From Photobacterium sp. DA100 (GTDB lineage: Bacteria > Pseudomonadota > Gammaproteobacteria > Enterobacterales > Vibrionaceae): 64,000 bases of DNA. Location: the NCBI RefSeq assembly GCF_029223585.1, contig NZ_CP119423.1, forward strand, positions 3,534,001-3,598,000. The letters are read 5' to 3'. The notes below the pieces were generated by a model. It made no database searches and was not told where the DNA came from. It was given only the letters and a program-made list of their open reading frames with translations. A program made the translations under genes and the position numbers. This document shows, in pieces, positions 1 through 64,000 of the stretch. Each line of letters opens with the position of its first letter. Within the stretch, counting starts at the first letter, position 1.

Positions 1-1255
1 TGTAAATCTTTTGGGTTGGCTGAGTGCCGCGTTCAATAATGGCGACCGGGGTCGTGGCTGCGCGGCCGTGCTCGATAAGCTGCTGCATGATGTCAGAGGC
101 ATTCATTAGCCCCATATAAATCACCAGAGTCTGGTTACCCCGCGCCAAGGTTTGCCAGTCCAGTTGGTCACTACCAGCTTTGAGATGCCCGGTGACGAAC
201 ATCGCGGTCTGAGCATGATCCCTGTGAGTTAGAGGAATGCCGGCATAGGCAGTCGCACCAGCCGCCGCAGTGATCCCCGGCACTACCTCAAACGGAATAT
301 TGTGATCGAACAACACTTCCAGCTCCTCACCACCGCGACCGAAGACAAAAGGATCCCCGCCCTTAAGTCGCACCACACGCTTACCCTGCGAGGCATATTC
401 CACCAGCAGGCGGTTAGTCTCGGCCTGAGGTACACTGTGAAATCCAGCCTTCTTACCCACACATACCCGCTCGGCATCGCGGCGAATTAGGTCCATCACC
501 TCTTCCGAAACTAAATAATCAAACAGCACCACATCGGCTTGTTGCAATAACTGCAACGCTCTGAGGGTCAGCAAACCTGCATCACCCGGTCCGGCACCGA
601 TCAAGGCCACTTCACCACGATTGGCTTGACCTTGGCTAAGCTGCTCCAGCTCCTGCCCGGCCAACTCAAGCTGACCTGCAGCGACTAGTGAGGCAAAGCG
701 TCCATTGAAGGCTTGCTCCCAGAACTGGCGTCGGGCAGAGAAAGAAGTCACGGTTTGAGCTAAGCGAGAACGGAATCGACCCGCAATCGTTGCCATCTTG
801 CCTAGGTGCTGTGGCAGTAACGCCTCAAGTTTTTCACGGATCAACCTTGCCAGTACCGGCGCTTGCCCCGATGAAGAAACGGCAACGATGATCGGAGAGC
901 GATCGATAACGGACGGAACAATGAAGCTACAGCGTTGAGTGTCATCCACGACATTGACCAAGACCTGCCGCTGGTTGGCAGACTGGTATACCAGTGCATT
1001 CAAAGCCTTACGCTCAGTAGCCGCGATAGCGAGGAACATGCCATCAAGATGTTCAGGTGAAAAATCTTCACCCAAATAGGTAATCTGGCCGCTGGTAACA
1101 GCTTGTTGGAAAAGAGGCGACAGCTCCGGACTGATAACTTTTACATCGGCTCCTGCCTTAAGCAGCATCTTCGCCTTGCGCCAAGCAACATCATTACCAC
1201 CAACAACCAAGCATGGCCGGCGCTTGAGGTCAGCAAAAATTGGCAGATAGTCCAT
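1..1255 (-). CDS. cysG: Siroheme synthase CysG (partial, C-terminus beyond window edge)
   Basis: Multifunctional enzyme that turns uroporphyrinogen III into siroheme: SAM-dependent bis-methylation, then NAD-dependent dehydrogenation and iron insertion. Siroheme is the cofactor of the sulfite reductase CysI encoded at 7956-9647. The reading frame starts at ATG 1255 ([20 protein letters not shown]). The N-terminal precorrin-2 dehydrogenase/ferrochelatase domain has the nucleotide-binding Gly pattern [16 protein letters not shown]. The second half is the uroporphyrinogen methyltransferase, with [32 protein letters not shown] and [10 protein letters not shown] visible. About 418 of roughly 460 expected residues are present; the last ~40 lie left of base 1. 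It is divergent from cpdB. The identification is firm. Confidence 0.96.
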
Positions 1256-1666
1256 ATGAGAATGTCCCTAAGAATCCATAGATAGGATCACTATAGTTGT
1301 GATGTTTTATTACCTGAAATTCTTAAATTTCATTTTTTATTCCAAAATGTTTATCTCGACATTTTTCTCTTTTCTCCCTTTTTAAAACATAGATAAGTTC
1401 GTCCAATTAGCAAAATGTCGACTTTTATAAGAAAAGAAACCATTCACCCCCGTGATGGATTCAAACAACTAATAAGTAATAGCTTTTTGACCTAGACTTA
1501 GGCGTAACCGAAATGTTGTTTTATGACGCAATCGTTTTTCATAAGACAAAAAAATACGCATAAAAAAGCGATTAATGACACATATCCGCTATTCTGATAC
1601 GCAATTCTGAACGTGTTTTTGTTACCTTATGCACGCTTTCCTATACCGACACTCATGGAGAAAATT
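1256..1666. other. Divergent intergenic region cysG/cpdB
   Basis: AT-rich 411-bp spacer between two divergent genes. It must hold both promoters, but I see no convincing consensus boxes, no hairpin terminator and no credible small gene. A reading frame that would extend cpdB 18 codons upstream (from 1613) has no ribosome-binding site. Confidence 0.5.
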
Positions 1667-3628
1667 ATGAAGTTATCAGCCAAACCCTTATCGATTGCGA
1701 TTTTGGGCGGCATGCTGGCTATGGCAGGTCCGGCTACAGCAGACACCATCAAGCTTCGCATCCTGGAAACTACGGATATCCATACCAATGTCATGGACTA
1801 TGACTACTACAAAGACAAGCCGACCAAGAAAACCGGCCTGGTCCGCACAGCAACATTGGTAAAGCAAGCCCAGTCTGAAGTAACCAACAGTGTTTTGGTT
1901 GATAACGGTGATTTGATCCAAGGTAGTCCAATGGGTGACTACATGGCCGCCAAGGGGCTTGGCGCAGGTGACGTGCACCCCGTTTACAAAGCGATGAACC
2001 AGCTGAACTACGAAGTGGGCAACATCGGTAACCACGAGTTCAACTACGGATTGGACTTCCTCGACAAAGCTATCTCAGGGGCAAACTTCCCTTACATCAA
2101 CGCCAACGTCTACGATTTGAAGACCGGCAAGAACCTCTTTACCCCTTATGTGATCAAAACCCACACCTTCAAGGACACCGATGGTGCCGAGCACGAAGTT
2201 AAAATCGGTTACATCGGCTTTGTACCGCCGCAAATCATGGTATGGGACAAACGCAACCTAGAAGGCAAGGTCAAGGCTGAAGATATCAAGCAAACCGCCG
2301 AGAAGTTTGTCCCGCAAATGAAAGCGGAAGGTGCTGACATCATCGTTGCCATCCCGCACTCGGGTGTCTCAGCAGATCCTTACAAGGTAATGGCCGAGAA
2401 CTCGGTCTACTACCTCACAGAAGTTGAAGGTATCGATGCCATCACCTTCGGTCACTCACATGCCGTCTTCCCTAGTAAGGCCTTTGCCAACCTGCCAAAC
2501 ACCGATGTGGAAAAAGGCACCATCAACGGTATCCCTGCGGTTATGCCGGGTCGCTGGGGGGATCACCTGGGTGTGATTGACTTGGTGCTAAAGCAAAAAG
2601 GCGAGAGCTGGACAGTGACCAGTGCGCAAACAGAAGCTCGTCCGATTTTCGATAAAATAAAAGGCGAAGCAATCGTAGAAGCTGACGAAAAAATGGTTGA
2701 GGCGGTGAAGGCCGAGCACGACGGTACCCGTGAGTTCGTCAATCAGCCAATCGGAAAAGCCAACGATGTGATGTACAGCTTCCTAGCGCTGGTACAGGAT
2801 GATCCAACAGTGCAAATCGTCAGCCTTGCCCAGCAAGATTATGTCGAGCGCTTTATCCAAGGTGATCCGGATCTAGATGGTATTCCTGTGCTGTCTGCTG
2901 CCGCACCATTCAAAGCCGGCGGCCGCGGTAACGATCCAACAAACTTTACCGAGGTAGAATCCGGCCAACTGACCTTCCGTAACGCGGCAGACCTTTACCT
3001 GTATCCAAATACCCTAGTGGCAATGAAGGTCACCGGTAAAGAAGTAAAAGAGTGGCTGGAATGCTCTGCCGGCCAATTCAACCAAATCGATCTTAACAGC
3101 GACAAACAGCAGGGCCTGATCAACTGGGACGGCTTCCGTACCTATAACTTCGATGTTATCGACGGTGTGCACTACAGCATCGATGTATCCCAGCCTGCCC
3201 GCTACGACGGCGACTGCAAGTTAATCAACGACAAGGCCGAGCGTATCCAGGGCCTGACCTTCAATGGCAAGCCTGTGGATCCAGCGCAGCCATTTATCAT
3301 CGCAACCAACAACTACCGCGCCTATAGCGGAAAATTTGCCGGTACCGGTGAAGAGTACATTGCCTTCGCTTCCCCTGATGAAAACCGCACCATTGTGGCG
3401 GACTACATCACTCGCGTCAGCAAAGAGCAGGGTGAAGTGACACCTAGCGCTGACAACAACTGGCGCTTTGCCCCGCTCAAGAGTGAGAAAGAGCTAAACA
3501 TTACTTTCGAAACCTCACCGGGTGACAAAGCCGCAAGCTTCATCAAGGAGAAAGCGCAATACCCAATGGAGAAAACCGGTACTGACGAAATCGGCTTTGC
3601 GGTTTACCGTATCGATCTACAAAAGTAA
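1667..3628 (+). CDS. cpdB: 2',3'-cyclic-nucleotide 2'-phosphodiesterase/3'-nucleotidase, periplasmic
   Basis: Periplasmic metallo-phosphoesterase that opens 2',3'-cyclic nucleotides and then removes the 3'-phosphate, letting the cell use external nucleotides. I chose ATG 1667 because GGAG lies six bases upstream and the protein then opens with a normal signal peptide (about residues 1-25, cleaved after PATA before DTIKLR). The calcineurin-like metal-binding motifs are all visible: TTDIHTN (D37, H39), [34 protein letters not shown] and [10 protein letters not shown]. The C-terminal 5'-nucleotidase substrate domain follows from about residue 375. At 653 aa the length matches E. coli CpdB (647). 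It is a single-gene unit closed by its own terminator. Confidence 0.95.
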
Positions 3629-3653
3629 GCCTGTAACCCAGTCGCCCTAGAAC

Positions 3654-3683
3654 ATACCGCAGCCTCGGCTGCGGTATTTTTTT
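3654..3683 (+). terminator. Rho-independent terminator of cpdB
   Basis: An 11-bp perfect stem (ATACCGCAGCC / GGCTGCGGTAT) with a two-base loop, followed by seven T residues, 26 bases after the cpdB stop. Confidence 0.9.
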
Positions 3684-3732
3684 GATATGATGAAACCACG
3701 GCAAATGCGTTACCCAACCCAGCGAGCATGCA

Positions 3733-4299
3733 ATGACAACAGCCCTAACCCAATACCTCCAAGACCATGGCGCCGATAAACAGGCCGTCGAACAAGCTCT
3801 GGCGCTAGCCGAGCCGATGGAGCTACCAACCCGCCATATATTGCTCAACCAAGGCGAGCAACCGAGCCAGGCCTTCTTTCTTGTCGAAGGGGTCTGCCAT
3901 GCTTGCTACCTAACCTCTGGGGGCCGCCAGTTCAGCAAAGAGTTTTACTGGGAGCAAGAGCTGATCCTTGGCTTTGAAAGCCTGCTGACCGCTGGTCCTT
4001 CCGAATATTTGCTAGAAACCCTATCGGCCAGCCAGATACTCGCCTTGCCCCTGACCCTCGTCGAGCAATGGAAGGAGACCTGTCCCCGACTCTATATGGC
4101 CCTGCTTGAAAGACAGCTTCTGTTCAAGGAGCACAAAGAACGCTTCATGCTCATCCATACTCCCGAAGAGCGCTATACCCTCTTTGGCGAACACTTCCCC
4201 GAGTTAGAAGCGCAACTAGCCGACTACCAGATTGCCTCTTACCTTGGTATTACTGCCACCAGTCTGAGCCGTATCCGCGCCAGGCTCAATGAAAAGTAG
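3733..4299 (+). CDS. Crp/Fnr-family transcriptional regulator
   Basis: A 188-aa cytoplasmic DNA-binding regulator. Residues ~15-120 look like a cyclic-nucleotide-binding-type beta barrel (LPTRHILLNQGEQPSQAFFL then VEGVCHACYL), followed by the dimerisation helix and a short C-terminal helix-turn-helix with ADYQIASYLGITATSLSRIR as the recognition part. It lacks the usual cAMP phosphate-cassette arginine context and has no FNR-type N-terminal cysteine cluster, so neither cAMP nor an Fe-S cluster is the obvious ligand. It stands alone between cpdB and the acetyltransferase gene, so targets cannot be read from context. The ATG at 3733 has only a weak upstream GCGAG. Confidence 0.85.
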   Translation: MTTALTQYLQDHGADKQAVEQALALAEPMELPTRHILLNQGEQPSQAFFLVEGVCHACYLTSGGRQFSKEFYWEQELILGFESLLTAGPSEYLLETLSASQILALPLTLVEQWKETCPRLYMALLERQLLFKEHKERFMLIHTPEERYTLFGEHFPELEAQLADYQIASYLGITATSLSRIRARLNEK

Positions 4300-4396
4300 C
4301 CCGGCAAAGGCCAACTTGCCTTAAGTTAATGCCAACGCCTTTGAGTTAATTTATCCTCAGGCAAGTATGAATAATAAATACCATCAGGAGAAAGAT

Positions 4397-4846
4397 ATGC
4401 AATGGCAGTGCCTCAGCTTTGACCAACTGACAACCCACCAGCTCTATGACTTGCTAAAACTGCGCTGCAATGTCTTTGTCGTCGAACAAGAATGTGCCTA
4501 CCCGGAGCTGGATGATCATGACAGGCACGCAGGCACCCACCACTTACTGGGCTACCAAGACAAGATGCTAGTCGCCTACCTCCGTCTGTTACCTGCCGGT
4601 ACCACCTATGACGGTGTCAGCATTGGCCGGGTCGTGACCGCACCCAACGCACGCGGTAAAGGCATTGGCAACCAGCTGCTCGAACAAGGCCTGGCTTTCG
4701 CCGAGCAGCTGTGGCCAGGTAAAACCATCGAAATCGGTGCCCAGTCGCACTTGCAGCATTATTACCGGCGCTATGGTTTCGAGGCTTTTTCAGAAGAATA
4801 CCTAGAAGACGGTATCCCACATATTGATATGCGTCTCACCAAATAG
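4397..4846 (+). CDS. GNAT-family N-acetyltransferase, ElaA-like
   Basis: A 149-aa acetyl-CoA-dependent N-acyltransferase of the ElaA type; the natural substrate of ElaA is not established. ATG 4397 is preferred over an in-frame ATG at 4367 because AGGAG sits just upstream and the N-terminus MQWQCLSFDQLTTHQLYDLL then aligns with ElaA proteins. Family hallmarks are LLKLRCNVFVVEQECAYPELD near residue 25, and the acetyl-CoA pyrophosphate loop RVVTAPNARGKGIGNQLLEQ around residues 80-100. The GNAT fold ends with YYRRYGFEAFSEEYLEDGIP. It is monocistronic and ends at a bidirectional terminator shared with the convergent OapA-like gene. Confidence 0.88.
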   Translation: MQWQCLSFDQLTTHQLYDLLKLRCNVFVVEQECAYPELDDHDRHAGTHHLLGYQDKMLVAYLRLLPAGTTYDGVSIGRVVTAPNARGKGIGNQLLEQGLAFAEQLWPGKTIEIGAQSHLQHYYRRYGFEAFSEEYLEDGIPHIDMRLTK

Positions 4847-4880
4847 CTACCGCTACACCAGTAACAACAACCAGACAGCA

Positions 4881-4905
4881 AAAAAGCCACCGAAGTGGCT
4901 TTTTT
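4881..4905. terminator. Bidirectional terminator between elaA-like and oapA-like genes
   Basis: Hairpin AAGCCAC-CGAA-GTGGCTT with an A-tract on one side and a T-tract on the other, so it can end transcription from both convergent genes. Confidence 0.88.
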
Positions 4906-4928
4906 GTTATCTCATCTCTACCGACTGA

Positions 4929-5636
4929 TTACTGGGTACGGCGTACAAAGCTGCCGTCCGAGCGACGGAAAAACAAGATCGGCTCGCCGTTGCGCCCTTC
5001 GATTTGCAACGCATCCAACCCGCCTTGTGCGGTTTGTCGGTAACGCAGCCACTGACCGGCCTTGATCCGGCTCAGGGGCTTGTCGTCCCCTTCAATGGCG
5101 GCGACCGCATACAGATCATTAAGCGGCAGGTTGTGCTGACGGAAAATATTGGCCAAGGTCTCGCCGCTTTTGACCTGGTAGCGCTGCCAGTCGGCACTGG
5201 CCGACTGCGATGAGGAGCCCGTTTTTTCAGACGGTTTAGCGGCAGGCCTAGCCGCTACCGTCTGACTTTCTACCGGCTCCAACGGGGTAATACGCGAAGG
5301 ACGAGCTGGTGATACCGGCTCTTCCCGCTCACCGACAGTTATGCGTTGCGGCTGCTGGCTCTCCAGGTTCAGGGACAATTCTCGGCGAACCGGCTCAGAA
5401 GAAGCAGGCTGTATAGTCGGCTCTCCACCAGGCAGTAACAGCAACACGCCGACCACCGGCACGAGCACCATCAAAGCACGGCGGTGCAGTTTAGGCAGTT
5501 GGTGCCACTTGCTTTCCAACGGAGCAAGCTTGCCACGGATAGCCGCGGCTCCTTGTTTCAACGCCGCCTTATCGAAGGTAATGCGCGGCCACGAAAACTC
5601 TCTCTTTTTATTCGAACGGCGTTTGGCCTGTCCCAT
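4929..5636 (-). CDS. OapA/YtfB-family cell-envelope protein with LysM-like domain
   Basis: A 235-aa inner-membrane-anchored protein. A basic cytoplasmic N-terminus (MGQAKRRSNKKR) leads to one membrane helix around residues 55-72 (ALMVLVPVVGVLLLLPGG). A Pro/Ser-rich linker follows, then a C-terminal OapA domain with a LysM-like core (WQRYQVKSGETLANIFRQHN). Family members bind peptidoglycan glycan strands and localise to the division site (YtfB) or affect colony opacity and adhesion (OapA). ATG 5636 is chosen over an in-frame GTG at 5645 because GGAG is eight bases upstream of it. It is divergent from fklB, the same ytfB-fklB pairing found in E. coli, which supports orthology. Confidence 0.85.
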   Translation of the reverse strand: MGQAKRRSNKKREFSWPRITFDKAALKQGAAAIRGKLAPLESKWHQLPKLHRRALMVLVPVVGVLLLLPGGEPTIQPASSEPVRRELSLNLESQQPQRITVGEREEPVSPARPSRITPLEPVESQTVAARPAAKPSEKTGSSSQSASADWQRYQVKSGETLANIFRQHNLPLNDLYAVAAIEGDDKPLSRIKAGQWLRYRQTAQGGLDALQIEGRNGEPILFFRRSDGSFVRRTQ

Positions 5637-5758
5637 ATACAACACTCCAGCGCTATCTGATTCACGCTATCCATCGACAGCTTGTTACAATGGTTTACCC
5701 CTAGGGGGAGAAACTGTTATCCTGCCTGCTTTATTCACTCTACTAAAGAGATGACACC

Positions 5759-6379
5759 ATGTCTGACGTTAAACTAGATACAGTTGAAACTAAAGCAAGC
5801 TACGGTATCGGTCTTCAAATGGGCCAGCAGCTAGCACAAAGTGGTCTAGAGGGCCTGAATGTTGCTGCTATCGCCAAAGGTATCGCGACTTCTCTAACTG
5901 GCGAGATGCCAGAAATCGAAGTTGACGAAATCAACAACGCACTACGTGAACTACACACTCGTGCCGAGGCTGTTCGTCAGGAGCAAGCTAAAGCTGCTGC
6001 GGCTGATGGCGAAGCGTTCCTAAAAGATAACGCACTACGCCCAGAAGTTACAGTGACTGAGTCTGGTCTACAGTACGAAATTCTGGTTGAAGGTAACGGC
6101 GAAATCCCTACTTCTGACAAGCAAGTACGCGTTCACTACCACGGCGAGCTAACAGACGGAACTGTTTTCGACAGCTCTGTTTCTCGCGGTCAGCCTGCAG
6201 AATTCCCAGTAACGGGCGTAATCGCTGGTTGGGTTGAAGCCCTTCAGCTAATGCCTGTTGGTTCTAAGTGGAAACTATACATCCCACAGAACCTGGCATA
6301 CGGCGAGCGCGGCGCAGGTGCAGCGATCCCGCCATATGCAGCGCTAGTGTTCGAAGTAGAACTACTAGACATCCTGTAA
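5759..6379 (+). CDS. fklB: FKBP-type peptidyl-prolyl cis-trans isomerase FklB (FKBP22)
   Basis: A 206-aa proline isomerase and chaperone. The N-terminal ~90 residues ([18 protein letters not shown] and following helices) form the dimerisation domain of FkpA/FklB proteins, and the C-terminal ~110 residues are the FKBP fold with [38 protein letters not shown] and [20 protein letters not shown]. There is no signal peptide, so it acts in the cytoplasm, unlike FkpA. Length and neighbour (oapA/ytfB-like) match E. coli fklB. It ends at its own strong terminator. Confidence 0.95.
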
Positions 6380-6399
6380 TCGCCCGACGATTCATGACA

Positions 6400-6426
6400 A
6401 AAACGGTGCTTCAGGCACCGTTTTTT
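6400..6426 (+). terminator. Rho-independent terminator of fklB
   Basis: Stem AAACGGTGC / GCACCGTTT with loop TTCAG and six T residues, about 20 bases after the stop. Confidence 0.9.
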
Positions 6427-6587
6427 GTTTCTGGTCATCCCTTTTTCTAACGACCATCCTACCCAAAAATTGTCTTTTTTTGTTCCTTAATCCATTTTTT
6501 GCCATAGAATTTGGTACCTCACCCGCATTCCTGACTAATCTTAATTGGGATTAACAACGTCGACGCCTGCATGGAGGATTGCGAAAA

Positions 6588-7076
6588 ATGCATCTATTGA
6601 CCCGAACCCGCGCCAAAACCTGGCTACTGCTGCTCATTGGCAGCTTGCTGTTACCTACTGCCAGCCACGGCTTTAGCCTTTCTGACTTATTCGGTGGCGG
6701 AGATGACGAAACGGCATCAACAGTTAGCAACCCATTGACCGATCTCATTAGCAGTCAGCTCAATATTTCTAACGAGCAAGCCGCAGGAGGGGCTGGTGCC
6801 CTGCTGTCGATCGCTGCCAGCCAACTTGGCGGCGAACAGGCCACTGAACTGACAAAAATGATCCCCGGGCTCGACGCCCTGACCGCCAGCCTACCTCCAG
6901 GCACCAGTGCACTGCTTGGCAATATGGATACCATCAACCAGGTATTCAGCGCCCTCGGCATGGATGCCAGCATGGTGAGCCAATTCATTCCGGTGGTGAT
7001 GCAGTTCCTTGGCGATCAAGGAGCCAGTGCGGGCCTGCTCGATAGTCTCGGCAGTATCTGGCAGACCGCGGGCTGA
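6588..7076 (+). CDS. Exported DUF2780-family protein
   Basis: A 162-aa protein of unknown function. ATG 6588 is the start: GGAGG lies ten bases upstream, whereas an in-frame TTG at 6579 would touch the ribosome-binding site. A signal peptide is clear (basic MHLLTRTRAKTW, hydrophobic LLLLIGSLLLPTASHG, likely cleavage near residue 30). The mature part is small-residue-rich and carries the DUF2780 pattern: repeated Gly/Leu/Met helices (ISNEQAAGGAGALLSIAASQ, IPVVMQFLGDQGASAGLLDS). The family is common in marine gammaproteobacteria. No catalytic residues can be named. Confidence 0.75.
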   Translation: MHLLTRTRAKTWLLLLIGSLLLPTASHGFSLSDLFGGGDDETASTVSNPLTDLISSQLNISNEQAAGGAGALLSIAASQLGGEQATELTKMIPGLDALTASLPPGTSALLGNMDTINQVFSALGMDASMVSQFIPVVMQFLGDQGASAGLLDSLGSIWQTAG

Positions 7077-7137
7077 CAAGCCCCTAAAAACGCGCGCAAA
7101 GATACCGTGCATGTCACAACCTTCTGTCAGCATGATG

Positions 7138-7173
7138 TAAAAAAGCCTTACCCAGCAATGGATAAGGCTTTTA
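7138..7173. terminator. Bidirectional terminator between the DUF2780 gene and cysH
   Basis: Ten-base inverted repeat AAAAGCCTTA / TAAGGCTTTT with a 12-base loop, A- and T-tracts on the flanks, between convergent genes. Confidence 0.85.
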
Positions 7174-7201
7174 TCACCCGCGGCCTATTACTCTGTATCA
7201 A

Positions 7202-7963
7202 CTAGATACCAGAGCCATCAGCTTCGTCATCATCCTCATGCAGGCCACACTCGCGCTTGAGGCCAAAGAAGCGGGTATCTTCTTCCTTCATTCCCGGTTG
7301 CCATTTTTGGCTGGTGTGGGTATCACCAACCGACAGATACCCCTCATCTTTGAGCGGGTGATATGGCAGCTGGTGTACTGCCAAATACTGCTCAATATCA
7401 CGATCACTCCAGTCGATCAGCGGCAGGAACTTGAACAGACCGTTTTGCACCGCCAGCACCGGCAAAGTTGCACGGCTCTGCGATTGCTCGCGGCGCAGAC
7501 CGGCAAACCAAGCTGATATTCCAAGCTCATCCAAGGCACGGCGCATCGGCTCTACCTTATTGAGGCGGTTGTACTGCTTGATCCCGTCAAGCCCCTGCTC
7601 CCATAATTTTCCAAACCGTGCCTCCTGCCAGTTCGGGCTCAGCTCTGCACGGTAGACATGCAGATTCAGGTGCAACCGCTCGGTCAACTCATCGACAAAC
7701 TGGTAGGTTTCCGGAAAAAGGTAGCCTGTGTCTGTCAATATCACAGGGATATCCGGCTTGATCCGAGTCACCATATGCAGCATCACAGCCGACTGGATAC
7801 CAAAACTCGATGCCAACCCCAATTGTCCCGGCAAGTTGTCCAAGGCCCACCGGATACGTTGCTGCGCAGACATCGCTTCAAGCATGGCATTGACCTCGGC
7901 CAATTTCAGTATCTGCTCTACCTTGCTGGCCTGCAGCAACGCGGCATATTGGCTATCAGGCAT
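7202..7963 (-). CDS. cysH: Phosphoadenosine phosphosulfate (PAPS) reductase
   Basis: Reduces PAPS to sulfite with thioredoxin, the step before sulfite reductase in assimilatory sulfate reduction. The 253-aa protein starts at ATG 7963 ([10 protein letters not shown]), overlapping the end of cysI by eight bases; a longer in-frame extension upstream simply runs through cysI in another frame. Visible motifs are [14 protein letters not shown] (PP-loop), [27 protein letters not shown] and the C-terminal catalytic [11 protein letters not shown] with the active cysteine. The lack of the CC/CXXC cluster of APS reductases marks it as a PAPS enzyme. It is the last gene of the cysJIH operon. Confidence 0.96.
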
Positions 7964-9647
7964 AGAAATCCCTCTTTGAAACAAGTACCGGCTCAATAAT
8001 TCCGGCACGGATGGTGAAGTCACCAAAATCTTCCCCGGCTTCTCGCTCCTTGGCCCAACGGCCAACCAGACTGTCCAGCTCGGAAAGAATTTGCTCGACC
8101 GTAATATTTTCACGATACATTTTCGGGATGCGGGTACCATTTCGATTGCCGCCAAGGTGCAAGTTGTAGCGACCTGGAGCCTTACCGACCAATCCCACTT
8201 CGGCCAACATGGCCCGGCCACAACCATTCGGGCAACCGGTGACACGCAAGATGATATTGTCATCCTTCGGCAGGCCGTACTTTTCCAGCAGCTGTTCAAT
8301 GTCAGTGACAAACTCCGGCAGGAAGCGTTCAGCTTCGGCCATCGCTAATGGACAAGTTGGCAGCGAAACACACGCCATGGCATTTTTCCGCTGCTCGGAC
8401 ACACCATCATCGATCAGCCCGTGATCGCGAGCGATCTTTTCGATCCTACCTTTCTCACCAGCCGGCACGCCGGCAACAATCAAATTCTGATTAGCGGTCA
8501 TACGAAAATCACCTTTATGGACTTTCGCGATCTCCGCCACTCCTGTTTTCAAAGGCTTACCCGGAAAATCCAGCAAACGGCCATTTTCAATAAACAACGT
8601 CAGGTGATGCTTGCCATCAATCCCTTCCACCCAGCCAATACGATCACCGCGTTCGGTAAACTCATAAGGGCGGCTTGGGGCAAAAACAATCCCGGCCCGT
8701 TTCTCGACCTCGGCCTTGAACACATCGACACCGACCCGATCCAGAGTGTATTTGGTCTTGGCGTTCTTACGGTTAGAGCGGTTACCCCAATCTCGCTGGG
8801 TCGTCACCACCGCCGCCGCCACATCCAGAGTTTTCTCCAGCGGCACAAAGCCAAAGTCATCGGCCTTGCGTGGATAGGTTGCCTTGTCGCCGTGGGTCAT
8901 GGCCAGCCCGCCGCCCACCAACACATTGAAGCCAACCAACTGCCCCTGTTCGGCAATCGCGACAAAGTTCAGATCATTGGCATGGACATCGACATCGTTT
9001 TGCGGCGGGATCACCACGGTGGTCTTGAACTTCCTCGGCAGATACGTGCTACCCAAAATAGGCTCTTCGTCCGTACTCTCCAGCCTTTCACCATCCAGCC
9101 AAATCTCGGCATAGGCGCGAGTTTTCGGCAGCAGGTGCTCACTGATTTTTTTCGCCCACTCATACGCCTGCTGGTGAAGTTCGGACTCCACCGGGTTGGT
9201 AGTACACAGCACATTGCGGTTCACATCCCCCGCCGTCGCGATTGAATCAATCCCGATCTTGTTCAGGGTCTGGTGCATCAGCTTGATATTTGGCTTTAGC
9301 ACGCCATGGAACTGGAACGTCTGGCGGGTGGTCAAACGGATACTGCCATACAGCGAATGCTCCTCGGCAAACTTATCAATCGCCAGCCACTGCTTGGGGG
9401 TGATCACCCCCCCCGGCATCCGGGCCCGCAGCATCACATTGTGCAGCGGCTCCAGTTTCTGCTTGGCGCGCTCGGCGCGGATATCGCGATCGTCTTGCTG
9501 GTACATCCCGTGAAAACGGATCAGCTGGAAATTATCCGCGGTGAAACCACCGGTGATCCGATCATTCAAATCTTTAACAATGGTGCCACGCAAGAAGTTA
9601 CTTTCACGCTTGAGGCGTTCGTTATCCGACAGTTTTTGCTCGCTCAT
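7956..9647 (-). CDS. cysI: Sulfite reductase (NADPH) hemoprotein beta subunit
   Basis: Siroheme and [4Fe-4S] subunit that reduces sulfite to sulfide with six electrons from CysJ. Length is 563 aa, close to E. coli CysI (570). The cofactor-bridging cysteines are in [16 protein letters not shown] and [20 protein letters not shown] near residues 425 and 465. Substrate-side basic residues sit in [15 protein letters not shown] and [12 protein letters not shown]. Its ATG overlaps the cysJ stop codon by one base (TAATG) and its end overlaps cysH by eight, so the three genes are translationally coupled. Confidence 0.97.
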
Positions 9648-11476
9648 TAGTACACATCCTTCTGATAACGCTTGCTCTTGCGTAGTTCACTCAAATATTG
9701 CTCGGCCTGCTCGCGGCTCTGTTTACCCTGCTGTTCGACAATGGTGATCAGCGCGTCGTGGACATCTTTAGCCATTCGGGTGGCGTCCCCACAGACATAA
9801 ATATGGGCACCATCCTGCAGCCACTGCCACACCTCGGCCGCATGTTCTAGCAGGCGGTGCTGGACGTAAACCTTCTCGGCCTGATCGCGACTAAATGCCA
9901 CGTCAATCCGGTTAACTACACCGGACTTTAGGTACTTCTGCCATTCCACCTGATAAAGGAAATCTTCGGTGAAGGTACGGTCGCCAAAGAACAGCCAGTT
10001 CTTGCCTTCTGCGCCGCGGTTATCGCGCTCCTGGACAAAGGCTCGAAACGGCGCGATACCTGTTCCCGGACCGACCATGATCACCGGTGTCGCATCATCT
10101 TCCGGCAGCTTGAAATGGTTGTTAGGTTCAACAAATACCCTGACACCGTCACCTTCTTCCAGGCGCTGGGCCAGATAGCTGGAGGCCCCGCCCTGACGGG
10201 TTTCCTCCCCTTTTTGGTACTCCACCAGCCCAACGGTCAGGTGGACTTCCTCTCCGACTTCCTCCTGGCTCGAAGCAATCGAGTACAGGCGTGGGGTCAA
10301 ACGACGCAGCAAGCCAAGCAGTTGCTGGGCACTCAGAGCTGCTTTTTTCTCACCCAGCACATCGATAATTTGGGTATTACCGGCATACTCCCGTAGCTTG
10401 TCTTTGTCCTCGACCAGCTTGGCCAACTTTTTACTGCCAGAGTGTTCAGCATATTTGGCCACCAGCTGTGGATTAGACAGCGTGATCTCATAGTGTTTGA
10501 TCAGGGCCTCGCGCAGCGCCACCGACTCACCATCGACCTCAACCTGCTCATCAGCGGCGAGACCAACTTTGGCCAAAATCGCCTCGGCAAGGGCGGGATC
10601 ATTGTCATACCACACCCCCAGAGCGTCGCCAGGCTGATAGGTCAGCCCCGACCCTTCAAGATCAATTTCTACATGGCGGACATCCTTCCCCGACTGCCGG
10701 CCGGTAATTTTCTGGCTGGTCAGCAGCGCGGCCGGGAACGGGTTCTTCTTGTTGTAAACCGATACCGCCGGCGCAGCCTGGCCCAGCGGCAACTGAACTA
10801 CATCCGCTTCACCGGAGCCGTGATCCGATTTCAAGGCTTTCTCGACTTTGCCCAGCGCTTCGTCAAGCCACGCGGTCGCTGCCGACTCGTAATCCACATC
10901 GCAGTCTAGACGGGGGAGAAACGCGGTCGCGCCTTGCTTGCTGAGAAAGGCATCAAAATCTTTGGCTGTCTGGCAGAAGAACTCATAACTGGAGTCGCCC
11001 AAGCCCACCACGGCGTATTGAAGGTCAGGCAGCTTAGGCGCCTTTTTCGATTGCAGGAATTCATGCAGCTCGACAGCGTCATCGGGTGCTTCCCCCTCAC
11101 CATGGGTGGAGGCCACAATAATGACATGGGTTTCCTTGGCGAGGTTTTTCCCCTTGTAATCCCCTGCGGCATAAAGCTCCGCCTCAATCCCCTTGGCATC
11201 GGCCTCTTGTTTCAGCTGCTCGGCAACCCCCTTGGCATTGCCGGTCTGGGAGGCATAAATAATCGTTAGCTTACCAGCAGGCTGACTGCGAGTTGCCAAT
11301 GCCGGCGCCTGAGCCGGCTGAACTTGTCCGGCCCCCTGCGTTTGGCTAAGCCCCCAAAAATAACCACTGATCCACGCCAGCTGTTGTGGCGATAACTCGG
11401 CGGCAGCCTGCTGAAGTTGACCTATTTGCTGATCATTAAGCGGGCTGGCCAGAGCTGAAAGTTCCTTAAGTAACAT
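9647..11476 (-). CDS. cysJ: Sulfite reductase (NADPH) flavoprotein alpha subunit
   Basis: FAD/FMN electron-transfer subunit that passes electrons from NADPH to CysI. Start ATG 11476 ([15 protein letters not shown]) matches the E. coli N-terminus in length; an in-frame ATG at 11497 has no ribosome-binding site. The flavodoxin (FMN) domain spans residues ~60-200 ([43 protein letters not shown]). The ferredoxin-reductase-type FAD/NADPH part has [42 protein letters not shown] and the C-terminal [17 protein letters not shown]. It is the first gene of cysJIH. Expected control is by CysB, but I could not assign a CysB site by eye. Confidence 0.97.
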
Positions 11477-11585
11477 GACACGACGATCCCTATACATTGC
11501 GTATGGGTTAGATTAGCTACTCAGAGAAATAACAAGAAAGAATAGATAAGAATGTTTTATAACGTTTTGTAAGGGTAATGAGCAA

Positions 11586-11614
11586 AAAAACTGCAGACTC
11601 AGCTGCAGTTTTTC
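11586..11614 (-). terminator. Probable terminator of the 77-aa hypothetical gene
   Basis: Inverted repeat AAACTGCAG / CTGCAGTTT with A- and T-tracts on the flanks, just after the stop of the minus-strand gene at 11623 and upstream of cysJ. Confidence 0.75.
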
Positions 11615-11622
11615 TCAGTAAT

Positions 11623-11856
11623 TCAAAAGGTATCGGCTATCCTCACCTGGTGAAAACCGACTTCGAATGCCCTCTCAGTGGCCGTATCAATATCGCGATA
11701 ACATTTTTCGCTACCTGCCCCATCCGTTAGGGGGACAAAACCACCCCGTCGATGGCGGAATTCGACAATCCATCCATTCGCCTGGATGGAGGGTTCAATC
11801 ACTGCTTCCACGATCTCGCTGTTGGCATAGAGGTTCTGCAATTCTGTTAACGTCAT
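11623..11856 (-). CDS. Small conserved-looking hypothetical protein
   Basis: A 77-aa soluble acidic protein (MTLTELQNLYANSEIVEAVI...) not identified. It is supported as a real gene by a purine-rich GAAGGGG before the ATG, normal codon use, a mixed alpha/beta composition without repeats, and a terminator of its own. The core EFRHRRGGFVPLTDGAGSEK looks like a small beta-sheet domain. No signal peptide or membrane segment is present. It precedes cysJIH on the same strand, but the intervening terminator argues against a common transcript. Confidence 0.7.
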   Translation of the reverse strand: MTLTELQNLYANSEIVEAVIEPSIQANGWIVEFRHRRGGFVPLTDGAGSEKCYRDIDTATERAFEVGFHQVRIADTF

Positions 11857-11920
11857 AAGCCCGAGCCCCTTCCCGTTTCACCTTTTATAAAAATGGTACA
11901 AAACCGAGAAAACAGGCAAC

Positions 11921-11947
11921 AAAAAAGCCACGATTTCTCGTGGCTTT
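11921..11947 (-). terminator. Terminator of the outer-membrane barrel gene
   Basis: Stem AAAGCCACGA / TCGTGGCTTT with loop TTTC; the minus-strand transcript ends in a run of six T residues, 26 bases past the stop at 11973. Confidence 0.88.
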
Positions 11948-11972
11948 GGAATCGAAATAGAAAATGAATCGC

Positions 11973-12611
11973 TTAGATATCGATTTCGGCACCGATAAAC
12001 CAGCCATCGGCGAAGAACTCAGCGTCGCCTTTGATAAAGTCGAAGTCATAGTCCATCACACGGTAGCCCGCACGCAGGTTCAGATCTGCGGCAACTAGCG
12101 GGATACTCCACTTCACGCCCGCCTGACCGTCTACCGTGCTGGTGCTGTCGTAGTTGCCGAAATTCAGATCACCGAACAGAGATAGCGGCGTCATAGGAAT
12201 GCCCAGCTCAACATTACCGTAGAGGTTTGGCTGCCACTCGCTGAAGTTCTCATCACCGAACTTGCCCGAGTTGAACTTGGTCATGGTCACACCAAGATCG
12301 AACGCAACGGCATCGTTATCCAGGATTTCGTAATAGGCGGTGTATTCCGTTTGGCCGAACGACACAATGCCATTATCGACATCGGTGTAACGAAGGCGGA
12401 AGTTCGGCACCAAAGGAACGAAGTGCTCAAATGCCACATAGTAAGAGCCCGACGTATTGCTGTCTGACTCGCTACGGCTATCGTTAACCTTGGCGTCGTT
12501 GAACCAAGCATCAGCACCGACTTTTACCCCAAAAAGCGTTGCAGCCTGGGCAGGTGCTACCGCAGACAGTGCGACAGCAGCGGCTACCGCAGAAAGCGCT
12601 AATTTTTTCAT
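11973..12611 (-). CDS. TIGR04219-type outer-membrane beta-barrel protein
   Basis: A 212-aa exported protein. Start ATG 12611 follows GGAG and gives a textbook signal peptide (MKKLALSAVAAAVALSAVAP, cleavage after AQA). The mature part consists of alternating amphipathic beta strands and ends in an aromatic/acidic strand (GWFIGAEIDI) typical of barrels assembled by BAM. The sequence ATLFGVKVGADAWFNDAKVN at the mature start and the overall size fit the TIGR04219 family. The role is unknown, possibly a small porin-like or structural barrel. It is a monocistronic gene between its own terminator and pspG. Confidence 0.75.
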   Translation of the reverse strand: MKKLALSAVAAAVALSAVAPAQAATLFGVKVGADAWFNDAKVNDSRSESDSNTSGSYYVAFEHFVPLVPNFRLRYTDVDNGIVSFGQTEYTAYYEILDNDAVAFDLGVTMTKFNSGKFGDENFSEWQPNLYGNVELGIPMTPLSLFGDLNFGNYDSTSTVDGQAGVKWSIPLVAADLNLRAGYRVMDYDFDFIKGDAEFFADGWFIGAEIDI

Positions 12612-12757
12612 TATGAGTCTCCGCTCTTTATTAGTTTTAAGATAAAAAACGGCCAGACTATAGCAGATGCCGGTTAAGAAAACTGCACCGACAATGCCAA
12701 TCATCTACTTTCTTTTCAAATTTTTACATTCTACTTTTGGCCAATGGCCAAGCATGA

Positions 12758-12988
12758 TCAGCGGTAGTGACGTTTTCTGTGGGCTTGCTCGGCCTTGTGC
12801 TCGCGGTAGAGCCATACCACGACCGCAATCAGCAACAGCCAAGGCAGCAATTTGAACATCACCCCAATCATGCCTGCGACTGCCATCACCACAAACCCAG
12901 CGGCAACCGCCAACGCCATCCCCAAAATACTCACGCCAGTACAGACCAATACCACGGCAAACACCAGCAAAAATAAAAACTCGATCAT
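12758..12988 (-). CDS. pspG: Envelope stress response protein PspG
   Basis: A 76-aa inner-membrane protein of the phage-shock response, which protects the proton-motive force when the membrane is damaged. Two hydrophobic segments (FLFLLVFAVVLVCTGVSILG with ALAVAAGFVVMAVAG, and MFKLLPWLLLIAVVVWLY) and a basic tail (HKAEQAHRKRHYR) match PspG; the KLLPWLLL core is diagnostic. It lies downstream of dusA, as in E. coli. In E. coli pspG is transcribed from a sigma-54/PspF promoter, and a candidate sigma-54 element is at 13053-13070. Confidence 0.9.
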   Translation of the reverse strand: MIEFLFLLVFAVVLVCTGVSILGMALAVAAGFVVMAVAGMIGVMFKLLPWLLLIAVVVWLYREHKAEQAHRKRHYR

Positions 12989-13052
12989 CGCTCTCTCCTT
13001 CGATATCCAGTAAGCACCATTGGCAATATCATTACCTTGTATGACTTAGGTA

Positions 13053-13070
13053 TTGCACAAAGCAGACCAA
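13053..13070 (-). promoter_or_regulatory. Candidate sigma-54 promoter of pspG
   Basis: The minus strand reads TTGGTCTGCTTTGTGCAA: the invariant GG and GC are separated by exactly ten bases as required for the -24/-12 element, with TTGG and TGCAA flanks. It lies about 65 bases upstream of the pspG ATG and between that gene and the dusA terminator. The CAC after GG is not conserved, so this is a fair rather than perfect match. Confidence 0.5.
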
Positions 13071-13108
13071 GTTATTGAAACAATATTTATCTTTAAATAT
13101 CAGGAAAT

Positions 13109-13138
13109 TAAAAAAGGCATACCGCAAAACGGTATGCC
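13109..13138 (-). terminator. Rho-independent terminator of dusA
   Basis: Stem GGCATACCG / CGGTATGCC with loop of five bases; the minus-strand transcript continues with six T residues. It separates dusA from pspG, so pspG needs its own promoter. Confidence 0.88.
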
Positions 13139-13206
13139 TCTACATTCTTTGGCTTGGTCTATTTCGCCAACTGTTTGGCTTTTTTCACCATTGTTAGCCG
13201 GCGGGC

Positions 13207-14247
13207 TTAAACATCAAGATGGGCTGGGATCTTCGCCATAGCCTGCTCCAATACCTCGATCCCCGAGCCTGGCTTATGGGCATTTTCACTGATATGACGG
13301 CGCCACTGACGTGCCCCTGGCATATTCTGGAACAAACCCAGCATATGGCGGCTGATATGGTTCAGGTAAGTACCTTTGGCCAGTTCACGTTCGATATACG
13401 GGAACATGGCCTCAACAATCTCGCGGCGCTTTTTCACCGGTTTGTCTGAGCCATACAGGCGCTGATCAACGTCAGCCAGCAAGTAAGGATTTTGGTAAGC
13501 CTCGCGGCCAACCATAACGCCGTCCATATACTGCAGGTGCGCCTCGATTTCCGCCATGGTTTTCACCCCACCATTGATCCCCATCGTCAGGTGCGGAAAA
13601 TCTTGTTTCAGCTGGTATACACGCGGGTAATCCAGAGGGGGGATCTCACGGTTTTCTTTCGGACTCAAACCACTCAACCACGCCTTGCGTGCGTGGATAG
13701 TAAAGTCCTCACAGCCGCCTTTTTCGCTAACAATGCGAATGAAGTCGGTCAAGAACTCATACGAGTCCTGGTCATCAATACCAATACGCGTTTTCACCGA
13801 TACCGGGATATCCACCACTTCGCGCATCGCCGAAACGCACTGCGCCACCAAGTCGGCCTCCCCCATCAGGCAAGCACCGAAGCGACCATTTTGGACACGA
13901 TCAGACGGACACCCCACATTGAGGTTGATCTCATCATAGCCACGCTCTGCCGCCAGCTTCGCGCACTGCGCGAGATCGGCCGGGTTTGAGCCACCCAACT
14001 GCAGTACCAGTGGGTGCTCTTCTTCGTTGTAAGCCAAGTAATCGCCCTTACCGTGGATAATGGCACCGGTCGTCACCATTTCGGTATAAAGCTGGGTACG
14101 CTCACTGATCAGGCGATGGAAATAACGGCAATGACGGTCGGTCCAATCGAGCATAGGGGCAATAGATAAACGACAGTCCGGGTACTGGCCCAGCTGTGTT
14201 TGCTCATTGTTGGACTGTTCGTTCATTACAACAGCAGTATCTGTCAT
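13207..14247 (-). CDS. dusA: tRNA-dihydrouridine(20/20a) synthase DusA
   Basis: FMN-dependent reductase forming dihydrouridine at positions 20/20a of the tRNA D-loop. ATG 14247 is chosen since AGG stands six bases before it; in-frame ATGs at 14259 and 14226 are less well placed. The 346-aa TIM barrel shows [18 protein letters not shown] at the start, [20 protein letters not shown] with the catalytic cysteine, [30 protein letters not shown] and the FMN-phosphate loop [10 protein letters not shown] / [10 protein letters not shown]. The dusA-pspG and dusA-zur neighbourhood is conserved with E. coli. Confidence 0.95.
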
Positions 14248-15085
14248 CGGAAACCTCATTATCGACCGCTAAATCTATCGTTCCTGATGCTGGGACAAGA
14301 GCCAACACCAAGGATCTCACAACGCTGCAAGGAGGCGGATTCTACCCTATTACGGCCTCTATCCCAAATCACATCGTATTTAGCCCAAAAGATCAGATGC
14401 TCGGTACTGTAAAAGTCCGACAAAGCCCCCCCCCGAATTAGACGTGGCAGGCTCCTTGGATTTAAGACAACAGCACACCAAGAAAAAAGCCACAAAAGCT
14501 GAACACCCAACCTAAATTACTGATAAGAAACAGAAAAAACCAACAATAAAAGCCAAACAAAAACCACTACCAGCTTAATGGTGAAAACAGCCGCGTTTGC
14601 TGTACAACAAAAGTGAGGATCACACCACTTGCAATAAGATCATGGCAAGCCTGCAGCCCCCCGAAAAAGGATCACCATGAGACAAATACTTAAAGCAAAA
14701 AGAACACCATAGACTAATATGAGACGCGCACTTTCGGTTAAACACTTAAGGCGTTGATATTTAAATAAAAATCAATTTAACACCCATAGGCAAATTACTA
14801 AAATAGCGAACCCGCAAAATACCTCAAAGAGCTGCACAATCATAAAAACCAAATAAATTCATAAACTTAAATACAACAAAAATCCGAAGCCCAACCCTGT
14901 ACAGCTTTAAGCTGGCAAAATCAGAAAAACCATAGCAGAACTAGGAGTCGCACACCCTAAGCCGGATCTAAGCGGGATCAACCTCCGGTGTTTTCTGGCA
15001 GACATAACGGAATCACCATAACTAACATCACTTTAGGCACGAGTATGGTAAGATGGAGCACTTATCGCTTGTATTTTGAGGTTAT
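14248..15085. other. 838-bp gene-free A-rich region between dusA and zur
   Basis: No coding sequence with a plausible start and codon use. From about 14460 to 14950 the plus strand is markedly A-rich and contains many short A-runs, unlike the neighbouring genes. A run of nine C residues lies near 14427-14435. A dusA promoter sits at 14339-14367. The rest could hold a small RNA or be decayed sequence; nothing decisive is visible. Confidence 0.6.
14339..14367 (-). promoter_or_regulatory. Sigma-70 promoter of dusA
   Basis: Minus strand TTGGGA, 17-base spacer, TAGAAT. This would start transcription near 14332 and give a leader of about 85 bases before ATG 14247. Confidence 0.5.
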
Positions 15086-15529
15086 ATGGCAAATAAAGGT
15101 CAGTTGCTGGCAACCGCCCAGCAGCTCTGTGAGCAACGAGGAGTAAGACTGACGCCTCAAAGACTGAAAGTTCTGGCTCTGATCATTGAGCACCACAGCT
15201 CCATCAGTGCCTATGAGCTATTGGATTTGCTGCGAGAAAGCGAACCACAAGCCAAACCTCCGACGGTCTACCGAGCGCTGGACTTTCTCCTTGCCCAAGG
15301 CTTTGTGCATAAAGTCGAGTCGACCAACAGCTATATTGCCTGTTGCTTACTGGGCCATGCAGATCACTGTTCCCAGCTTCTCATTTGCAGCCAGTGCGGT
15401 AACGTCGAAGAGTGCCATGACGAGGAACTAGCCAAACTCCTTCGCCAGCGTGCCGAGCAACGAGGCTTTGAGGTCACTAACCATGTCGTAGAAAGCCATG
15501 GTGTTTGCCAGCATTGTAAAAACAAGTAA
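15086..15529 (+). CDS. zur: Zinc uptake regulator Zur (Fur family)
   Basis: A 147-aa zinc-sensing repressor of zinc import genes. The N-terminal winged helix includes GVRLTPQRLKVLALIIEHHS and PPTVYRALDFLLAQGFVHKV. The C-terminal metal-binding/dimer domain has HADHCSQLLICSQCGNVEEC and HGVCQHCKNK, giving the two CXXC pairs of the structural zinc site plus His/Cys/Glu sensor ligands. Neighbourhood with dusA agrees with E. coli zur and separates it from the ferric regulator Fur. GAGG precedes the ATG. Confidence 0.93.
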   Translation: MANKGQLLATAQQLCEQRGVRLTPQRLKVLALIIEHHSSISAYELLDLLRESEPQAKPPTVYRALDFLLAQGFVHKVESTNSYIACCLLGHADHCSQLLICSQCGNVEECHDEELAKLLRQRAEQRGFEVTNHVVESHGVCQHCKNK

Positions 15530-15566
15530 GTTATTTTATTCAGACAGAGACAGTCGTTATTAGATT

Positions 15567-16031
15567 ATGCGCGCAGAATTCGTAAACCCTTTCTTGGCGT
15601 CACTTTTGAATGTTCTCAAAACCATGGCGTCAATGGAGCTGGCTCCACAGAAACCCCGTCTTAAAAAAGATGAGGTCGCCAGAGGCGATGTTTCCGGCTT
15701 AATAGGTATGGTAGGCCCGAAAACCAGGGGATCGATGTCAATCACTTTCGATGAGGGGCTCGCGCTGGAAATAATGCAGAGAATGCTGGGCGAGCGCCCG
15801 CATAGTATTAATGAGGAAGTCACTGATATGGTGGGTGAAATCACCAATATGGTGACCGGAGGTGCCAAGCGCATCTTGGCCGAGAAAGGCTATGAATTCG
15901 ATATGGCAACCCCTGCCGTCGTTTCCGGCCGCGGCCATACCATTACTCACAAGTGCGACGGCGCTATCATTATCATGCCGTTCGACTCTGAATACGGTAA
16001 AGCCTTTATCGAAATATGCTTTGACGGCTAG
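15567..16031 (+). CDS. Chemotaxis protein CheX-type phosphatase
   Basis: A 154-aa soluble protein of the CheC/CheX/FliY superfamily, members of which dephosphorylate CheY-P and help adaptation. The signature helix with the catalytic Glu and Asn is visible in EVTDMVGEITNMVTGGAKRI at about residues 91-110; only one such motif occurs, as in CheX. The gene follows zur by 37 bases and may share its transcript, although no functional link is evident. No receptor or cheY gene is adjacent; a chemoreceptor lies at 55410. Confidence 0.82.
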   Translation: MRAEFVNPFLASLLNVLKTMASMELAPQKPRLKKDEVARGDVSGLIGMVGPKTRGSMSITFDEGLALEIMQRMLGERPHSINEEVTDMVGEITNMVTGGAKRILAEKGYEFDMATPAVVSGRGHTITHKCDGAIIIMPFDSEYGKAFIEICFDG

Positions 16032-16296
16032 CCAACCTCCTGCCCTTTTGCTTTCAGCTAGCTTGGCTGGCTGGAAGCTATTCCCGCCGTTACCATCAAA
16101 CTTATCACTTTGATTTTTATGTGAAGTTGCCACAAATCTCAGATAAAAGACTACCAACTGCCATATATTCGATCTAGACTCGATATGCTGGATAGGCATC
16201 AAGTCACTTATTCGTTTGATGTCCCCCTGCGCGTCATTTTGCTTCCCCGTAGGGGCTAAGCAAGGAAATACCCTCATTCAAAGGAAAGATCGTAAC

Positions 16297-16506
16297 ATGA
16301 ACAAACTGACTGGAACCGTAAAATGGTTCAACGATGAAAAGGGCTTTGGCTTTATCTCTGGTGCTGATGGCAAAGATGTATTCGTCCACTTCAGTGCTAT
16401 TCAGGCTCAGGGCCGTCGCACCCTACATGAAGGTCAAAGTGTTGAGTTTATCGTGACAGATGGTCAGAAAGGTCCACAAGCTAGCGAAGTTGTTGCGCTG
16501 TCTTAA
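16297..16506 (+). CDS. Cold-shock protein, CspA family
   Basis: A 69-aa OB-fold RNA/DNA-binding protein acting as an RNA chaperone. RNP1 (KGFGFI) and RNP2 (VFVHF) motifs are intact within [20 protein letters not shown] and [16 protein letters not shown] 16297 follows AAGGAAAG; an upstream in-frame extension (from 16216) is leader. The long, hairpin-prone 5' region (inverted repeats at about 16196-16225 and CCCC/GGGG near 16245) is compatible with the temperature-sensitive leaders of csp mRNAs. Which CspA paralogue it is cannot be decided. Confidence 0.93.
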
Positions 16507-16525
16507 TGCCGCCGAAAACTCTCAT

Positions 16526-16556
16526 AAAAAAAACGCCGCTAAGCGGCGTTTTTTAT
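16526..16556. terminator. Bidirectional terminator between the cold-shock gene and pgi
   Basis: Stem ACGCCGCT / AGCGGCGT with flanking A8 and T6 tracts, between convergent genes. Confidence 0.9.
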
Positions 16557-16576
16557 TATCTCGACACAGCCGGCAA

Positions 16577-18229
16577 TTACTGGCGCCACTGTTTGAATGC
16601 GTTGATCAGACCGTTAGTCGAGCTATCGTGGCTCGCGATAGCCTCATCACCACCAAGCTCAGGTAGGATCTTGTTCGCTAGCTGTTTACCCAGCTCAACA
16701 CCCCACTGATCAAAACTGTAGATATTCCAAATCACACCTTGAGTAAAGATTTTGTGCTCATACAGCGCGATCAGAGAACCCAATACCGATGGCGTAACCT
16801 GCTTGACCAAAATGGAGTTAGTCGGGCGGTTACCGTCAAAGACCTTGAATGGTACCAGTTCAGCGACCTCTTCCAGCGTTTTTCCTGCCGCTAGGAATTC
16901 CGCTTCAACCTGCTCTTTGGTTTTGCCGAAGGCCAATGCTTCAGTCTGGGCAAAGAAGTTGGCCATCAGTTTTGGATGGTGGTCGCTAAGTGGGTTGTGG
17001 CTGATGGCCGGTGCAATGAAGTCACATGGGATCAGCTTGGTTCCCTGGTGGATCAACTGGTAGAAGGCGTGCTGGCCATTGGTACCAGGTTCGCCCCAGA
17101 TAATTGGGCCAGTTTGGTAATCGATCGGGTTACCACCACGGTCAACGCACTTACCGTTTGATTCCATGTTGCCCTGCTGGAAGTAAGCCGCAAAGCGGTG
17201 CAGGTACTGATCATAAGGCAGGATAGCCTCAGACTCGGCGCCATGGAAGTTGTTGTACCAAATACCGATCAAGGCAAGGATCACTGGCAGGTTCTGCTCA
17301 AGCGGCGCTTCAGCAAAGTGCTTGTCCATCGCATGGGCACCGTCAAGCAGCTCAACGAAGTTATCGAAGCCGATTGCTAGGCTGATAGACAGGCCGATGG
17401 CCGAACATAGAGAGTAACGACCACCAACCCAGTCCCAGAACTCGAACATGTTATCGGTGTCGATGCCGAAGTCCGCCACAGACTGGGCGTTGGTCGACAA
17501 TGCTGCGAAGTGCTTGGCAACATGGCCCTGCTCGCCCGCAGCAGCCAGGAACCAATCACGTGCCGAATGGGCGTTGGTCATAGTTTCTTGCGTGGTGAAG
17601 GTCTTAGACGCAATCAGGAACAAGGTCGTTTCAGGGTTAAGACCTTTAAGGGTCTCGGCAATGTGGGTGCCGTCAACGTTCGATACGAAGTGCATGTTCA
17701 GGCGAGTTTTGTATGGCACCAGAGCTTCTGTCACCATGTATGGGCCAAGATCCGAGCCGCCGATACCGATGTTCACAACATCGGTGATTTCTTTGCCGGT
17801 GTAACCTTTCCACTCACCGTCAACAATACGCGCAGTGAAAGCTTTCATCTTTTCCAGTACCGCATTGACGTTTGGCATCACATCTTCGCCGTCAACCATG
17901 ATTGGCGTATTACTGCGGTTACGAAGTGCCGAGTGCAGCACCGCGCGGTTTTCAGTCTTATTGATTTTCTCGCCGCTGAACAGATCGGCAATCGCCGCTT
18001 TGACTTCTGTCTGCTCAGCCAAAGCGAACAGCTTACCCATGGTTTCTTCAGTGATCAGGTTCTTGGAGAAATCCAGTAGGATGTCATCGCCGAAGTTGGC
18101 CGAAAACTTATTGAAACGCTCGCTGTCGCTGGCAAAAAGCTCGCTTAGCTGAAGGTCCTGTGCATTTTCAAAGTGTGCCGTTAGCGCTTTCCACGCCTCA
18201 GTTTGGGTTGGATTGATGTTTTTCAACAT
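16577..18229 (-). CDS. pgi: Glucose-6-phosphate isomerase
   Basis: Interconverts glucose-6-phosphate and fructose-6-phosphate in glycolysis and gluconeogenesis. The 550-aa protein (E. coli 549) starts at ATG 18229 ([13 protein letters not shown]). Motifs seen: [36 protein letters not shown], the PGI signature [18 protein letters not shown], and [19 protein letters not shown] with the catalytic region, ending in [15 protein letters not shown]. It is a single gene with a terminator shared with the cold-shock gene. The pgi-alr-dnaB proximity is shared with other Vibrionaceae. Confidence 0.97.
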
Positions 18230-18522
18230 GATGAAATTCCTGATTTTTAATTGTTAATCCATTAGTCTTGTCAGCAAAACCCAAGTAATGGATCCCCGAT
18301 CTTAGTAAATCTTGTTCGTAGCGTTGACCCTAGTGTAGCTCAACTTACTTGGTCAGCTAAATTTTTGTAATTTTACAACTTATGAATAATTATGACGTGA
18401 AGGCATACCTACCTTCATTGCGTCAGGTCACGAAATTCGAGAGTAAGTTGCAAGCCAAGGAAACCGTCAAATATTCACTAGGCGTCGCGTTTCTAGCGCC
18501 TACTTTAAGAAGGATAATAACG

Positions 18523-18942
18523 ATGTGGTACCAAAAAACAATCCAGCTTCGCTCACGCGCCCGAGGCTTTCACCTGATCACCGATGAAATTGAACAACAA
18601 ATTCCAGAGTTAGCCCAGCTCAATATCGGTCTCGCCCACCTCTTTATCCAGCATACCTCGGCCAGCCTGACCCTCAACGAAAATGCCGATCCGACAGTGC
18701 GCAGTGATATGGAGGCCCACTTCAACCACGTCGCACCAGAGCGCGCGCCCTACTACCAGCATACCTATGAGGGCGATGACGATATGCCGGCCCATATCAA
18801 GGCATCAATGCTGGGAAACAGTGTCAGTATACCAATCAGCAAGGGGCGGCTGGCTCTGGGCACCTGGCAGGGAATTTACCTTGGCGAGCACCGTGACCAC
18901 GGTGGCAACCGTCGAGTGGTGATCACCCTGCAGGGGGTGTAA
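18523..18942 (+). CDS. yjbQ: YjbQ/UPF0047-family protein
   Basis: A 139-aa trimeric-fold protein of the widespread YjbQ family, reported to have weak thiamine-phosphate synthase activity; the physiological role is unsettled. ATG 18523 follows AAGAAGGA; the longer frame from 18382 has no comparable site. Family motifs are [20 protein letters not shown], the [20 protein letters not shown] segment and [16 protein letters not shown], with clustered His residues that bind metal. It is divergent from pgi and convergent with the unknown gene at 18979. Confidence 0.92.
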
Positions 18943-18978
18943 TGCCTGCCGGGCGGCTTGAAAGGAATTAGCTACGGG

Positions 18979-19665
18979 CTACCAAGGAAAGGACGTTTTC
19001 TGGCGAGGCTTACGCTTTTTTTCGACCTCCACCACACACAGGTAGTCTTCGTGAAACTGCGGCAGCTCCAAGAGGGCCTTGGGTACATACAACCGGACTT
19101 TCGAATCTGCCAGAATAATCGTTTGCAACGTGTCCAGCGGCATACACACGATTTCACCGGCTGAGAGCTTCATCCCGTAATTCAAGCTCACTTTGCCGTT
19201 CTTACCGACGGATTTGACCAGCGGATAGCCAAACAAGCTCAGGGGCTCGGTGGTGAGCTTGATTGTCTCGTTAAAGGTGGCCTCGATATAGACCAGCTCG
19301 GAGTTTATCTGCTCGGCTAACTTGTCAACTTCGTGTTTGATGGCCGCGGAGAAAACCCACTCGTTGAGCACCGGTTCCCACTTGCCGCCTAACTGCAAAC
19401 AGCGCTTGTACACAAAGCGGTTCTTGCGCCCGGTAGCCAGGGTGCAGATATCGATATTGCCCTGCTCCTCGAAGGGCATCAGCAGCCTGAACACCGCATC
19501 GTTGGCATGGTGGGCATAGCGGTCGGAGATCTCTTCGACATGGAGCATAAAGGTGCCCAGCGGCAACGTTTGGCTATTGTCATCAATAATGATTCGGCAG
19601 TGGCCAGACCCTTTGGTGCACAGGAAATAGGATTCCTTGCGCTCTAGCACAGTAAATTCTTGCAT
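18979..19665 (-). CDS. Hypothetical protein, last gene of a lambda O/P-like cluster
   Basis: A 228-aa cytoplasmic protein that I do not recognise. It lacks a signal peptide and membrane segments. It is beta-rich, with a histidine-containing middle (EISDRYAHHANDAVFRLLMP) and a strongly basic tail (VEVEKKRKPRQKTSFPW) that could contact nucleic acid. Codon use is like its neighbours and the frame is intact. It follows the lambda P-like gene by 57 bases on the same strand and probably shares its transcript. Any role in replication is only suggested by position. Confidence 0.7.
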   Translation of the reverse strand: MQEFTVLERKESYFLCTKGSGHCRIIIDDNSQTLPLGTFMLHVEEISDRYAHHANDAVFRLLMPFEEQGNIDICTLATGRKNRFVYKRCLQLGGKWEPVLNEWVFSAAIKHEVDKLAEQINSELVYIEATFNETIKLTTEPLSLFGYPLVKSVGKNGKVSLNYGMKLSAGEIVCMPLDTLQTIILADSKVRLYVPKALLELPQFHEDYLCVVEVEKKRKPRQKTSFPW

Positions 19666-19722
19666 CTACCTCAATAACCTCAGCATAACAAAACAGCAGT
19701 ATCTTGCGAATGGAGCATCAGG

Positions 19723-20601
19723 CTAGTCAATCTCGTCGATGACTACATGGCTGTTATTTGCCCTCAGGGCTTGGATCCTGTCGAAAGTTTCCCCGAGCTT
19801 GCCCGGCAGCTTGTAACCATGTGCCACCATGTCATCAATATCCTTATCCATCTCTGACTTCGGGATGTTGTTGGTGACCTCGCTGATCGCCGATTCCCGC
19901 TCGTCCAGCTTGATATCGCGGTCATAAATCTCCACTTCCTCAAACGCCTCGAGGTAGAGCGTACGAAACTCTTCCGCGATGTATTTTTCTGACAGCGTTC
20001 TGAGCTTGGCCGATTTGCGCTTGCTGATATAGATTTCAACCCGGCTAACCGGTTTTTTCAGGGTCAGGATATTGGTCCGGGCCTCGAGGATTTCGCGATC
20101 TGTCGGGGTATCTTTCAACGCCTTGAAGACCGCAAAAGAAGGTGGCCACTCTTGACCTTTCTTCAAGCGCTCGTCCAGGTTATCTTTGAGACGGCGGTAA
20201 CTGTTGCGATCCAACGAGGCAGCAAACTGCATCAGCCTTTCGCCCGGCTCATCACCGAACTCCTGGCGCACCTTGCTCTGCCCGAAGTTCATGTTCATAT
20301 CATACCAAAACTGCATGATTTTCTTTTGCTCGGTGCCGGTGTACTTATCCAGCATCACTTGGGTCTTCGGGGAGAAGCCCGATGTCCCCTGGCTGTCAGA
20401 TACAAAGCCAACAGCACCGGCGTCGTCGGGTTGCGGGGCCGGGGCGGGAGCGCTACTCCTTACTGCCGGGGCAGAAGGCTGAGCCGGGGCAGAGGAGGCC
20501 GTAGAGGCACTTTTTTCGGACTGTTGATGGGCTTTCAGCTCGTTCTTCACTCGGTTCCAGTACTCGGCATGAGTTTCACTGATATTCTTTGGCGAACTCA
20601 T
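19723..20601 (-). CDS. Lambda P-like putative DnaB-helicase loader/partner
   Basis: A 292-aa soluble protein. Residues ~1-27 are a charged helix (ISETHAEYWNRVKNELKAHQ), ~30-60 an Ala/Pro/Ser linker, and ~80-165 contain a helical module ending in DERLKKGQEWPPSFAVFKAL. The last segment closely resembles the WPPSxxxF element of phage lambda P and related helicase-loading proteins. The C-terminal half is charged and helical. ATG 20601 overlaps the stop of the lambda O-like gene (ATGA), so the pair is translationally coupled, just as O and P are adjacent in lambdoid phages. dnaB lies 3.3 kb upstream on the same strand. Family assignment is by pattern only. Confidence 0.55.
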   Translation of the reverse strand: MSSPKNISETHAEYWNRVKNELKAHQQSEKSASTASSAPAQPSAPAVRSSAPAPAPQPDDAGAVGFVSDSQGTSGFSPKTQVMLDKYTGTEQKKIMQFWYDMNMNFGQSKVRQEFGDEPGERLMQFAASLDRNSYRRLKDNLDERLKKGQEWPPSFAVFKALKDTPTDREILEARTNILTLKKPVSRVEIYISKRKSAKLRTLSEKYIAEEFRTLYLEAFEEVEIYDRDIKLDERESAISEVTNNIPKSEMDKDIDDMVAHGYKLPGKLGETFDRIQALRANNSHVVIDEID

Positions 20602-21338
20602 AGTAGGTCATCCCCTTCGTCATCACTCTTAAAGTTAAAGTTAGCAATCTTTTCTTCCAAGATATCAATCGCGCCCCGCTTCACCGACTGGGGTCTCGCG
20701 GCCGGACGGCTGTATCCCTGCTTGTAGCTTTTCTCGCTATGAAGGTGGGAATGCAGGCGGCTCCTGAGCTCATCGAGGGAGTATAGCTGTTTGGTCGGAG
20801 TTTCCCGGAGACGCTCGACAAACGATGCCCATACCTGGGTTTGGCTGCCGTAGCCGCTCTTGAACATCACCGCTTCGGCCCAGGGCTCGATAACATTTGG
20901 GGAGAGCTCGAGAATATTGATAGCTTTGCCAGAAATCGTCTTATTCACCGGGGTAACTTGAGAGCGATGGAAGCTCGACACCCGCTTGGCATTGCTATAA
21001 ACATCCTGCTGGCCATGGGGCTGGGTATACCCCGTATTGCCAGCAGGTGCGCTCTGATCAACATAGGTATCAAAGTTCAGACGGCCATTGATCTTGCCGC
21101 TAGTACGGTAACTCGCGGAAGCCTTGTTCACCCCAATGATCACCTGCTCCATCGAAAGCTTGGCAATCAGATTATCGATCATGCTCTCAGAGGCACACAT
21201 CATCTCTTTGAGCTGCGCCATGCTGGTAATGAAGGCACCATCTCGGTCCGATAGCTCAGCGAGGGCCACCAGCAGCAGCTTATCTTCCAGGTTAACGGTT
21301 TTGTGGCTCCAGGCCTTTTCGAGAAATTTCGATGACAT
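20598..21338 (-). CDS. Lambda O/DnaT-like putative replication protein with winged-helix N-terminus
   Basis: A 246-aa basic protein. Residues ~10-75 (EDKLLLVALAELSDRDGAFI, TSMAQLKEMMCASESMIDNL, IAKLSMEQVIIG) follow the winged-helix pattern of phage and plasmid replication initiators such as lambda O. The middle is low complexity, and residues ~160-215 (VWASFVERLRETPTKQLYSL) recall the ssDNA-binding part of DnaT-like proteins. The tail is acidic (FKSDDEGDDLL). It is coupled by a four-base overlap to the lambda P-like gene. No iterons of the lambda origin type are visible inside the gene, so it is unlikely to be a resident phage origin. Confidence 0.5.
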   Translation of the reverse strand: MSSKFLEKAWSHKTVNLEDKLLLVALAELSDRDGAFITSMAQLKEMMCASESMIDNLIAKLSMEQVIIGVNKASASYRTSGKINGRLNFDTYVDQSAPAGNTGYTQPHGQQDVYSNAKRVSSFHRSQVTPVNKTISGKAINILELSPNVIEPWAEAVMFKSGYGSQTQVWASFVERLRETPTKQLYSLDELRSRLHSHLHSEKSYKQGYSRPAARPQSVKRGAIDILEEKIANFNFKSDDEGDDLL

Positions 21339-21472
21339 GAGTATCTATACCAGAAAAATTATGGATAACGGCGAGACAGAAGACGATATTGTAACAAACA
21401 CCGGCAGTGGTACGAACAAGTATAGCGCAGTTTATTTCTTGACCGGGTGGGCCCGCAGATCGCGCGGCCGCC

Positions 21473-22723
21473 CTAGAATGGCTGGTTGATCATAACCCGG
21501 AACAAGCTGTCCTCACTGCCCCAGGCCATTTCGGTTCGTACCACGATCCCTTCGACCTGGAAACGCACGGCACCACCGACGCTCCATTTCATATCACGGT
21601 GCAATTCGGCCAAATCGTACTCATCGGCCACCCGGCCGACATCAACAAAAGCCACCCACTGCCACCATGGCACATCGTACCATTCAAATACCGGCCAATC
21701 TTCCAGCGGCTGCCAGTCAGGCATCACCCGGTATTCCATGCTGTAGCTCAAGGCCGCCCGATCGACAAAGCGGCCACCGGAAAAGCTACGCAGCCGATAC
21801 AAGCCGCCCAGGCGGTTGCCCGCATAGGCCGGTGGACGACGGAACACGTCACTGCCATTGACCTGCTCTGTGCTGTTCCAGCTGGGAATATCCGCCGTAT
21901 ACATGTTCAATGCCAGTACCTGCTGGTCGAACAAATCGCCCAGGTTACCGAACGACCAGAACCAACTCTGCTCAAACGCCCACTTCCACCAGCTGGCACG
22001 ATCACTGCTGCCGGGATCGACCATCACCGAGAACTGACTTTGGCTCCCTTCGGTCGGATTGCGGGTGTTGTTGCGGTTATCCCAGTCAAAGCGGGTCTCC
22101 AGCCCCCATACTTCTTCGGCCTCGCTGAAGCCGCCCGGCTCAATGTGCGAGGTCGGTAGCTCGTCGAATTCCCGCCTCTGGTAAAACGGCCTTAACTCCA
22201 ATGAGCTGACGCCACTCTGCCACGGAGTATGGCCAGTCAGACGGCGAACCGGCATCAACGCCGCCCTGAGTCCCTGAGTTTCCCCAGCCCCCAATGGCAG
22301 CACATAACGCATGGATAAGCGGTATTGGAACTCCTTGGCATCGGCTACAACCTTGTCGTCAACCGTGGAGTCATTGCTAGAAGCTTCACCGAGGTAATAG
22401 TCGAACTGCTGATAACTGGCATCGAACAGCTCGGCGCCAAAGAGCCAGCGGCTGTCCTGGCTGAGAATATAGTTGCTGGCACCGAGATAGGTCAGCCAGG
22501 TACCTTTTTGGCTGTACACCCCTGCCCCCAGCAGGGCGGCTTGGGGCTGACCCGCGCCTTTGAGCAAACCGGCCATACCGACCGAAATACCCATGGCATC
22601 GGTCGAGAAGGCAAAGGGGACAAAGGCCGTTTCGGGCGTCCATGAAGGCCAGCTATCGGCCCAGCTGGTGGTTGAGCATGAAAAAGCCGCAATCATTGCT
22701 GCGGCTTTGAAAATTCTTGTCAT
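21473..22723 (-). CDS. BamA/TamA-type (surface antigen D15) outer-membrane barrel without POTRA domains
   Basis: A 416-aa exported protein: signal peptide MTRIFKAAAMIAAFSCSTTSWA, then strands of a Omp85-like barrel. Diagnostic pieces are GLETRFDWDNRNNTRNPTEG (strand opening typical of bacterial surface antigen domains), NRLGGLYRLRSFSGGRFVDR (the RGF-like loop motif) and the C-terminal GIVVRTEMAWGSEDSLFRVM ending in aromatic Phe. There are no POTRA repeats before the barrel, so it is not BamA or TamA itself. Substrates are unknown. It lies 26 bases after alr on the same strand, and a terminator-like hairpin overlaps its first codons. Confidence 0.82.
   Translation of the reverse strand: MTRIFKAAAMIAAFSCSTTSWADSWPSWTPETAFVPFAFSTDAMGISVGMAGLLKGAGQPQAALLGAGVYSQKGTWLTYLGASNYILSQDSRWLFGAELFDASYQQFDYYLGEASSNDSTVDDKVVADAKEFQYRLSMRYVLPLGAGETQGLRAALMPVRRLTGHTPWQSGVSSLELRPFYQRREFDELPTSHIEPGGFSEAEEVWGLETRFDWDNRNNTRNPTEGSQSQFSVMVDPGSSDRASWWKWAFEQSWFWSFGNLGDLFDQQVLALNMYTADIPSWNSTEQVNGSDVFRRPPAYAGNRLGGLYRLRSFSGGRFVDRAALSYSMEYRVMPDWQPLEDWPVFEWYDVPWWQWVAFVDVGRVADEYDLAELHRDMKWSVGGAVRFQVEGIVVRTEMAWGSEDSLFRVMINQPF
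22681..22708 (-). terminator. Terminator-like hairpin inside the first codons of the D15-type gene
   Basis: On the minus strand a nine-bp stem AAAGCCGCA / TGCGGCTTT with an eight-base loop is followed by TTTTTC. It covers codons ~6-15 of the gene at 21473-22723. It may end part of the alr transcript or limit expression of the barrel. Confidence 0.5.
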
Positions 22724-22748
22724 TATTATGGGGTTATTCGCTTGTCAG

Positions 22749-23828
22749 TTAGAGATAAGCCATGGCGACTCTTGATGTTAGTTTAGTCACCAGCTCATAG
22801 GCAATAGTTCCGATATGGGCTGCAACAATCTCGGCTGGCAAGCCATCGCCCCACAAGATGGCCTCATCGCCGACCTTGTCGATCGAGTCCGGTCCGAGAT
22901 CGACCGTCAGCATGTCCATCGATACCCTGCCGGCCATCGGCACCACGCGCCCGTTGACCAACACCGGGGTACCGTTTGGTGCGGTACGCGGATAGCCATC
23001 ACCGTAGCCAATCGCAATCACGCCCACCTTAGTATCACGCTCGCTGGTCCAAATCCCACCGTAACCCACCGACTCGCCCTTTTTCACCTCACGCACCGCG
23101 ATCAGGCTAGAGGTCAACGTCATGACTGGCTTCATATTGTATGACTCCGCCGCCCGCTCAATCTCAGCAAACGGCGACACGCCGTACATAATAATGCCGG
23201 GACGGATCCACTCGAGGTGGCTATCGGGCCAGGCCAAGATCCCGGCAGAAGCGGCCAGCGAGCGCTCGCCGCTGCAGCCGTCGGTCAGGGCCATGAAGGA
23301 TTCTATCTGGCGTGGCGTGACATCGCTGGACAGCTCATCGGCACAGCCAAAATGGCTCATATAACGCAGCGGCTTGGCGACATTCGAGCAAGCATGGAGA
23401 CGATCGACAAACTCGGTGTATTGTTCAGGGCGGACCCCGAGGCGATGCATACCGGTATCAATTTTCAGCCACACGACCACCGGAGCGTCCAGCTCGGCCT
23501 GCTCCAGGGCCTCAAGCTGCTCGATGGAATGAACGACAGTGTGAATATTGTTGGTTACCAGCACCGGCAAATCTGATGGCGCATAGAAACCTTCCAGCAA
23601 CAGCACTGGCTTGACGACACCGCCAGCCCGCAAGGTCAGTGCTTCCTCGATCCGGGCAACCCCGAAGCCATCGACATCGGGCAGGCTCTTGGCCACATGC
23701 TCCAGCCCATGGCCGTAGCCATTGGCCTTCACCACCGCCAGGATCTTGCTGTTCGGCGCCTGGCCGCGGATTTGCTGCAGGTTGTGAGTCAATGCCTCGG
23801 TATTGATATACGCTGTTGCCGCTTTCAT
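22749..23828 (-). CDS. alr: Alanine racemase
   Basis: PLP enzyme making D-alanine for peptidoglycan. The 359-aa protein starts at ATG 23828 ([20 protein letters not shown]). The PLP lysine K34 is in [13 protein letters not shown], and the catalytic tyrosine lies in [15 protein letters not shown] near residue 255. [21 protein letters not shown] and [15 protein letters not shown] complete the signature. It follows dnaB by 60 bases on the same strand (dnaB-alr as in E. coli), so co-transcription is likely. Whether it serves biosynthesis (Alr) or catabolism (DadX) is decided in favour of Alr by this context. Confidence 0.96.
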
Positions 23829-23888
23829 CTCTGTTCCTACTTATTACTGCCCCGGCAAACCGGTACTACATCTATGGCTATATCAGCC

Positions 23889-25286
23889 TTATTCATCATC
23901 AAAGGCCGGGCCGGCGTAATTATCAAACCGGGAGAACTGACCTTGGAATGTCAATCGCACTGTGCCGATCGGACCATTACGCTGCTTACCGATAATGATT
24001 TCAGCAATGCCTTTGAGCGCACTGTCTTCGTGGTATACCTCATCACGGTAGATAAACATGATCAAGTCGGCATCCTGCTCGATGGCACCCGATTCACGCA
24101 AGTCCGAGTTCACCGGGCGTTTATCGGCCCGTTGTTCCAACGAGCGGTTCAGCTGCGACAGCGCCACCACTGGCACATTGAGCTCTTTGGCCAGCGCCTT
24201 GAGCGAGCGGGAGATCTCCGCGATTTCCAGAGTACGGTTGTCCTGCAGGCTCGGTACCCGCATCAACTGAAGGTAGTCGATCATGATCATGCTCAGGCCG
24301 CCGTGGTCACGGGCAATACGCCGGGCCCGCGAGCGTACTTCCGTTGGCGTTAGGCCCGAGCTATCGTCGATATACATGTTCTTCTTTTCCATCATTTTGC
24401 CCATGGCAGAAGAAACACGCGCCCAATCCTCATCATCGAGCTGGCCGGTACGAATCTTGGTCTGGTCCACCCGCGCCAACGAGGCCAGCATACGCATCAT
24501 GATCTGCTCCGATGGCATCTCCAGCGAGAAAATCAACACCGGCTTTTCCTCGGCCATCGCCGCGTTCTCACACAGGTTCATGGCAAAGGTGGTCTTACCC
24601 ATCGACGGACGGGCGGCGACGATAATCAAATCCGAACCCTGCAGGCCGGCGGTCTTCTTGTTCAGATCGGTAAACCCAGTCGTCACCCCGGTCACCCCGT
24701 CCTGCGGGGTCTGATAGAGGATCTCGATACGCTCTAGGGTCTTCTCGAGAATGCCCTCTACATTCTGCGGGCCTTCATTTTCCGAGGTACGCTGCTCGGC
24801 AATGGCAAACACCTTGCTTTCCGCCATATCCAGCAGCTCTTCGCTGTCCCGCCCCTGGGGATCATAGCCGGCATCGGCAATTTCATTGGCCACGCTGATC
24901 ATGTCACGGATCAGCGCCCGCTCACGGACAATCTCGGCATAAGCCAGGATATTCGCCGCTGACGGGGTATTCTTCGCCAACTCCGCCAAGTAGGCAAAAC
25001 CACCGACATCCTCAAGTTGGTCAGCGTTTTCAAGGTGCTCGGACAAGGTGATCAAATCCAGCGGGTCACCGCCTTCCAGCAACGCGGCCGCCCCTTCGAA
25101 TATAATCCGGTGGGGCCGACTGTAGAAGTCTTTGGCTACCACTTTCTCGGCAACAACATCCCATTTTTCGTTATCCAGCATCAAGCCGCCGAGAACCGAC
25201 TGCTCAGCCTCTATCGAGTGCGGCGCCATCTTAATCGCGTCCATCTTGGAGTCTTTAGGTTGGTTCGGTTTGCTATTCTCTGCCAT
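23889..25286 (-). CDS. dnaB: Replicative DNA helicase DnaB
   Basis: Hexameric 5'-3' helicase of the replication fork. The 465-aa protein has the N-terminal primase-binding domain (APHSIEAEQSVLGGLMLDN), a linker, and the RecA-like motor with Walker A AARPSMGKTTFAMNL near residue 225, Walker B MIMIDYLQLM and the arginine/sensor region LSQLNRSLEQRADKRPVNSD plus DLRESGAIEQDADLIMFIYR. There is no intein. It heads a minus-strand block with alr and is followed further on by the lambda O/P-like pair. Confidence 0.97.
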   Translation of the reverse strand: MAENSKPNQPKDSKMDAIKMAPHSIEAEQSVLGGLMLDNEKWDVVAEKVVAKDFYSRPHRIIFEGAAALLEGGDPLDLITLSEHLENADQLEDVGGFAYLAELAKNTPSAANILAYAEIVRERALIRDMISVANEIADAGYDPQGRDSEELLDMAESKVFAIAEQRTSENEGPQNVEGILEKTLERIEILYQTPQDGVTGVTTGFTDLNKKTAGLQGSDLIIVAARPSMGKTTFAMNLCENAAMAEEKPVLIFSLEMPSEQIMMRMLASLARVDQTKIRTGQLDDEDWARVSSAMGKMMEKKNMYIDDSSGLTPTEVRSRARRIARDHGGLSMIMIDYLQLMRVPSLQDNRTLEIAEISRSLKALAKELNVPVVALSQLNRSLEQRADKRPVNSDLRESGAIEQDADLIMFIYRDEVYHEDSALKGIAEIIIGKQRNGPIGTVRLTFQGQFSRFDNYAGPAFDDE

Positions 25287-25512
25287 AGAAATTGAAATGA
25301 TTGCCGGAAACTAAGCCGTGCATTATACCTTAATTCGGAAGGAGTCCATCTATCAATATAGCGCCGATAACGATTTTCCCTTCTGAAATGCCATATTAGT
25401 GTCTTACGAGCAATTCGGTACATTCTGTTCGCAATTCCTGACCCAAATATGACATAAATCGGTTACACTGCGGGGTTTGGTAATTGACTGTTTCAACCAA
25501 CGAGGAGGCCGC

Positions 25513-26268
25513 TTGGCAAGAACCCTGTTAGCTTTATTACTGCTTGCCAGCACCCAAGCCAATGCCGCCACCAGTGATGAGCGTCCAACCCGGATCCCGC
25601 CGCCATTGAGTACCGAACTGGAACTCGGTTATCAATCTCTCGGGGGTAACTCGGACTCGCAAACCCTCAACACCCGCCTCGGGGGGACGTACGTCAAGAA
25701 CCAGTACCGTCATACCGGTGAATTCCGGTTCCTGCTGGCCGAAAAAGACGGGAAGGAAGACAAGCGCAAAGGCCAGGTCGAGCTGCAGAGCGACATGAAA
25801 GTCAATGAAAGGACCTATGTGCTGGGCAACATCAACTACGTCGATGACCGCTACGGGCCCTATTTTACCGATTTCACCCTGGCAACCGGTCTGGGTTACC
25901 AGTTAGTCCGTAGGGAAACCTTCCAGATGGAGGTGGAAGCTGGTCCAGGTTACCGCCATCAAGAGCCCAACCTCGATGAGATCGATGACGACGACATCAT
26001 CCTGCCAGAGACGGTGGATGAGCTGATCCTTCGTGGCAATGCCAAAATGACCTGGAAACCATCAAAAACGGTCGAACTCGGTGTCCGCCTGACTGGTATC
26101 GCCGGCAACAGTAACAGCACCATGGAAGCTGAATTCAACCTGACGACAGACATCAGTGACTTTGTCGCCATCAAAATCAGCAACAACCAAAAGCTCAACA
26201 GCTGGGTACCCGATGGCTTAAAGAAGCGCGACTCAGCCATGACGATTAACCTGCTGTTCAAGATGTAA
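25513..26268 (+). CDS. DUF481 (YdiY-like) outer-membrane protein
   Basis: A 251-aa exported barrel protein of the DUF481 family, sometimes called salt-induced outer-membrane proteins; function unknown. I place the start at TTG 25513, because GAGGAGG is four bases upstream and the product then begins with a proper signal peptide (LARTLLALLLLASTQANA). A TTG at 25477 would put extra polar residues before it. The mature part (TELELGYQSLGGNSDSQTLN, GLGYQLVRRETFQMEVEAGP, NRRDSAMTINLLFKM-like end) alternates as beta strands and ends in Phe-Lys-Met. An acidic patch (DEIDDDDI) lies mid-protein. It is divergent from dnaB. Confidence 0.78.
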   Translation: MARTLLALLLLASTQANAATSDERPTRIPPPLSTELELGYQSLGGNSDSQTLNTRLGGTYVKNQYRHTGEFRFLLAEKDGKEDKRKGQVELQSDMKVNERTYVLGNINYVDDRYGPYFTDFTLATGLGYQLVRRETFQMEVEAGPGYRHQEPNLDEIDDDDIILPETVDELILRGNAKMTWKPSKTVELGVRLTGIAGNSNSTMEAEFNLTTDISDFVAIKISNNQKLNSWVPDGLKKRDSAMTINLLFKM

Positions 26269-26328
26269 ACCCCGCCCAAGCTAACGACTTTCGCCTCTCC
26301 AACACTTACTCCACTGTTTTTCAGGCAT

Positions 26329-26355
26329 AAAAAAACCAGCCCGGAGGCTGGTTTT
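26329..26355. terminator. Bidirectional terminator between the DUF481 gene and rplI
   Basis: Stem AAAACCAGCC / GGCTGGTTTT with loop CGGA, A7 on the left and T4 on the right, between convergent genes. It ends the rpsF-rpsR-rplI operon. Confidence 0.88.
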
Positions 26356-26377
26356 AAGCTATCAACACAAAACGCTA

Positions 26378-26830
26378 TTAGTCTTCAGCAACAACGTTTA
26401 GGTTAACAGTTGCGAATACGTCAGAGTGCAGCTGGATGCTGATCTCGAATTCGCCAGTCGTACGTAGTGCACCTTCAGGTAGGCGAACTTCGCTCTTCGC
26501 TACTTCAACGCCAGCAGCAGTGATTGCTTCAGCGATGTCACGAGTACCGATAGAACCGAATAGTTTACCTTCGTCACCAGCTTTAGATGCGATAACTACA
26601 GCTTCAAGCGCGTTAACTTTCTCAGCGCGTGCTTCAGCAGCAGTAAGTTGCTCAGCAACTTTAGCTTCTAGCTCAGCACGACGAGCTTCGAACATTTCAA
26701 CGTTAGCTTTAGTAGCCATTACTGCCTTGCCCTGTGGGATAAGGAAGTTACGAGCAAAACCCGCTTTAACGTTAACCTGATCGCCAAGGCCACCTAGGTT
26801 ACCGATTTTATCAAGTAGAATAACTTGCAT
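26378..26830 (-). CDS. rplI: 50S ribosomal protein L9
   Basis: A 150-aa large-subunit protein at the base of the L1 stalk that helps keep reading frame. The N-terminal domain [20 protein letters not shown] with [14 protein letters not shown], the long connecting helix ([20 protein letters not shown]) and the C-terminal RNA-binding domain are complete. It is the last gene of the rpsF operon, 37 bases after rpsR. Confidence 0.98.
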
Positions 26831-26867
26831 TATCTTGTCCTCTTAAACTTAATTAAACCGCTACCGA

Positions 26868-27378
<511 letters not shown>

Positions 27379-27385
27379 TGAACAA

Positions 27386-27775
27386 TTACTCAGCTGCAGC
27401 TTCGCCTTCAGATTGTGCAGGTTCTGCACGCTCTTCACGACGTGGGGCACGCTCTTCTTTAGCCTTCATCATTGGAGATGGCTCAGTGATAGCGCCTTTA
27501 GTGCGCATGATCATGTTACGGATCACAGCGTCGTTGAAGCGGAAGTTAGACTCTAGCTCGTCGATTACAGACTGCTCAGCTTCAACGTTCATTAGAACGT
27601 AGTGTGCTTTGTGCAGTTTGTTGATTGGGTAAGCCAGTTGACGACGGCCCCAATCTTCTAGACGGTGAATCTGACCACCAGAATCTTTGATTGCACCAGT
27701 GTAACGCTCGATCATGCCAGCAACCTGCTCGCTCTGATCTGGGTGCACCATGAATACGATTTCGTAATGACGCAT
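27386..27775 (-). CDS. rpsF: 30S ribosomal protein S6
   Basis: A 129-aa small-subunit protein ([20 protein letters not shown]) with the S6 core [20 protein letters not shown] and a Glu/Ala-rich tail like the site of RimK glutamylation in E. coli S6. It heads the rpsF-[priB relic]-rpsR-rplI operon; its stop is eight bases before the relic ATG. Confidence 0.98.
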
Positions 27776-28113
27776 GGGTTGCTCCTTACGGATTAATCAG
27801 CTTCTCGGATTGGCTCGGTTAACCAAGAGAAGCAAGGAACTAAAGTAAATAACCGAGAATTTGGAGGCAGAATAGTACAGAGAATGGGCAATCGACGCAA
27901 GAGAAATTTGTGATGAAAGGTGGTTCTGTGGTTCTGTGGTTCTGTGGTTCTGTGGTTCTGTGGTTAGAAAAATAACAAACCCCATGAGCTAGACAAGCAA
28001 GCACCTTCACTTACTCACTAAATCACAGGGTTTAGTGTTAAGGAAGCGGGCAAAGACCTCCCCGCTCCTTTACCATAGCCCCACAGTACCATAGCACCAC
28101 AGGAACGTTTAGC
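27776..28113. other. Intergenic region rlmB/rpsF with an 8-bp tandem repeat
   Basis: 338 bp between rlmB and rpsF, which share a strand. It must contain the rpsF promoter. The only clear structure is the TGGTTCTG repeat at 27921-27965. A weak CCCCGC/GCGGG-type pairing lies near 28048-28066. No gene is seen. Confidence 0.55.
27921..27965. repeat. (TGGTTCTG)5 microsatellite upstream of rpsF
   Basis: Five perfect copies of TGGTTCTG (27921-27960) plus a partial TGGTT. It sits about 145-190 bases upstream of the rpsF start codon, outside coding sequence. Such repeats can change copy number by slippage. Confidence 0.95.
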
Positions 28114-28848
28114 TTACTGCCTTTGGCGTACCGCTTCGAACAGGCAGATGCCGGTTGCAACAGAAACGTTCAGACTCGATACCGAGCCGGCCATCGGGAT
28201 TTTGATCAAATCATCGCAGGTCTCGCGAGTCAGGCGACGCATGCCCTCGCCTTCCGCGCCCATCACAATCGCCAGCGGGCCGGTCAACTTGCTCTGGTAG
28301 ATATCATGGGTTGCCTCACCGGCAGTGCCCACGACCCATACGCCTTTTTCCTGCAGGGCTCGCAGGGTGCGGGCCAAGTTAGTCACACGTACCAACGGCA
28401 CCACTTCCGCCGCGCCACAAGCCACCTTGCTGGCGGTCGCATTCAGCTGGGCAGAGCGATCTTTCGGTACAACCACCGCCACCGCACCGGCAGCATCGGC
28501 ATTACGCAGGCACGCCCCCAGGTTGTGCGGATCGGTTACACCATCCAACACCAACAGCAGCGGGTTGTCTTTGCCAGCCAGAATCTCGTCAAGATCGTTT
28601 TCGTTGTACTGCTTGCCCGGGCGCACGCGGGCAATAATGCCCTGGTGTGATGCCCCTTTGGCTTTATCATCCAGCGCCTTGCGACCAGCCTGCTGGATAG
28701 TGATCCCAAGCATCTGCAACTCATTGAGCAGCGGCAGCAAGCGGTCATCCTCACGGCCTTTAAGGACAAAGACCTCGATGAAACGGGAAGGATCTGATGC
28801 CAAAACGGCTTTCACGGCATGAATGCCGAAAATCATGTCATTACTCAT
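28114..28848 (-). CDS. rlmB: 23S rRNA (guanosine-2251-2'-O)-methyltransferase RlmB
   Basis: SpoU/TrmH-class knotted methyltransferase modifying G2251 in the P-loop of 23S rRNA. The 244-aa protein has the L30e-like RNA-binding N-terminus ([20 protein letters not shown]), SpoU motif 1 ([20 protein letters not shown]), motif 2 ([11 protein letters not shown]) and motif 3 ([18 protein letters not shown]). It starts three bases after the rnr stop on the same strand, the conserved rnr-rlmB pair. Confidence 0.96.
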
Positions 28849-28851
28849 GGA

Positions 28852-31407
28852 TTAAATCTTCTTTGCTGCTCGTTCTTTCTTACCGGCACGCTGTTTCTTC
28901 TTACGGGCCTTGGTCGATTTCTTCTTCGCGGTCGGCTTACCCTTGCCGTCCTTCTTCCCGGCTTTCCCTTCCGGCACCTTGTCTTCCTCGAGCTTGGGGA
29001 TAGCACCGGCTTTTAGCTTCTGGCGCACCGAGCTGCGCTCTTTCTTCGACTTCGAGCGCTGCTCCTGCTGGGCTTCGCCATCCGCGACCCGGTAAACCTT
29101 CAGGCTCTGGCGCTGCATGCCCTCAGCCTTACGCATGCGCTGCTTTTTATCACGGTTCTTGGCCGTTTTACCAGCCCCGCGCGGCTTGCGGGTGCTACCG
29201 ACGATATCGAAGTCAATCTGGCGGTCGTTGAGGTTGATCGAGGCCACTTTGACCTTGACCGTATCGCCAAGGCGATAAACCTGTCCCGAACTGTCGCCAA
29301 TCAAGCGCTGGCCGATCGGATCGTACTGGTAGTAATCATTGGCCAGGTTGGAAATATGCACAAGGCCATCGATATTAAGCTCGTTGAGACGGACAAAGAA
29401 ACCGAAACCGGTGACATTGGCAATCACCCCGTCAAACTCATCGCCCACATGGTCTTGCATGTATTCACATTTCAGCCAGTCGGCCACGTCACGGGTCGCA
29501 TCGTCGGCACGGCGCTCGGTCATCGAGCACTGCTCACCCAGGGTATCCATATCATCAAACGAATAATGGTACCCCCCGGTCGGCGTCCAGCGATCTTTGT
29601 TAGTCCCTTCCTGCTTGGCCACCAGGTACTTGATCGCACGGTGCAGCGTCAGGTCAGGATAACGGCGGATCGGCGATGTGAAGTGGGCATAACGGTTCAG
29701 AGCCAGGCCAAAGTGGCCGATATTGTCCGCCTGGTAAACCGCCTGCTTCATCGAGCGCAGCAGCATAGTCTGGATCAGTTCATGATCCGGACGGCTCTGG
29801 ATCATCGCGGCCAGTGCCGCGTAATCCTTCGGTGCCGGCTCCAAGCCGCCAGACAACTGCAGCCCCAACTCGCCAAGGAAATCCCTGAAGCCTGTCAGGC
29901 GCTCTTCGCCTGGGGTATCGTGCACCCGGTAAAGCGCTGGCTCTTTGGCTTTTTCCACCAAGGAAGCCGACGCAATATTGGCCATAATCATACATTCTTC
30001 AATGATTTTGTGGGCATCGTTACGCTCTGCCGGCACAATGCGGTCAATCTTACGATCGGCATTGAAGATAAACTGGGTTTCAACCGTTTCAAACTCAATC
30101 GCCCCGCGTTCTTCACGCGCCGTCTTGAGGACCTTGTACATGCTGTACAGCTCTTCGAGGTGAGGCACCAGCGGTGCATAGCGCTCGCGCAGCTCTTCAT
30201 CCCCCTCAAGCATCTTGCTGACTTTGGTGTAGGTCAAGCGCGCATGCGAGTTCATCACCGCTTCGTAGTGCTTGTAGCCAGACAGCTTGCCTGATGCCGA
30301 GATGGTCATCTCACACACCATACACAGGCGGTCCACCTGCGGGTTAAGCGAACACAGGCCGTTCGACAGCACTTCCGGCAGCATCGGGATAACCTGAGAC
30401 GGGAAATACACCGAGTTACCGCGGCGAACCGCTTCTTTGTCCAGTGCCGAATCCGGGCGAACGTAATAGGACACATCGGCAATAGCCACCCACAGGCGCC
30501 ACCCTCCCGATTTCTTGCGCTCGCAGTACACCGCATCATCGAAGTCGCGGGCATCTTCACCATCAATGGTCACCAACGGCAGCTCGCGCAGATCGACACG
30601 ACCCTGCTTGGCCTCTTCAGGTACTTCTTCGCCCAGTCCCTGAATTTGCTTCTCGACTTCCGGTGGCCACTCGTGCGGAATATCATGGGTTCGCAGGGCG
30701 ATTTCGATTTCCATCCCCGGTGCCATGTTCTCGCCCAGGACCTCGACCACCTTGCCGACGGCATTGTACTGGCGAGTCGCGCGCTGGCTGATCTCGACCA
30801 CCACCACGTTGCCCATTCGCGCGCCCATCCGCTGGTCGTTCGGGATCACGATATCTTGGGCAATACGGGAATCATCCGGCACCACATAGCCCATACCGTC
30901 TTCGATAAAGAAGCGGCCGACAATCTGACCTTCGTATTGCTGCAGTACACGCACCACGCGCCCTTCGCGACGGCCGCGCTTATCCGTGCCGGCAACCTGG
31001 GCCAGGATGTAATCACCGTGGATCACCCCACGCATCTGATGATGGGGAAGCAGCAAGTCTTCTTCCTTGCTATGTGTGCCTTCCGGGCGCAGGAAGCCAA
31101 ACCCGTCCCGATGACCGATCACATGTCCCTTGATCAAATCGAGACGCTCCGGCAGGGCATAGCACTGACGGCGAGTGAAGATCAGCTGACCGTCACGCTC
31201 CATGGCGCGCAAGCGTCGACGCAGGCCCTCGTATTGTTCATCGCCCTCAAGTTTCAGCTCTTCAAACAGCTGATCGCGGCTGACGGGCGTCGAGTAACTG
31301 CGAATTACATCCAGCAGCATTTCACGGCTGGGAATAGGGTTTTCGTAGTTTGAAGCTTCGCGATCGCGAAAAGGATCGACCGGTATATCGGTAGTACCTT
31401 TTGACAT
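28852..31407 (-). CDS. rnr: Ribonuclease R
   Basis: Processive 3'-5' exoribonuclease that degrades structured RNA, important in cold and stationary phase. Start ATG 31407 ([20 protein letters not shown]); a longer frame from 31476 has no ribosome-binding site. The 851 aa contain the N-terminal helix-turn-helix ([17 protein letters not shown]), two cold-shock domains, the RNB catalytic domain with [16 protein letters not shown] (the acidic cluster) near residue 285, the S1 domain ([20 protein letters not shown]) and a very Lys/Arg-rich tail of about 90 residues. The tail is what allows RNase R to handle duplexes. Confidence 0.97.
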
Positions 31408-31524
31408 AATTAGATCCAAGTTGGCGAAGAGATACTTCAAGTATATCTGCGCCCTAGGTGAACAGACGGGAGCCAAGTCGAAAAATTAGCTCCCCAGAGA
31501 GATTTTGAAGTTATTGATTTGCTG

Positions 31525-31956
31525 TCACTGAGCAGGCTGATCCAACAGGACACGCAGAGGCGGGTTGTCCTCGATCATTTCTGACAAGGTATGATTGTCC
31601 AGCTCATCCAGGAAAGCCTGGCGCGCACTGAATAGAATGCCTTTCAGCCGGCAGGCTGGAGTAATATGGCAAAAGTCCTCACTGCAATTAACGATTTGCA
31701 AAGGCTCGATCGCCCGCACGACGTCGCCAAGCACGATTTTATCGGCAGGCATGCCTAAGCGGATCCCGCCATTTTTACCGCGCACTGTTTCGACATAACC
31801 CAGCTGACCCAGCTTATTGATGATTTTCACCATGTGGTTACGCGACACGCCGTAGACCTCGGTCACTTTGGTTATGCTCGCCAGCTCACCCTGCGGCAGG
31901 GTTGCTAGGTATATTAGGGCACGCAGGCCGTAATCGGTAAAACTCGTCAGTTGCAC
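31525..31956 (-). CDS. nsrR: Nitric-oxide-sensing repressor NsrR (Rrf2 family)
   Basis: A 143-aa [2Fe-2S]/[4Fe-4S] repressor inactivated by NO. I choose GTG 31956 ([18 protein letters not shown]) because GGAGGA lies just upstream; the frame can be extended seven codons to 31977 but without a good site. The winged helix includes [20 protein letters not shown]. The cluster ligands are three cysteines in [13 protein letters not shown] around residues 91-103. The gene is divergent from hmpA, its classic target, with an operator between them. In E. coli nsrR precedes rnr-rlmB on the same strand, as here. Confidence 0.95.
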
Positions 31957-31990
31957 AATAACTCCTCCTGACGACATTTTAATCTGGTTA

Positions 31991-32019
31991 TTGACTAAAA
32001 GATACAGATACGATAGAAC
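31991..32019 (+). promoter_or_regulatory. Sigma-70 promoter of hmpA
   Basis: TTGACT (31991-31996), 17-base spacer, TAGAAC (32014-32019). The NsrR operator covers the spacer and the -10 box, which explains repression. Confidence 0.7.
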
Positions 32020-32021
32020 TT
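31999..32021 (+). promoter_or_regulatory. NsrR operator in the nsrR-hmpA spacer
   Basis: A 23-bp imperfect palindrome beginning AAGATACAGAT and ending GAACTT matches the E. coli NsrR consensus (AAGATGCATTT-N-AAATACATCTT) at 15 of 23 positions, including the outer AAGAT and CTT. It overlaps the hmpA promoter. Confidence 0.65.
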
Positions 32022-32059
32022 AAAACATATATTATAAATACACCATTAAAGGTAACGTC

Positions 32060-33244
32060 ATGCTCAACACCAAAACTATCGAGATCGTGAAAGCAACCGC
32101 TCCGATTATTGCCCAAACCGGTCCGGCCCTAACCGCTCATTTCTACGAGCGTATGTTCAGCCACAATCCTGAACTGAAAGATATTTTCAACATGAGCAAC
32201 CAGCGTAACGGTGACCAACGCGAAGCGCTGTTCAATGCTATCTGCGCCTATGCCAACAATATCGAAAACCTGCCGGCCCTGCTGCCTGCGGTTGAGAAAA
32301 TTGCCCACAAACATACCAGTTTTATGATCACCGCCGAACAATACGCCATTGTCGGCGGCCACCTGCTGGGCACCATTGACGATCTTCTCTCGCCAGGCCA
32401 AGACGTCTTGGATGCGTGGGCTGAAGCCTACGGCCTACTCGCTGACATCTTTATCAAACGTGAAGAGGAAATCTACCAAGAGAACGAAGGCAAGTCGGGG
32501 GGCTGGCGCGGTACCCGTGAGTTTATCTTGACCGAGAAAACCCAAGAGAGCGAGGTGATCACCAGCTTTGTCTTCAAGCCCACCGACGGAGGCCCTGTCG
32601 CAGACTACCAGCCAGGCCAATATCTGGGGATCTACCTCCAGCCAGAAGGCTTCGAATTCCGGGAAATCCGCCAATACAGCCTGTCTTCTGCGCCACAAGC
32701 CGATCAATACCGTATTTCGATCAAGCGCGAAGAGGGGGGCAAGGTATCAAGCTACTTGCACGATACCCTGCAAGTAAGTGACAAGGTGCAACTTGCCCCG
32801 CCAGCCGGCGACTTCTTCCTGGATGCTGAAGCAACGACTCCGGTAGCACTGATTTCTGCCGGTGTCGGACTGACGCCAACCCTTTCGATGCTAGAAGCCT
32901 TAACCGACCACCAGGCCAACGTGCACTGGCTACACGCCGCCGAAAACGGCAACCACCACGCTTTCAAGCACACCGTCGCACGCATGGTTGCCAAATACGA
33001 CCATTTCACCAGCCATACCTGGTACCGTGAGCCGCTGTCCTCTGACAGCCAGGCCGAAGACTTCCAGTTTGACGGTATGATGGATCTTGGCAAGGTCAAA
33101 GATCTGGTGACGACACCGGGTATGCATTACTACTTCTGCGGCCCGGTCGGTTTCATGCAGCATATCGCCAAGCAGCTACTTGCGATGGGCGTTGCCGAAG
33201 AGCAGCTTCACTACGAATGCTTCGGCCCACACAAGGTGATTTAA
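32060..33244 (+). CDS. hmpA: Flavohemoprotein (nitric oxide dioxygenase) Hmp
   Basis: Converts NO and O2 to nitrate with NAD(P)H, protecting against nitrosative stress. The 394-aa protein has a globin domain (residues 1-~137; proximal His in [13 protein letters not shown] near residue 85, distal Tyr/Gln region [13 protein letters not shown]), an FAD domain ([12 protein letters not shown]) and an NAD domain ([37 protein letters not shown]). It is divergent from nsrR and has an NsrR operator over its promoter, so NO should induce it. It ends at a bidirectional terminator. Confidence 0.97.
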
Positions 33245-33252
33245 TCGCAATA

Positions 33253-33284
33253 AAAAAGAGAGGCCCCGGCCTCTCTTTCTTTAT
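33253..33284. terminator. Bidirectional terminator between hmpA and motX
   Basis: Stem AGAGAGGCC / GGCCTCTCT with an A6 run on the left and TTTCTTT on the right, between convergent genes. Confidence 0.85.
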
Positions 33285-33334
33285 CTATCTTCTGGACTGG
33301 GCGCTAGCCAGCCCCAACTTTCAGCTTGCTTTGC

Positions 33335-33964
33335 TTACCAGAAACTATCCCGTCGCTTGGCTCTGGCAATCACATTGTCCGGCATCCGGCTTTCCAGACC
33401 GCGGCGCAGACTGGCGATCTTGTTGTGGGTGCTTTGGCTCGCTGTCACCGTGTTGTACAGCCATCGGTAGGCATCCTCAAAGTCGAGCGGACTGCCGTAA
33501 TTACTCAACAGCAACTCAGCCAGCTGAATCCGGGCATCAACATTCCCCATCGCGGCGGCTTCGCGCAGATAGGGGATCGCCCGCTCGCGGTCTTGCTGAA
33601 CCAAGGTACCGCGGGCGTAATAGCGCCCGAGCTGCTCCAATGCTGCCGGAGACCCTTGCTGGGCAGCCGACTGCATGTAGTGGATACCCAGTTCGACATC
33701 TCGCTCGACACACACGCCCCAGGCCAGCATATCGCCATACAGGAACTGGTAAGAAGGGGACTCGACCCTGATTGCCCAGGCCTCAATATCCTGCACCAGC
33801 TGACAATCGTCGGCCTGAACCTGCTGTAAGTGGCTGTTGGACACAAACATCCGGTTGAGCTCGTTTTCGCTATACACCGGCACAGCATCCCCAACCTCTT
33901 CCAGAGCGGAAGCGGGAATTGCGCAGCACAGGGCGATAGCAAACATTAACGGGCGTAGGCTCAT
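33335..33964 (-). CDS. motX: Sodium-driven polar flagellar motor protein MotX
   Basis: Periplasmic component of the T-ring that, with MotY, anchors PomA/PomB stator units around the sodium-driven polar flagellum of vibrios. Start ATG 33964 gives a signal peptide (MSLRPLMFAIALCCAIPASA) and a 209-aa protein. The middle has Sel1-like repeats (GIHYMQSAAQQGSPAALEQL, AIPYLREAAAMGNVDARIQL). The segments FLYGDMLAWGVCVERDVELG, GRYYARGTLVQQDRERAIPY and the C-terminal NVIARAKRRDSFW are characteristic of MotX. Location beside purA matches Vibrio genomes. This gene is one of the best taxonomic clues in the window. Confidence 0.93.
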   Translation of the reverse strand: MSLRPLMFAIALCCAIPASALEEVGDAVPVYSENELNRMFVSNSHLQQVQADDCQLVQDIEAWAIRVESPSYQFLYGDMLAWGVCVERDVELGIHYMQSAAQQGSPAALEQLGRYYARGTLVQQDRERAIPYLREAAAMGNVDARIQLAELLLSNYGSPLDFEDAYRWLYNTVTASQSTHNKIASLRRGLESRMPDNVIARAKRRDSFW

Positions 33965-34148
33965 GGATAGATCTCTTTCCAGACGTGCTAACGTTATCGG
34001 CGGCAAGCCGAGAGACTTTAGGGAAAAAACCACCTAAGCGGCAATTTTCCGTCGCCCCAATGACTTAATCCAATTAAGTTTTTGACGCAACCTTCCGCCC
34101 CCTAATTTGGAACCAACCCCCGCTTTGGTACCACCGCCGGACAGCCAT

Positions 34149-34180
34149 AAAAAAAGCCAGCCCGACAAGGGCTGGCTTTT
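34149..34180 (-). terminator. Rho-independent terminator of purA
   Basis: Stem AAAGCCAGCCC / GGGCTGGCTTT; the minus-strand transcript ends in seven T residues, about 20 bases past the purA stop. Confidence 0.9.
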
Positions 34181-34202
34181 GCATCAATCACTGCATCAGC
34201 AA

Positions 34203-35552
<1,350 letters not shown>

Positions 35553-35641
35553 CTAGCACCTTCAACGTTGGCTTGCAGTCATTTTTTGACCATAAGCAGC
35601 AAAACGGCAGGAAGCCTGTCACGCAAACGTGCTAGCGGAAT

Positions 35642-35836
35642 TTACATACTAGTGTACATCATATAAGCGATGACACTGCCAGCAACCACCAAGCACCCAC
35701 CGATACGGCGCAGGGCATTGTCATCCTGCTGGCTCAACTGGCTCACCATCTCGCGCCAGCCTCTCGGGGCCAGCAAGGGGCCAAGTCCTTCAAAGACAAG
35801 CACTAGCCCCAATGCCATCCATACTGCCTTACTCAT
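35642..35836 (-). CDS. yjeT: DUF2065 small membrane protein YjeT
   Basis: A 64-aa inner-membrane protein with two hydrophobic helices (VWMALGLVLVFEGLGPLLAP and GGCLVVAGSVIAYMMYTSM) joined by a polar stretch containing REMVSQLSQQDDNALRRIGG. It lies between hflC and purA exactly as yjeT does in E. coli. Function unknown. The hflC terminator separates it from the hfl operon. Confidence 0.9.
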   Translation of the reverse strand: MSKAVWMALGLVLVFEGLGPLLAPRGWREMVSQLSQQDDNALRRIGGCLVVAGSVIAYMMYTSM

Positions 35837-35873
35837 TGTCGTCTCCTCGCTTTGGTAGCCCGATTATACCCAA

Positions 35874-35904
35874 TAAAAAAGGCAAGACCGAAGTCTTGCC
35901 TTTT
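35874..35904 (-). terminator. Terminator of the hfq-hflX-hflK-hflC transcript
   Basis: Stem AAGGCAAGAC / GTCTTGCCTT with a UUCG-type loop; the minus-strand transcript has a T6 tail, 21 bases past the hflC stop. Confidence 0.9.
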
Positions 35905-35924
35905 CATCACAACCTGAATGGCGC

Positions 35925-36923
35925 TTAGTTAACCACGCCACTAGATTCCTTCATATACTTGAAGAAGTCCGTATTAGGATCAATCACTAGGATGTCGCTC
36001 TTCGAGTTGAAGCTATTCTCGTAGGCTTTCAACGAACGCAGGAAGTTGTAGAACTCCGGGTTTTTGTTGAAAGCGCCAGAGTATATCTGAGCGGTTTGCG
36101 CATCGGCAGCACCACGAACCACACGCGCTTGACGGTCTGCATCAGCGATTATCTTCGCAACCTCTAGCTCAGACTGAGCGCGGATAACTTCCGCTTTCTC
36201 GCGACCCTGAGAGCGGTGCTTACGGGCAACCGACTCACGCTCGGCACGCATACGGCGGTAGATTGACTCGCTGATCTCATCAGGCAGGTTGATTTTCTTC
36301 ATGCGGAAGTCCACCACCTCGACACCCAAGTCTTTAAATGCGCTGACTTTGATGTCGGCCAATACATTGGCCATGATTTGATCACGCTGACCTTCGACCT
36401 CTTTGCGAGGCGCGACTTCAGCCACGATTTCCGACGCTGGTGCGTCATCTTCTTCTGCCACAGCCGTGCTGTCTAACTTAGCACCACGGTCTGGGCCAGA
36501 GACGATCTGCTTGATTTCTCGAGAACCGATCTCCGCGCGCAGGCTGTCGACCACCTTACGTTTCAGAAGTGCTTCTGCCGTTGAGACATCACCACCACCT
36601 GTCGTCAGGTAGTACTGGCCGAAGTCTTCGATACGCCACTTAACGTAGGTATCGATGATCACGTCTTTTTTCTCGGACGTTACAAAACGGTCAGCCTGGT
36701 CATCCATGGTCTGGATACGAGCATCCAGAGTACGGACACGGTCGAATACCGGCACTTTGAAGTGCAGGCCCGGCTCGTAGATCTTTGCCACATCCGAATC
36801 AGGCGCCTTAAGAATACGGCCGAAACGAACCACAATACCGCGCTCGCCTTCCTGAACCACGAACATTGACATCAACAATGTCGCGATAAAGACAACAATC
36901 ACAGGGATCATTAACTTACGCAT
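35925..36923 (-). CDS. hflC: FtsH protease modulator HflC
   Basis: A 332-aa SPFH/band-7 protein; with HflK it forms a large periplasmic cage around the FtsH protease and modulates its activity. One N-terminal membrane helix (LMIPVIVVFIATLLMSMFVV) is followed by the SPFH domain (VVRFGRILKAPDSDVAKIYE, GLHFKVPVFDRV) and a long helical region (RAQSELEVAKIIADADRQAR). It starts two bases after hflK. Confidence 0.96.
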   Translation of the reverse strand: MRKLMIPVIVVFIATLLMSMFVVQEGERGIVVRFGRILKAPDSDVAKIYEPGLHFKVPVFDRVRTLDARIQTMDDQADRFVTSEKKDVIIDTYVKWRIEDFGQYYLTTGGGDVSTAEALLKRKVVDSLRAEIGSREIKQIVSGPDRGAKLDSTAVAEEDDAPASEIVAEVAPRKEVEGQRDQIMANVLADIKVSAFKDLGVEVVDFRMKKINLPDEISESIYRRMRAERESVARKHRSQGREKAEVIRAQSELEVAKIIADADRQARVVRGAADAQTAQIYSGAFNKNPEFYNFLRSLKAYENSFNSKSDILVIDPNTDFFKYMKESSGVVN

Positions 36924-36925
36924 AA

Positions 36926-38083
36926 TTAAAATCTCCCCTGACGGCCAGTATCAGTACTACGTGGCGCAGTTGATACCGGGGCGGTCTCGACTTTTTCGAG
37001 TTCGATACCGTAATCGCTAGACGAGCCACTCTTCGGCTGGCTGCTCTGCTGGGCTGGATTAATCAGTTTATCCAGTGGCAGGTATAGCAGGTTGCCGCTT
37101 GACTGCGAGTCGACCATCACTTTGCTGGTATTCGAGTAAACGCGTTCCATCGTCTCAAGGTACAGACGATTACGTGTAACTTCTTTTGCGGCCAGGTATT
37201 CAGGCAACAGCTTTTCAAACTGCGCCACTTCACCGAGTGCACCGTTGATCACACGCTCAGAGTAACCTTCCGCTTCTTTCTTCAGACGCTCAGCACGACC
37301 GGTTGCCTTCGGCAAGATGTCATTGCTGTAAGCTTCTGCTTCACGAACGAAACGCTCCTCATCCTCTCGCGCTGCGATAGCATCATCGAAAGCGTCTTTA
37401 ACCGCTTCCGGCGGACGGGCAGACTGGAAGTTGACGTCAACGACCAACAGACCCATGTCGTAACGCTGGATGATGCTATCAATCGCTTCTTGCGTATTGG
37501 CACGGATCACCTGACGCCCCGTGGTCAAGGCCTGATCCATGGTCGAGTCACCGATCACAGCACGCAGTGCTGAGTCCGTTGCCTGACGCAAGCTGTCATC
37601 CGCATTAGTAACGCTGAACAGGTACTTCTGTGGCTCGGCCACACGGTACTGAACGTCCATTTCAACTTTCAGCACGTTCTCGTCTTTGGTCAGCATCAAA
37701 CCTGAGCTGCGCAAAGAACGGATTGCCTGTACGTTAACCGGCTCAACTTCATCGATAAAGGTAGGCTTCCAGTTCAGACCCGGATCTACCATTTCGTAGA
37801 ATTTACCGAAACGCAGAACAACCCCGCGCTCCGCTTCGCCGATGGTATAGAAACCGGAAAAGCCCCATACCGCTGCAGCCAATACTGCGATTATCCCAAG
37901 ACCTGCAGCACTGCCGCCAGTCGAAGGTCCCTTTTTATTCCCCAAAATGCCACCGAATTTACGACTCAGTTTTGAAAAAACCTCATCGAGATCCGGCGGA
38001 CCTTGATCACGACCACCGCGATTATTGTTCCCCCAAGGGTCTTTATCACGGCCGCCGTTGTTACCAGGCTCATTCCACGCCAT
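36926..38083 (-). CDS. hflK: FtsH protease modulator HflK
   Basis: A 385-aa partner of HflC. The Gly/Asn/Asp-rich cytoplasmic N-terminus (MAWNEPGNNGGRDKDPWGNN) precedes one membrane helix near residues 60-80 (GLGIIAVLAAAVWGFSGFYT). The SPFH domain follows (GVVLRFGKFYEMVDPGLNWK) and then a coiled coil with EAEAYSNDILPKATGRAERL. A DUF-type Ser/Gln-rich tail ends the protein. It is coupled to hflC. Confidence 0.96.
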   Translation of the reverse strand: MAWNEPGNNGGRDKDPWGNNNRGGRDQGPPDLDEVFSKLSRKFGGILGNKKGPSTGGSAAGLGIIAVLAAAVWGFSGFYTIGEAERGVVLRFGKFYEMVDPGLNWKPTFIDEVEPVNVQAIRSLRSSGLMLTKDENVLKVEMDVQYRVAEPQKYLFSVTNADDSLRQATDSALRAVIGDSTMDQALTTGRQVIRANTQEAIDSIIQRYDMGLLVVDVNFQSARPPEAVKDAFDDAIAAREDEERFVREAEAYSNDILPKATGRAERLKKEAEGYSERVINGALGEVAQFEKLLPEYLAAKEVTRNRLYLETMERVYSNTSKVMVDSQSSGNLLYLPLDKLINPAQQSSQPKSGSSSDYGIELEKVETAPVSTAPRSTDTGRQGRF

Positions 38084-38140
38084 TATAGAACTCCATCAAT
38101 ATGATATGACGACAGTTTTTTTTATTACTCTAGCAGTCCA

Positions 38141-39430
38141 TTAAGCAACGATAAAGTCATCTAACGAAGTACTTTCTCTTTTTTGTAACCTAGACCACTC
38201 TGCCAGCGGCAAGCGGATGTCAATTTTCAGGCTGCCATCAGTGTCATATTCTTCATTGACAATACAGCCCAACTGGTAAAACTTGCTCCGGTAACGCCCG
38301 ATATACTGGGGCGGCAACCGCAGGGTATGTCTCACCATGGTGCCAGACAGACGCTCGGTCAGAGCATCGAACAGCAGGTCAATACCCAGCCCTTCCATCG
38401 CCGAGACCCAAACCCGCTGGGGAACACCGGCATCATCACGCTCGATACGTGGCGAAGCCCCTTCCAGGTTGTCGATCTTATTCATCACCACCAAGGTTGG
38501 CACCTCGCTGGCCTCGATCTCTTCGAGGACCGTATCAACCGCTTCAATGTTTTCACGGAAACGATCATCGCTGGCATCGACCACATGGAGCAACAAACTG
38601 GCATCCTGGGTTTCTTTCAGGGTTGCCTTGAAGGCTGCGACCAAGTCATGGGGCAAGTGACGAATAAATCCGACCGTATCGGCCAAGATTGACGTACCGA
38701 CATCGGCGACATCTATCTTACGCAGGGTTGGATCTAGGGTGGCAAACAACTGGTCAGCGGCATAGACGCCGGCATCCGTCACCCGGTTGAACAACGTCGA
38801 CTTGCCGGCGTTGGTATACCCCACCAGGGAAATCGTTGGAATTTCCGCACGGTTACGTGCCCGTCGCCCCTGATCACGCTGCTTGGCAACTTTCTCAAGA
38901 CGGCGCAAAATCGTCTTGATCCGGTCGCGCAGCAAGCGGCGGTCCGTTTCCAACTGGGTTTCGCCCGGTCCACGCAAGCCGATCCCGCCTTTTTGACGCT
39001 CAAGGTGGGTCCAACCGCGGATCAATCGGGTTGAGATGTGACGTAGCTGTGCCAGCTCGACTTGCAGCTTACCTTCATGGGTACGCGCGCGCTGAGCAAA
39101 GATATCGAGGATCAGACCGGTCCGGTCCAGTACCCTGCATTTGCAAATTTGCTCCAGGTTACGCTCTTGCGCTGGAGAAAGTGAATGGTTGAATATGACG
39201 ATTTCGGCGTCTTCAGCCCGAACCGCTTCGGCAATTTCCTGTGCTTTACCTTCACCCACGTAATATTTAGGGTGGGGAGTTTTACGGCTACCGGTCACGA
39301 CCCGTAGCGTATTAACCCCCGCCGAGGAGACCAGCATTTCAAACTCGCTTAGGTCTTCCCACTCCCCTTCTTGCGTGAAGTTGATATGAACAAGAATCGC
39401 CTGCTCACCGGTTTCATAACGGTCAAACAA
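38141..39430 (-). CDS. hflX: Ribosome-associated GTPase HflX
   Basis: A 429-aa GTPase that splits stalled 70S ribosomes. The start is TTG 39430 (LFDRYETGEQAILVHINF): AAGGAG is eight bases upstream and no better codon exists, matching the conserved FDRY start. The N-terminal HflX domain contains PHPKYYVGEGKAQEIAEAVR and FNHSLSPAQERNLEQICKCR. The G domain has G1 GYTNAGKSTLFN, G3 DTVGFI and G4 NKIDNL. A Gly-rich linker KGGIGLRGPGETQLETDRR is typical. It follows hfq by 25 bases. Confidence 0.97.
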   Translation of the reverse strand: MFDRYETGEQAILVHINFTQEGEWEDLSEFEMLVSSAGVNTLRVVTGSRKTPHPKYYVGEGKAQEIAEAVRAEDAEIVIFNHSLSPAQERNLEQICKCRVLDRTGLILDIFAQRARTHEGKLQVELAQLRHISTRLIRGWTHLERQKGGIGLRGPGETQLETDRRLLRDRIKTILRRLEKVAKQRDQGRRARNRAEIPTISLVGYTNAGKSTLFNRVTDAGVYAADQLFATLDPTLRKIDVADVGTSILADTVGFIRHLPHDLVAAFKATLKETQDASLLLHVVDASDDRFRENIEAVDTVLEEIEASEVPTLVVMNKIDNLEGASPRIERDDAGVPQRVWVSAMEGLGIDLLFDALTERLSGTMVRHTLRLPPQYIGRYRSKFYQLGCIVNEEYDTDGSLKIDIRLPLAEWSRLQKRESTSLDDFIVA

Positions 39431-39455
39431 GCAATCAACTCCTTAGAGAAGAATA

Positions 39456-39737
<282 letters not shown>

Positions 39738-39810
39738 TTATTTGTTTGTAGTTGTAGTTAGCAACGAACAAAATTAAAAATACGCAAAACAGTATCAGTA
39801 TACACGCTAA

Positions 39811-40746
39811 TCAAACATCACATCTAACTGAGTTTGTGACGGTTTGTAACGCAGATTCTGGGTCACTGCTATCCAACCACGTCAGATCTTTCCAGCTTCT
39901 CAGCCAGGTGATTTGACGCTTCGCCAATTGACGGGTGGCACAGATGCCGCGGAAAACCGCTTCATCCAAAGAACACTGCCCGTCCAAATATTCCCACATC
40001 TGACGGTAACCTACACAACGTATTGAAGGGAGATCTGGGTGCAGATCACCTCGCTCATACAAAGCACGAACTTCCTGTTCAAAACCTGCTTCGATCATCT
40101 TTTCAAAACGTTGCTCGATCCGCCGATGCAGCACAGCCCTATCCGTGGGAGTTATTGCAAATTGGTGAACCCTGTAAGGCAAGGCATCACCTTGGGTTTT
40201 CGTAAGCTCGGTTAAAGTTTTACCCGAAATACGAAAAACTTCCAATGCGCGTGAAAGGCGCTGGGGATCATTGGGGTGGATACGCGCCCCGGAAACCGGG
40301 TCAATCCGCACCAATTCCTCATGCATCGCCTGCCAGCCCTTTTCCGCCGCTTCCTGCTCTATCTGAGCGCGGATCGCCGGATCAGCCGCTGGCAACGGTG
40401 ACAAACCTTCCAATAATGCTTTGTAGTACAACATAGTACCACCAACCAATAAAGGAATGCGCCCTTGTGCAACTATATCAGCCATTTCTTTCAGTGCATC
40501 AGCGCGAAAGTCTGCAGCTGAATAACTTTGCGCTGGATCACGAATATCGATCAATCGATGCGGTGCCAGTGCCAACTCTTCAGCATCCGGCTTCGCGGTA
40601 CCGATATCCATATTTTTATAGATAAGGGCTGAATCAACACTTATCAACTCTACAGGTAATTGTTGGCGTAACCGGATCGCCAAATCGGTTTTGCCCGACG
40701 CAGTCGGGCCCATCAGGAATATCGCCTGAGGTAGTGGCTTAGTCAT
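39811..40746 (-). CDS. miaA: tRNA dimethylallyltransferase MiaA
   Basis: Adds dimethylallyl to A37 of tRNAs reading UNN codons. The 311-aa protein has P-loop [17 protein letters not shown], the [16 protein letters not shown] substrate motif, [20 protein letters not shown], and the tRNA-binding C-terminal [20 protein letters not shown]. Its ATG overlaps the mutL stop by eight bases, so translation is coupled. Confidence 0.97.
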
Positions 40747-42883
40747 AATTAAACGCTTCTATTGCTGCGCTCACGTCTACCGGACGCAGCAAGTCTGAAA
40801 AATAGTGTTCGAGTTCCGAGCCCCACAGCTGCTCCAGTTCAGTCACCAACTGGATAGCCTGGGATAAGCTATAGGTCTCACTGGCCACGGTCAGCTGGCC
40901 TGCGAGCCAATCCAACAGTTTGTCCCATCCCTGCGCTTCAGGATCGTCGGCCACGGCTGCCAAGTAGGCCAGCAGCGCCGGTATCAATTGCTGCAGGTTC
41001 TGCTGCCGCAACGGCTGGCATACCGACAAAACAATCAGCTGCTGCTTATTCTTGGCCTTGAGCTGAATACCGAGCTGTTTGAGCAACATCGCGTGCTGCT
41101 CGGCGCAGTCTATCATACCCGGCGCCACCGGAATGGAATGCGGGATCAGCAGCGGCTGCGGCTTTAACCCTTCCGTTTGGGCCAAGCGCAACTGGCCTTT
41201 GGTCCGCAGGCACTGGGCCCGGGTAAGGGATAGCAGTGCCAGTCCATCATCGCGGCTGAGCAGCAGGTATTGCTGGGCCACCAGCGACAGAGCCTTGCCC
41301 AGCCCGATACCATTGGCCGTATCAATGGCATCCTGGCGAGTTGATGGCTGCGGGGCAGCCGGCGAGGGTGAGGTCACAGTTTGTCTGGCCGATACCGGCA
41401 GAGTCTGATTCGGCTGACTCTGCGCCGGCGACTCCACGGTGCGCATCAGCTGCTGATAGGCCTCGACCTCTTGCGGGCTTGGTCCATCATCCTGGTAACA
41501 TGCACGGCTACTGCCTCCAGAGCGCCCAGCCCCCGCAGACGAATAACCGCCGTCTCGATAGGATTGCTCAGCCTTCGGCTGAGTACGAGAGACATCAGGC
41601 CGCTCACGGTAGGCTGGCGACTCTGTGCGCTGAGAGCTGGTATCGCGGCTACCGGCACTTCCCGCCGAGCCTCCACCACTGGATGATAGCCAATCCCGCG
41701 CTGGTGCCTTGCTAGGGTAATCCGGCGTACGTGCAATGGCGGCTGAGGCAGCATCCGGTTCGGCAATACCATGGCCCTGCGATGACGAAGAATGAGACGC
41801 AACCGGGGGAATGTAAGATGGTTGCGAAGCATGAGCACTGGCTCGAGGCGCCGGAATATTCATCGTCTGCTCGGCATCCTCCGCGGCCCCTTCAATCAAA
41901 GCGCTTTGCAGTCCCTGACAGATAAAGTCATGCACCAGACGGGCTTGGTGGAAACGCACTTCATGCTTGGCCGGGTGCACATTGACATCGACCTGGTGGG
42001 GGTCGACATCGATAAACAGAACATAGGCCGCATATTGATCCGGCGCCAGACTGCTCTCGTAGGCTTGGCGGATAGCATGATTGATCAGCTTATCCTTCAT
42101 CATCCGGCCGTTGACGTAGCAGTACTGGATATCATTCTGTGCTCTTGCCCCCTGAGGGCTACAAATCCAGCCACCCAGCTTGAGATCGCCATGGGCCAGC
42201 TCGACGGCCAATGCATGGTCCAAGAACGCCTGTCCGCACACGGCGGCCAAGCGGCGTTCTTTCTGGACTTGCGTGTTGGCTGCGCGGTACTGGCGCACCA
42301 CCTTGCCGTTATGGCGAAGGTTGATGGTGACATCCATCCGGCTAAGGGCGATACGCTTGAGCAGCTCATCAATATGGCCGAACTCGGTTTTCTCGGTGCG
42401 GAGGAACTTCCTACGGGCAGGGGTGTTGAAGAACAGATCCAGTACCTCCAGCGTGGTACCAACCGGATGGGCAGCTGGCTTGAGCTGCACTTCCATATCC
42501 CGCCCTTCTGCATACGCCGCCCAGGCTTCTTCCTGCTCAGCCGTCCGAGAAGTTAAGGTCAGGCGCGATACCGAGCTGATACTGGCCAGCGCTTCACCGC
42601 GAAACCCAAGACTGGCAATGGCTTCAAGATCATCAAGGGTGGCAATCTTCGAGGTCGCATGACGGCTCAGGGCCAACCCGAGCTCATCTTTTGGGATCCC
42701 CTTGCCATTGTCACGGATCCGAATCGTCCGGCTGCCGCCCTTGTCGATATCAATATCGATCCGGGTGGCACCGGCATCAAGACTGTTTTCGACCAGCTCC
42801 TTGACTACCGACGCCGGCCGTTCAACAACCTCGCCAGCCGCAATCTGGTTCGCCAACCTCGCTGGCAAGATCTGAATAGGCAT
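40739..42883 (-). CDS. mutL: DNA mismatch repair protein MutL
   Basis: GHKL ATPase that links MutS mismatch recognition to MutH and UvrD. Start ATG 42883 ([20 protein letters not shown]) is two bases past the amiB stop; a TTG at 42889 lacks support. Of 714 aa, residues 1-~330 are the ATPase with [42 protein letters not shown] and [14 protein letters not shown] Ser/Pro/Gln-rich linker of ~170 residues precedes the C-terminal dimerisation domain. The linker is longer than in E. coli MutL (615 aa). The metal-binding endonuclease motif DQHAxxE is not seen, as expected for an organism with MutH. Confidence 0.97.
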
Positions 42884-42885
42884 AA

Positions 42886-44763
42886 TCAACTACTCGGGAT
42901 AGTAAGTTTTTGTCCAACCGCCAGTTTATCGGAACGCAACTGGTTCGCTTCACGCAAACGGCTCACGGTAACACCATAGTTTTCGGCAATCTTACCGAGA
43001 AACTCACCACGCTGCACGGTATGGGTCACCGAAGCCGGTGCCTTCACCGTAATTTTCAGTTTCTGTCCCACCGCCAACTCGTCGGAGCGTAGCTGATTGG
43101 CACTGCGGATACTTGCCACCGTTACGCCATACTGGCCCGCAATCTTGCCGAGGAACTCACCACGCTTCACGGTGTGGGTCACGGTCTTGGTTGTCGTCGC
43201 CGCAGTCGTCGTCACCGGAGCCTTCGCTGAAATTTTCAGCTTCTGGCCAATCGCCAGCTCATCGGAACGTAAATTATTGTCGCGCCTGATACTCGCTACG
43301 GTAACCCCGTACTGGTTGGCAATCTTGCCGAGGAAATCACCGCGCTTCACGGTATGGGTCACCGTTTGGGTCGCAGCCGCAACAGCGGTCGTGGCCGGTG
43401 CGGTGGCTGGCGCCTTACCCGGGATCACCAAGACTTGCCCCACCTTCAAGGTATTCGACTTGAGGTTATTGGCCTGCTTGATGGCCGCTACTGATGTATC
43501 GTAACGACTCGCGATCACACTCAGCGACTGGCCGCTGGTCACTTTGTGCCGGATCCCTTGGTTGCGGGAGGCGAACAAAGTCCCTTCCGGTGGCTTCTCG
43601 TTGAAGTACGACAGTACCCCGCGGTAAACCGCATCAGCCAGCTTGTTCTGGTGTGACTTCGAGTTTAGCAGCCGCTCTTCGGTCGGGTTGGTGATAAATC
43701 CAGTTTCAACCAGCAGCGACGGAATATCCGGTGACTTCAGCACTGCCAAGCTAGCATGCTCCGGCTTGCTCTTGTGCAAGGTCGTTACCTTGCTCATTTC
43801 TTTCAGTACCCGGCTCGCTACGTCGTAGCCTTCTTTTTGCGAATGGCTGAACTGCAAATCCAGCACGGCCATACTCAGATACTGGTCATCGTTGCCACCG
43901 GACAGTACATCACCGCCCCCGAGCAGCTCCGACTGTTTCTCATGCTGCTCAATCCAACGACCAATTTCACTATTGGCACGGCGGGTGTTAAGGACCCAAA
44001 CCGATGCCCCGCGCGGCTGCGGCTGATGGAAACCATCAGCGTGGATCGAGACCAGCAAGTGGGCACGCTTGCGGCGGGCAATTTCCGTTCGCCTGTTGAG
44101 GTTGACAAAGTAATCCCCCTGACGGGTCATTACTGCCTTCATTCCCGGGGTGGCATTGATCCGTGCCGCCACCTTTTGGGAAATTTCCAGAGTAACTTTC
44201 TTCTCATACAACCGGCTCGGGCCGATTGAACCCGGATCCTCACCACCATGGCCAGGGTCAATCGCGACAATGATATCGTCGGTACCATAAGGCAAGCTGG
44301 CATGTTGGTTGGCTACAGGCTGTTGCGGCGTCGATTCAGGCTTCTTTGCTGTGGCAACCTTGCCATGCGGCAAGTCCATCACCAAACGGTGGCTATAAGT
44401 ACCGTCCGGCGTCGGTGCCAGCTTAAATAACTTAGGGGTCATCCCCGCTTTCATTTCCAGCACCAGACGGTAAGTCCCTTTCTCCGGTGCACCACTGTTG
44501 CGAATTTTGGTCAGGATTGCACTGTCTTTGACCACCAAAGGCAGCTTGGTTTTCAACGTTGTCTGCTTAAGATCCACCACCAAGCGGTCTGGCTTGGTAA
44601 GGGTAAAGTAGCTGAAAACAGCTTCATCTTTCAGATCCAGCACCACTCGGGTTTCTTCGGGTGCCGGCCAAACCCGGATCCCTTTCAGTTCATTGGCCAT
44701 TGCCAACGAGCTAAATAAGCTGACCCCTACAATCACAGCATGAAAAAAAGCCCGTAACGACAT
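42886..44763 (-). CDS. amiB: N-acetylmuramoyl-L-alanine amidase AmiB with four LysM domains
   Basis: Periplasmic zinc amidase that splits septal peptidoglycan in cell separation, activated by EnvC. Start ATG 44763 gives the signal peptide [20 protein letters not shown] (cleavage near AMA). The AMIN domain spans ~25-130. The Amidase_3 domain starts at [27 protein letters not shown] and [18 protein letters not shown] supply further zinc/catalytic residues. Four C-terminal LysM modules bind glycan, three of them nearly identical ([20 protein letters not shown] type). E. coli AmiB has none, and the 625-aa length reflects this expansion. Confidence 0.96.
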
Positions 44764-44767
44764 CCTA

Positions 44768-45235
44768 TCAACACAACTCCAAGCACTTAATGAGTTCACT
44801 ACCGTATTCGTTATTCGCCGTCAGGGTGACTTTGCGTTGTTCACCGTGATAGCGCATATCGAGTTCAAGGTCGGCTTCTGGCAATAGGCCCGCCCCTTTC
44901 TCCGGCCATTCCACTAAGCAGATGGCATCGGTGGCAAAATAGTCGCGGATCCCCATGAACTCCAGTTCCTCGGGATCGGCAAGGCGGTATAGATCAAAAT
45001 GGTAAACCTGCCAAGGCGGAAGCTCATAGGGCTCCACCAGGGTATAGGTTGGACTTTTTACATTTCCCTGATGGCCAAGAGAGCGAATAAAACCTCGGCT
45101 AAATGTGGTTTTCCCTGCCCCCAAATCACCATGCAGATAAATGGTGGTCTGGCGCTGACAGGCATGAGCCAGCTTGTGGCCTAAATCTACCGTCGCCTGC
45201 TCATCGGCGAGCAAGATTTCAAAACTATGCATCAT
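44768..45235 (-). CDS. tsaE: tRNA threonylcarbamoyladenosine biosynthesis ATPase TsaE
   Basis: A 155-aa P-loop ATPase that works with TsaB and TsaD in t6A37 synthesis. Walker A is [17 protein letters not shown] near residues 33-49; [13 protein letters not shown] and [20 protein letters not shown] are family motifs; [20 protein letters not shown] follows. Two ATG codons in a row (45235, 45232) are both possible starts. It sits between nnr and amiB with gaps of four bases on each side. Confidence 0.96.
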
Positions 45236-45239
45236 CTTC

Positions 45240-46730
45240 TTATCTTGGATTTACTAATTGTCGAATATGAGGAAACAAATCACTGGCAAGCATACCACGC
45301 TCCCCCTCCGCTGCGCAGCGGTCGGCCGCAGTACTATGGATCCAAACCCCGCACCGCGCCGCCGCAACCAGAGACAACCCCTGTCCCAACAACGCCCCGA
45401 TGATACCAGATAGCACATCGCCCATCCCGCCTGTCGCCATTCCCGGATTCCCCGCAGGACACACCCAGCATCGGTTACCATCATCGACCAGCGTTCCCGC
45501 GCCTTTAAGTACAACGACACCACCGTACTGTTGTTGCAGCACCCTTGCCGCACGGAAGCGGTCTGCCTCCACCTCTTGCACTGAGCAAGCGAGCAGCCTG
45601 GCAGCCTCACCGGGGTGGGGAGTAATTATACGATTATTTTTATAGTCAGGTGAACGTGCTAATAAGTTCAATCCATCCGCGTCGACAACGTGGCTTTTTT
45701 GAGTCTTGGCCAGTACATTGTACAAAACTTGGCTCCAGCTCGACTGGCCCAGCCCTGGCCCCAATACCAGCACATCGGCCCATTGCAAACGGTGCTCTGC
45801 GACTGTTTGCCCCGAGGCTTGCCAGCCAAGGGCCATTATTTCAGGTCTTGCCGCCGCAATTGACAACACATTGTCAGGTTGCGTCAGGGCTGCCACTAAG
45901 CCGGCTCCGGTTCTTGCTGCGGCTTCCGCTGCCAGGCGGATCGCACCGCCCATGCCAAGATCGCCACCGGCCAGCAAGATCCGGCCGTGATCACCTTTGT
46001 GCGCATCGCGTTGGCGCGGCGGCAGAGAAAGGGCCACATCGGGGGCTTGGATCAGCCAGGCCGAAGGCGGCTCGAGCTGCTCAAAGGCATCGGCCACCTG
46101 CAATCCGGCAAACTGTATACGGCCAACATAGCCCGCGGCTTGGCCCGTCCACAGCCCCAGCTTGCTCCCGATAAAGGTCACGGTGGATTGTGCTTTCACC
46201 GCCTTGCCGAGCACCTTCCCAGTATCGGCACACAACCCTGAGGGAATGTCGATCGCAATGACTGGCAGCGCGATCCGATTGATCATAGCGATCAGCCGCT
46301 GCCCTTCCGGGCGTACCTCGCCCTTGAGCCCCGTGCCCAGCAAAGCATCAATGACCACCTCGATCGAGGCCGGGATCGCCTTTCCCGCTGGCAAGATCTG
46401 CCCTCCAGCCGCCAGCCAGGCATCCCGAGCCCGGGCGGCATCGCCATGGAGTTTTGCTCCATCCCCCTGCTGCCAGAGAGTCACCGGAAAACCGGCCTCA
46501 CGGGCTAGACGGGCAACGACATAGCCATCCCCGCCGTTATTTCCGCCACCGCAACACACCAAAACATGCTGCTGGCGGGTAAAACCTTGCTCAAGCACCT
46601 GAAATACCGCCGCACCGGCGCGCTCCATCAGCTGATACATGTCCAACGCTTGCTGGACGGCCACCAGCCGCTCTCCTCGACGCACCTGTTCTGCCCGGTA
46701 AAGTTTTCCAGACCATTTTTCCATACCCAT
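45240..46730 (-). CDS. nnr: Bifunctional NAD(P)HX epimerase / ADP-dependent dehydratase Nnr
   Basis: Repairs hydrated NAD(P)H. The 496-aa protein has the YjeF_N epimerase domain ([54 protein letters not shown]) and the ribokinase-like dehydratase ([51 protein letters not shown]). GGAGGGGTC precedes ATG 46730. It is the first gene of the nnr-tsaE-amiB-mutL-miaA-hfq superoperon and is divergent from queG, as in E. coli. Confidence 0.96.
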
Positions 46731-46857
46731 GACCCCTCCGTTGTAACGATGACCTCACTTCGCACTGGCAGCAAGCTAAGATCTTCCTGATGATCCTCTC
46801 AACATTTGCTGTGAGTGTGGTAAACTTCCGCCCCCAATCCAGCCCGGTACAGCAAGT

Positions 46858-47991
46858 ATGACTATCGACTATCGCGATCTGACCCAAAAAATCAAGCAAT
46901 GGGGCCAAGAACTTGGCTTCCAGCAGGTTGGGATCAGCGATGTTGATCTGCGCCAGCATGAAGCCCAGCTACAACGCTGGCTTGACGAAGGCTACCACGG
47001 CAACATGGACTGGATGGCTCGCCACGGTATGATGCGTGCGCGCCCAGCCGAGCTGCATCCTGGTACCATTCGGGTCATCAGTGCCAGAATGGACTACCTT
47101 CCGCCTGAGGCCAACTTTGCCCATAGCTTAAACCATCCCGAAACAGCCTATATCAGCCGCTATGCACTTGGCCGTGACTACCACAAGCTTATCCGCAATC
47201 GGCTCAAGCGCCTTGGACAACTCATCGAGCAAGAAGTGGGGCCATTGGGTTATCGCCCCTTCGTCGATTCGGCGCCGATCCTAGAGCGACCGCTCGCAGA
47301 GAAAGCCGGGCTGGGGTGGGCCGGTAAGCACTCCTTGCTACTCAACCAGCAGGCGGGATCATGGTTCTTTCTTGGCGAACTATTGATAGATCTACCTTTA
47401 CCTGTCGATAAACCCGAAGAGAATCAATGTGGTAAGTGTGTAGCCTGTATGACCAGCTGTCCGACACAAGCGATTGTCGAGGAAGGCGTGGTTGATGCAA
47501 GACGTTGTATTTCCTACTTGACCATTGAATTTGACGGTGTGATACCGGAAGAGTTCCGCGAAGCCATTGGTAACCGTGTTTACGGCTGTGATGATTGCCA
47601 ATTGGTTTGCCCATTCAACCGCTTTTCTGACATCACCCGAGAAGCCGACTATCATTGCCGCGACAGTTTACGCCTTCAACCATTGACGACCCTGTATGGC
47701 TGGACAGAAGAAGCCTTCTTAAAACATACCGAAGGCTCAGCAATTCGCCGTATCGGTCATATCCAGTGGCTTCGCAACCTCACGATTGCGATGGGGAATG
47801 CGCCATACAGCCCCGATATTATTGCGGCACTGGAATCAAGGGAGGGGGAAAGCGCTCTTCTGGATACGCACATTCAGTGGGCTAAAGGGAAGCAACTCGA
47901 GAAACGTTGCCAAGATGCTATCAGTGTGCTGCCTGCCAGTACCAAGCGGCTTATCCGCATTGTGAAAAAAGGCTTACCACGCGATGCCTAG
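46858..47991 (+). CDS. queG: Epoxyqueuosine reductase QueG
   Basis: Cobalamin- and 2x[4Fe-4S]-dependent enzyme for the last step of queuosine synthesis in tRNA wobble positions. The 377-aa protein has PFVDSAPILERPLAEKAGLG with WAGKHSLLLN (active-site region), cluster ligands in CGKCVACMTSCPTQAI and CDDCQLVCPFN, and a C-terminal HEAT-like part. Its 3' end is followed directly by the DnaA-box region, the same neighbour order as queG-datA-gly tRNAs in E. coli. Confidence 0.97.
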   Translation: MTIDYRDLTQKIKQWGQELGFQQVGISDVDLRQHEAQLQRWLDEGYHGNMDWMARHGMMRARPAELHPGTIRVISARMDYLPPEANFAHSLNHPETAYISRYALGRDYHKLIRNRLKRLGQLIEQEVGPLGYRPFVDSAPILERPLAEKAGLGWAGKHSLLLNQQAGSWFFLGELLIDLPLPVDKPEENQCGKCVACMTSCPTQAIVEEGVVDARRCISYLTIEFDGVIPEEFREAIGNRVYGCDDCQLVCPFNRFSDITREADYHCRDSLRLQPLTTLYGWTEEAFLKHTEGSAIRRIGHIQWLRNLTIAMGNAPYSPDIIAALESREGESALLDTHIQWAKGKQLEKRCQDAISVLPASTKRLIRIVKKGLPRDA

Positions 47992-48354
47992 CTGGGAAAA
48001 TAGCCCGGCTACCATATTGCAACCTTATCCACACAGAGTGAGAGTTCGATCAGGCTTCTGAACAAATGTGGAAAACATTTTCAATTTTGCTTCTTTATCT
48101 GCTATTTCCAATATTAAACACAGCCCAATATAGACGGCTCAAAAAAAGTTATCCAAACATCCACAGAGTGGATCAAGTTGTATATAAGCCTTGAGTAAAA
48201 ACAACCAAGACCATACAAAACAACACCTTATGCTGTGGATAGTTTCTTATCGATTATTGTTTTATTGAAGAAGAAAAAGATAAATACAGACTTGTTCACA
48301 CGGTATCGGCACACGTAATCAACCGACTTACCCACAAGATACTTTTGTGGATAA
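47951..48354. promoter_or_regulatory. DnaA-box cluster, candidate datA-like locus
   Basis: Nine-base DnaA boxes (consensus TTWTNCACA): perfect TTATCCACA at 48025-48033 (+) and 48346-48354 (-); TTTTCCACA at 48067-48075 (-) fits the relaxed consensus. One-mismatch boxes: TTATCCGCA 47951-47959 (+, within queG), TTATCCAAA 48149-48157 (+), CTATCCACA 48234-48242 (-), TTGTTCACA 48292-48300 (+), TTACCCACA 48328-48336 (+). IHF-like near-matches begin at 48171 (GATCAAGTTG) and 48318 (AATCAACCGA). The surrounding DNA is AT-rich and gene-free. In E. coli the DnaA-titrating, DnaA-ATP-hydrolysing datA locus lies at the equivalent place beside queG and glyVXY. The function here is inferred from position and boxes. 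Confidence 0.65.
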
Positions 48355-48774
48355 CTCTGTGCACGATCTCAGTATTTTCTATCCGCCACAGGCTTAAGCC
48401 CACGAACGACAAGGCATTCAGGCATAGTCTGGTCGGGATAAATTTAGACAGATACGATTCACAGCTCCCTGCTGGCAATTTACATTACCCGTATCAAACC
48501 ATTCAAAGAGCCTGTGTCGTCATTTGACACCAAACAGAGCATCTGGATATTGCGGGATAAAAATAAACAGCCATAAGGCTGTAGGGGCAATATCTACGAT
48601 GATGTTTTCGAAGCTGATCGCTTCATAATGGTTCCCGATAACACTATGGTTATGGAACATTGAGACAACACACAAGATTATCGAGAATCGATTAACCCAG
48701 GAATGTTGCAATTGAACTAATACTTCACAGTAGTAGCTTTGCCGTTCCCCTGCTCATGCAGCGGCAGCAGAAAT
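48355..48774. other. Gene-free stretch between the DnaA-box cluster and the tRNA array
   Basis: No credible gene: short frames here have no ribosome-binding site and odd codon use. It contains a terminator-like hairpin at 48556-48582. Confidence 0.5.
48556..48582 (-). terminator. Possible terminator of the tRNA array
   Basis: Minus strand ACAGCC-TTAT-GGCTGT followed by TTATTTTTA, about 250 bases beyond the last tRNA. The stem is short, and another site could be used. Confidence 0.45.
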
Positions 48775-48813
48775 TGGAGTGACGTGGCCGACTAGGTACA
48801 TGAGGTTCCTCGT
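48775..48813 (-). pseudogene. Possible decayed tRNA-Gly 3' fragment
   Basis: Just beyond the last tRNA, TGGAGTGAC (48775) and ACATGAGGTTCCTCGT (48798-48813) resemble the acceptor end and the T-arm of the adjacent tRNA-Gly genes (TGGAGCGAC, ACACGAGGTTCGAACTCGT) with a short insertion and a three-base loss. It may be a relic of an earlier array unit. Confidence 0.35.
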
Positions 48814-48835
48814 TGGAGCACATCTATCCTGAAAT

Positions 48836-48911
48836 TGGAGCGACACACGAGGTTCGAACTCGTGACCTCAACCTTGGCAAGGTTGCGCTCTACCAACTGA
48901 GCTAGTGTCGC
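48836..48911 (-). tRNA. tRNA-Gly (GCC)
   Basis: A 76-nt cloverleaf: acceptor GCGACAC/GTGTCGC, D-arm GCTC..GAGC, anticodon loop TTGCCAA (anticodon GCC), T-loop TTCGAAC, encoded CCA. It is the last gene of the array in transcription order. Confidence 0.97.
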
Positions 48912-48945
48912 ATGTCACTGTTAGGCACAATGAAAGCCATAAATC

Positions 48946-49021
48946 TGGAGCGACACACGAGGTTCGAACTCGTGACCTCAACCTTGGCAAGGTTGCGCTC
49001 TACCAACTGAGCTAGTGTCGC
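48946..49021 (-). tRNA. tRNA-Gly (GCC)
   Basis: Identical in sequence to the copy at 48836; separated from it by a 34-bp spacer of the TGTCACTGTTAGGCACAATG type. Confidence 0.97.
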
Positions 49022-49054
49022 ATGTCACTGTTAGGCACAATGAAAGCCATAATC

Positions 49055-49130
49055 TGGAGCGACACACGAGGTTCGAACTCGTGACCTCAACCTTGGCAAG
49101 GTTGCGCTCTACCAACTGAGCTAGTGTCGC
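49055..49130 (-). tRNA. tRNA-Gly (GCC)
   Basis: Identical Gly-GCC copy with encoded CCA; downstream of an fMet gene in transcription order with a 17-bp ATTTCTCAAAAGAGAAT spacer. Confidence 0.97.
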
Positions 49131-49147
49131 ATTTCTCAAAAGAGAAT

Positions 49148-49224
<77 letters not shown>

Positions 49225-49266
49225 TCCGTATTGTGTCACCGTTAAAGTACCGTGAGAACTGTAAAC

Positions 49267-49342
49267 TGGAGCGACACACGAGGTTCGAACTCGTGACCTC
49301 AACCTTGGCAAGGTTGCGCTCTACCAACTGAGCTAGTGTCGC
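49267..49342 (-). tRNA. tRNA-Gly (GCC)
   Basis: Identical Gly-GCC copy, part of a 212-bp Gly+fMet unit. Confidence 0.97.
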
Positions 49343-49359
49343 ATTTCTCAAAAGAGAAT

Positions 49360-49436
<77 letters not shown>

Positions 49437-49478
49437 TCCGTATTGTGTCACCGTTAAAGTACCGTGAGAACTATAAAC

Positions 49479-49554
49479 TGGAGCGACACACGAGGTTCGA
49501 ACTCGTGACCTCAACCTTGGCAAGGTTGCGCTCTACCAACTGAGCTAGTGTCGC
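49479..49554 (-). tRNA. tRNA-Gly (GCC)
   Basis: Identical Gly-GCC copy; the spacer just below it reads ACTATAAAC where most sister units have ACTGTAAAC. Confidence 0.97.
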
Positions 49555-49571
49555 ATTTCTCAAAAGAGAAT

Positions 49572-49648
<77 letters not shown>

Positions 49649-49690
49649 TCCGTATTGTGTCACCGTTAAAGTACCGTGAGAACTGTAAAC

Positions 49691-49766
49691 TGGAGCGACA
49701 CACGAGGTTCGAACTCGTGACCTCAACCTTGGCAAGGTTGCGCTCTACCAACTGAGCTAGTGTCGC
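49691..49766 (-). tRNA. tRNA-Gly (GCC)
   Basis: Identical Gly-GCC copy of the 212-bp series. Confidence 0.97.
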
Positions 49767-49783
49767 ATTTCTCAAAAGAGAAT

Positions 49784-49860
<77 letters not shown>

Positions 49861-49902
49861 TCCGTATTGTGTCACCGTTAAAGTACCGTGAGAACTGTAA
49901 AC

Positions 49903-49978
49903 TGGAGCGACACACGAGGTTCGAACTCGTGACCTCAACCTTGGCAAGGTTGCGCTCTACCAACTGAGCTAGTGTCGC
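49903..49978 (-). tRNA. tRNA-Gly (GCC)
   Basis: Identical Gly-GCC copy of the 212-bp series. Confidence 0.97.
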
Positions 49979-49995
49979 ATTTCTCAAAAGAGAAT

Positions 49996-50072
<77 letters not shown>

Positions 50073-50114
50073 TCCGTATTGTGTCACCGTTAAAGTACCG
50101 TGAGAACTATAAAC

Positions 50115-50190
50115 TGGAGCGACACACGAGGTTCGAACTCGTGACCTCAACCTTGGCAAGGTTGCGCTCTACCAACTGAGCTAGTGTCGC
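50115..50190 (-). tRNA. tRNA-Gly (GCC)
   Basis: Identical Gly-GCC copy at the junction: fMet-type spacer (ACTATAAAC variant) on the left and the Gly-Gly spacer on the right. Confidence 0.97.
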
Positions 50191-50223
50191 ATGTCACTGT
50201 TAGGCACAATGAAAGCCATAATC

Positions 50224-50299
50224 TGGAGCGACACACGAGGTTCGAACTCGTGACCTCAACCTTGGCAAGGTTGCGCTCTACCAACTGAGCTAGTGTCGC
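50224..50299 (-). tRNA. tRNA-Gly (GCC)
   Basis: Identical Gly-GCC copy in the upstream Gly-only block. Confidence 0.97.
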
Positions 50300-50333
50300 A
50301 TGTCACTGTTAGGCACAATGAAAGCCATAAATC

Positions 50334-50409
50334 TGGAGCGACACACGAGGTTCGAACTCGTGACCTCAACCTTGGCAAGGTTGCGCTCTACCAACTGAGC
50401 TAGTGTCGC
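50334..50409 (-). tRNA. tRNA-Gly (GCC)
   Basis: Identical Gly-GCC copy in the upstream Gly-only block; spacer of the longer AAATCT type on its left. Confidence 0.97.
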
Positions 50410-50442
50410 ATGTCACTGTTAGGCACAATGAAAGCCATAATC

Positions 50443-50518
50443 TGGAGCGACACACGAGGTTCGAACTCGTGACCTCAACCTTGGCAAGGTTGCGCTCTAC
50501 CAACTGAGCTAGTGTCGC
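50443..50518 (-). tRNA. tRNA-Gly (GCC)
   Basis: Identical Gly-GCC copy; spacer of the shorter AATCT type on its left. Confidence 0.97.
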
Positions 50519-50552
50519 ATGTCACTGTTAGGCACAATGAAAGCCATAAATC

Positions 50553-50628
50553 TGGAGCGACACACGAGGTTCGAACTCGTGACCTCAACCTTGGCAAGGT
50601 TGCGCTCTACCAACTGAGCTAGTGTCGC
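50553..50628 (-). tRNA. tRNA-Gly (GCC)
   Basis: Identical Gly-GCC copy, second gene of the transcript. Confidence 0.97.
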
Positions 50629-50645
50629 ATTTCTCAAAAGAGAAT

Positions 50646-50722
<77 letters not shown>

Positions 50723-50735
50723 TCCGTATTATATT

Positions 50736-50765
50736 GAAAGGCAAACAAACTAAGAATTGCCTTTC
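50736..50765 (-). promoter_or_regulatory. Leader hairpin of the tRNA array transcript
   Basis: Inverted repeat GAAAGGCAA (50736-50744) / TTGCCTTTC (50757-50765) with a 12-base loop, between the promoter and the first tRNA. It lacks a T-tract, so processing or transcript stability is more likely than termination. Confidence 0.6.
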
Positions 50766-50775
50766 GAGGCTGCGC

Positions 50776-50803
50776 ATTATACGAGGAAATGAGAGGGATG
50801 CAA
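50776..50803 (-). promoter_or_regulatory. Strong promoter of the tRNA array
   Basis: Minus strand TTGCAT, 16-base spacer, consensus TATAAT, followed at once by GCGC. A perfect -10 box with a GC-rich discriminator is typical of stringently controlled stable-RNA promoters. Confidence 0.8.
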
Positions 50804-50853
50804 TAGTTCTCAAAAAAAATTTGATCTTTCTAAGCCAACCGTCTATTTCCTCA

Positions 50854-51399
50854 TCAAATTTTCATTATTTGCTCACGATAATAACGTAACTCAGCGATCG
50901 AGTCGCGAATATCATCCAATGCTAAGTGGCTGCCCTTCTTACTAAAACCATCCAACACTTCTGGTTTCCAGCGACGCGTCAGCTCCTTAAGGGTACTGAC
51001 ATCCAAATAGCGGTAATGGAAATACTGCTCCAACTCAGGCATGTGCTTGTAGAGGAAACGACGATCCTGGCCAATGCTATTGCCGCAGATTGGTGACGCC
51101 CCTTTCGGTACCCACTGCTCCAGGAATGCGATAGTCTGGCGCACCGCTTCCTCTTCGCTCACCGTACTCTGACGGATCCTCTCAACCAGTCCGCTATTGG
51201 TATGGGTAGTGGTGCACCACTCATCCATCTTGGCCAGTTCGGTCTCAGGCTGATGAATCGCCAATACCGGCCCCTCCGCCAGAACATTGAGCTGTGCGTC
51301 AGTCACAATTGTCGCAATTTCAATGATTTTGTGGGTTTCGGGATCCAACCCGGTCATTTCTAAATCGATCCAAATTAGGTTCTGATCGCTGATCATCAT
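50854..51399 (-). CDS. orn: Oligoribonuclease
   Basis: DEDDh 3'-5' exoribonuclease that finishes RNA decay by degrading di- to penta-nucleotides, including pGpG from c-di-GMP. The 181-aa protein carries [20 protein letters not shown] (catalytic D and E), [19 protein letters not shown], the [14 protein letters not shown] motif and the histidine-containing [17 protein letters not shown]. Two starts (51399, 51396) are both ATG. It is divergent from rsgA, as in E. coli. Confidence 0.97.
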
Positions 51400-51537
51400 C
51401 GGATATTGCCTATTCTATGAGTAAACCATGTATGATAATACCAAACTAGCGTCCTTGCCGAGGCTGCAACTGCAGGTTTTTCGGCGGGCGACTCATCGGT
51501 ATATTACCGTAAGCCAACTTAACTGAACGATATTCTT

Positions 51538-52590
51538 GTGGCAAAAAAGAAAAAGCTTACTAAAGGTCAGAGCCGCCGAGTGCGCTCTAACCAAAACAAA
51601 CGACTGAAACGCGAAAAAGATGATATTCAGTGGGATGAAGCCCTGCTGGAGTCGGTCCGCGAAGGCTTGGTGATCACCCGATTCGGCCAACATGCCGACA
51701 TCGAGGATCCTGCAACCGGGATCATTCATCGCTGCAACCTGCGCCGGAGCATTCAAAGCCTGGTGTCAGGGGATCGTGTAGTCTGGCGGCCAGGTGTTGA
51801 GGCACTACAAGGCATCGCCGGTGTCGTAGAAGCCGTCCACGAGCGTAAATCGATGCTGACCCGCCCCGACTACTATGATGGTGTCAAAGCCGTAGCGGCA
51901 AACGTCAACCAGATCATCATTGTATCGGCGGTGTTGCCCGAGCTATCGCTCAATATAATCGATCGCTACCTGATCGCGGCCGAAACCGTCGGTATTCCCC
52001 CGTTGATTGTCCTCAATAAGGTCGATCTGCTTGAGGCCGATGAGCGCAAACAGGTTACAGAAACCCTCGCTTTGTACCAAGAGATTGGCTATGAAGTGCG
52101 CTTAGTCAGCTCGGAAACCGGCGAAGGGCTCGATCGCTTGCGCGAAGATCTCAAGGGCCATATCAGCATTTTTGCCGGCCAGTCCGGGGTCGGTAAATCG
52201 AGCCTAGTCAACGCCCTGATGCCTGAAGTGGACGCCGAGGTAGGGGATGTGTCAGAAAACTCCGGCCTTGGCCAGCATACGACCACTGCAGCGCGCTTGT
52301 ACCATTTCCCGGACGGAGGCGATCTGATCGACTCTCCGGGGGTACGAGAGTTTGGCCTGTGGCACCTCGAACCCGAGCAGGTCACCAAGGCATTCGTGGA
52401 GTTCCGCGATTATTTGGGCGGCTGTAAGTTCCGTGACTGCAAACACGGCAATGATCCGGGCTGTATCATCCGTGAAGCCGTGGAAGAAGGAAAAATCCAC
52501 CAGGCTCGCTATGACAGCTACCACAAAATCATCGACAGCATGTCCGAGAATGTCGCTAACCGCCAGTTCTCGCGCAACAAGCCTGATTGA
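51538..52590 (+). CDS. rsgA: Ribosome small-subunit-dependent GTPase RsgA
   Basis: Circularly permuted GTPase for late 30S maturation. The 350-aa protein begins at GTG 51538 ([20 protein letters not shown]). An OB fold is followed by the permuted G motifs: G4 NKVDLL, then G1 [14 protein letters not shown] and G3 [11 protein letters not shown]. The C-terminal zinc site has [15 protein letters not shown] stable GCTCCCCG/CGGGGAGC hairpin (52602-52623) lies after the stop, before psd. Confidence 0.97.
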
Positions 52591-52671
52591 TCTGTATAGC
52601 CGCTCCCCGCTTAGACGGGGAGCCATAACCTCGACAGCAAGTAACTGACTTTACCCGGTAAGTTAGGTATT

Positions 52672-53619
52672 ATGACGAGCCAAAGTTATAATTACGTAAC
52701 TACCTTGTTGAAAGACTCACTGTTTCTGGACGATACCGTGCACGACAATTTCAAAATCGGCTTGCAGTACTGCGCGCCAAAGCAAACCCTGACTCAACTC
52801 GCTGGCAAACTGGCCTCCCTGAAGGCTGGCAAACTCACTACCGCGGTGATCCGCTGGTTCATCCGCCAGTACGGCATTGATATGAATGAGGCACGTAACC
52901 CAGATCCTACGGCTTACGATACCTTCAACGACTTCTTTGTCCGTGAACTCAAAGACGGTGCCCGCCCAATCAATGACGATGCCGCAGTTATCTGCCATCC
53001 GGCCGATGCCTGTGTCAGCCAACTGGGTCCAATCACCGACGGTGCGCTTATCCAGGCAAAAGGCCACACCTATGAGGCCTTAGAGCTACTGGGTGGCGAC
53101 CAGGCACTGGCCGATGAATTCCAGGACGGCCACTTTGCCACGCTGTACCTGTCCCCGAAGGACTACCACCGCGTCCACATGCCGTGCGACGGCACCCTAC
53201 GCCATATGGTCTACATTCCGGGCGACCTGTTCTCGGTAAACCCACTGACCGCAAAAAATGTACCCAACCTGTTTGCCCGCAACGAGCGTGTGGTGTGCAT
53301 TTTCGACACCGACTTTGGCCCGATGGCCCAAGTCCTGGTCGGAGCAACGATTGTTGGCAGTATTGAAACGGTGTGGGCCGGTACCATCACCCCACCGCGC
53401 AGCCCGGAGATCCACCGCTGGAATTACCCAGCCGAGGGCGAACAAGCCATTACCCTGAAGAAAGGGGATGAAATGGGTCGCTTCAAGCTAGGCTCGACGG
53501 TGATCAACCTGTTCCCGAAAAATGCCATCGAGTTTGTCGACGGCCTAGAAGCCGGTGTCCCGACCCAAATGGGCAGTGCCTATGCAACCCGCGTTTCCGG
53601 CGAGCAACCAGAAGTCTAA
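52672..53619 (+). CDS. psd: Phosphatidylserine decarboxylase proenzyme
   Basis: Pyruvoyl membrane enzyme making phosphatidylethanolamine. The proenzyme cleaves itself at the LGST motif (LGSTVINLF, Ser near residue 275), creating the beta chain and the pyruvoyl alpha chain. [15 protein letters not shown] contains the catalytic His. From ATG 52672 the protein is 315 aa with ~20 residues more at the N-terminus than E. coli Psd (before NFKIGLQY); the true start may be slightly later, e.g. a GTG near 52738. It follows rsgA in the conserved order orn<>rsgA-psd. In E. coli mscM follows; here it does not. Confidence 0.95.
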
Positions 53620-53637
53620 ATGGTTAACATTTTTGAA

Positions 53638-53667
53638 CAAAAAGGGCCTTCGACGGCCCTTTTTTTA
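53638..53667 (+). terminator. Rho-independent terminator of psd
   Basis: Stem AAAGGGCC-TTCGAC-GGCCCTTT with a T8 tail, 20 bases after the stop. Confidence 0.9.
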
Positions 53668-53753
53668 TGCAAAAAATTGACCATATCGAGGAAAATATCA
53701 CCACCCAAATAGTATGCTGGGATCAGTCAATAATATAAGCAAACCAACACACT

Positions 53754-55169
53754 ATGAAAAAAATCTCTGTCTCCCAGCTCGTTAAGCTGCTGGTCGCATT
53801 CGGGATCCCGCTCGGGATTCTGATGTTGCCAATTGATGCCATCCCTATCGCTGAATTAACTGTTTCCCAGCATCGCCTGCTGGCCATCTTCGCCCTGGCA
53901 GCCCTGTTATGGGTACTTGAGCCCGTTCCAGTCTTTGCCACCTCGATCCTGATCATTACCTCACAACTGATCATGATCTCCGACAGCGGACTGCATACCT
54001 TCCGCTCCCCGCCCGCCGGTCATGAAATGGGGGAGGTTCTCAAGTACACCGATATCCTCGGCTCATTCTCGTCACCTATTATCATCCTGTTCATGGGCGG
54101 ATTTGCCCTTGCGATTGCTGCCTCCAAATATGAGCTGGACAACAACCTGGCACGGGTCCTACTCAGACCGTTTGGCACCCAACCGAAGTATATTATGCTC
54201 GGCCTGATGCTGATCACCGCGGTGTTTTCGATGTTCATGTCCAACACCGCTACCACCGTGATGATGCTAGCCCTGCTGGCCCCCATCGTCGCTTCGGTTC
54301 CCAAGGGGGACGTAGGTATCAAGGCACTAGTGCTGTGTATCCCGATCGCCGCCAATACCGGTGGGATCGCGACCCCAATCGGCACACCGCCCAACGCCAT
54401 CGCCCTGCAATATTTAACCGGCGACAATGCCATCAGCTTCCTGGGCTGGATGATGATTGGCCTGCCATTTGTCATACTCCAACTGGCTTTTGCCTGGTGG
54501 TTACTGCAGAAGATGTTCCCATCGACCCAGACTCATATGCAGCTCCAGCTCAATGGCCAATTCCAGAAAAGCTGGCAGGCCATCGTGGTTTACATCACTT
54601 TCGCCCTGACCATTCTGCTCTGGATGACCAGCTCGCTGCATGGCATGAACGTCTATGTGGTGTCCATTATCCCACTTGCCGTATTCACCCTGACCGGGAT
54701 CATGGGTAAAGAAGAAATCAAGCTGATCAACTGGGAAGTACTTTGGCTGGTCGCCGGTGGTATCGCCATTGGCCTAGCTCTGGACAAGACTGGCCTGGCC
54801 AGCGCCCTAGCCCATGCGGTCGACTACGACGCGCTATCGCCGATTGCCGTGGTACTGACCCTGTCTATCATCTGCTGGCTGATGGCGAACTTCATGTCCA
54901 ATACCGCAACGGCCAACCTATTGATCCCGATTGCCGCTGCAGTTGCAGCATCGATGGAGAGCCTAGCATCACTCGGCGGCCTGCAGGGTGTACTGGTCGT
55001 CGTGGCCTTCTCGGCCTCGCTCGGTATGATCCTGCCGGTCTCAACCCCGCCAAACTCCCTGGCCTACTCAACCGGGCTTATTGAAAGTAAAGATATGGCC
55101 AAGACCGGCCTTATCATTGGCGTGGTCGGCCTTGCAGTGGTCTATCTCGGTGCAATGGTACTCACCTGA
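53754..55169 (+). CDS. DASS/SLC13-family sodium-coupled anion transporter
   Basis: A 471-aa inner-membrane carrier of the divalent anion:sodium symporter family, relatives of the Vibrio cholerae dicarboxylate transporter INDY. It has about 11 hydrophobic segments. The two inverted-repeat SNT motifs are present: MFMSNTATTVMMLALLAPIV near residue 160 and MANFMSNTATANLLIPIAAA near residue 380, each with a following TP-containing hairpin (GIATPIGTPPNAIAL; LPVSTPPNSLAYS). These bind sodium and the substrate carboxylates. Substrate (succinate, citrate, sulfate) cannot be decided. It stands alone. Confidence 0.9.
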   Translation: MKKISVSQLVKLLVAFGIPLGILMLPIDAIPIAELTVSQHRLLAIFALAALLWVLEPVPVFATSILIITSQLIMISDSGLHTFRSPPAGHEMGEVLKYTDILGSFSSPIIILFMGGFALAIAASKYELDNNLARVLLRPFGTQPKYIMLGLMLITAVFSMFMSNTATTVMMLALLAPIVASVPKGDVGIKALVLCIPIAANTGGIATPIGTPPNAIALQYLTGDNAISFLGWMMIGLPFVILQLAFAWWLLQKMFPSTQTHMQLQLNGQFQKSWQAIVVYITFALTILLWMTSSLHGMNVYVVSIIPLAVFTLTGIMGKEEIKLINWEVLWLVAGGIAIGLALDKTGLASALAHAVDYDALSPIAVVLTLSIICWLMANFMSNTATANLLIPIAAAVAASMESLASLGGLQGVLVVVAFSASLGMILPVSTPPNSLAYSTGLIESKDMAKTGLIIGVVGLAVVYLGAMVLT

Positions 55170-55188
55170 TAATACCGGCTCCCAAACT

Positions 55189-55214
55189 GTGAAGGCGGCA
55201 TATGCCGCCTTCAC
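55189..55214 (+). terminator. Perfect palindrome after the DASS gene, probable terminator
   Basis: A 26-bp perfect palindrome (GTGAAGGCGGCAT and its complement) 20 bases past the stop. It lacks a T-tract, so it may be Rho-assisted or protect the 3' end. Confidence 0.5.
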
Positions 55215-55409
55215 ACAAGCTAACGATTTCGAAGCGTCAATAGCACATTTCTGTTAACACGATCACTTTAATTATGTGAATTATCCATGATGATCATTCA
55301 CCTTCCGCCAAGGGGGTTTTCGCTTTGCCCCTGGCCCACATCGCTCCGCTAAACACACCGGAAATGCCACCTCTATAACACCAACATCAGGCAGCCGAGA
55401 GAGATAACC

Positions 55410-57293
55410 ATGAAGCTAACGATCAAACATAAGATTCAACTGGCGATTGCAGTGATTATCGCCACCGTCAGTGCCGTCCAGGCCTGGATTTCCATCTCCC
55501 AGCTCCGGCAGGAGACCACCACCGCCATCAACAACCAGATGCGCGATATTGCCCAGGGCACCAGCAGCAATATCAGCGACTGGCTCAGCATCCGCAGCGA
55601 TATGATGCAGGCCAACGAGTCTCTGATCGCCAACCAGGAGAATGTCGACCGCGAACTGTTGCTGACTAAGCGGGCCGGCCAGTTCCTGTCCGTCTACGCC
55701 GGTTTCAATGATGGTACGATCGCCTATGGCGATAAAGCCGAAGACTGGCCAGGGGATTATGACCCGCGCACCCGGCCCTGGTACCAAGATGCCATGCGCC
55801 AAAATGGTCTGATCCTGACCGAACCTTACGAGGACTTCGATGGCAGCATGGTGGTCAGCTTTGCCAAAGCCTTCGAGGGCCAGTACCGCGGCGTACTGGC
55901 CGCCGATCTGACCATCACCGACATTATCGACCAGGTCCTCAACTTGCAGCTGGACAACAACGGTTTCGCCTTCTTAGTCGATGGCAGCAACAATATCGTC
56001 GCCTACCGCGATGAGTCACTCAGCCAGCAGCCGTTGACCCAGCTGGACCGGGATCTGACCCCGCAGTTGCTCCAGCAGTTGGTGGCCAACCCGGCTATCC
56101 ACACCTTCTACCTCGATAGCGACGGCAAAGACAAGCTGATCTATGCCACTCCCATCGCCGGTACTGACTGGACCCTCGCCTTGGTGGAAGACAAGGACCT
56201 AGCATTTGCTTCCATCGGCGAGCAGATCACCTTTGTCCTGCTGGCCTCCGTCGGTCTATATATAGTTATTGCGGCAATCGCCACCCTTATTATCAACAAC
56301 CTGCTTCGCCCGCTATCACACCTGAGCGACTCGGTCGCCCAATTGGCCGAGGGCCAGGGTGATCTTACCCAGCGGATCGATATCGAGAGGATGGACGAAA
56401 TCGGCATACTGGCCGACAACATGAACCGCTTCCTCGGCCAGCTGCAAACCATGATCAAAGGCGTGGTCAGCCAGTCAAACCGCCTCGGCGAGCAGGCTGA
56501 GCTGTCCGCCCGGCAAACCGAGCAAGCGAACCTGAAGGTCAACGAGCAACAGAACGACATCAACCAGATTGCCACCGCCATCCACGAGATGTCAGCCACC
56601 TCTGCCGAGGTGGCCAGCCATGCCGAAATGACGGCAGCCGCGGCTCAGGCTTCCACCAGCTCTTGCGAGCAGGGACAGGGGGTGATCAGCCAAAACCGCA
56701 ACGCCATTACCTCGCTGGCCACCCAGGTACAGGACGCAGCCAGCGTGATCCACGAACTGGAAAATAATGCCCAGAACATCAATCAGATCCTGTCGACTAT
56801 CCAGGGCATTGCCGAGCAGACTAACTTACTGGCCCTCAACGCCGCCATTGAAGCGGCCCGGGCGGGCGAGCAAGGACGCGGCTTTGCTGTTGTTGCCGAT
56901 GAAGTGCGAGTGTTGAGCCAGCGCACCCATGATTCGACGGAGGAAATCCGGGCGATGATCGAAACCCTGCAGCAAAACACCCGCCAGGCCGTCGACAGTA
57001 TGCAGGCCAGCACCAACCTGGCCGGAGAAAGTGTGGGGTTTGCCGAAGCCGCCAGCGATAGCCTGAGCCAAATCACCCAGGCGATCAGCGAAATCTCGGA
57101 TATGGCCACCCAGATCGCCAGCGCCGCCGAAGAGCAGCGTGCCGTCAGCGAAGACATCAGCCGTAACACCCAGGCCATCAAGGATGTATCCGATCACCTG
57201 TCGGTCCAAACCGATGCCGTCACCGACAGTGCCAGGGAGATGCATGCCACCGCCGCCAGCATGTGCCGTGATGTATCGCGCTTTAGGGTCTGA
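55410..57293 (+). CDS. Methyl-accepting chemotaxis protein with dCache sensor
   Basis: A 627-aa chemoreceptor. N-terminal helix ([20 protein letters not shown]), a periplasmic double-Cache region (residues ~35-270; [20 protein letters not shown] and [20 protein letters not shown] are typical), a second helix near 275-297, a HAMP domain ([20 protein letters not shown]) and the cytoplasmic signalling hairpin with the near-invariant tip [20 protein letters not shown]. There is no C-terminal CheR/CheB pentapeptide. The ligand is unknown; dCache receptors often sense amino acids or organic acids, and the upstream gene is an anion transporter. Confidence 0.93.
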
Positions 57294-57320
57294 TGTCCCC
57301 CGGTATTGTTCTTACTTTCC

Positions 57321-57350
57321 AAAGCCGCCCTGCCGGGTGGCTTTCTTTTG
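57321..57350 (+). terminator. Terminator of the chemoreceptor gene
   Basis: Stem AAAGCCGCCC / GGGTGGCTTT (one G-U pair) followed by TCTTTTG, 28 bases past the stop. Confidence 0.65.
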
Positions 57351-57515
57351 CCTGTTACCTCGCAAATCCAAAAAATAGGTTTTCATTTCCCCTCCGCTTT
57401 TTTCTCCATTACTGGATATGGCTGCCAATTCCGACGCCTTCCCCTCCACAGTCGCCCGCAACCACTACACTATGCACGGAAGCAAATTAAACAGAACATA
57501 CAGCGAGGATCGAAC

Positions 57516-58241
57516 ATGAAATCACGGCCTTTCAAAGCCCTACTGCTCACCATGGCGGCGGCATCACTGACCAATGCCCAAGCGGCGGACTGGAGCTATA
57601 CGGGAGAGCACGGCGTTGATCACTGGGGCAAGCACTTTACCACCTGCGGCGAGGGAGCCAACCAGACCCCGATCGATATCAAGCGTACTATCAAGGCGGA
57701 GCTGGCTCCGCTGCATATCGACTACCAGGGCAAGGTCCGCGAGGTGATCAACAACGGCCATACCGTGCAGGCCAATGTCGAGGGCAAGAACCAGTTGATC
57801 ATCGACGGCCAAACCTTCGATCTCCAGCAGTTCCACTTCCATACCCCGTCGGAAAACTTTATTGCCGGCAAGCAATTCCCGCTTGAGGTGCATTTTGTCC
57901 ATGCCAATGCCGAGGGCCAACTGGCAGTGGTCGCCGCGATGTTCAAGACAGGTCCTAGGGGCAACGAGGCTTTCGATGGCCTGCTGGCAACAGTTCCCGA
58001 AAAAAACCAAACCGTACCACTCGACAACGCCCTGAACCCGGCGGATCTGCTGCCGAGGGAGCGTGAGTATTACCGCTTCAGCGGCTCGCTGACCACCCCG
58101 CCATGCAGCGAAGGGGTGCGCTGGTTTGTGATGCGCGAAGCCCAAACCGGTACCGAGCAGCAAATCGACAGCCTGCACCAGGTGATGGGCGACAATGCCC
58201 GCCCGCTGCAGCCGCTCAATGCCCGGGTAGTGCTGGAATAA
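57516..58241 (+). CDS. Alpha-class carbonic anhydrase, periplasmic
   Basis: Zinc enzyme interconverting CO2 and bicarbonate. Start ATG 57516 follows GCGAGGA and gives a signal peptide (MKSRPFKALLLTMAAASLTN, cleavage after AQA). The 241-aa protein has the alpha-CA N-terminus WSYTGEHGVDHWG, QTPIDI, the zinc ligands in LQQFHFHTPSEN and LEVHFVHANAEG, and the active-site floor SGSLTTPPCSEGVRWFVM. Upstream in-frame sequence is not coding. It stands alone; a weak CCGGCGC/GCGCCGG hairpin at 58272-58295 may end it. Confidence 0.95.
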   Translation: MKSRPFKALLLTMAAASLTNAQAADWSYTGEHGVDHWGKHFTTCGEGANQTPIDIKRTIKAELAPLHIDYQGKVREVINNGHTVQANVEGKNQLIIDGQTFDLQQFHFHTPSENFIAGKQFPLEVHFVHANAEGQLAVVAAMFKTGPRGNEAFDGLLATVPEKNQTVPLDNALNPADLLPREREYYRFSGSLTTPPCSEGVRWFVMREAQTGTEQQIDSLHQVMGDNARPLQPLNARVVLE

Positions 58242-58419
58242 GCGCTTAGCCTTAGTGTATTGCCACGATAACCGGCGCAGTGACTGACGCGCCGGCATTT
58301 CCCGTATTTTTTCCCGCTGGCCAAAGCCCTTATCCGACAATCTCCTTGCGTCCCATTGCGGATATCCCGCAAGATCCCCTTTACCAATAAGGATATCGCC
58401 ACACGATTCAAGGATAAGC

Positions 58420-58572
58420 ATGAACTACGAATGGCTGGCTCTGCTTTCCTCAACCTCGCCGATCATGATCCTGCCACTTTTATGGCTACACACAAGGCAG
58501 CGGCCACCTACAGCTGCCTGGCTTGGTGCCGTAATCGCAGTGCTGAGTACCATGATGATACTGGCGCACTAA
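58420..58572 (+). CDS. Putative 50-residue membrane protein
   Basis: A short frame ATG 58420 to TAA 58572, preceded by AAGGATAAGC at suitable spacing. The product has two hydrophobic segments (SPIMILPLLWLH and AAWLGAVIAVLSTMMILAH) split by a polar TRQRPPT loop, so a small inner-membrane hairpin is likely. I know no relatives. It is downstream of the carbonic anhydrase gene, convergent with epmA. Support is the ribosome-binding site and composition only. Confidence 0.5.
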   Translation: MNYEWLALLSSTSPIMILPLLWLHTRQRPPTAAWLGAVIAVLSTMMILAH

Positions 58573-58776
58573 TCACAAGTGATAATTATTTGCATTTGAA
58601 TGGAAGTTTGATTATGCTTTGACCTGTTTGGTTAAGGCGCCTTGGAATCCGCCCCTGCGACGACACCACAACGAGAGATACGATAGTCCGCATAATACTG
58701 GCTGTTCCCCCAGCTTGATTGGCCGCGGCAGCGATACCCTCCTGCCACCAGGGGTATGAACCTTTTCGGTCAGCAG

Positions 58777-58807
58777 AAACAAACCGCGCGGCAATCTTGC
58801 CGCGCGG
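58777..58807 (-). terminator. Probable terminator of epmA
   Basis: An 11-bp stem CCGCGCGGCAA / TTGCCGCGCGG with a two-base loop; the minus-strand transcript continues TTTGTTTCT, about 60 bases past the epmA stop. Confidence 0.65.
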
Positions 58808-58868
58808 CTCATTGGTCCAGCGACTCACCAAGTAGCGAGCCTTCCTCGCCAGCCCTCAAGATCAGCGA

Positions 58869-59840
58869 TCAGGCGATAGTGATCGGAAACGCACTGACTT
58901 GATCAATGTGATCCACCCCCAACGACAGCATGATCAAACGATCCACCCCGAGGGCAACACCGGCGCAATCCGGGAACCCAGCGCGCAGCGCTTCGACCAA
59001 GTGCATATCGATAGGCTGCGGGGACAACCCCATTTCTTGGCGCTTACGGTTATCAGCCTCAAAGCGGGACATTTGCTCATCGCCATCGGACAGCTCGTGG
59101 AAGCCATTGGCCAGCTCAACGCCCTTGAAGTACACCTCGAAGCGCTCGGCAACCCGACTATCCAGTGGGTTGATCTGGGCCAGTGCTGCCTGCGAGGCCG
59201 GAAAATCATAGACAAAAGCCGGCGTTTGCTGACCAATCTTCGGTTCGACCCCCACGCTGAACAGCAGCTGCAGCAAAGTATCGCGATCCTGCTCAGGCTC
59301 GGCAATATCGGCCAGCCCCAACCCGGCAGCGACGACCTTTAGCTCGGCCATGCTGCCTTCCAACGGGCAGACCCCCAGCACGTCAACAAAGGCCTGCTGG
59401 TAGGTCATCCGCTCGGCTTCGTCGCATTTCAGTACCAATTGCAGCAAGTCATCCATCTCATCCATAAGAGCATGATGATCAAAGCCAGGCCGGTACCACT
59501 CCAGCATAGTAAATTCCGGATTGTGAAAGCGGCCAGATTCTTCGTTACGAAACGATTTGCAAATCTGATAGATAGGCCCGCTACCCGCGGCCAGCAGCCG
59601 CTTCATATGGAACTCAGGGCTGGTCATCAGGTATAGCTGCTGACCGTCGGCATAACCCGGGCCGACAAAGGTCGTCTGGAAGGTGTGGAGATGGATGTCG
59701 GTCACCGTTGCCTGGCTCATCGCCGGGGTATCGACTTCCATTACCTCACGCAGGGTGAAGAAATCGCGGATCGCCGCCAGGATCGCCGCTCGTTGCTTGA
59801 GGCGGCCGAGAGGGGCTGTAGGTTGCCAGTGGGTAGTCAT
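58869..59840 (-). CDS. epmA: Elongation factor P--(R)-beta-lysine ligase EpmA
   Basis: Attaches beta-lysine to EF-P, needed for ribosomes to pass polyproline stretches. The 323-aa protein is a class II lysyl-tRNA-synthetase catalytic core without the anticodon domain. Motif 2 is [20 protein letters not shown], motif 3 is [15 protein letters not shown] near the C-terminus, and [16 protein letters not shown] is typical. It is divergent from frdA, the epmA-frdABCD order of E. coli. Confidence 0.96.
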
Positions 59841-60216
59841 AGCCTGAAATCATCAACAGTTATTAGGTGGATTGAAGCGCTATTTTACCCCATTCCCCAC
59901 CCGCTCACAGTGCTATTCGCCGCCGAGCGAGAGCGAACAGTTAAGGGAGAATAGAATATGAAATATTATGAAAATTCATGATCAGCAAGCTATCAAACCG
60001 TTCGCAAAACAACCCACAATAAGAAATACCACCGTAACAAAATAGCCACAAGAGTCGCATTAAAACAACATTCACTAGCAAAGCAAACATTTGCCAGCCG
60101 AATAAACTGTTCTTTATTAGCCACTTAGCAAGAAAGCCCGAAACACACCATTAATGAGCCAGAAACAAATCACACATTTTATTTCGTTTAATTAACAACC
60201 ATAAAACATTACAAAT

Positions 60217-60232
60217 TGTGACAATAATCACA
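60217..60232. promoter_or_regulatory. CRP-type binding site upstream of frdA
   Basis: Exact TGTGA-CAATAA-TCACA palindrome. It sits about 30 bases upstream of a TATACT -10-like element, close to the spacing of a class II activator site. Confidence 0.65.
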
Positions 60233-60340
60233 CTTCCTGTAATCCCCTTATACTTTTGGGCTATTTCATTTAAAAAGCTGCGTCTAAATCAAATTTTCTA
60301 TCGATATTGTTTCATAGAATGCCTCTAGGATTTCAAGGTT

Positions 60341-60364
60341 AAGTACGCTCAGGCGTACTTTTTT
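60341..60364 (+). terminator. Intrinsic terminator hairpin in the frdA leader
   Basis: Stem AAGTACGC / GCGTACTT with loop TCAG and a run of six T residues, 33 bases before the frdA start codon and just upstream of the GGAGG ribosome-binding site. It is either an attenuator or the end of a small leader RNA. Confidence 0.75.
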
Positions 60365-60396
60365 AAATTTTATCGTCTTACCTCCGGAGGATAGCT

Positions 60397-62211
60397 GTGA
60401 AAACAATTACCACAGATATCGCTGTAATCGGCGCAGGTGGTGCAGGTCTTCGTACTGCCATCGCTGCTGCAGAAGCAAACCCAGACTTGGAAATTGCTCT
60501 TATTTCTAAAGTTTACCCAATGCGCTCTCACACTGTAGCTGCAGAGGGTGGCTCCGCTGCCGTCATCAAGGATGAGGATAGCTTGGACAACCACTTCAAC
60601 GACACCGTTGGCGGTGGTGACTGGCTATGTGAACAGGACGTTGTTGAATATTTCGTAGAAAACGCGACCCGCGAAATGACCCAGCTAGAGCAATGGGGTT
60701 GTCCGTGGAGCCGTAAAGAAAATGGTGACGTGAACGTACGCCGCTTCGGTGGTATGAAGGTTGAGCGCACATGGTTTGCCGCGGATAAAACCGGCTTCCA
60801 CATGCTGCACACTCTGTTCCAGACGTCTATCAAATACGATCAGATCAAGCGATTCGACGAATACTTTGTTGTAGACCTACTGGTTGAAGAAGGTGAAGTG
60901 CAGGGTCTTGTGGCTATCCACATGGCTGAAGGTGAGTTGATTTGCATTAAAGCAAAATCTGTTGTTCTTGCAACAGGTGGCGCCGGCCGCGTTTACAACT
61001 GTAACACCAACGGCGGTATCGTAACTGGTGACGGTATGGCAATGGCCTTCCGCCACGGTATCCCTCTACGTGACATGGAATTCGTTCAGTACCACCCAAC
61101 CGGCCTTCCAGGCACCGGTATCCTGATGACCGAAGGTTGTCGTGGTGAGGGCGGCATCATCGTCAACAAGAATGGCTACCGTTACCTACAGGACTACGGT
61201 ATGGGCCCTGAGACACCAGTTGGCCAGCCAAAGAACAAATACATGGAACTCGGTCCTCGTGACAAAGTTTCTCAGGCATTCTGGCACGAGCTGCAGAAAG
61301 GCAACACCATCAAGCACCCACTAGGTGATGTGGTACACCTTGACCTTCGCCACCTAGGTGAAGATTACCTGCACGAGCGTCTACCGTTCATCTGTGAGCT
61401 GGCAAAAGCTTACGTTAACGTTGACCCTGCCAAAGAGCCAATCCCAATCCGCCCAACCGTTCACTACACCATGGGTGGTATCGAGACGGACAAGCACAAC
61501 GAAACACGTATCAAGGGCCTATTCGCCGTTGGTGAGTGTTCATCTGTTGGCCTACACGGCGCAAACCGCCTAGGCTCTAACTCGCTTGCTGAGCTTGTGG
61601 TATTCGGTCGCCTAGCGGGCGAAGGTGCGGCAAAACGCGCTGAAGAATTCAAAGGCTGGAACGACGCAGCTATCGCTGAGCAGATCCAAGCAGTTCAGGA
61701 CCGCATTGATGCCCTGATGGCACAAGAAGGTGACGAGAACTGGGCTGATATCCGTACTGAAATGGGTCACACCATGGAAGCCGGTTGTGGTATCTACCGC
61801 CAAGAAGATCTGATGCAGGCAACTATCGACAAGCTAGCCGAACTGCGTGCTCGCTTCAAGAACATCAGCATCAAAGACAAAGGCAAGGTCTTCAACACGG
61901 ATCTACTATACGCAATCGAAGTCGGTTACGGCCTTGAAGTTGCTGAAGCCATGGCTCACTCTGCGATTCAGCGTAAAGAGTCTCGCGGTGCGCACCAGCG
62001 TCTTGACGAAGGCTGCACTGAGCGTGATGACGTGAACTTCCTGAAACACACACTGGCGTTCTACAACGGTGACGACGCACCTCGTATCGAGTACAGCGAC
62101 GTAACAATCACCAAGTCTCAGCCAAAAGCCCGTCTATACGGTGCAGCGGCAGAAGAAGCGGCAGCGAAAGAAGCAGCCGAAGCGGCAGCGAAGAAAGGGG
62201 AGCAGGCGTAA
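60397..62211 (+). CDS. frdA: Fumarate reductase flavoprotein subunit
   Basis: Catalytic FAD subunit of quinol:fumarate reductase, the terminal enzyme of anaerobic fumarate respiration. The 604-aa protein starts at GTG 60397 after a strong CCGGAGGATAGCT. The dinucleotide fold is [20 protein letters not shown]. The FAD-linking His is in [15 protein letters not shown] (near residue 45). The active-site motif [20 protein letters not shown] and [20 protein letters not shown] follow. The C-terminus is Ala/Glu/Lys-rich and its stop overlaps frdB by one base (TAATG). Codon choice is more biased than in neighbours, suggesting high expression. Confidence 0.97.
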
Positions 62212-62951
62212 TGTCAGACAATCGCATCCAAAAAGTAGAAATTCTGCGTTATGACCCAGCGAAAGATGCAGAACCTTACTTCGAAATGTTCGAAGTACCG
62301 TTTAACGAAACCATGTCTGTGCTTGATGCACTGGGTTACATCAAGGACAACCTAGACAAAGATCTGGCTTACCGCTGGTCTTGCCGTATGGCAATCTGTG
62401 GTTCTTGCGGCATGATGGTCAACAAGGTGCCAAAACTGGCCTGTAAGACCTTCCTGCGTGACTACCCGAACGGCCTGAAAATCGAAGCACTGTCTAACTT
62501 TGCTATCGAAAAAGACCTGATTGTTGACATGACGCCGTTCATCGAGCGCCTAGAAGCAATCAAGCCATACATCATTGGCAACGATCGCAAGCCAGAAGAC
62601 GGTCCAAACAACCAGACGCCAGAGCAAATGGCGAAGTACAAGCAGTTTGCAGGTTGTATCAACTGTGGCCTATGCTACGCAGCATGTCCTCAGTTCGGTC
62701 TGAACCCTGAGTTCATCGGCCCTGCAGCACTAACCCTAGCGCACCGCTACAACCTAGACAGCCGTGATAACGGCGCTGATGAGCGTATGAAGCTGATCAA
62801 CGGTGAAAACGGTGCATGGGGCTGTACGTTTGTTGGTTACTGTTCTGAAGTTTGTCCGAAGAGCGTAGATCCAGCAGCAGCGGTTAACCAAGGCAAAGTG
62901 GAATCTTCTAAAGATTTCGTTATCGCCATGATGAAACCTCAGGAGGCATAA
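62211..62951 (+). CDS. frdB: Fumarate reductase iron-sulfur subunit
   Basis: A 246-aa electron-wire subunit. [2Fe-2S] ligands: [16 protein letters not shown] with a later Cys in KLACKTF. [4Fe-4S] and [3Fe-4S] ligands: [12 protein letters not shown] and [17 protein letters not shown]. It is coupled to frdA by a one-base overlap and is followed after two bases by frdC. Confidence 0.97.
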
Positions 62952-62953
62952 GG

Positions 62954-63337
62954 ATGAGCAATCGTAAACCTTACGTTCGCGAAATGAAGCGCACTTGGTG
63001 GAAGGATCATCCTTTCTACCGCTTCTACATGGTTCGTGAAGCAACTGTACTACCACTGATCTTCTTCACTATCTGCCTGACTTTCGGTCTAGGTAGCCTA
63101 GTGAAAGGCCCTGAAGCATGGGCGGGCTGGCTTGAGTTCATGGCGAACCCAGTCGTTGTTATCCTGAACGTGCTGGCACTGTTGGGTAGCCTGTTCCACG
63201 CTCAGACTTTCTTCAGCATGATGCCTCAGGTTATGCCTATCAAACTGAAAGGCAAAACGCTGGACAAGAAAGTTGTTGTTCTATCTCAGTGGGCTGCGGT
63301 TGCTGCAATTTCACTGTTCGTACTAGTTCTAGTTTAA
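62954..63337 (+). CDS. frdC: Fumarate reductase membrane anchor subunit FrdC
   Basis: A 127-aa inner-membrane anchor that helps bind menaquinol; no heme ligands are expected in this enzyme class. Three helices: [40 protein letters not shown] and [14 protein letters not shown]. The [20 protein letters not shown] start is characteristic. Confidence 0.95.
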
Positions 63338-63347
63338 GGAGAGCCAC

Positions 63348-63710
63348 GTGGTTAATCTAAATCCTAAACGTTCTGACGAACCAGTATGGTGGGGTCTGTT
63401 CGGTGCTGGCGGTACTTGGTTTGCAATGCTAACACCTGTGACTGTACTGGTACTGGGTATCATGGTCCCACTAGGTATGCTAGACGCTGAAGCAATGAGC
63501 TACGAGCGCGTTTCTGGCTTCGTGACCAGTATCATCGGTGCTCTATTTACTATCGCGACCTTGGCTCTGCCAATGTGGCACGCGATGCACCGTCTGCACC
63601 ACGGTATGCATGACCTGAAATTCCACACTGGTGTGGCAGGTAAAGTAGCATGCTACGCAGCCGCATTCCTTGTATCTGCCCTAGCTGTTATTTTCGTCTT
63701 CATGATCTAA
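63348..63710 (+). CDS. frdD: Fumarate reductase membrane anchor subunit FrdD
   Basis: A 120-aa anchor subunit, start GTG 63348 after AAGGAGAG. Three helices and the motif [20 protein letters not shown] at the N-terminus; [20 protein letters not shown] lies on the cytoplasmic loop before the last helix. It closes the frdABCD operon. Confidence 0.95.
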
Positions 63711-63725
63711 TCGTGATACGAAACG

Positions 63726-63757
63726 AAAAAAGCACCGCCTAGCGGTGCTTTTTTTAT
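63726..63757 (+). terminator. Terminator of the frdABCD operon
   Basis: Stem AAAGCACCGC / GCGGTGCTTT with a three-base loop, A5 before and T7 after; probably also serves the convergent gene at 63770. Confidence 0.9.
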
Positions 63758-63769
63758 ACCTGCGGATTG

Positions 63770-64000
63770 CTACTCCTTGGCCTGGTTGGCCAGTTTCTCG
63801 TTCTGCTCCAAGATCCCCAAGGCACCAAAACCGGTGATCACATCGAGATTGGTCGTCATCTTGCCGCCCTCGCCGCCAAAGTAGTTCTTCGGCATCTCCA
63901 CTTGGAAGTTCTTCAGGTTATTGTACAAGGCAGTTGACACATCACGGTTCAACTCAGCCAGATAAACATCGCGGTTGGCACCATAGGCATCGTATTTGGC
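63770..64000 (-). CDS. C-terminal end of an unidentified protein (window edge)
   Basis: An open frame enters from the right edge and stops at 63770, giving 76 residues (AKYDAYGANRDVYLAELNRD ... ILEQNEKLANQAKE). The frame continues past base 64000, so the start is outside. The helical LNRDVSTALYNNLKNFQVEM followed by a Gly-rich NYFGGEGGKM turn is reminiscent of tails of SPFH/band-7 proteins, but the evidence is thin. Confidence 0.6.
   Translation of the reverse strand, partial: AKYDAYGANRDVYLAELNRDVSTALYNNLKNFQVEMPKNYFGGEGGKMTTNLDVITGFGALGILEQNEKLANQAKE

Follow-up and report, generated by a model that had tools for sequence, protein, structure and literature searches.

A conserved DnaA-box element between queG and the glycine tRNA genes of Vibrionaceae is probably a datA orthologue of variant architecture

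The window analysed here, a stretch of 64,000 nucleotides from Photobacterium sp. DA100, is part of a 3.87-Mb contig in a genome of 6.01 Mb and two contigs; among the best 80 of 118 loci retrieved with its QueG sequence, the nearest named relatives are Photobacterium. Within the window, queG on the plus strand and a tRNA-Gly gene (48836-48911) on the minus strand converge on a cluster of DnaA boxes (Table 1). E. coli inactivates DnaA, the protein that starts replication, at a site called datA. The order glyV-glyX-glyY, datA, queG of E. coli K-12, as given in excerpts of PMC10950094, shows the same relation, and our element likewise occupies the interval between queG and a convergent tRNA-Gly operon. 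A first-pass annotation of this DNA had placed the cluster at the position of E. coli datA, and that placement held.

Table 1. Features of the queG/tRNA-Gly interval, in window coordinates; locus counts refer to the 50 Vibrionaceae loci compared.
Feature	Position	Strand	Remarks
queG	46858..47991	+	Open reading frame left of the DnaA-box cluster, reading into it
Pair of boxes at the end of the queG coding sequence, TTATCCGCA (+) and TTTTTCACA (-)	47951..47969	+ and -	
Extra DnaA box, TTATCCACA	48025..48033	+	Lineage-specific: 4 of 7 Photobacterium loci including the window, 0 of 43 others
DnaA box a, TTTTCCACA	48067..48075	-	Exact in 50 of 50 loci
DnaA box d, TTAAACACA	48114..48122	+	One mismatch; all 50 loci have a box with one mismatch at a+47 to a+49
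Candidate IHF-binding site, AAACAACACCTTA	48218..48230	+	Core WCARNNNNTTR at 48220-48230; one mismatch to WATCAANNNNTTR
Box TTGTTCACA	48292..48300	+	Seen in Photobacterium only
Weak box e, TAATCAACC	48316..48324	+	Three mismatches in the window; 12 bp before box b
DnaA box b, TTACCCACA	48328..48336	+	Opposite in orientation to box c and 18-19 bp away from it in all 50 loci
DnaA box c, TTATCCACA	48346..48354	-	Perfect in 48 of 50 loci, one mismatch in 2
Weak box, TCGTGCACA	48358..48366	-	Tandem with box c, 12 bp on
Terminator-like hairpin	48567..48582	-	Between tRNA array and element, reading toward the element; weak evidence
Array of 18 tRNA genes	48836..50722	-	12 Gly-GCC and 6 Met-CAT, tandem, reading toward the element

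Two terminator-like hairpins were found where shuffled sequence led us to expect 1.2. Beside the last tRNA-Gly gene, positions 48780-48835 resemble by eye a degenerate 3' half of a tRNA gene. A search with Rfam at gathering scores over 46500-49500 yielded tRNAs only, and structured RNA was therefore rejected as an explanation of the element. A shared open reading frame was likewise set aside, as the indels seen by eye between loci argue against it. No plasmid-borne relative was returned by blastn of 48000-48420 against 72,556 plasmid records.

To count boxes we used the consensus TTWTNCACA over the 404 bp from 47951 to 48354. This interval contains 12 sites with at most one mismatch, four of them perfect and eight with a single mismatch, so that the cluster reported by the first-pass annotation stood while its tally of two perfect, one relaxed-consensus and five single-mismatch boxes proved too low. 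The perfect matches are TTATCCACA twice, at 48025 (+) and 48346 (-), TTTTCCACA at 48067 (-) and TTTTTCACA at 47961 (-). When the same 404 bp were dinucleotide-shuffled 3,000 times, perfect matches averaged 0.07 (maximum 2) and sites with at most one mismatch averaged 1.46 (maximum 7); neither 4 nor 12 was ever reached, which bears out the earlier expectation of a density above background. The stricter pattern TTATNCACA occurs twice, a count attained in one of the 3,000 shuffles. Without the queG part (47992-48354) there remain 3 perfect boxes and 10 with at most one mismatch, numbers that again no shuffle reached (0 of 3,000). Moreover, when 3,180 windows of 404 bp were taken at steps of 20 over the 64 kb, none outside starts 47500-48500 equalled any of the three counts, and the 64 kb as a whole are not enriched (6 TTWTNCACA matches against 4.2 expected; 22 of 100 shuffles reach 6). 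The DnaA-box cluster is thus real and rare. Across the 6.01-Mb genome TTATCCACA occurs 46 times, against 27 for its reversed control. In five places two copies are no more than 400 bp apart, one of these being the queG/tRNA-Gly locus. The other four, with adjacent genes named by reading translations, lie at oriC (mnmG-mioC), at rppH-mutH (the DARS2 position), at rpoH-glpE, and on chromosome 2 upstream of an ORF that resembles a response regulator. The rpoH-glpE site (L090:1413-1613; G000:C1:99912-100112) holds three perfect boxes, two TTATCCACA and one TTTTCCACA.

We then placed the element on the chromosome. The Photobacterium sp. DA100 match to oriC lies at 3,866,559-3,866,799, between mnmG and mioC, and is separated from box c by 284 kb, or 7.3% of the chromosome 1 contig; the element is in this sense oriC-proximal. 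The same arithmetic, which across genomes assumes that locus coordinates equal record coordinates, gave 10.1% for E. coli, about 10.2% for Vibrio pectenicida and about 9.8% for Vibrio sp. SCSIO 43135. At a distance from oriC that is thus maintained, the element is on the mnmG side of it in Photobacterium sp. DA100 and Vibrio sp. SCSIO 43135; in V. pectenicida its coordinates put it on the mioC side, where E. coli datA also lies.

Conservation was examined with queG as the anchor for locating orthologous loci. The best 80 of 118 loci in a scan with the window's QueG comprised 49 Vibrionaceae, 28 Shewanella and one each of Thalassotalea, Erwinia and Providencia, and the 49 Vibrionaceae loci together with the window form a set of 50, related to one another, in which counts are not independent events. 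Every member of this set carries the same core in the same order, namely box a (-), box d (+), the IHF core (in full or in part), box b (+) and box c (-), with most other positions variable; the conservation in relatives for which the first-pass annotation had called is therefore present, and we count this fixed architecture in favour of a datA reading. Across 42 Vibrio, Aliivibrio and MAG loci, positional conservation takes the form of separate blocks at the boxes and the IHF core. In these 42 loci a further conserved block, from about a+66 to a+101 (AATGA..AGGATCAAAAAA...TAA.GATC), was recognized by our scans as neither a DnaA box nor an IHF core. The 29 Shewanella and Thalassotalea loci contained no TTWTNCACA within 500 bp past queG and no tRNA-Gly in the examined flank.

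The individual boxes differ in how widely they are kept. Box b is perfect (TTATCCACA) in 42 loci and carries one mismatch in the other 8. A best match to box e is found at b-12 in 43 of 50 loci, with one or two mismatches in 38 of 50, and the weak box beside c retains its ACA end throughout (50/50), with at most two mismatches in 22 loci and at least three in 28, the latter weighing against a datA reading. The conserved core spans 48067-48366, and the boxes at 47951, 47961 and 48025 are not family-wide; several of the boxes counted in the first-pass annotation, including two inside queG, turned out to be unconserved. At the position corresponding to 47961, 3 of the 7 Photobacterium loci have a strict box, and the 43 other loci have none. 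The two boxes in the queG coding end are probably a coding coincidence and, being unconserved, were rejected as parts of the element. The box at 48292 reads TTGTTCACA in 5 of the 7 Photobacterium loci and TTATTCACA in one, was not found in the seventh (L010), and is unaligned in the Vibrio rows inspected.

Between boxes a and c the window contains one full IHF core, that of the candidate site, so that by sequence a single candidate IHF-binding site separates the two arms. At the aligned place the core is full in 37 of the 50 loci, retains 6 of 7 core positions in 11 and 5 of 7 in 2, giving substance to the IHF-like sequences that the first-pass annotation had noted between boxes. The 13 loci lacking a full core, which include the four Aliivibrio loci, with 5 or 6 of 7 positions, were counted against a datA reading. 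As a control, we asked how often a full core falls in other 13-bp ranges from a+10 to about a+255; the average was 1.6 loci on the same strand and 0.4 on the opposite strand, and the best other range (17/50) takes in a+84, where some Vibrio have a second full core. The search for spacing was bounded (c at 255-291, IHF core at 145-157 and d at 38-56 bp from a; b at 15-22 bp from c), and within these bounds 48 of the 50 loci place the IHF core at 149-154 bp from a and at 122-127 bp from c, the exceptions being L025 and L046. The arms of the window measure 153 bp on the a side and 126 bp on the c side. The difference between the arms is 26-29 bp in all 37 full-core loci, and exactly 27 in 23 of them. 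L046, which contains runs of N, was kept in these spacing and control counts and omitted from the block analysis and from a wider strict-letter scan of 49 rows, in which L036 and L047 had no box c, a different box was picked for c in L012, and the queG box stood in for a in L013 and L014.

A further 17 QueG loci from diverse Vibrionaceae genomes were inspected. An a-c pair at 269-279 bp was present in 13 (in L169 via a second a-type box), 9 of which have the full IHF core in place; the remaining four (L168, L170, L173 and L176) are without the core geometry and count against a datA reading. In L173 and L168, which belong to two other Vibrionaceae genera, many boxes follow queG, but the conserved spacing and a full IHF core are both absent. 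Beyond the family, we searched 197 genomes of the order, obtained a QueG match in 135 and compared 40 regions from 19 other families. A two-box module was found in 6 of these 40 queG regions, from three families (f5, 1/1; f11, 1/1; f19, 4/4), with box 3 and box 2 separated by 161-165 bp. One further locus, from f3, has a single strict box, and two, from f13 and f25, have a tRNA-Gly nearby and no boxes.

Comparison with E. coli datA revealed a shared plan on a different scale. Both elements lie in an oriC-proximal queG/tRNA-Gly interval, and both present a box 2 that has an ACAGAG flank and a weak neighbour at 12 bp, then an IHF site, then a box 3-type box of the same orientation on the far side. 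Box c can be equated with E. coli datA box 2, and its flank ACAGAGTTATCCACA is as in E. coli; past the IHF site, box a runs in the direction of box 2 and, to judge by order and orientation, is the equivalent of box 3. In E. coli, TTGTAAACA occupies the place of our weak box, 12 bp from its TTATCCACA, and is probably the published box 7, given its order, orientation and low affinity; the high-affinity box 2 with a tandem low-affinity box is thus matched here by c and TCGTGCACA. For E. coli, Erwinia, Providencia and a pair of f19 genomes, the distance from the IHF core is 94-95 bp to box 3 and 67-68 bp to box 2. In another pair of f19 genomes the sequence at offset 94 agrees with 6 of 7 core positions, and f5 and f11 show no good IHF core at the E. 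coli-type place. The arm difference in the five E. coli-type loci is 27-28 bp, close to the roughly 27 bp of Vibrionaceae.

The arms themselves, in contrast, are 95 and 67 bp in E. coli and 153 and 126 bp here, and each is about 57 bp longer in Vibrionaceae. E. coli-like arms were sought and rejected: in the 50 loci no full core occurs at a distance of 94-95 bp to a or of 67-68 bp to c. Since the E. coli spacing is not found, we class the element as a variant of datA and not as an E. coli-type datA; the order of boxes and IHF site, which the first-pass annotation had proposed to compare, agrees between the two, whereas the spacing differs and inverted boxes are added. These inverted boxes, b and d, are extra in Vibrionaceae, and for box d we noticed by eye no counterpart in E. 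coli datA. Box 3 is TTATTCACA in E. coli, whereas box a is TTTTCCACA in Vibrionaceae. Two published properties of E. coli datA were counted against our reading, namely that spacing matters (excerpts of PMC5742627 and PMC4585315) and that all essential boxes face one direction (an excerpt of PMC5742627), unlike boxes b and d here. One GATC lies between boxes 3 and 2 in E. coli, whereas Vibrio and Aliivibrio have a GATC pair, at a+75 and a+97 (L024, L035, L045 and others), each exact in 40 of 43 loci and 22 bp apart. A third GATC is often found near a+200 in these loci; the window has only one, at a+104. The GATC pair is a possible SeqA target.

We also examined the proteins on which an E. coli-like mechanism would depend. 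DnaA residues 157-467 (domains III-IV) are identical to those of E. coli at 297 of 311 positions. Arg281, Arg285, Leu290 and Arg334, named for datA function in an excerpt of PMC5742627, are unchanged, as are the domain-IV residues checked. The genome encodes four HU/IHF-family proteins, two of which match IhfA and IhfB at 84% and 85% identity. The proteins for the E. coli mechanism are thus present.

Taken with the box density, the gene neighbourhood, the fixed architecture, the place of the IHF core, the arm difference and the distance to oriC, these conserved proteins support the view that the queG/tRNA-Gly element is most likely the Vibrionaceae orthologue of datA in a variant architecture. 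A passive titration site near oriC, whose boxes would only soak up DnaA with no role for IHF or hydrolysis, would also place many boxes in a short, early-replicated stretch and would suit the further boxes added in Photobacterium. Titration needs no fixed spacing, yet the a-d, b-c and IHF distances stay within a few base pairs in nearly all 50 loci, and the IHF core recurs far above the control ranges; we regard this alternative as unlikely. The element could instead roadblock or terminate transcription of the tRNA array or queG through DnaA and IHF, playing no part in initiation. Both transcription units read into it, and an excerpt of PMC10950094 credits DnaA box 2 and IHF of E. coli with attenuating read-through from glyV-X-Y; a roadblock, however, needs no boxes on both sides of an IHF site, and a terminator-like hairpin, itself weak, already lies upstream, so that a purely transcriptional role seems extremely improbable.

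The own oriC of Photobacterium sp. DA100, also a DnaA-box cluster, is distinct from the element, lying 284 kb away. A closer resemblance is to DARS, sites that reload DnaA with ATP, since b (+), c (-) and the weak box (-) reproduce the triad topology of a DARS core. When seven loci were scanned, an inverted (+), (-), (-) triad with its 12-bp tandem step was seen in E. coli DARS1 and DARS2, in the DARS2 of this genome and in the element, and was absent from E. coli datA and from either oriC. The first gap, however, is 14 bp in all three DARS, against 18 bp in the window (18 and 12 bp in place of 14 and 12) and 18-19 bp in all 50 Vibrionaceae loci, and membership of the DARS class was rejected because of this difference. 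Moreover, the gene neighbourhoods of DARS1 and DARS2 are different ones, the element occupies the position of datA, and the genome already has DARS2-type boxes at rppH-mutH; DARS2 has been described in V. cholerae (excerpts of PMC8682772 and PMC6090056). A DARS function is accordingly very improbable.

Under the datA reading, a mechanism can be proposed on the model of E. coli datA as outlined in excerpts of PMC5742627, PMC10950094 and PMC4585315. IHF would bend the DNA sharply at 48218-48230 and fold the pair formed by c and the weak box toward box a, and ATP-DnaA bound on both arms would assemble into one oligomer and hydrolyse its ATP, after which inactive ADP-DnaA would leave the element. 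Hydrolysis of DnaA-ATP at the Vibrionaceae element is thus predicted by analogy. Because it is 284 kb from oriC, the element would be duplicated soon after initiation, damping re-initiation. The fold is expected to align the same parts of both arms as in E. coli, with the added arm DNA presumably carrying the inverted boxes, b (with weak e) and d, and read-through from the tRNA genes could dislodge IHF. A bolder version would make this datA double as a two-way DnaA nucleotide switch, hydrolysing DnaA-ATP with IHF and releasing ADP without it; the arms would have lengthened in step with the register of about 27 bp kept, inverted e-b facing c and the weak box would act as a DARS-like triad, and in Vibrio the two Dam sites (GATC), spaced by 22 bp, could couple the switch to the site's own replication. 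We hold this extension to be decidedly unlikely.

If the element works as datA, IHF-dependent inactivation of DnaA would be common to the two-chromosome Vibrionaceae and to E. coli and its kin, which would suggest an origin before the two lineages split. With both arms longer and their difference kept, the family offers a natural spacing experiment, whose pattern predicts that alignment of the folded arms matters more than arm length. In the literature searched we found no description of datA in Vibrionaceae, a search in which datA and the word "data" were indistinguishable and to which two primary datA papers (2013, 2017) may add a note of conservation; excerpts of PMC3937223 and PMC6090056 draw a comparison between E. 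coli datA and a chromosome-2 locus that titrates RctB. The datA interpretation of the first-pass annotation is, on the sequence comparisons assembled here, supported.

Finally, we surveyed the flank of box c, ACARASTTATCCACA, across the family. It occurs in 292 of 296 Vibrionaceae genomes, compared with about 11 for the reversed control, and this counts in favour of datA, although the same pattern also matches a polA site, so that the tally is no proof of a datA site in each genome. Of the four genomes lacking it, two measure 1.0-1.1 Mb and gave no QueG match; in the remaining two, boxes linked to queG keep the usual spacing and the flank has diverged. Among 30 loci listed for the pattern, 10 encode QueG, 12 encode PolA and 8 neither, from which it follows that a site near polA recurs in Vibrionaceae. 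In Photobacterium sp. DA100 this second cluster (L129:1440-1735; G000:C1:3746239-3746534) lies upstream of polA, facing an elbB-like gene, and has the components of the queG-linked element in a different arrangement: TGTGGATAAGTTTGTTGG, the IHF-like sequence ACAAAGACTTA, GATC sites and TGTGGAAAA.
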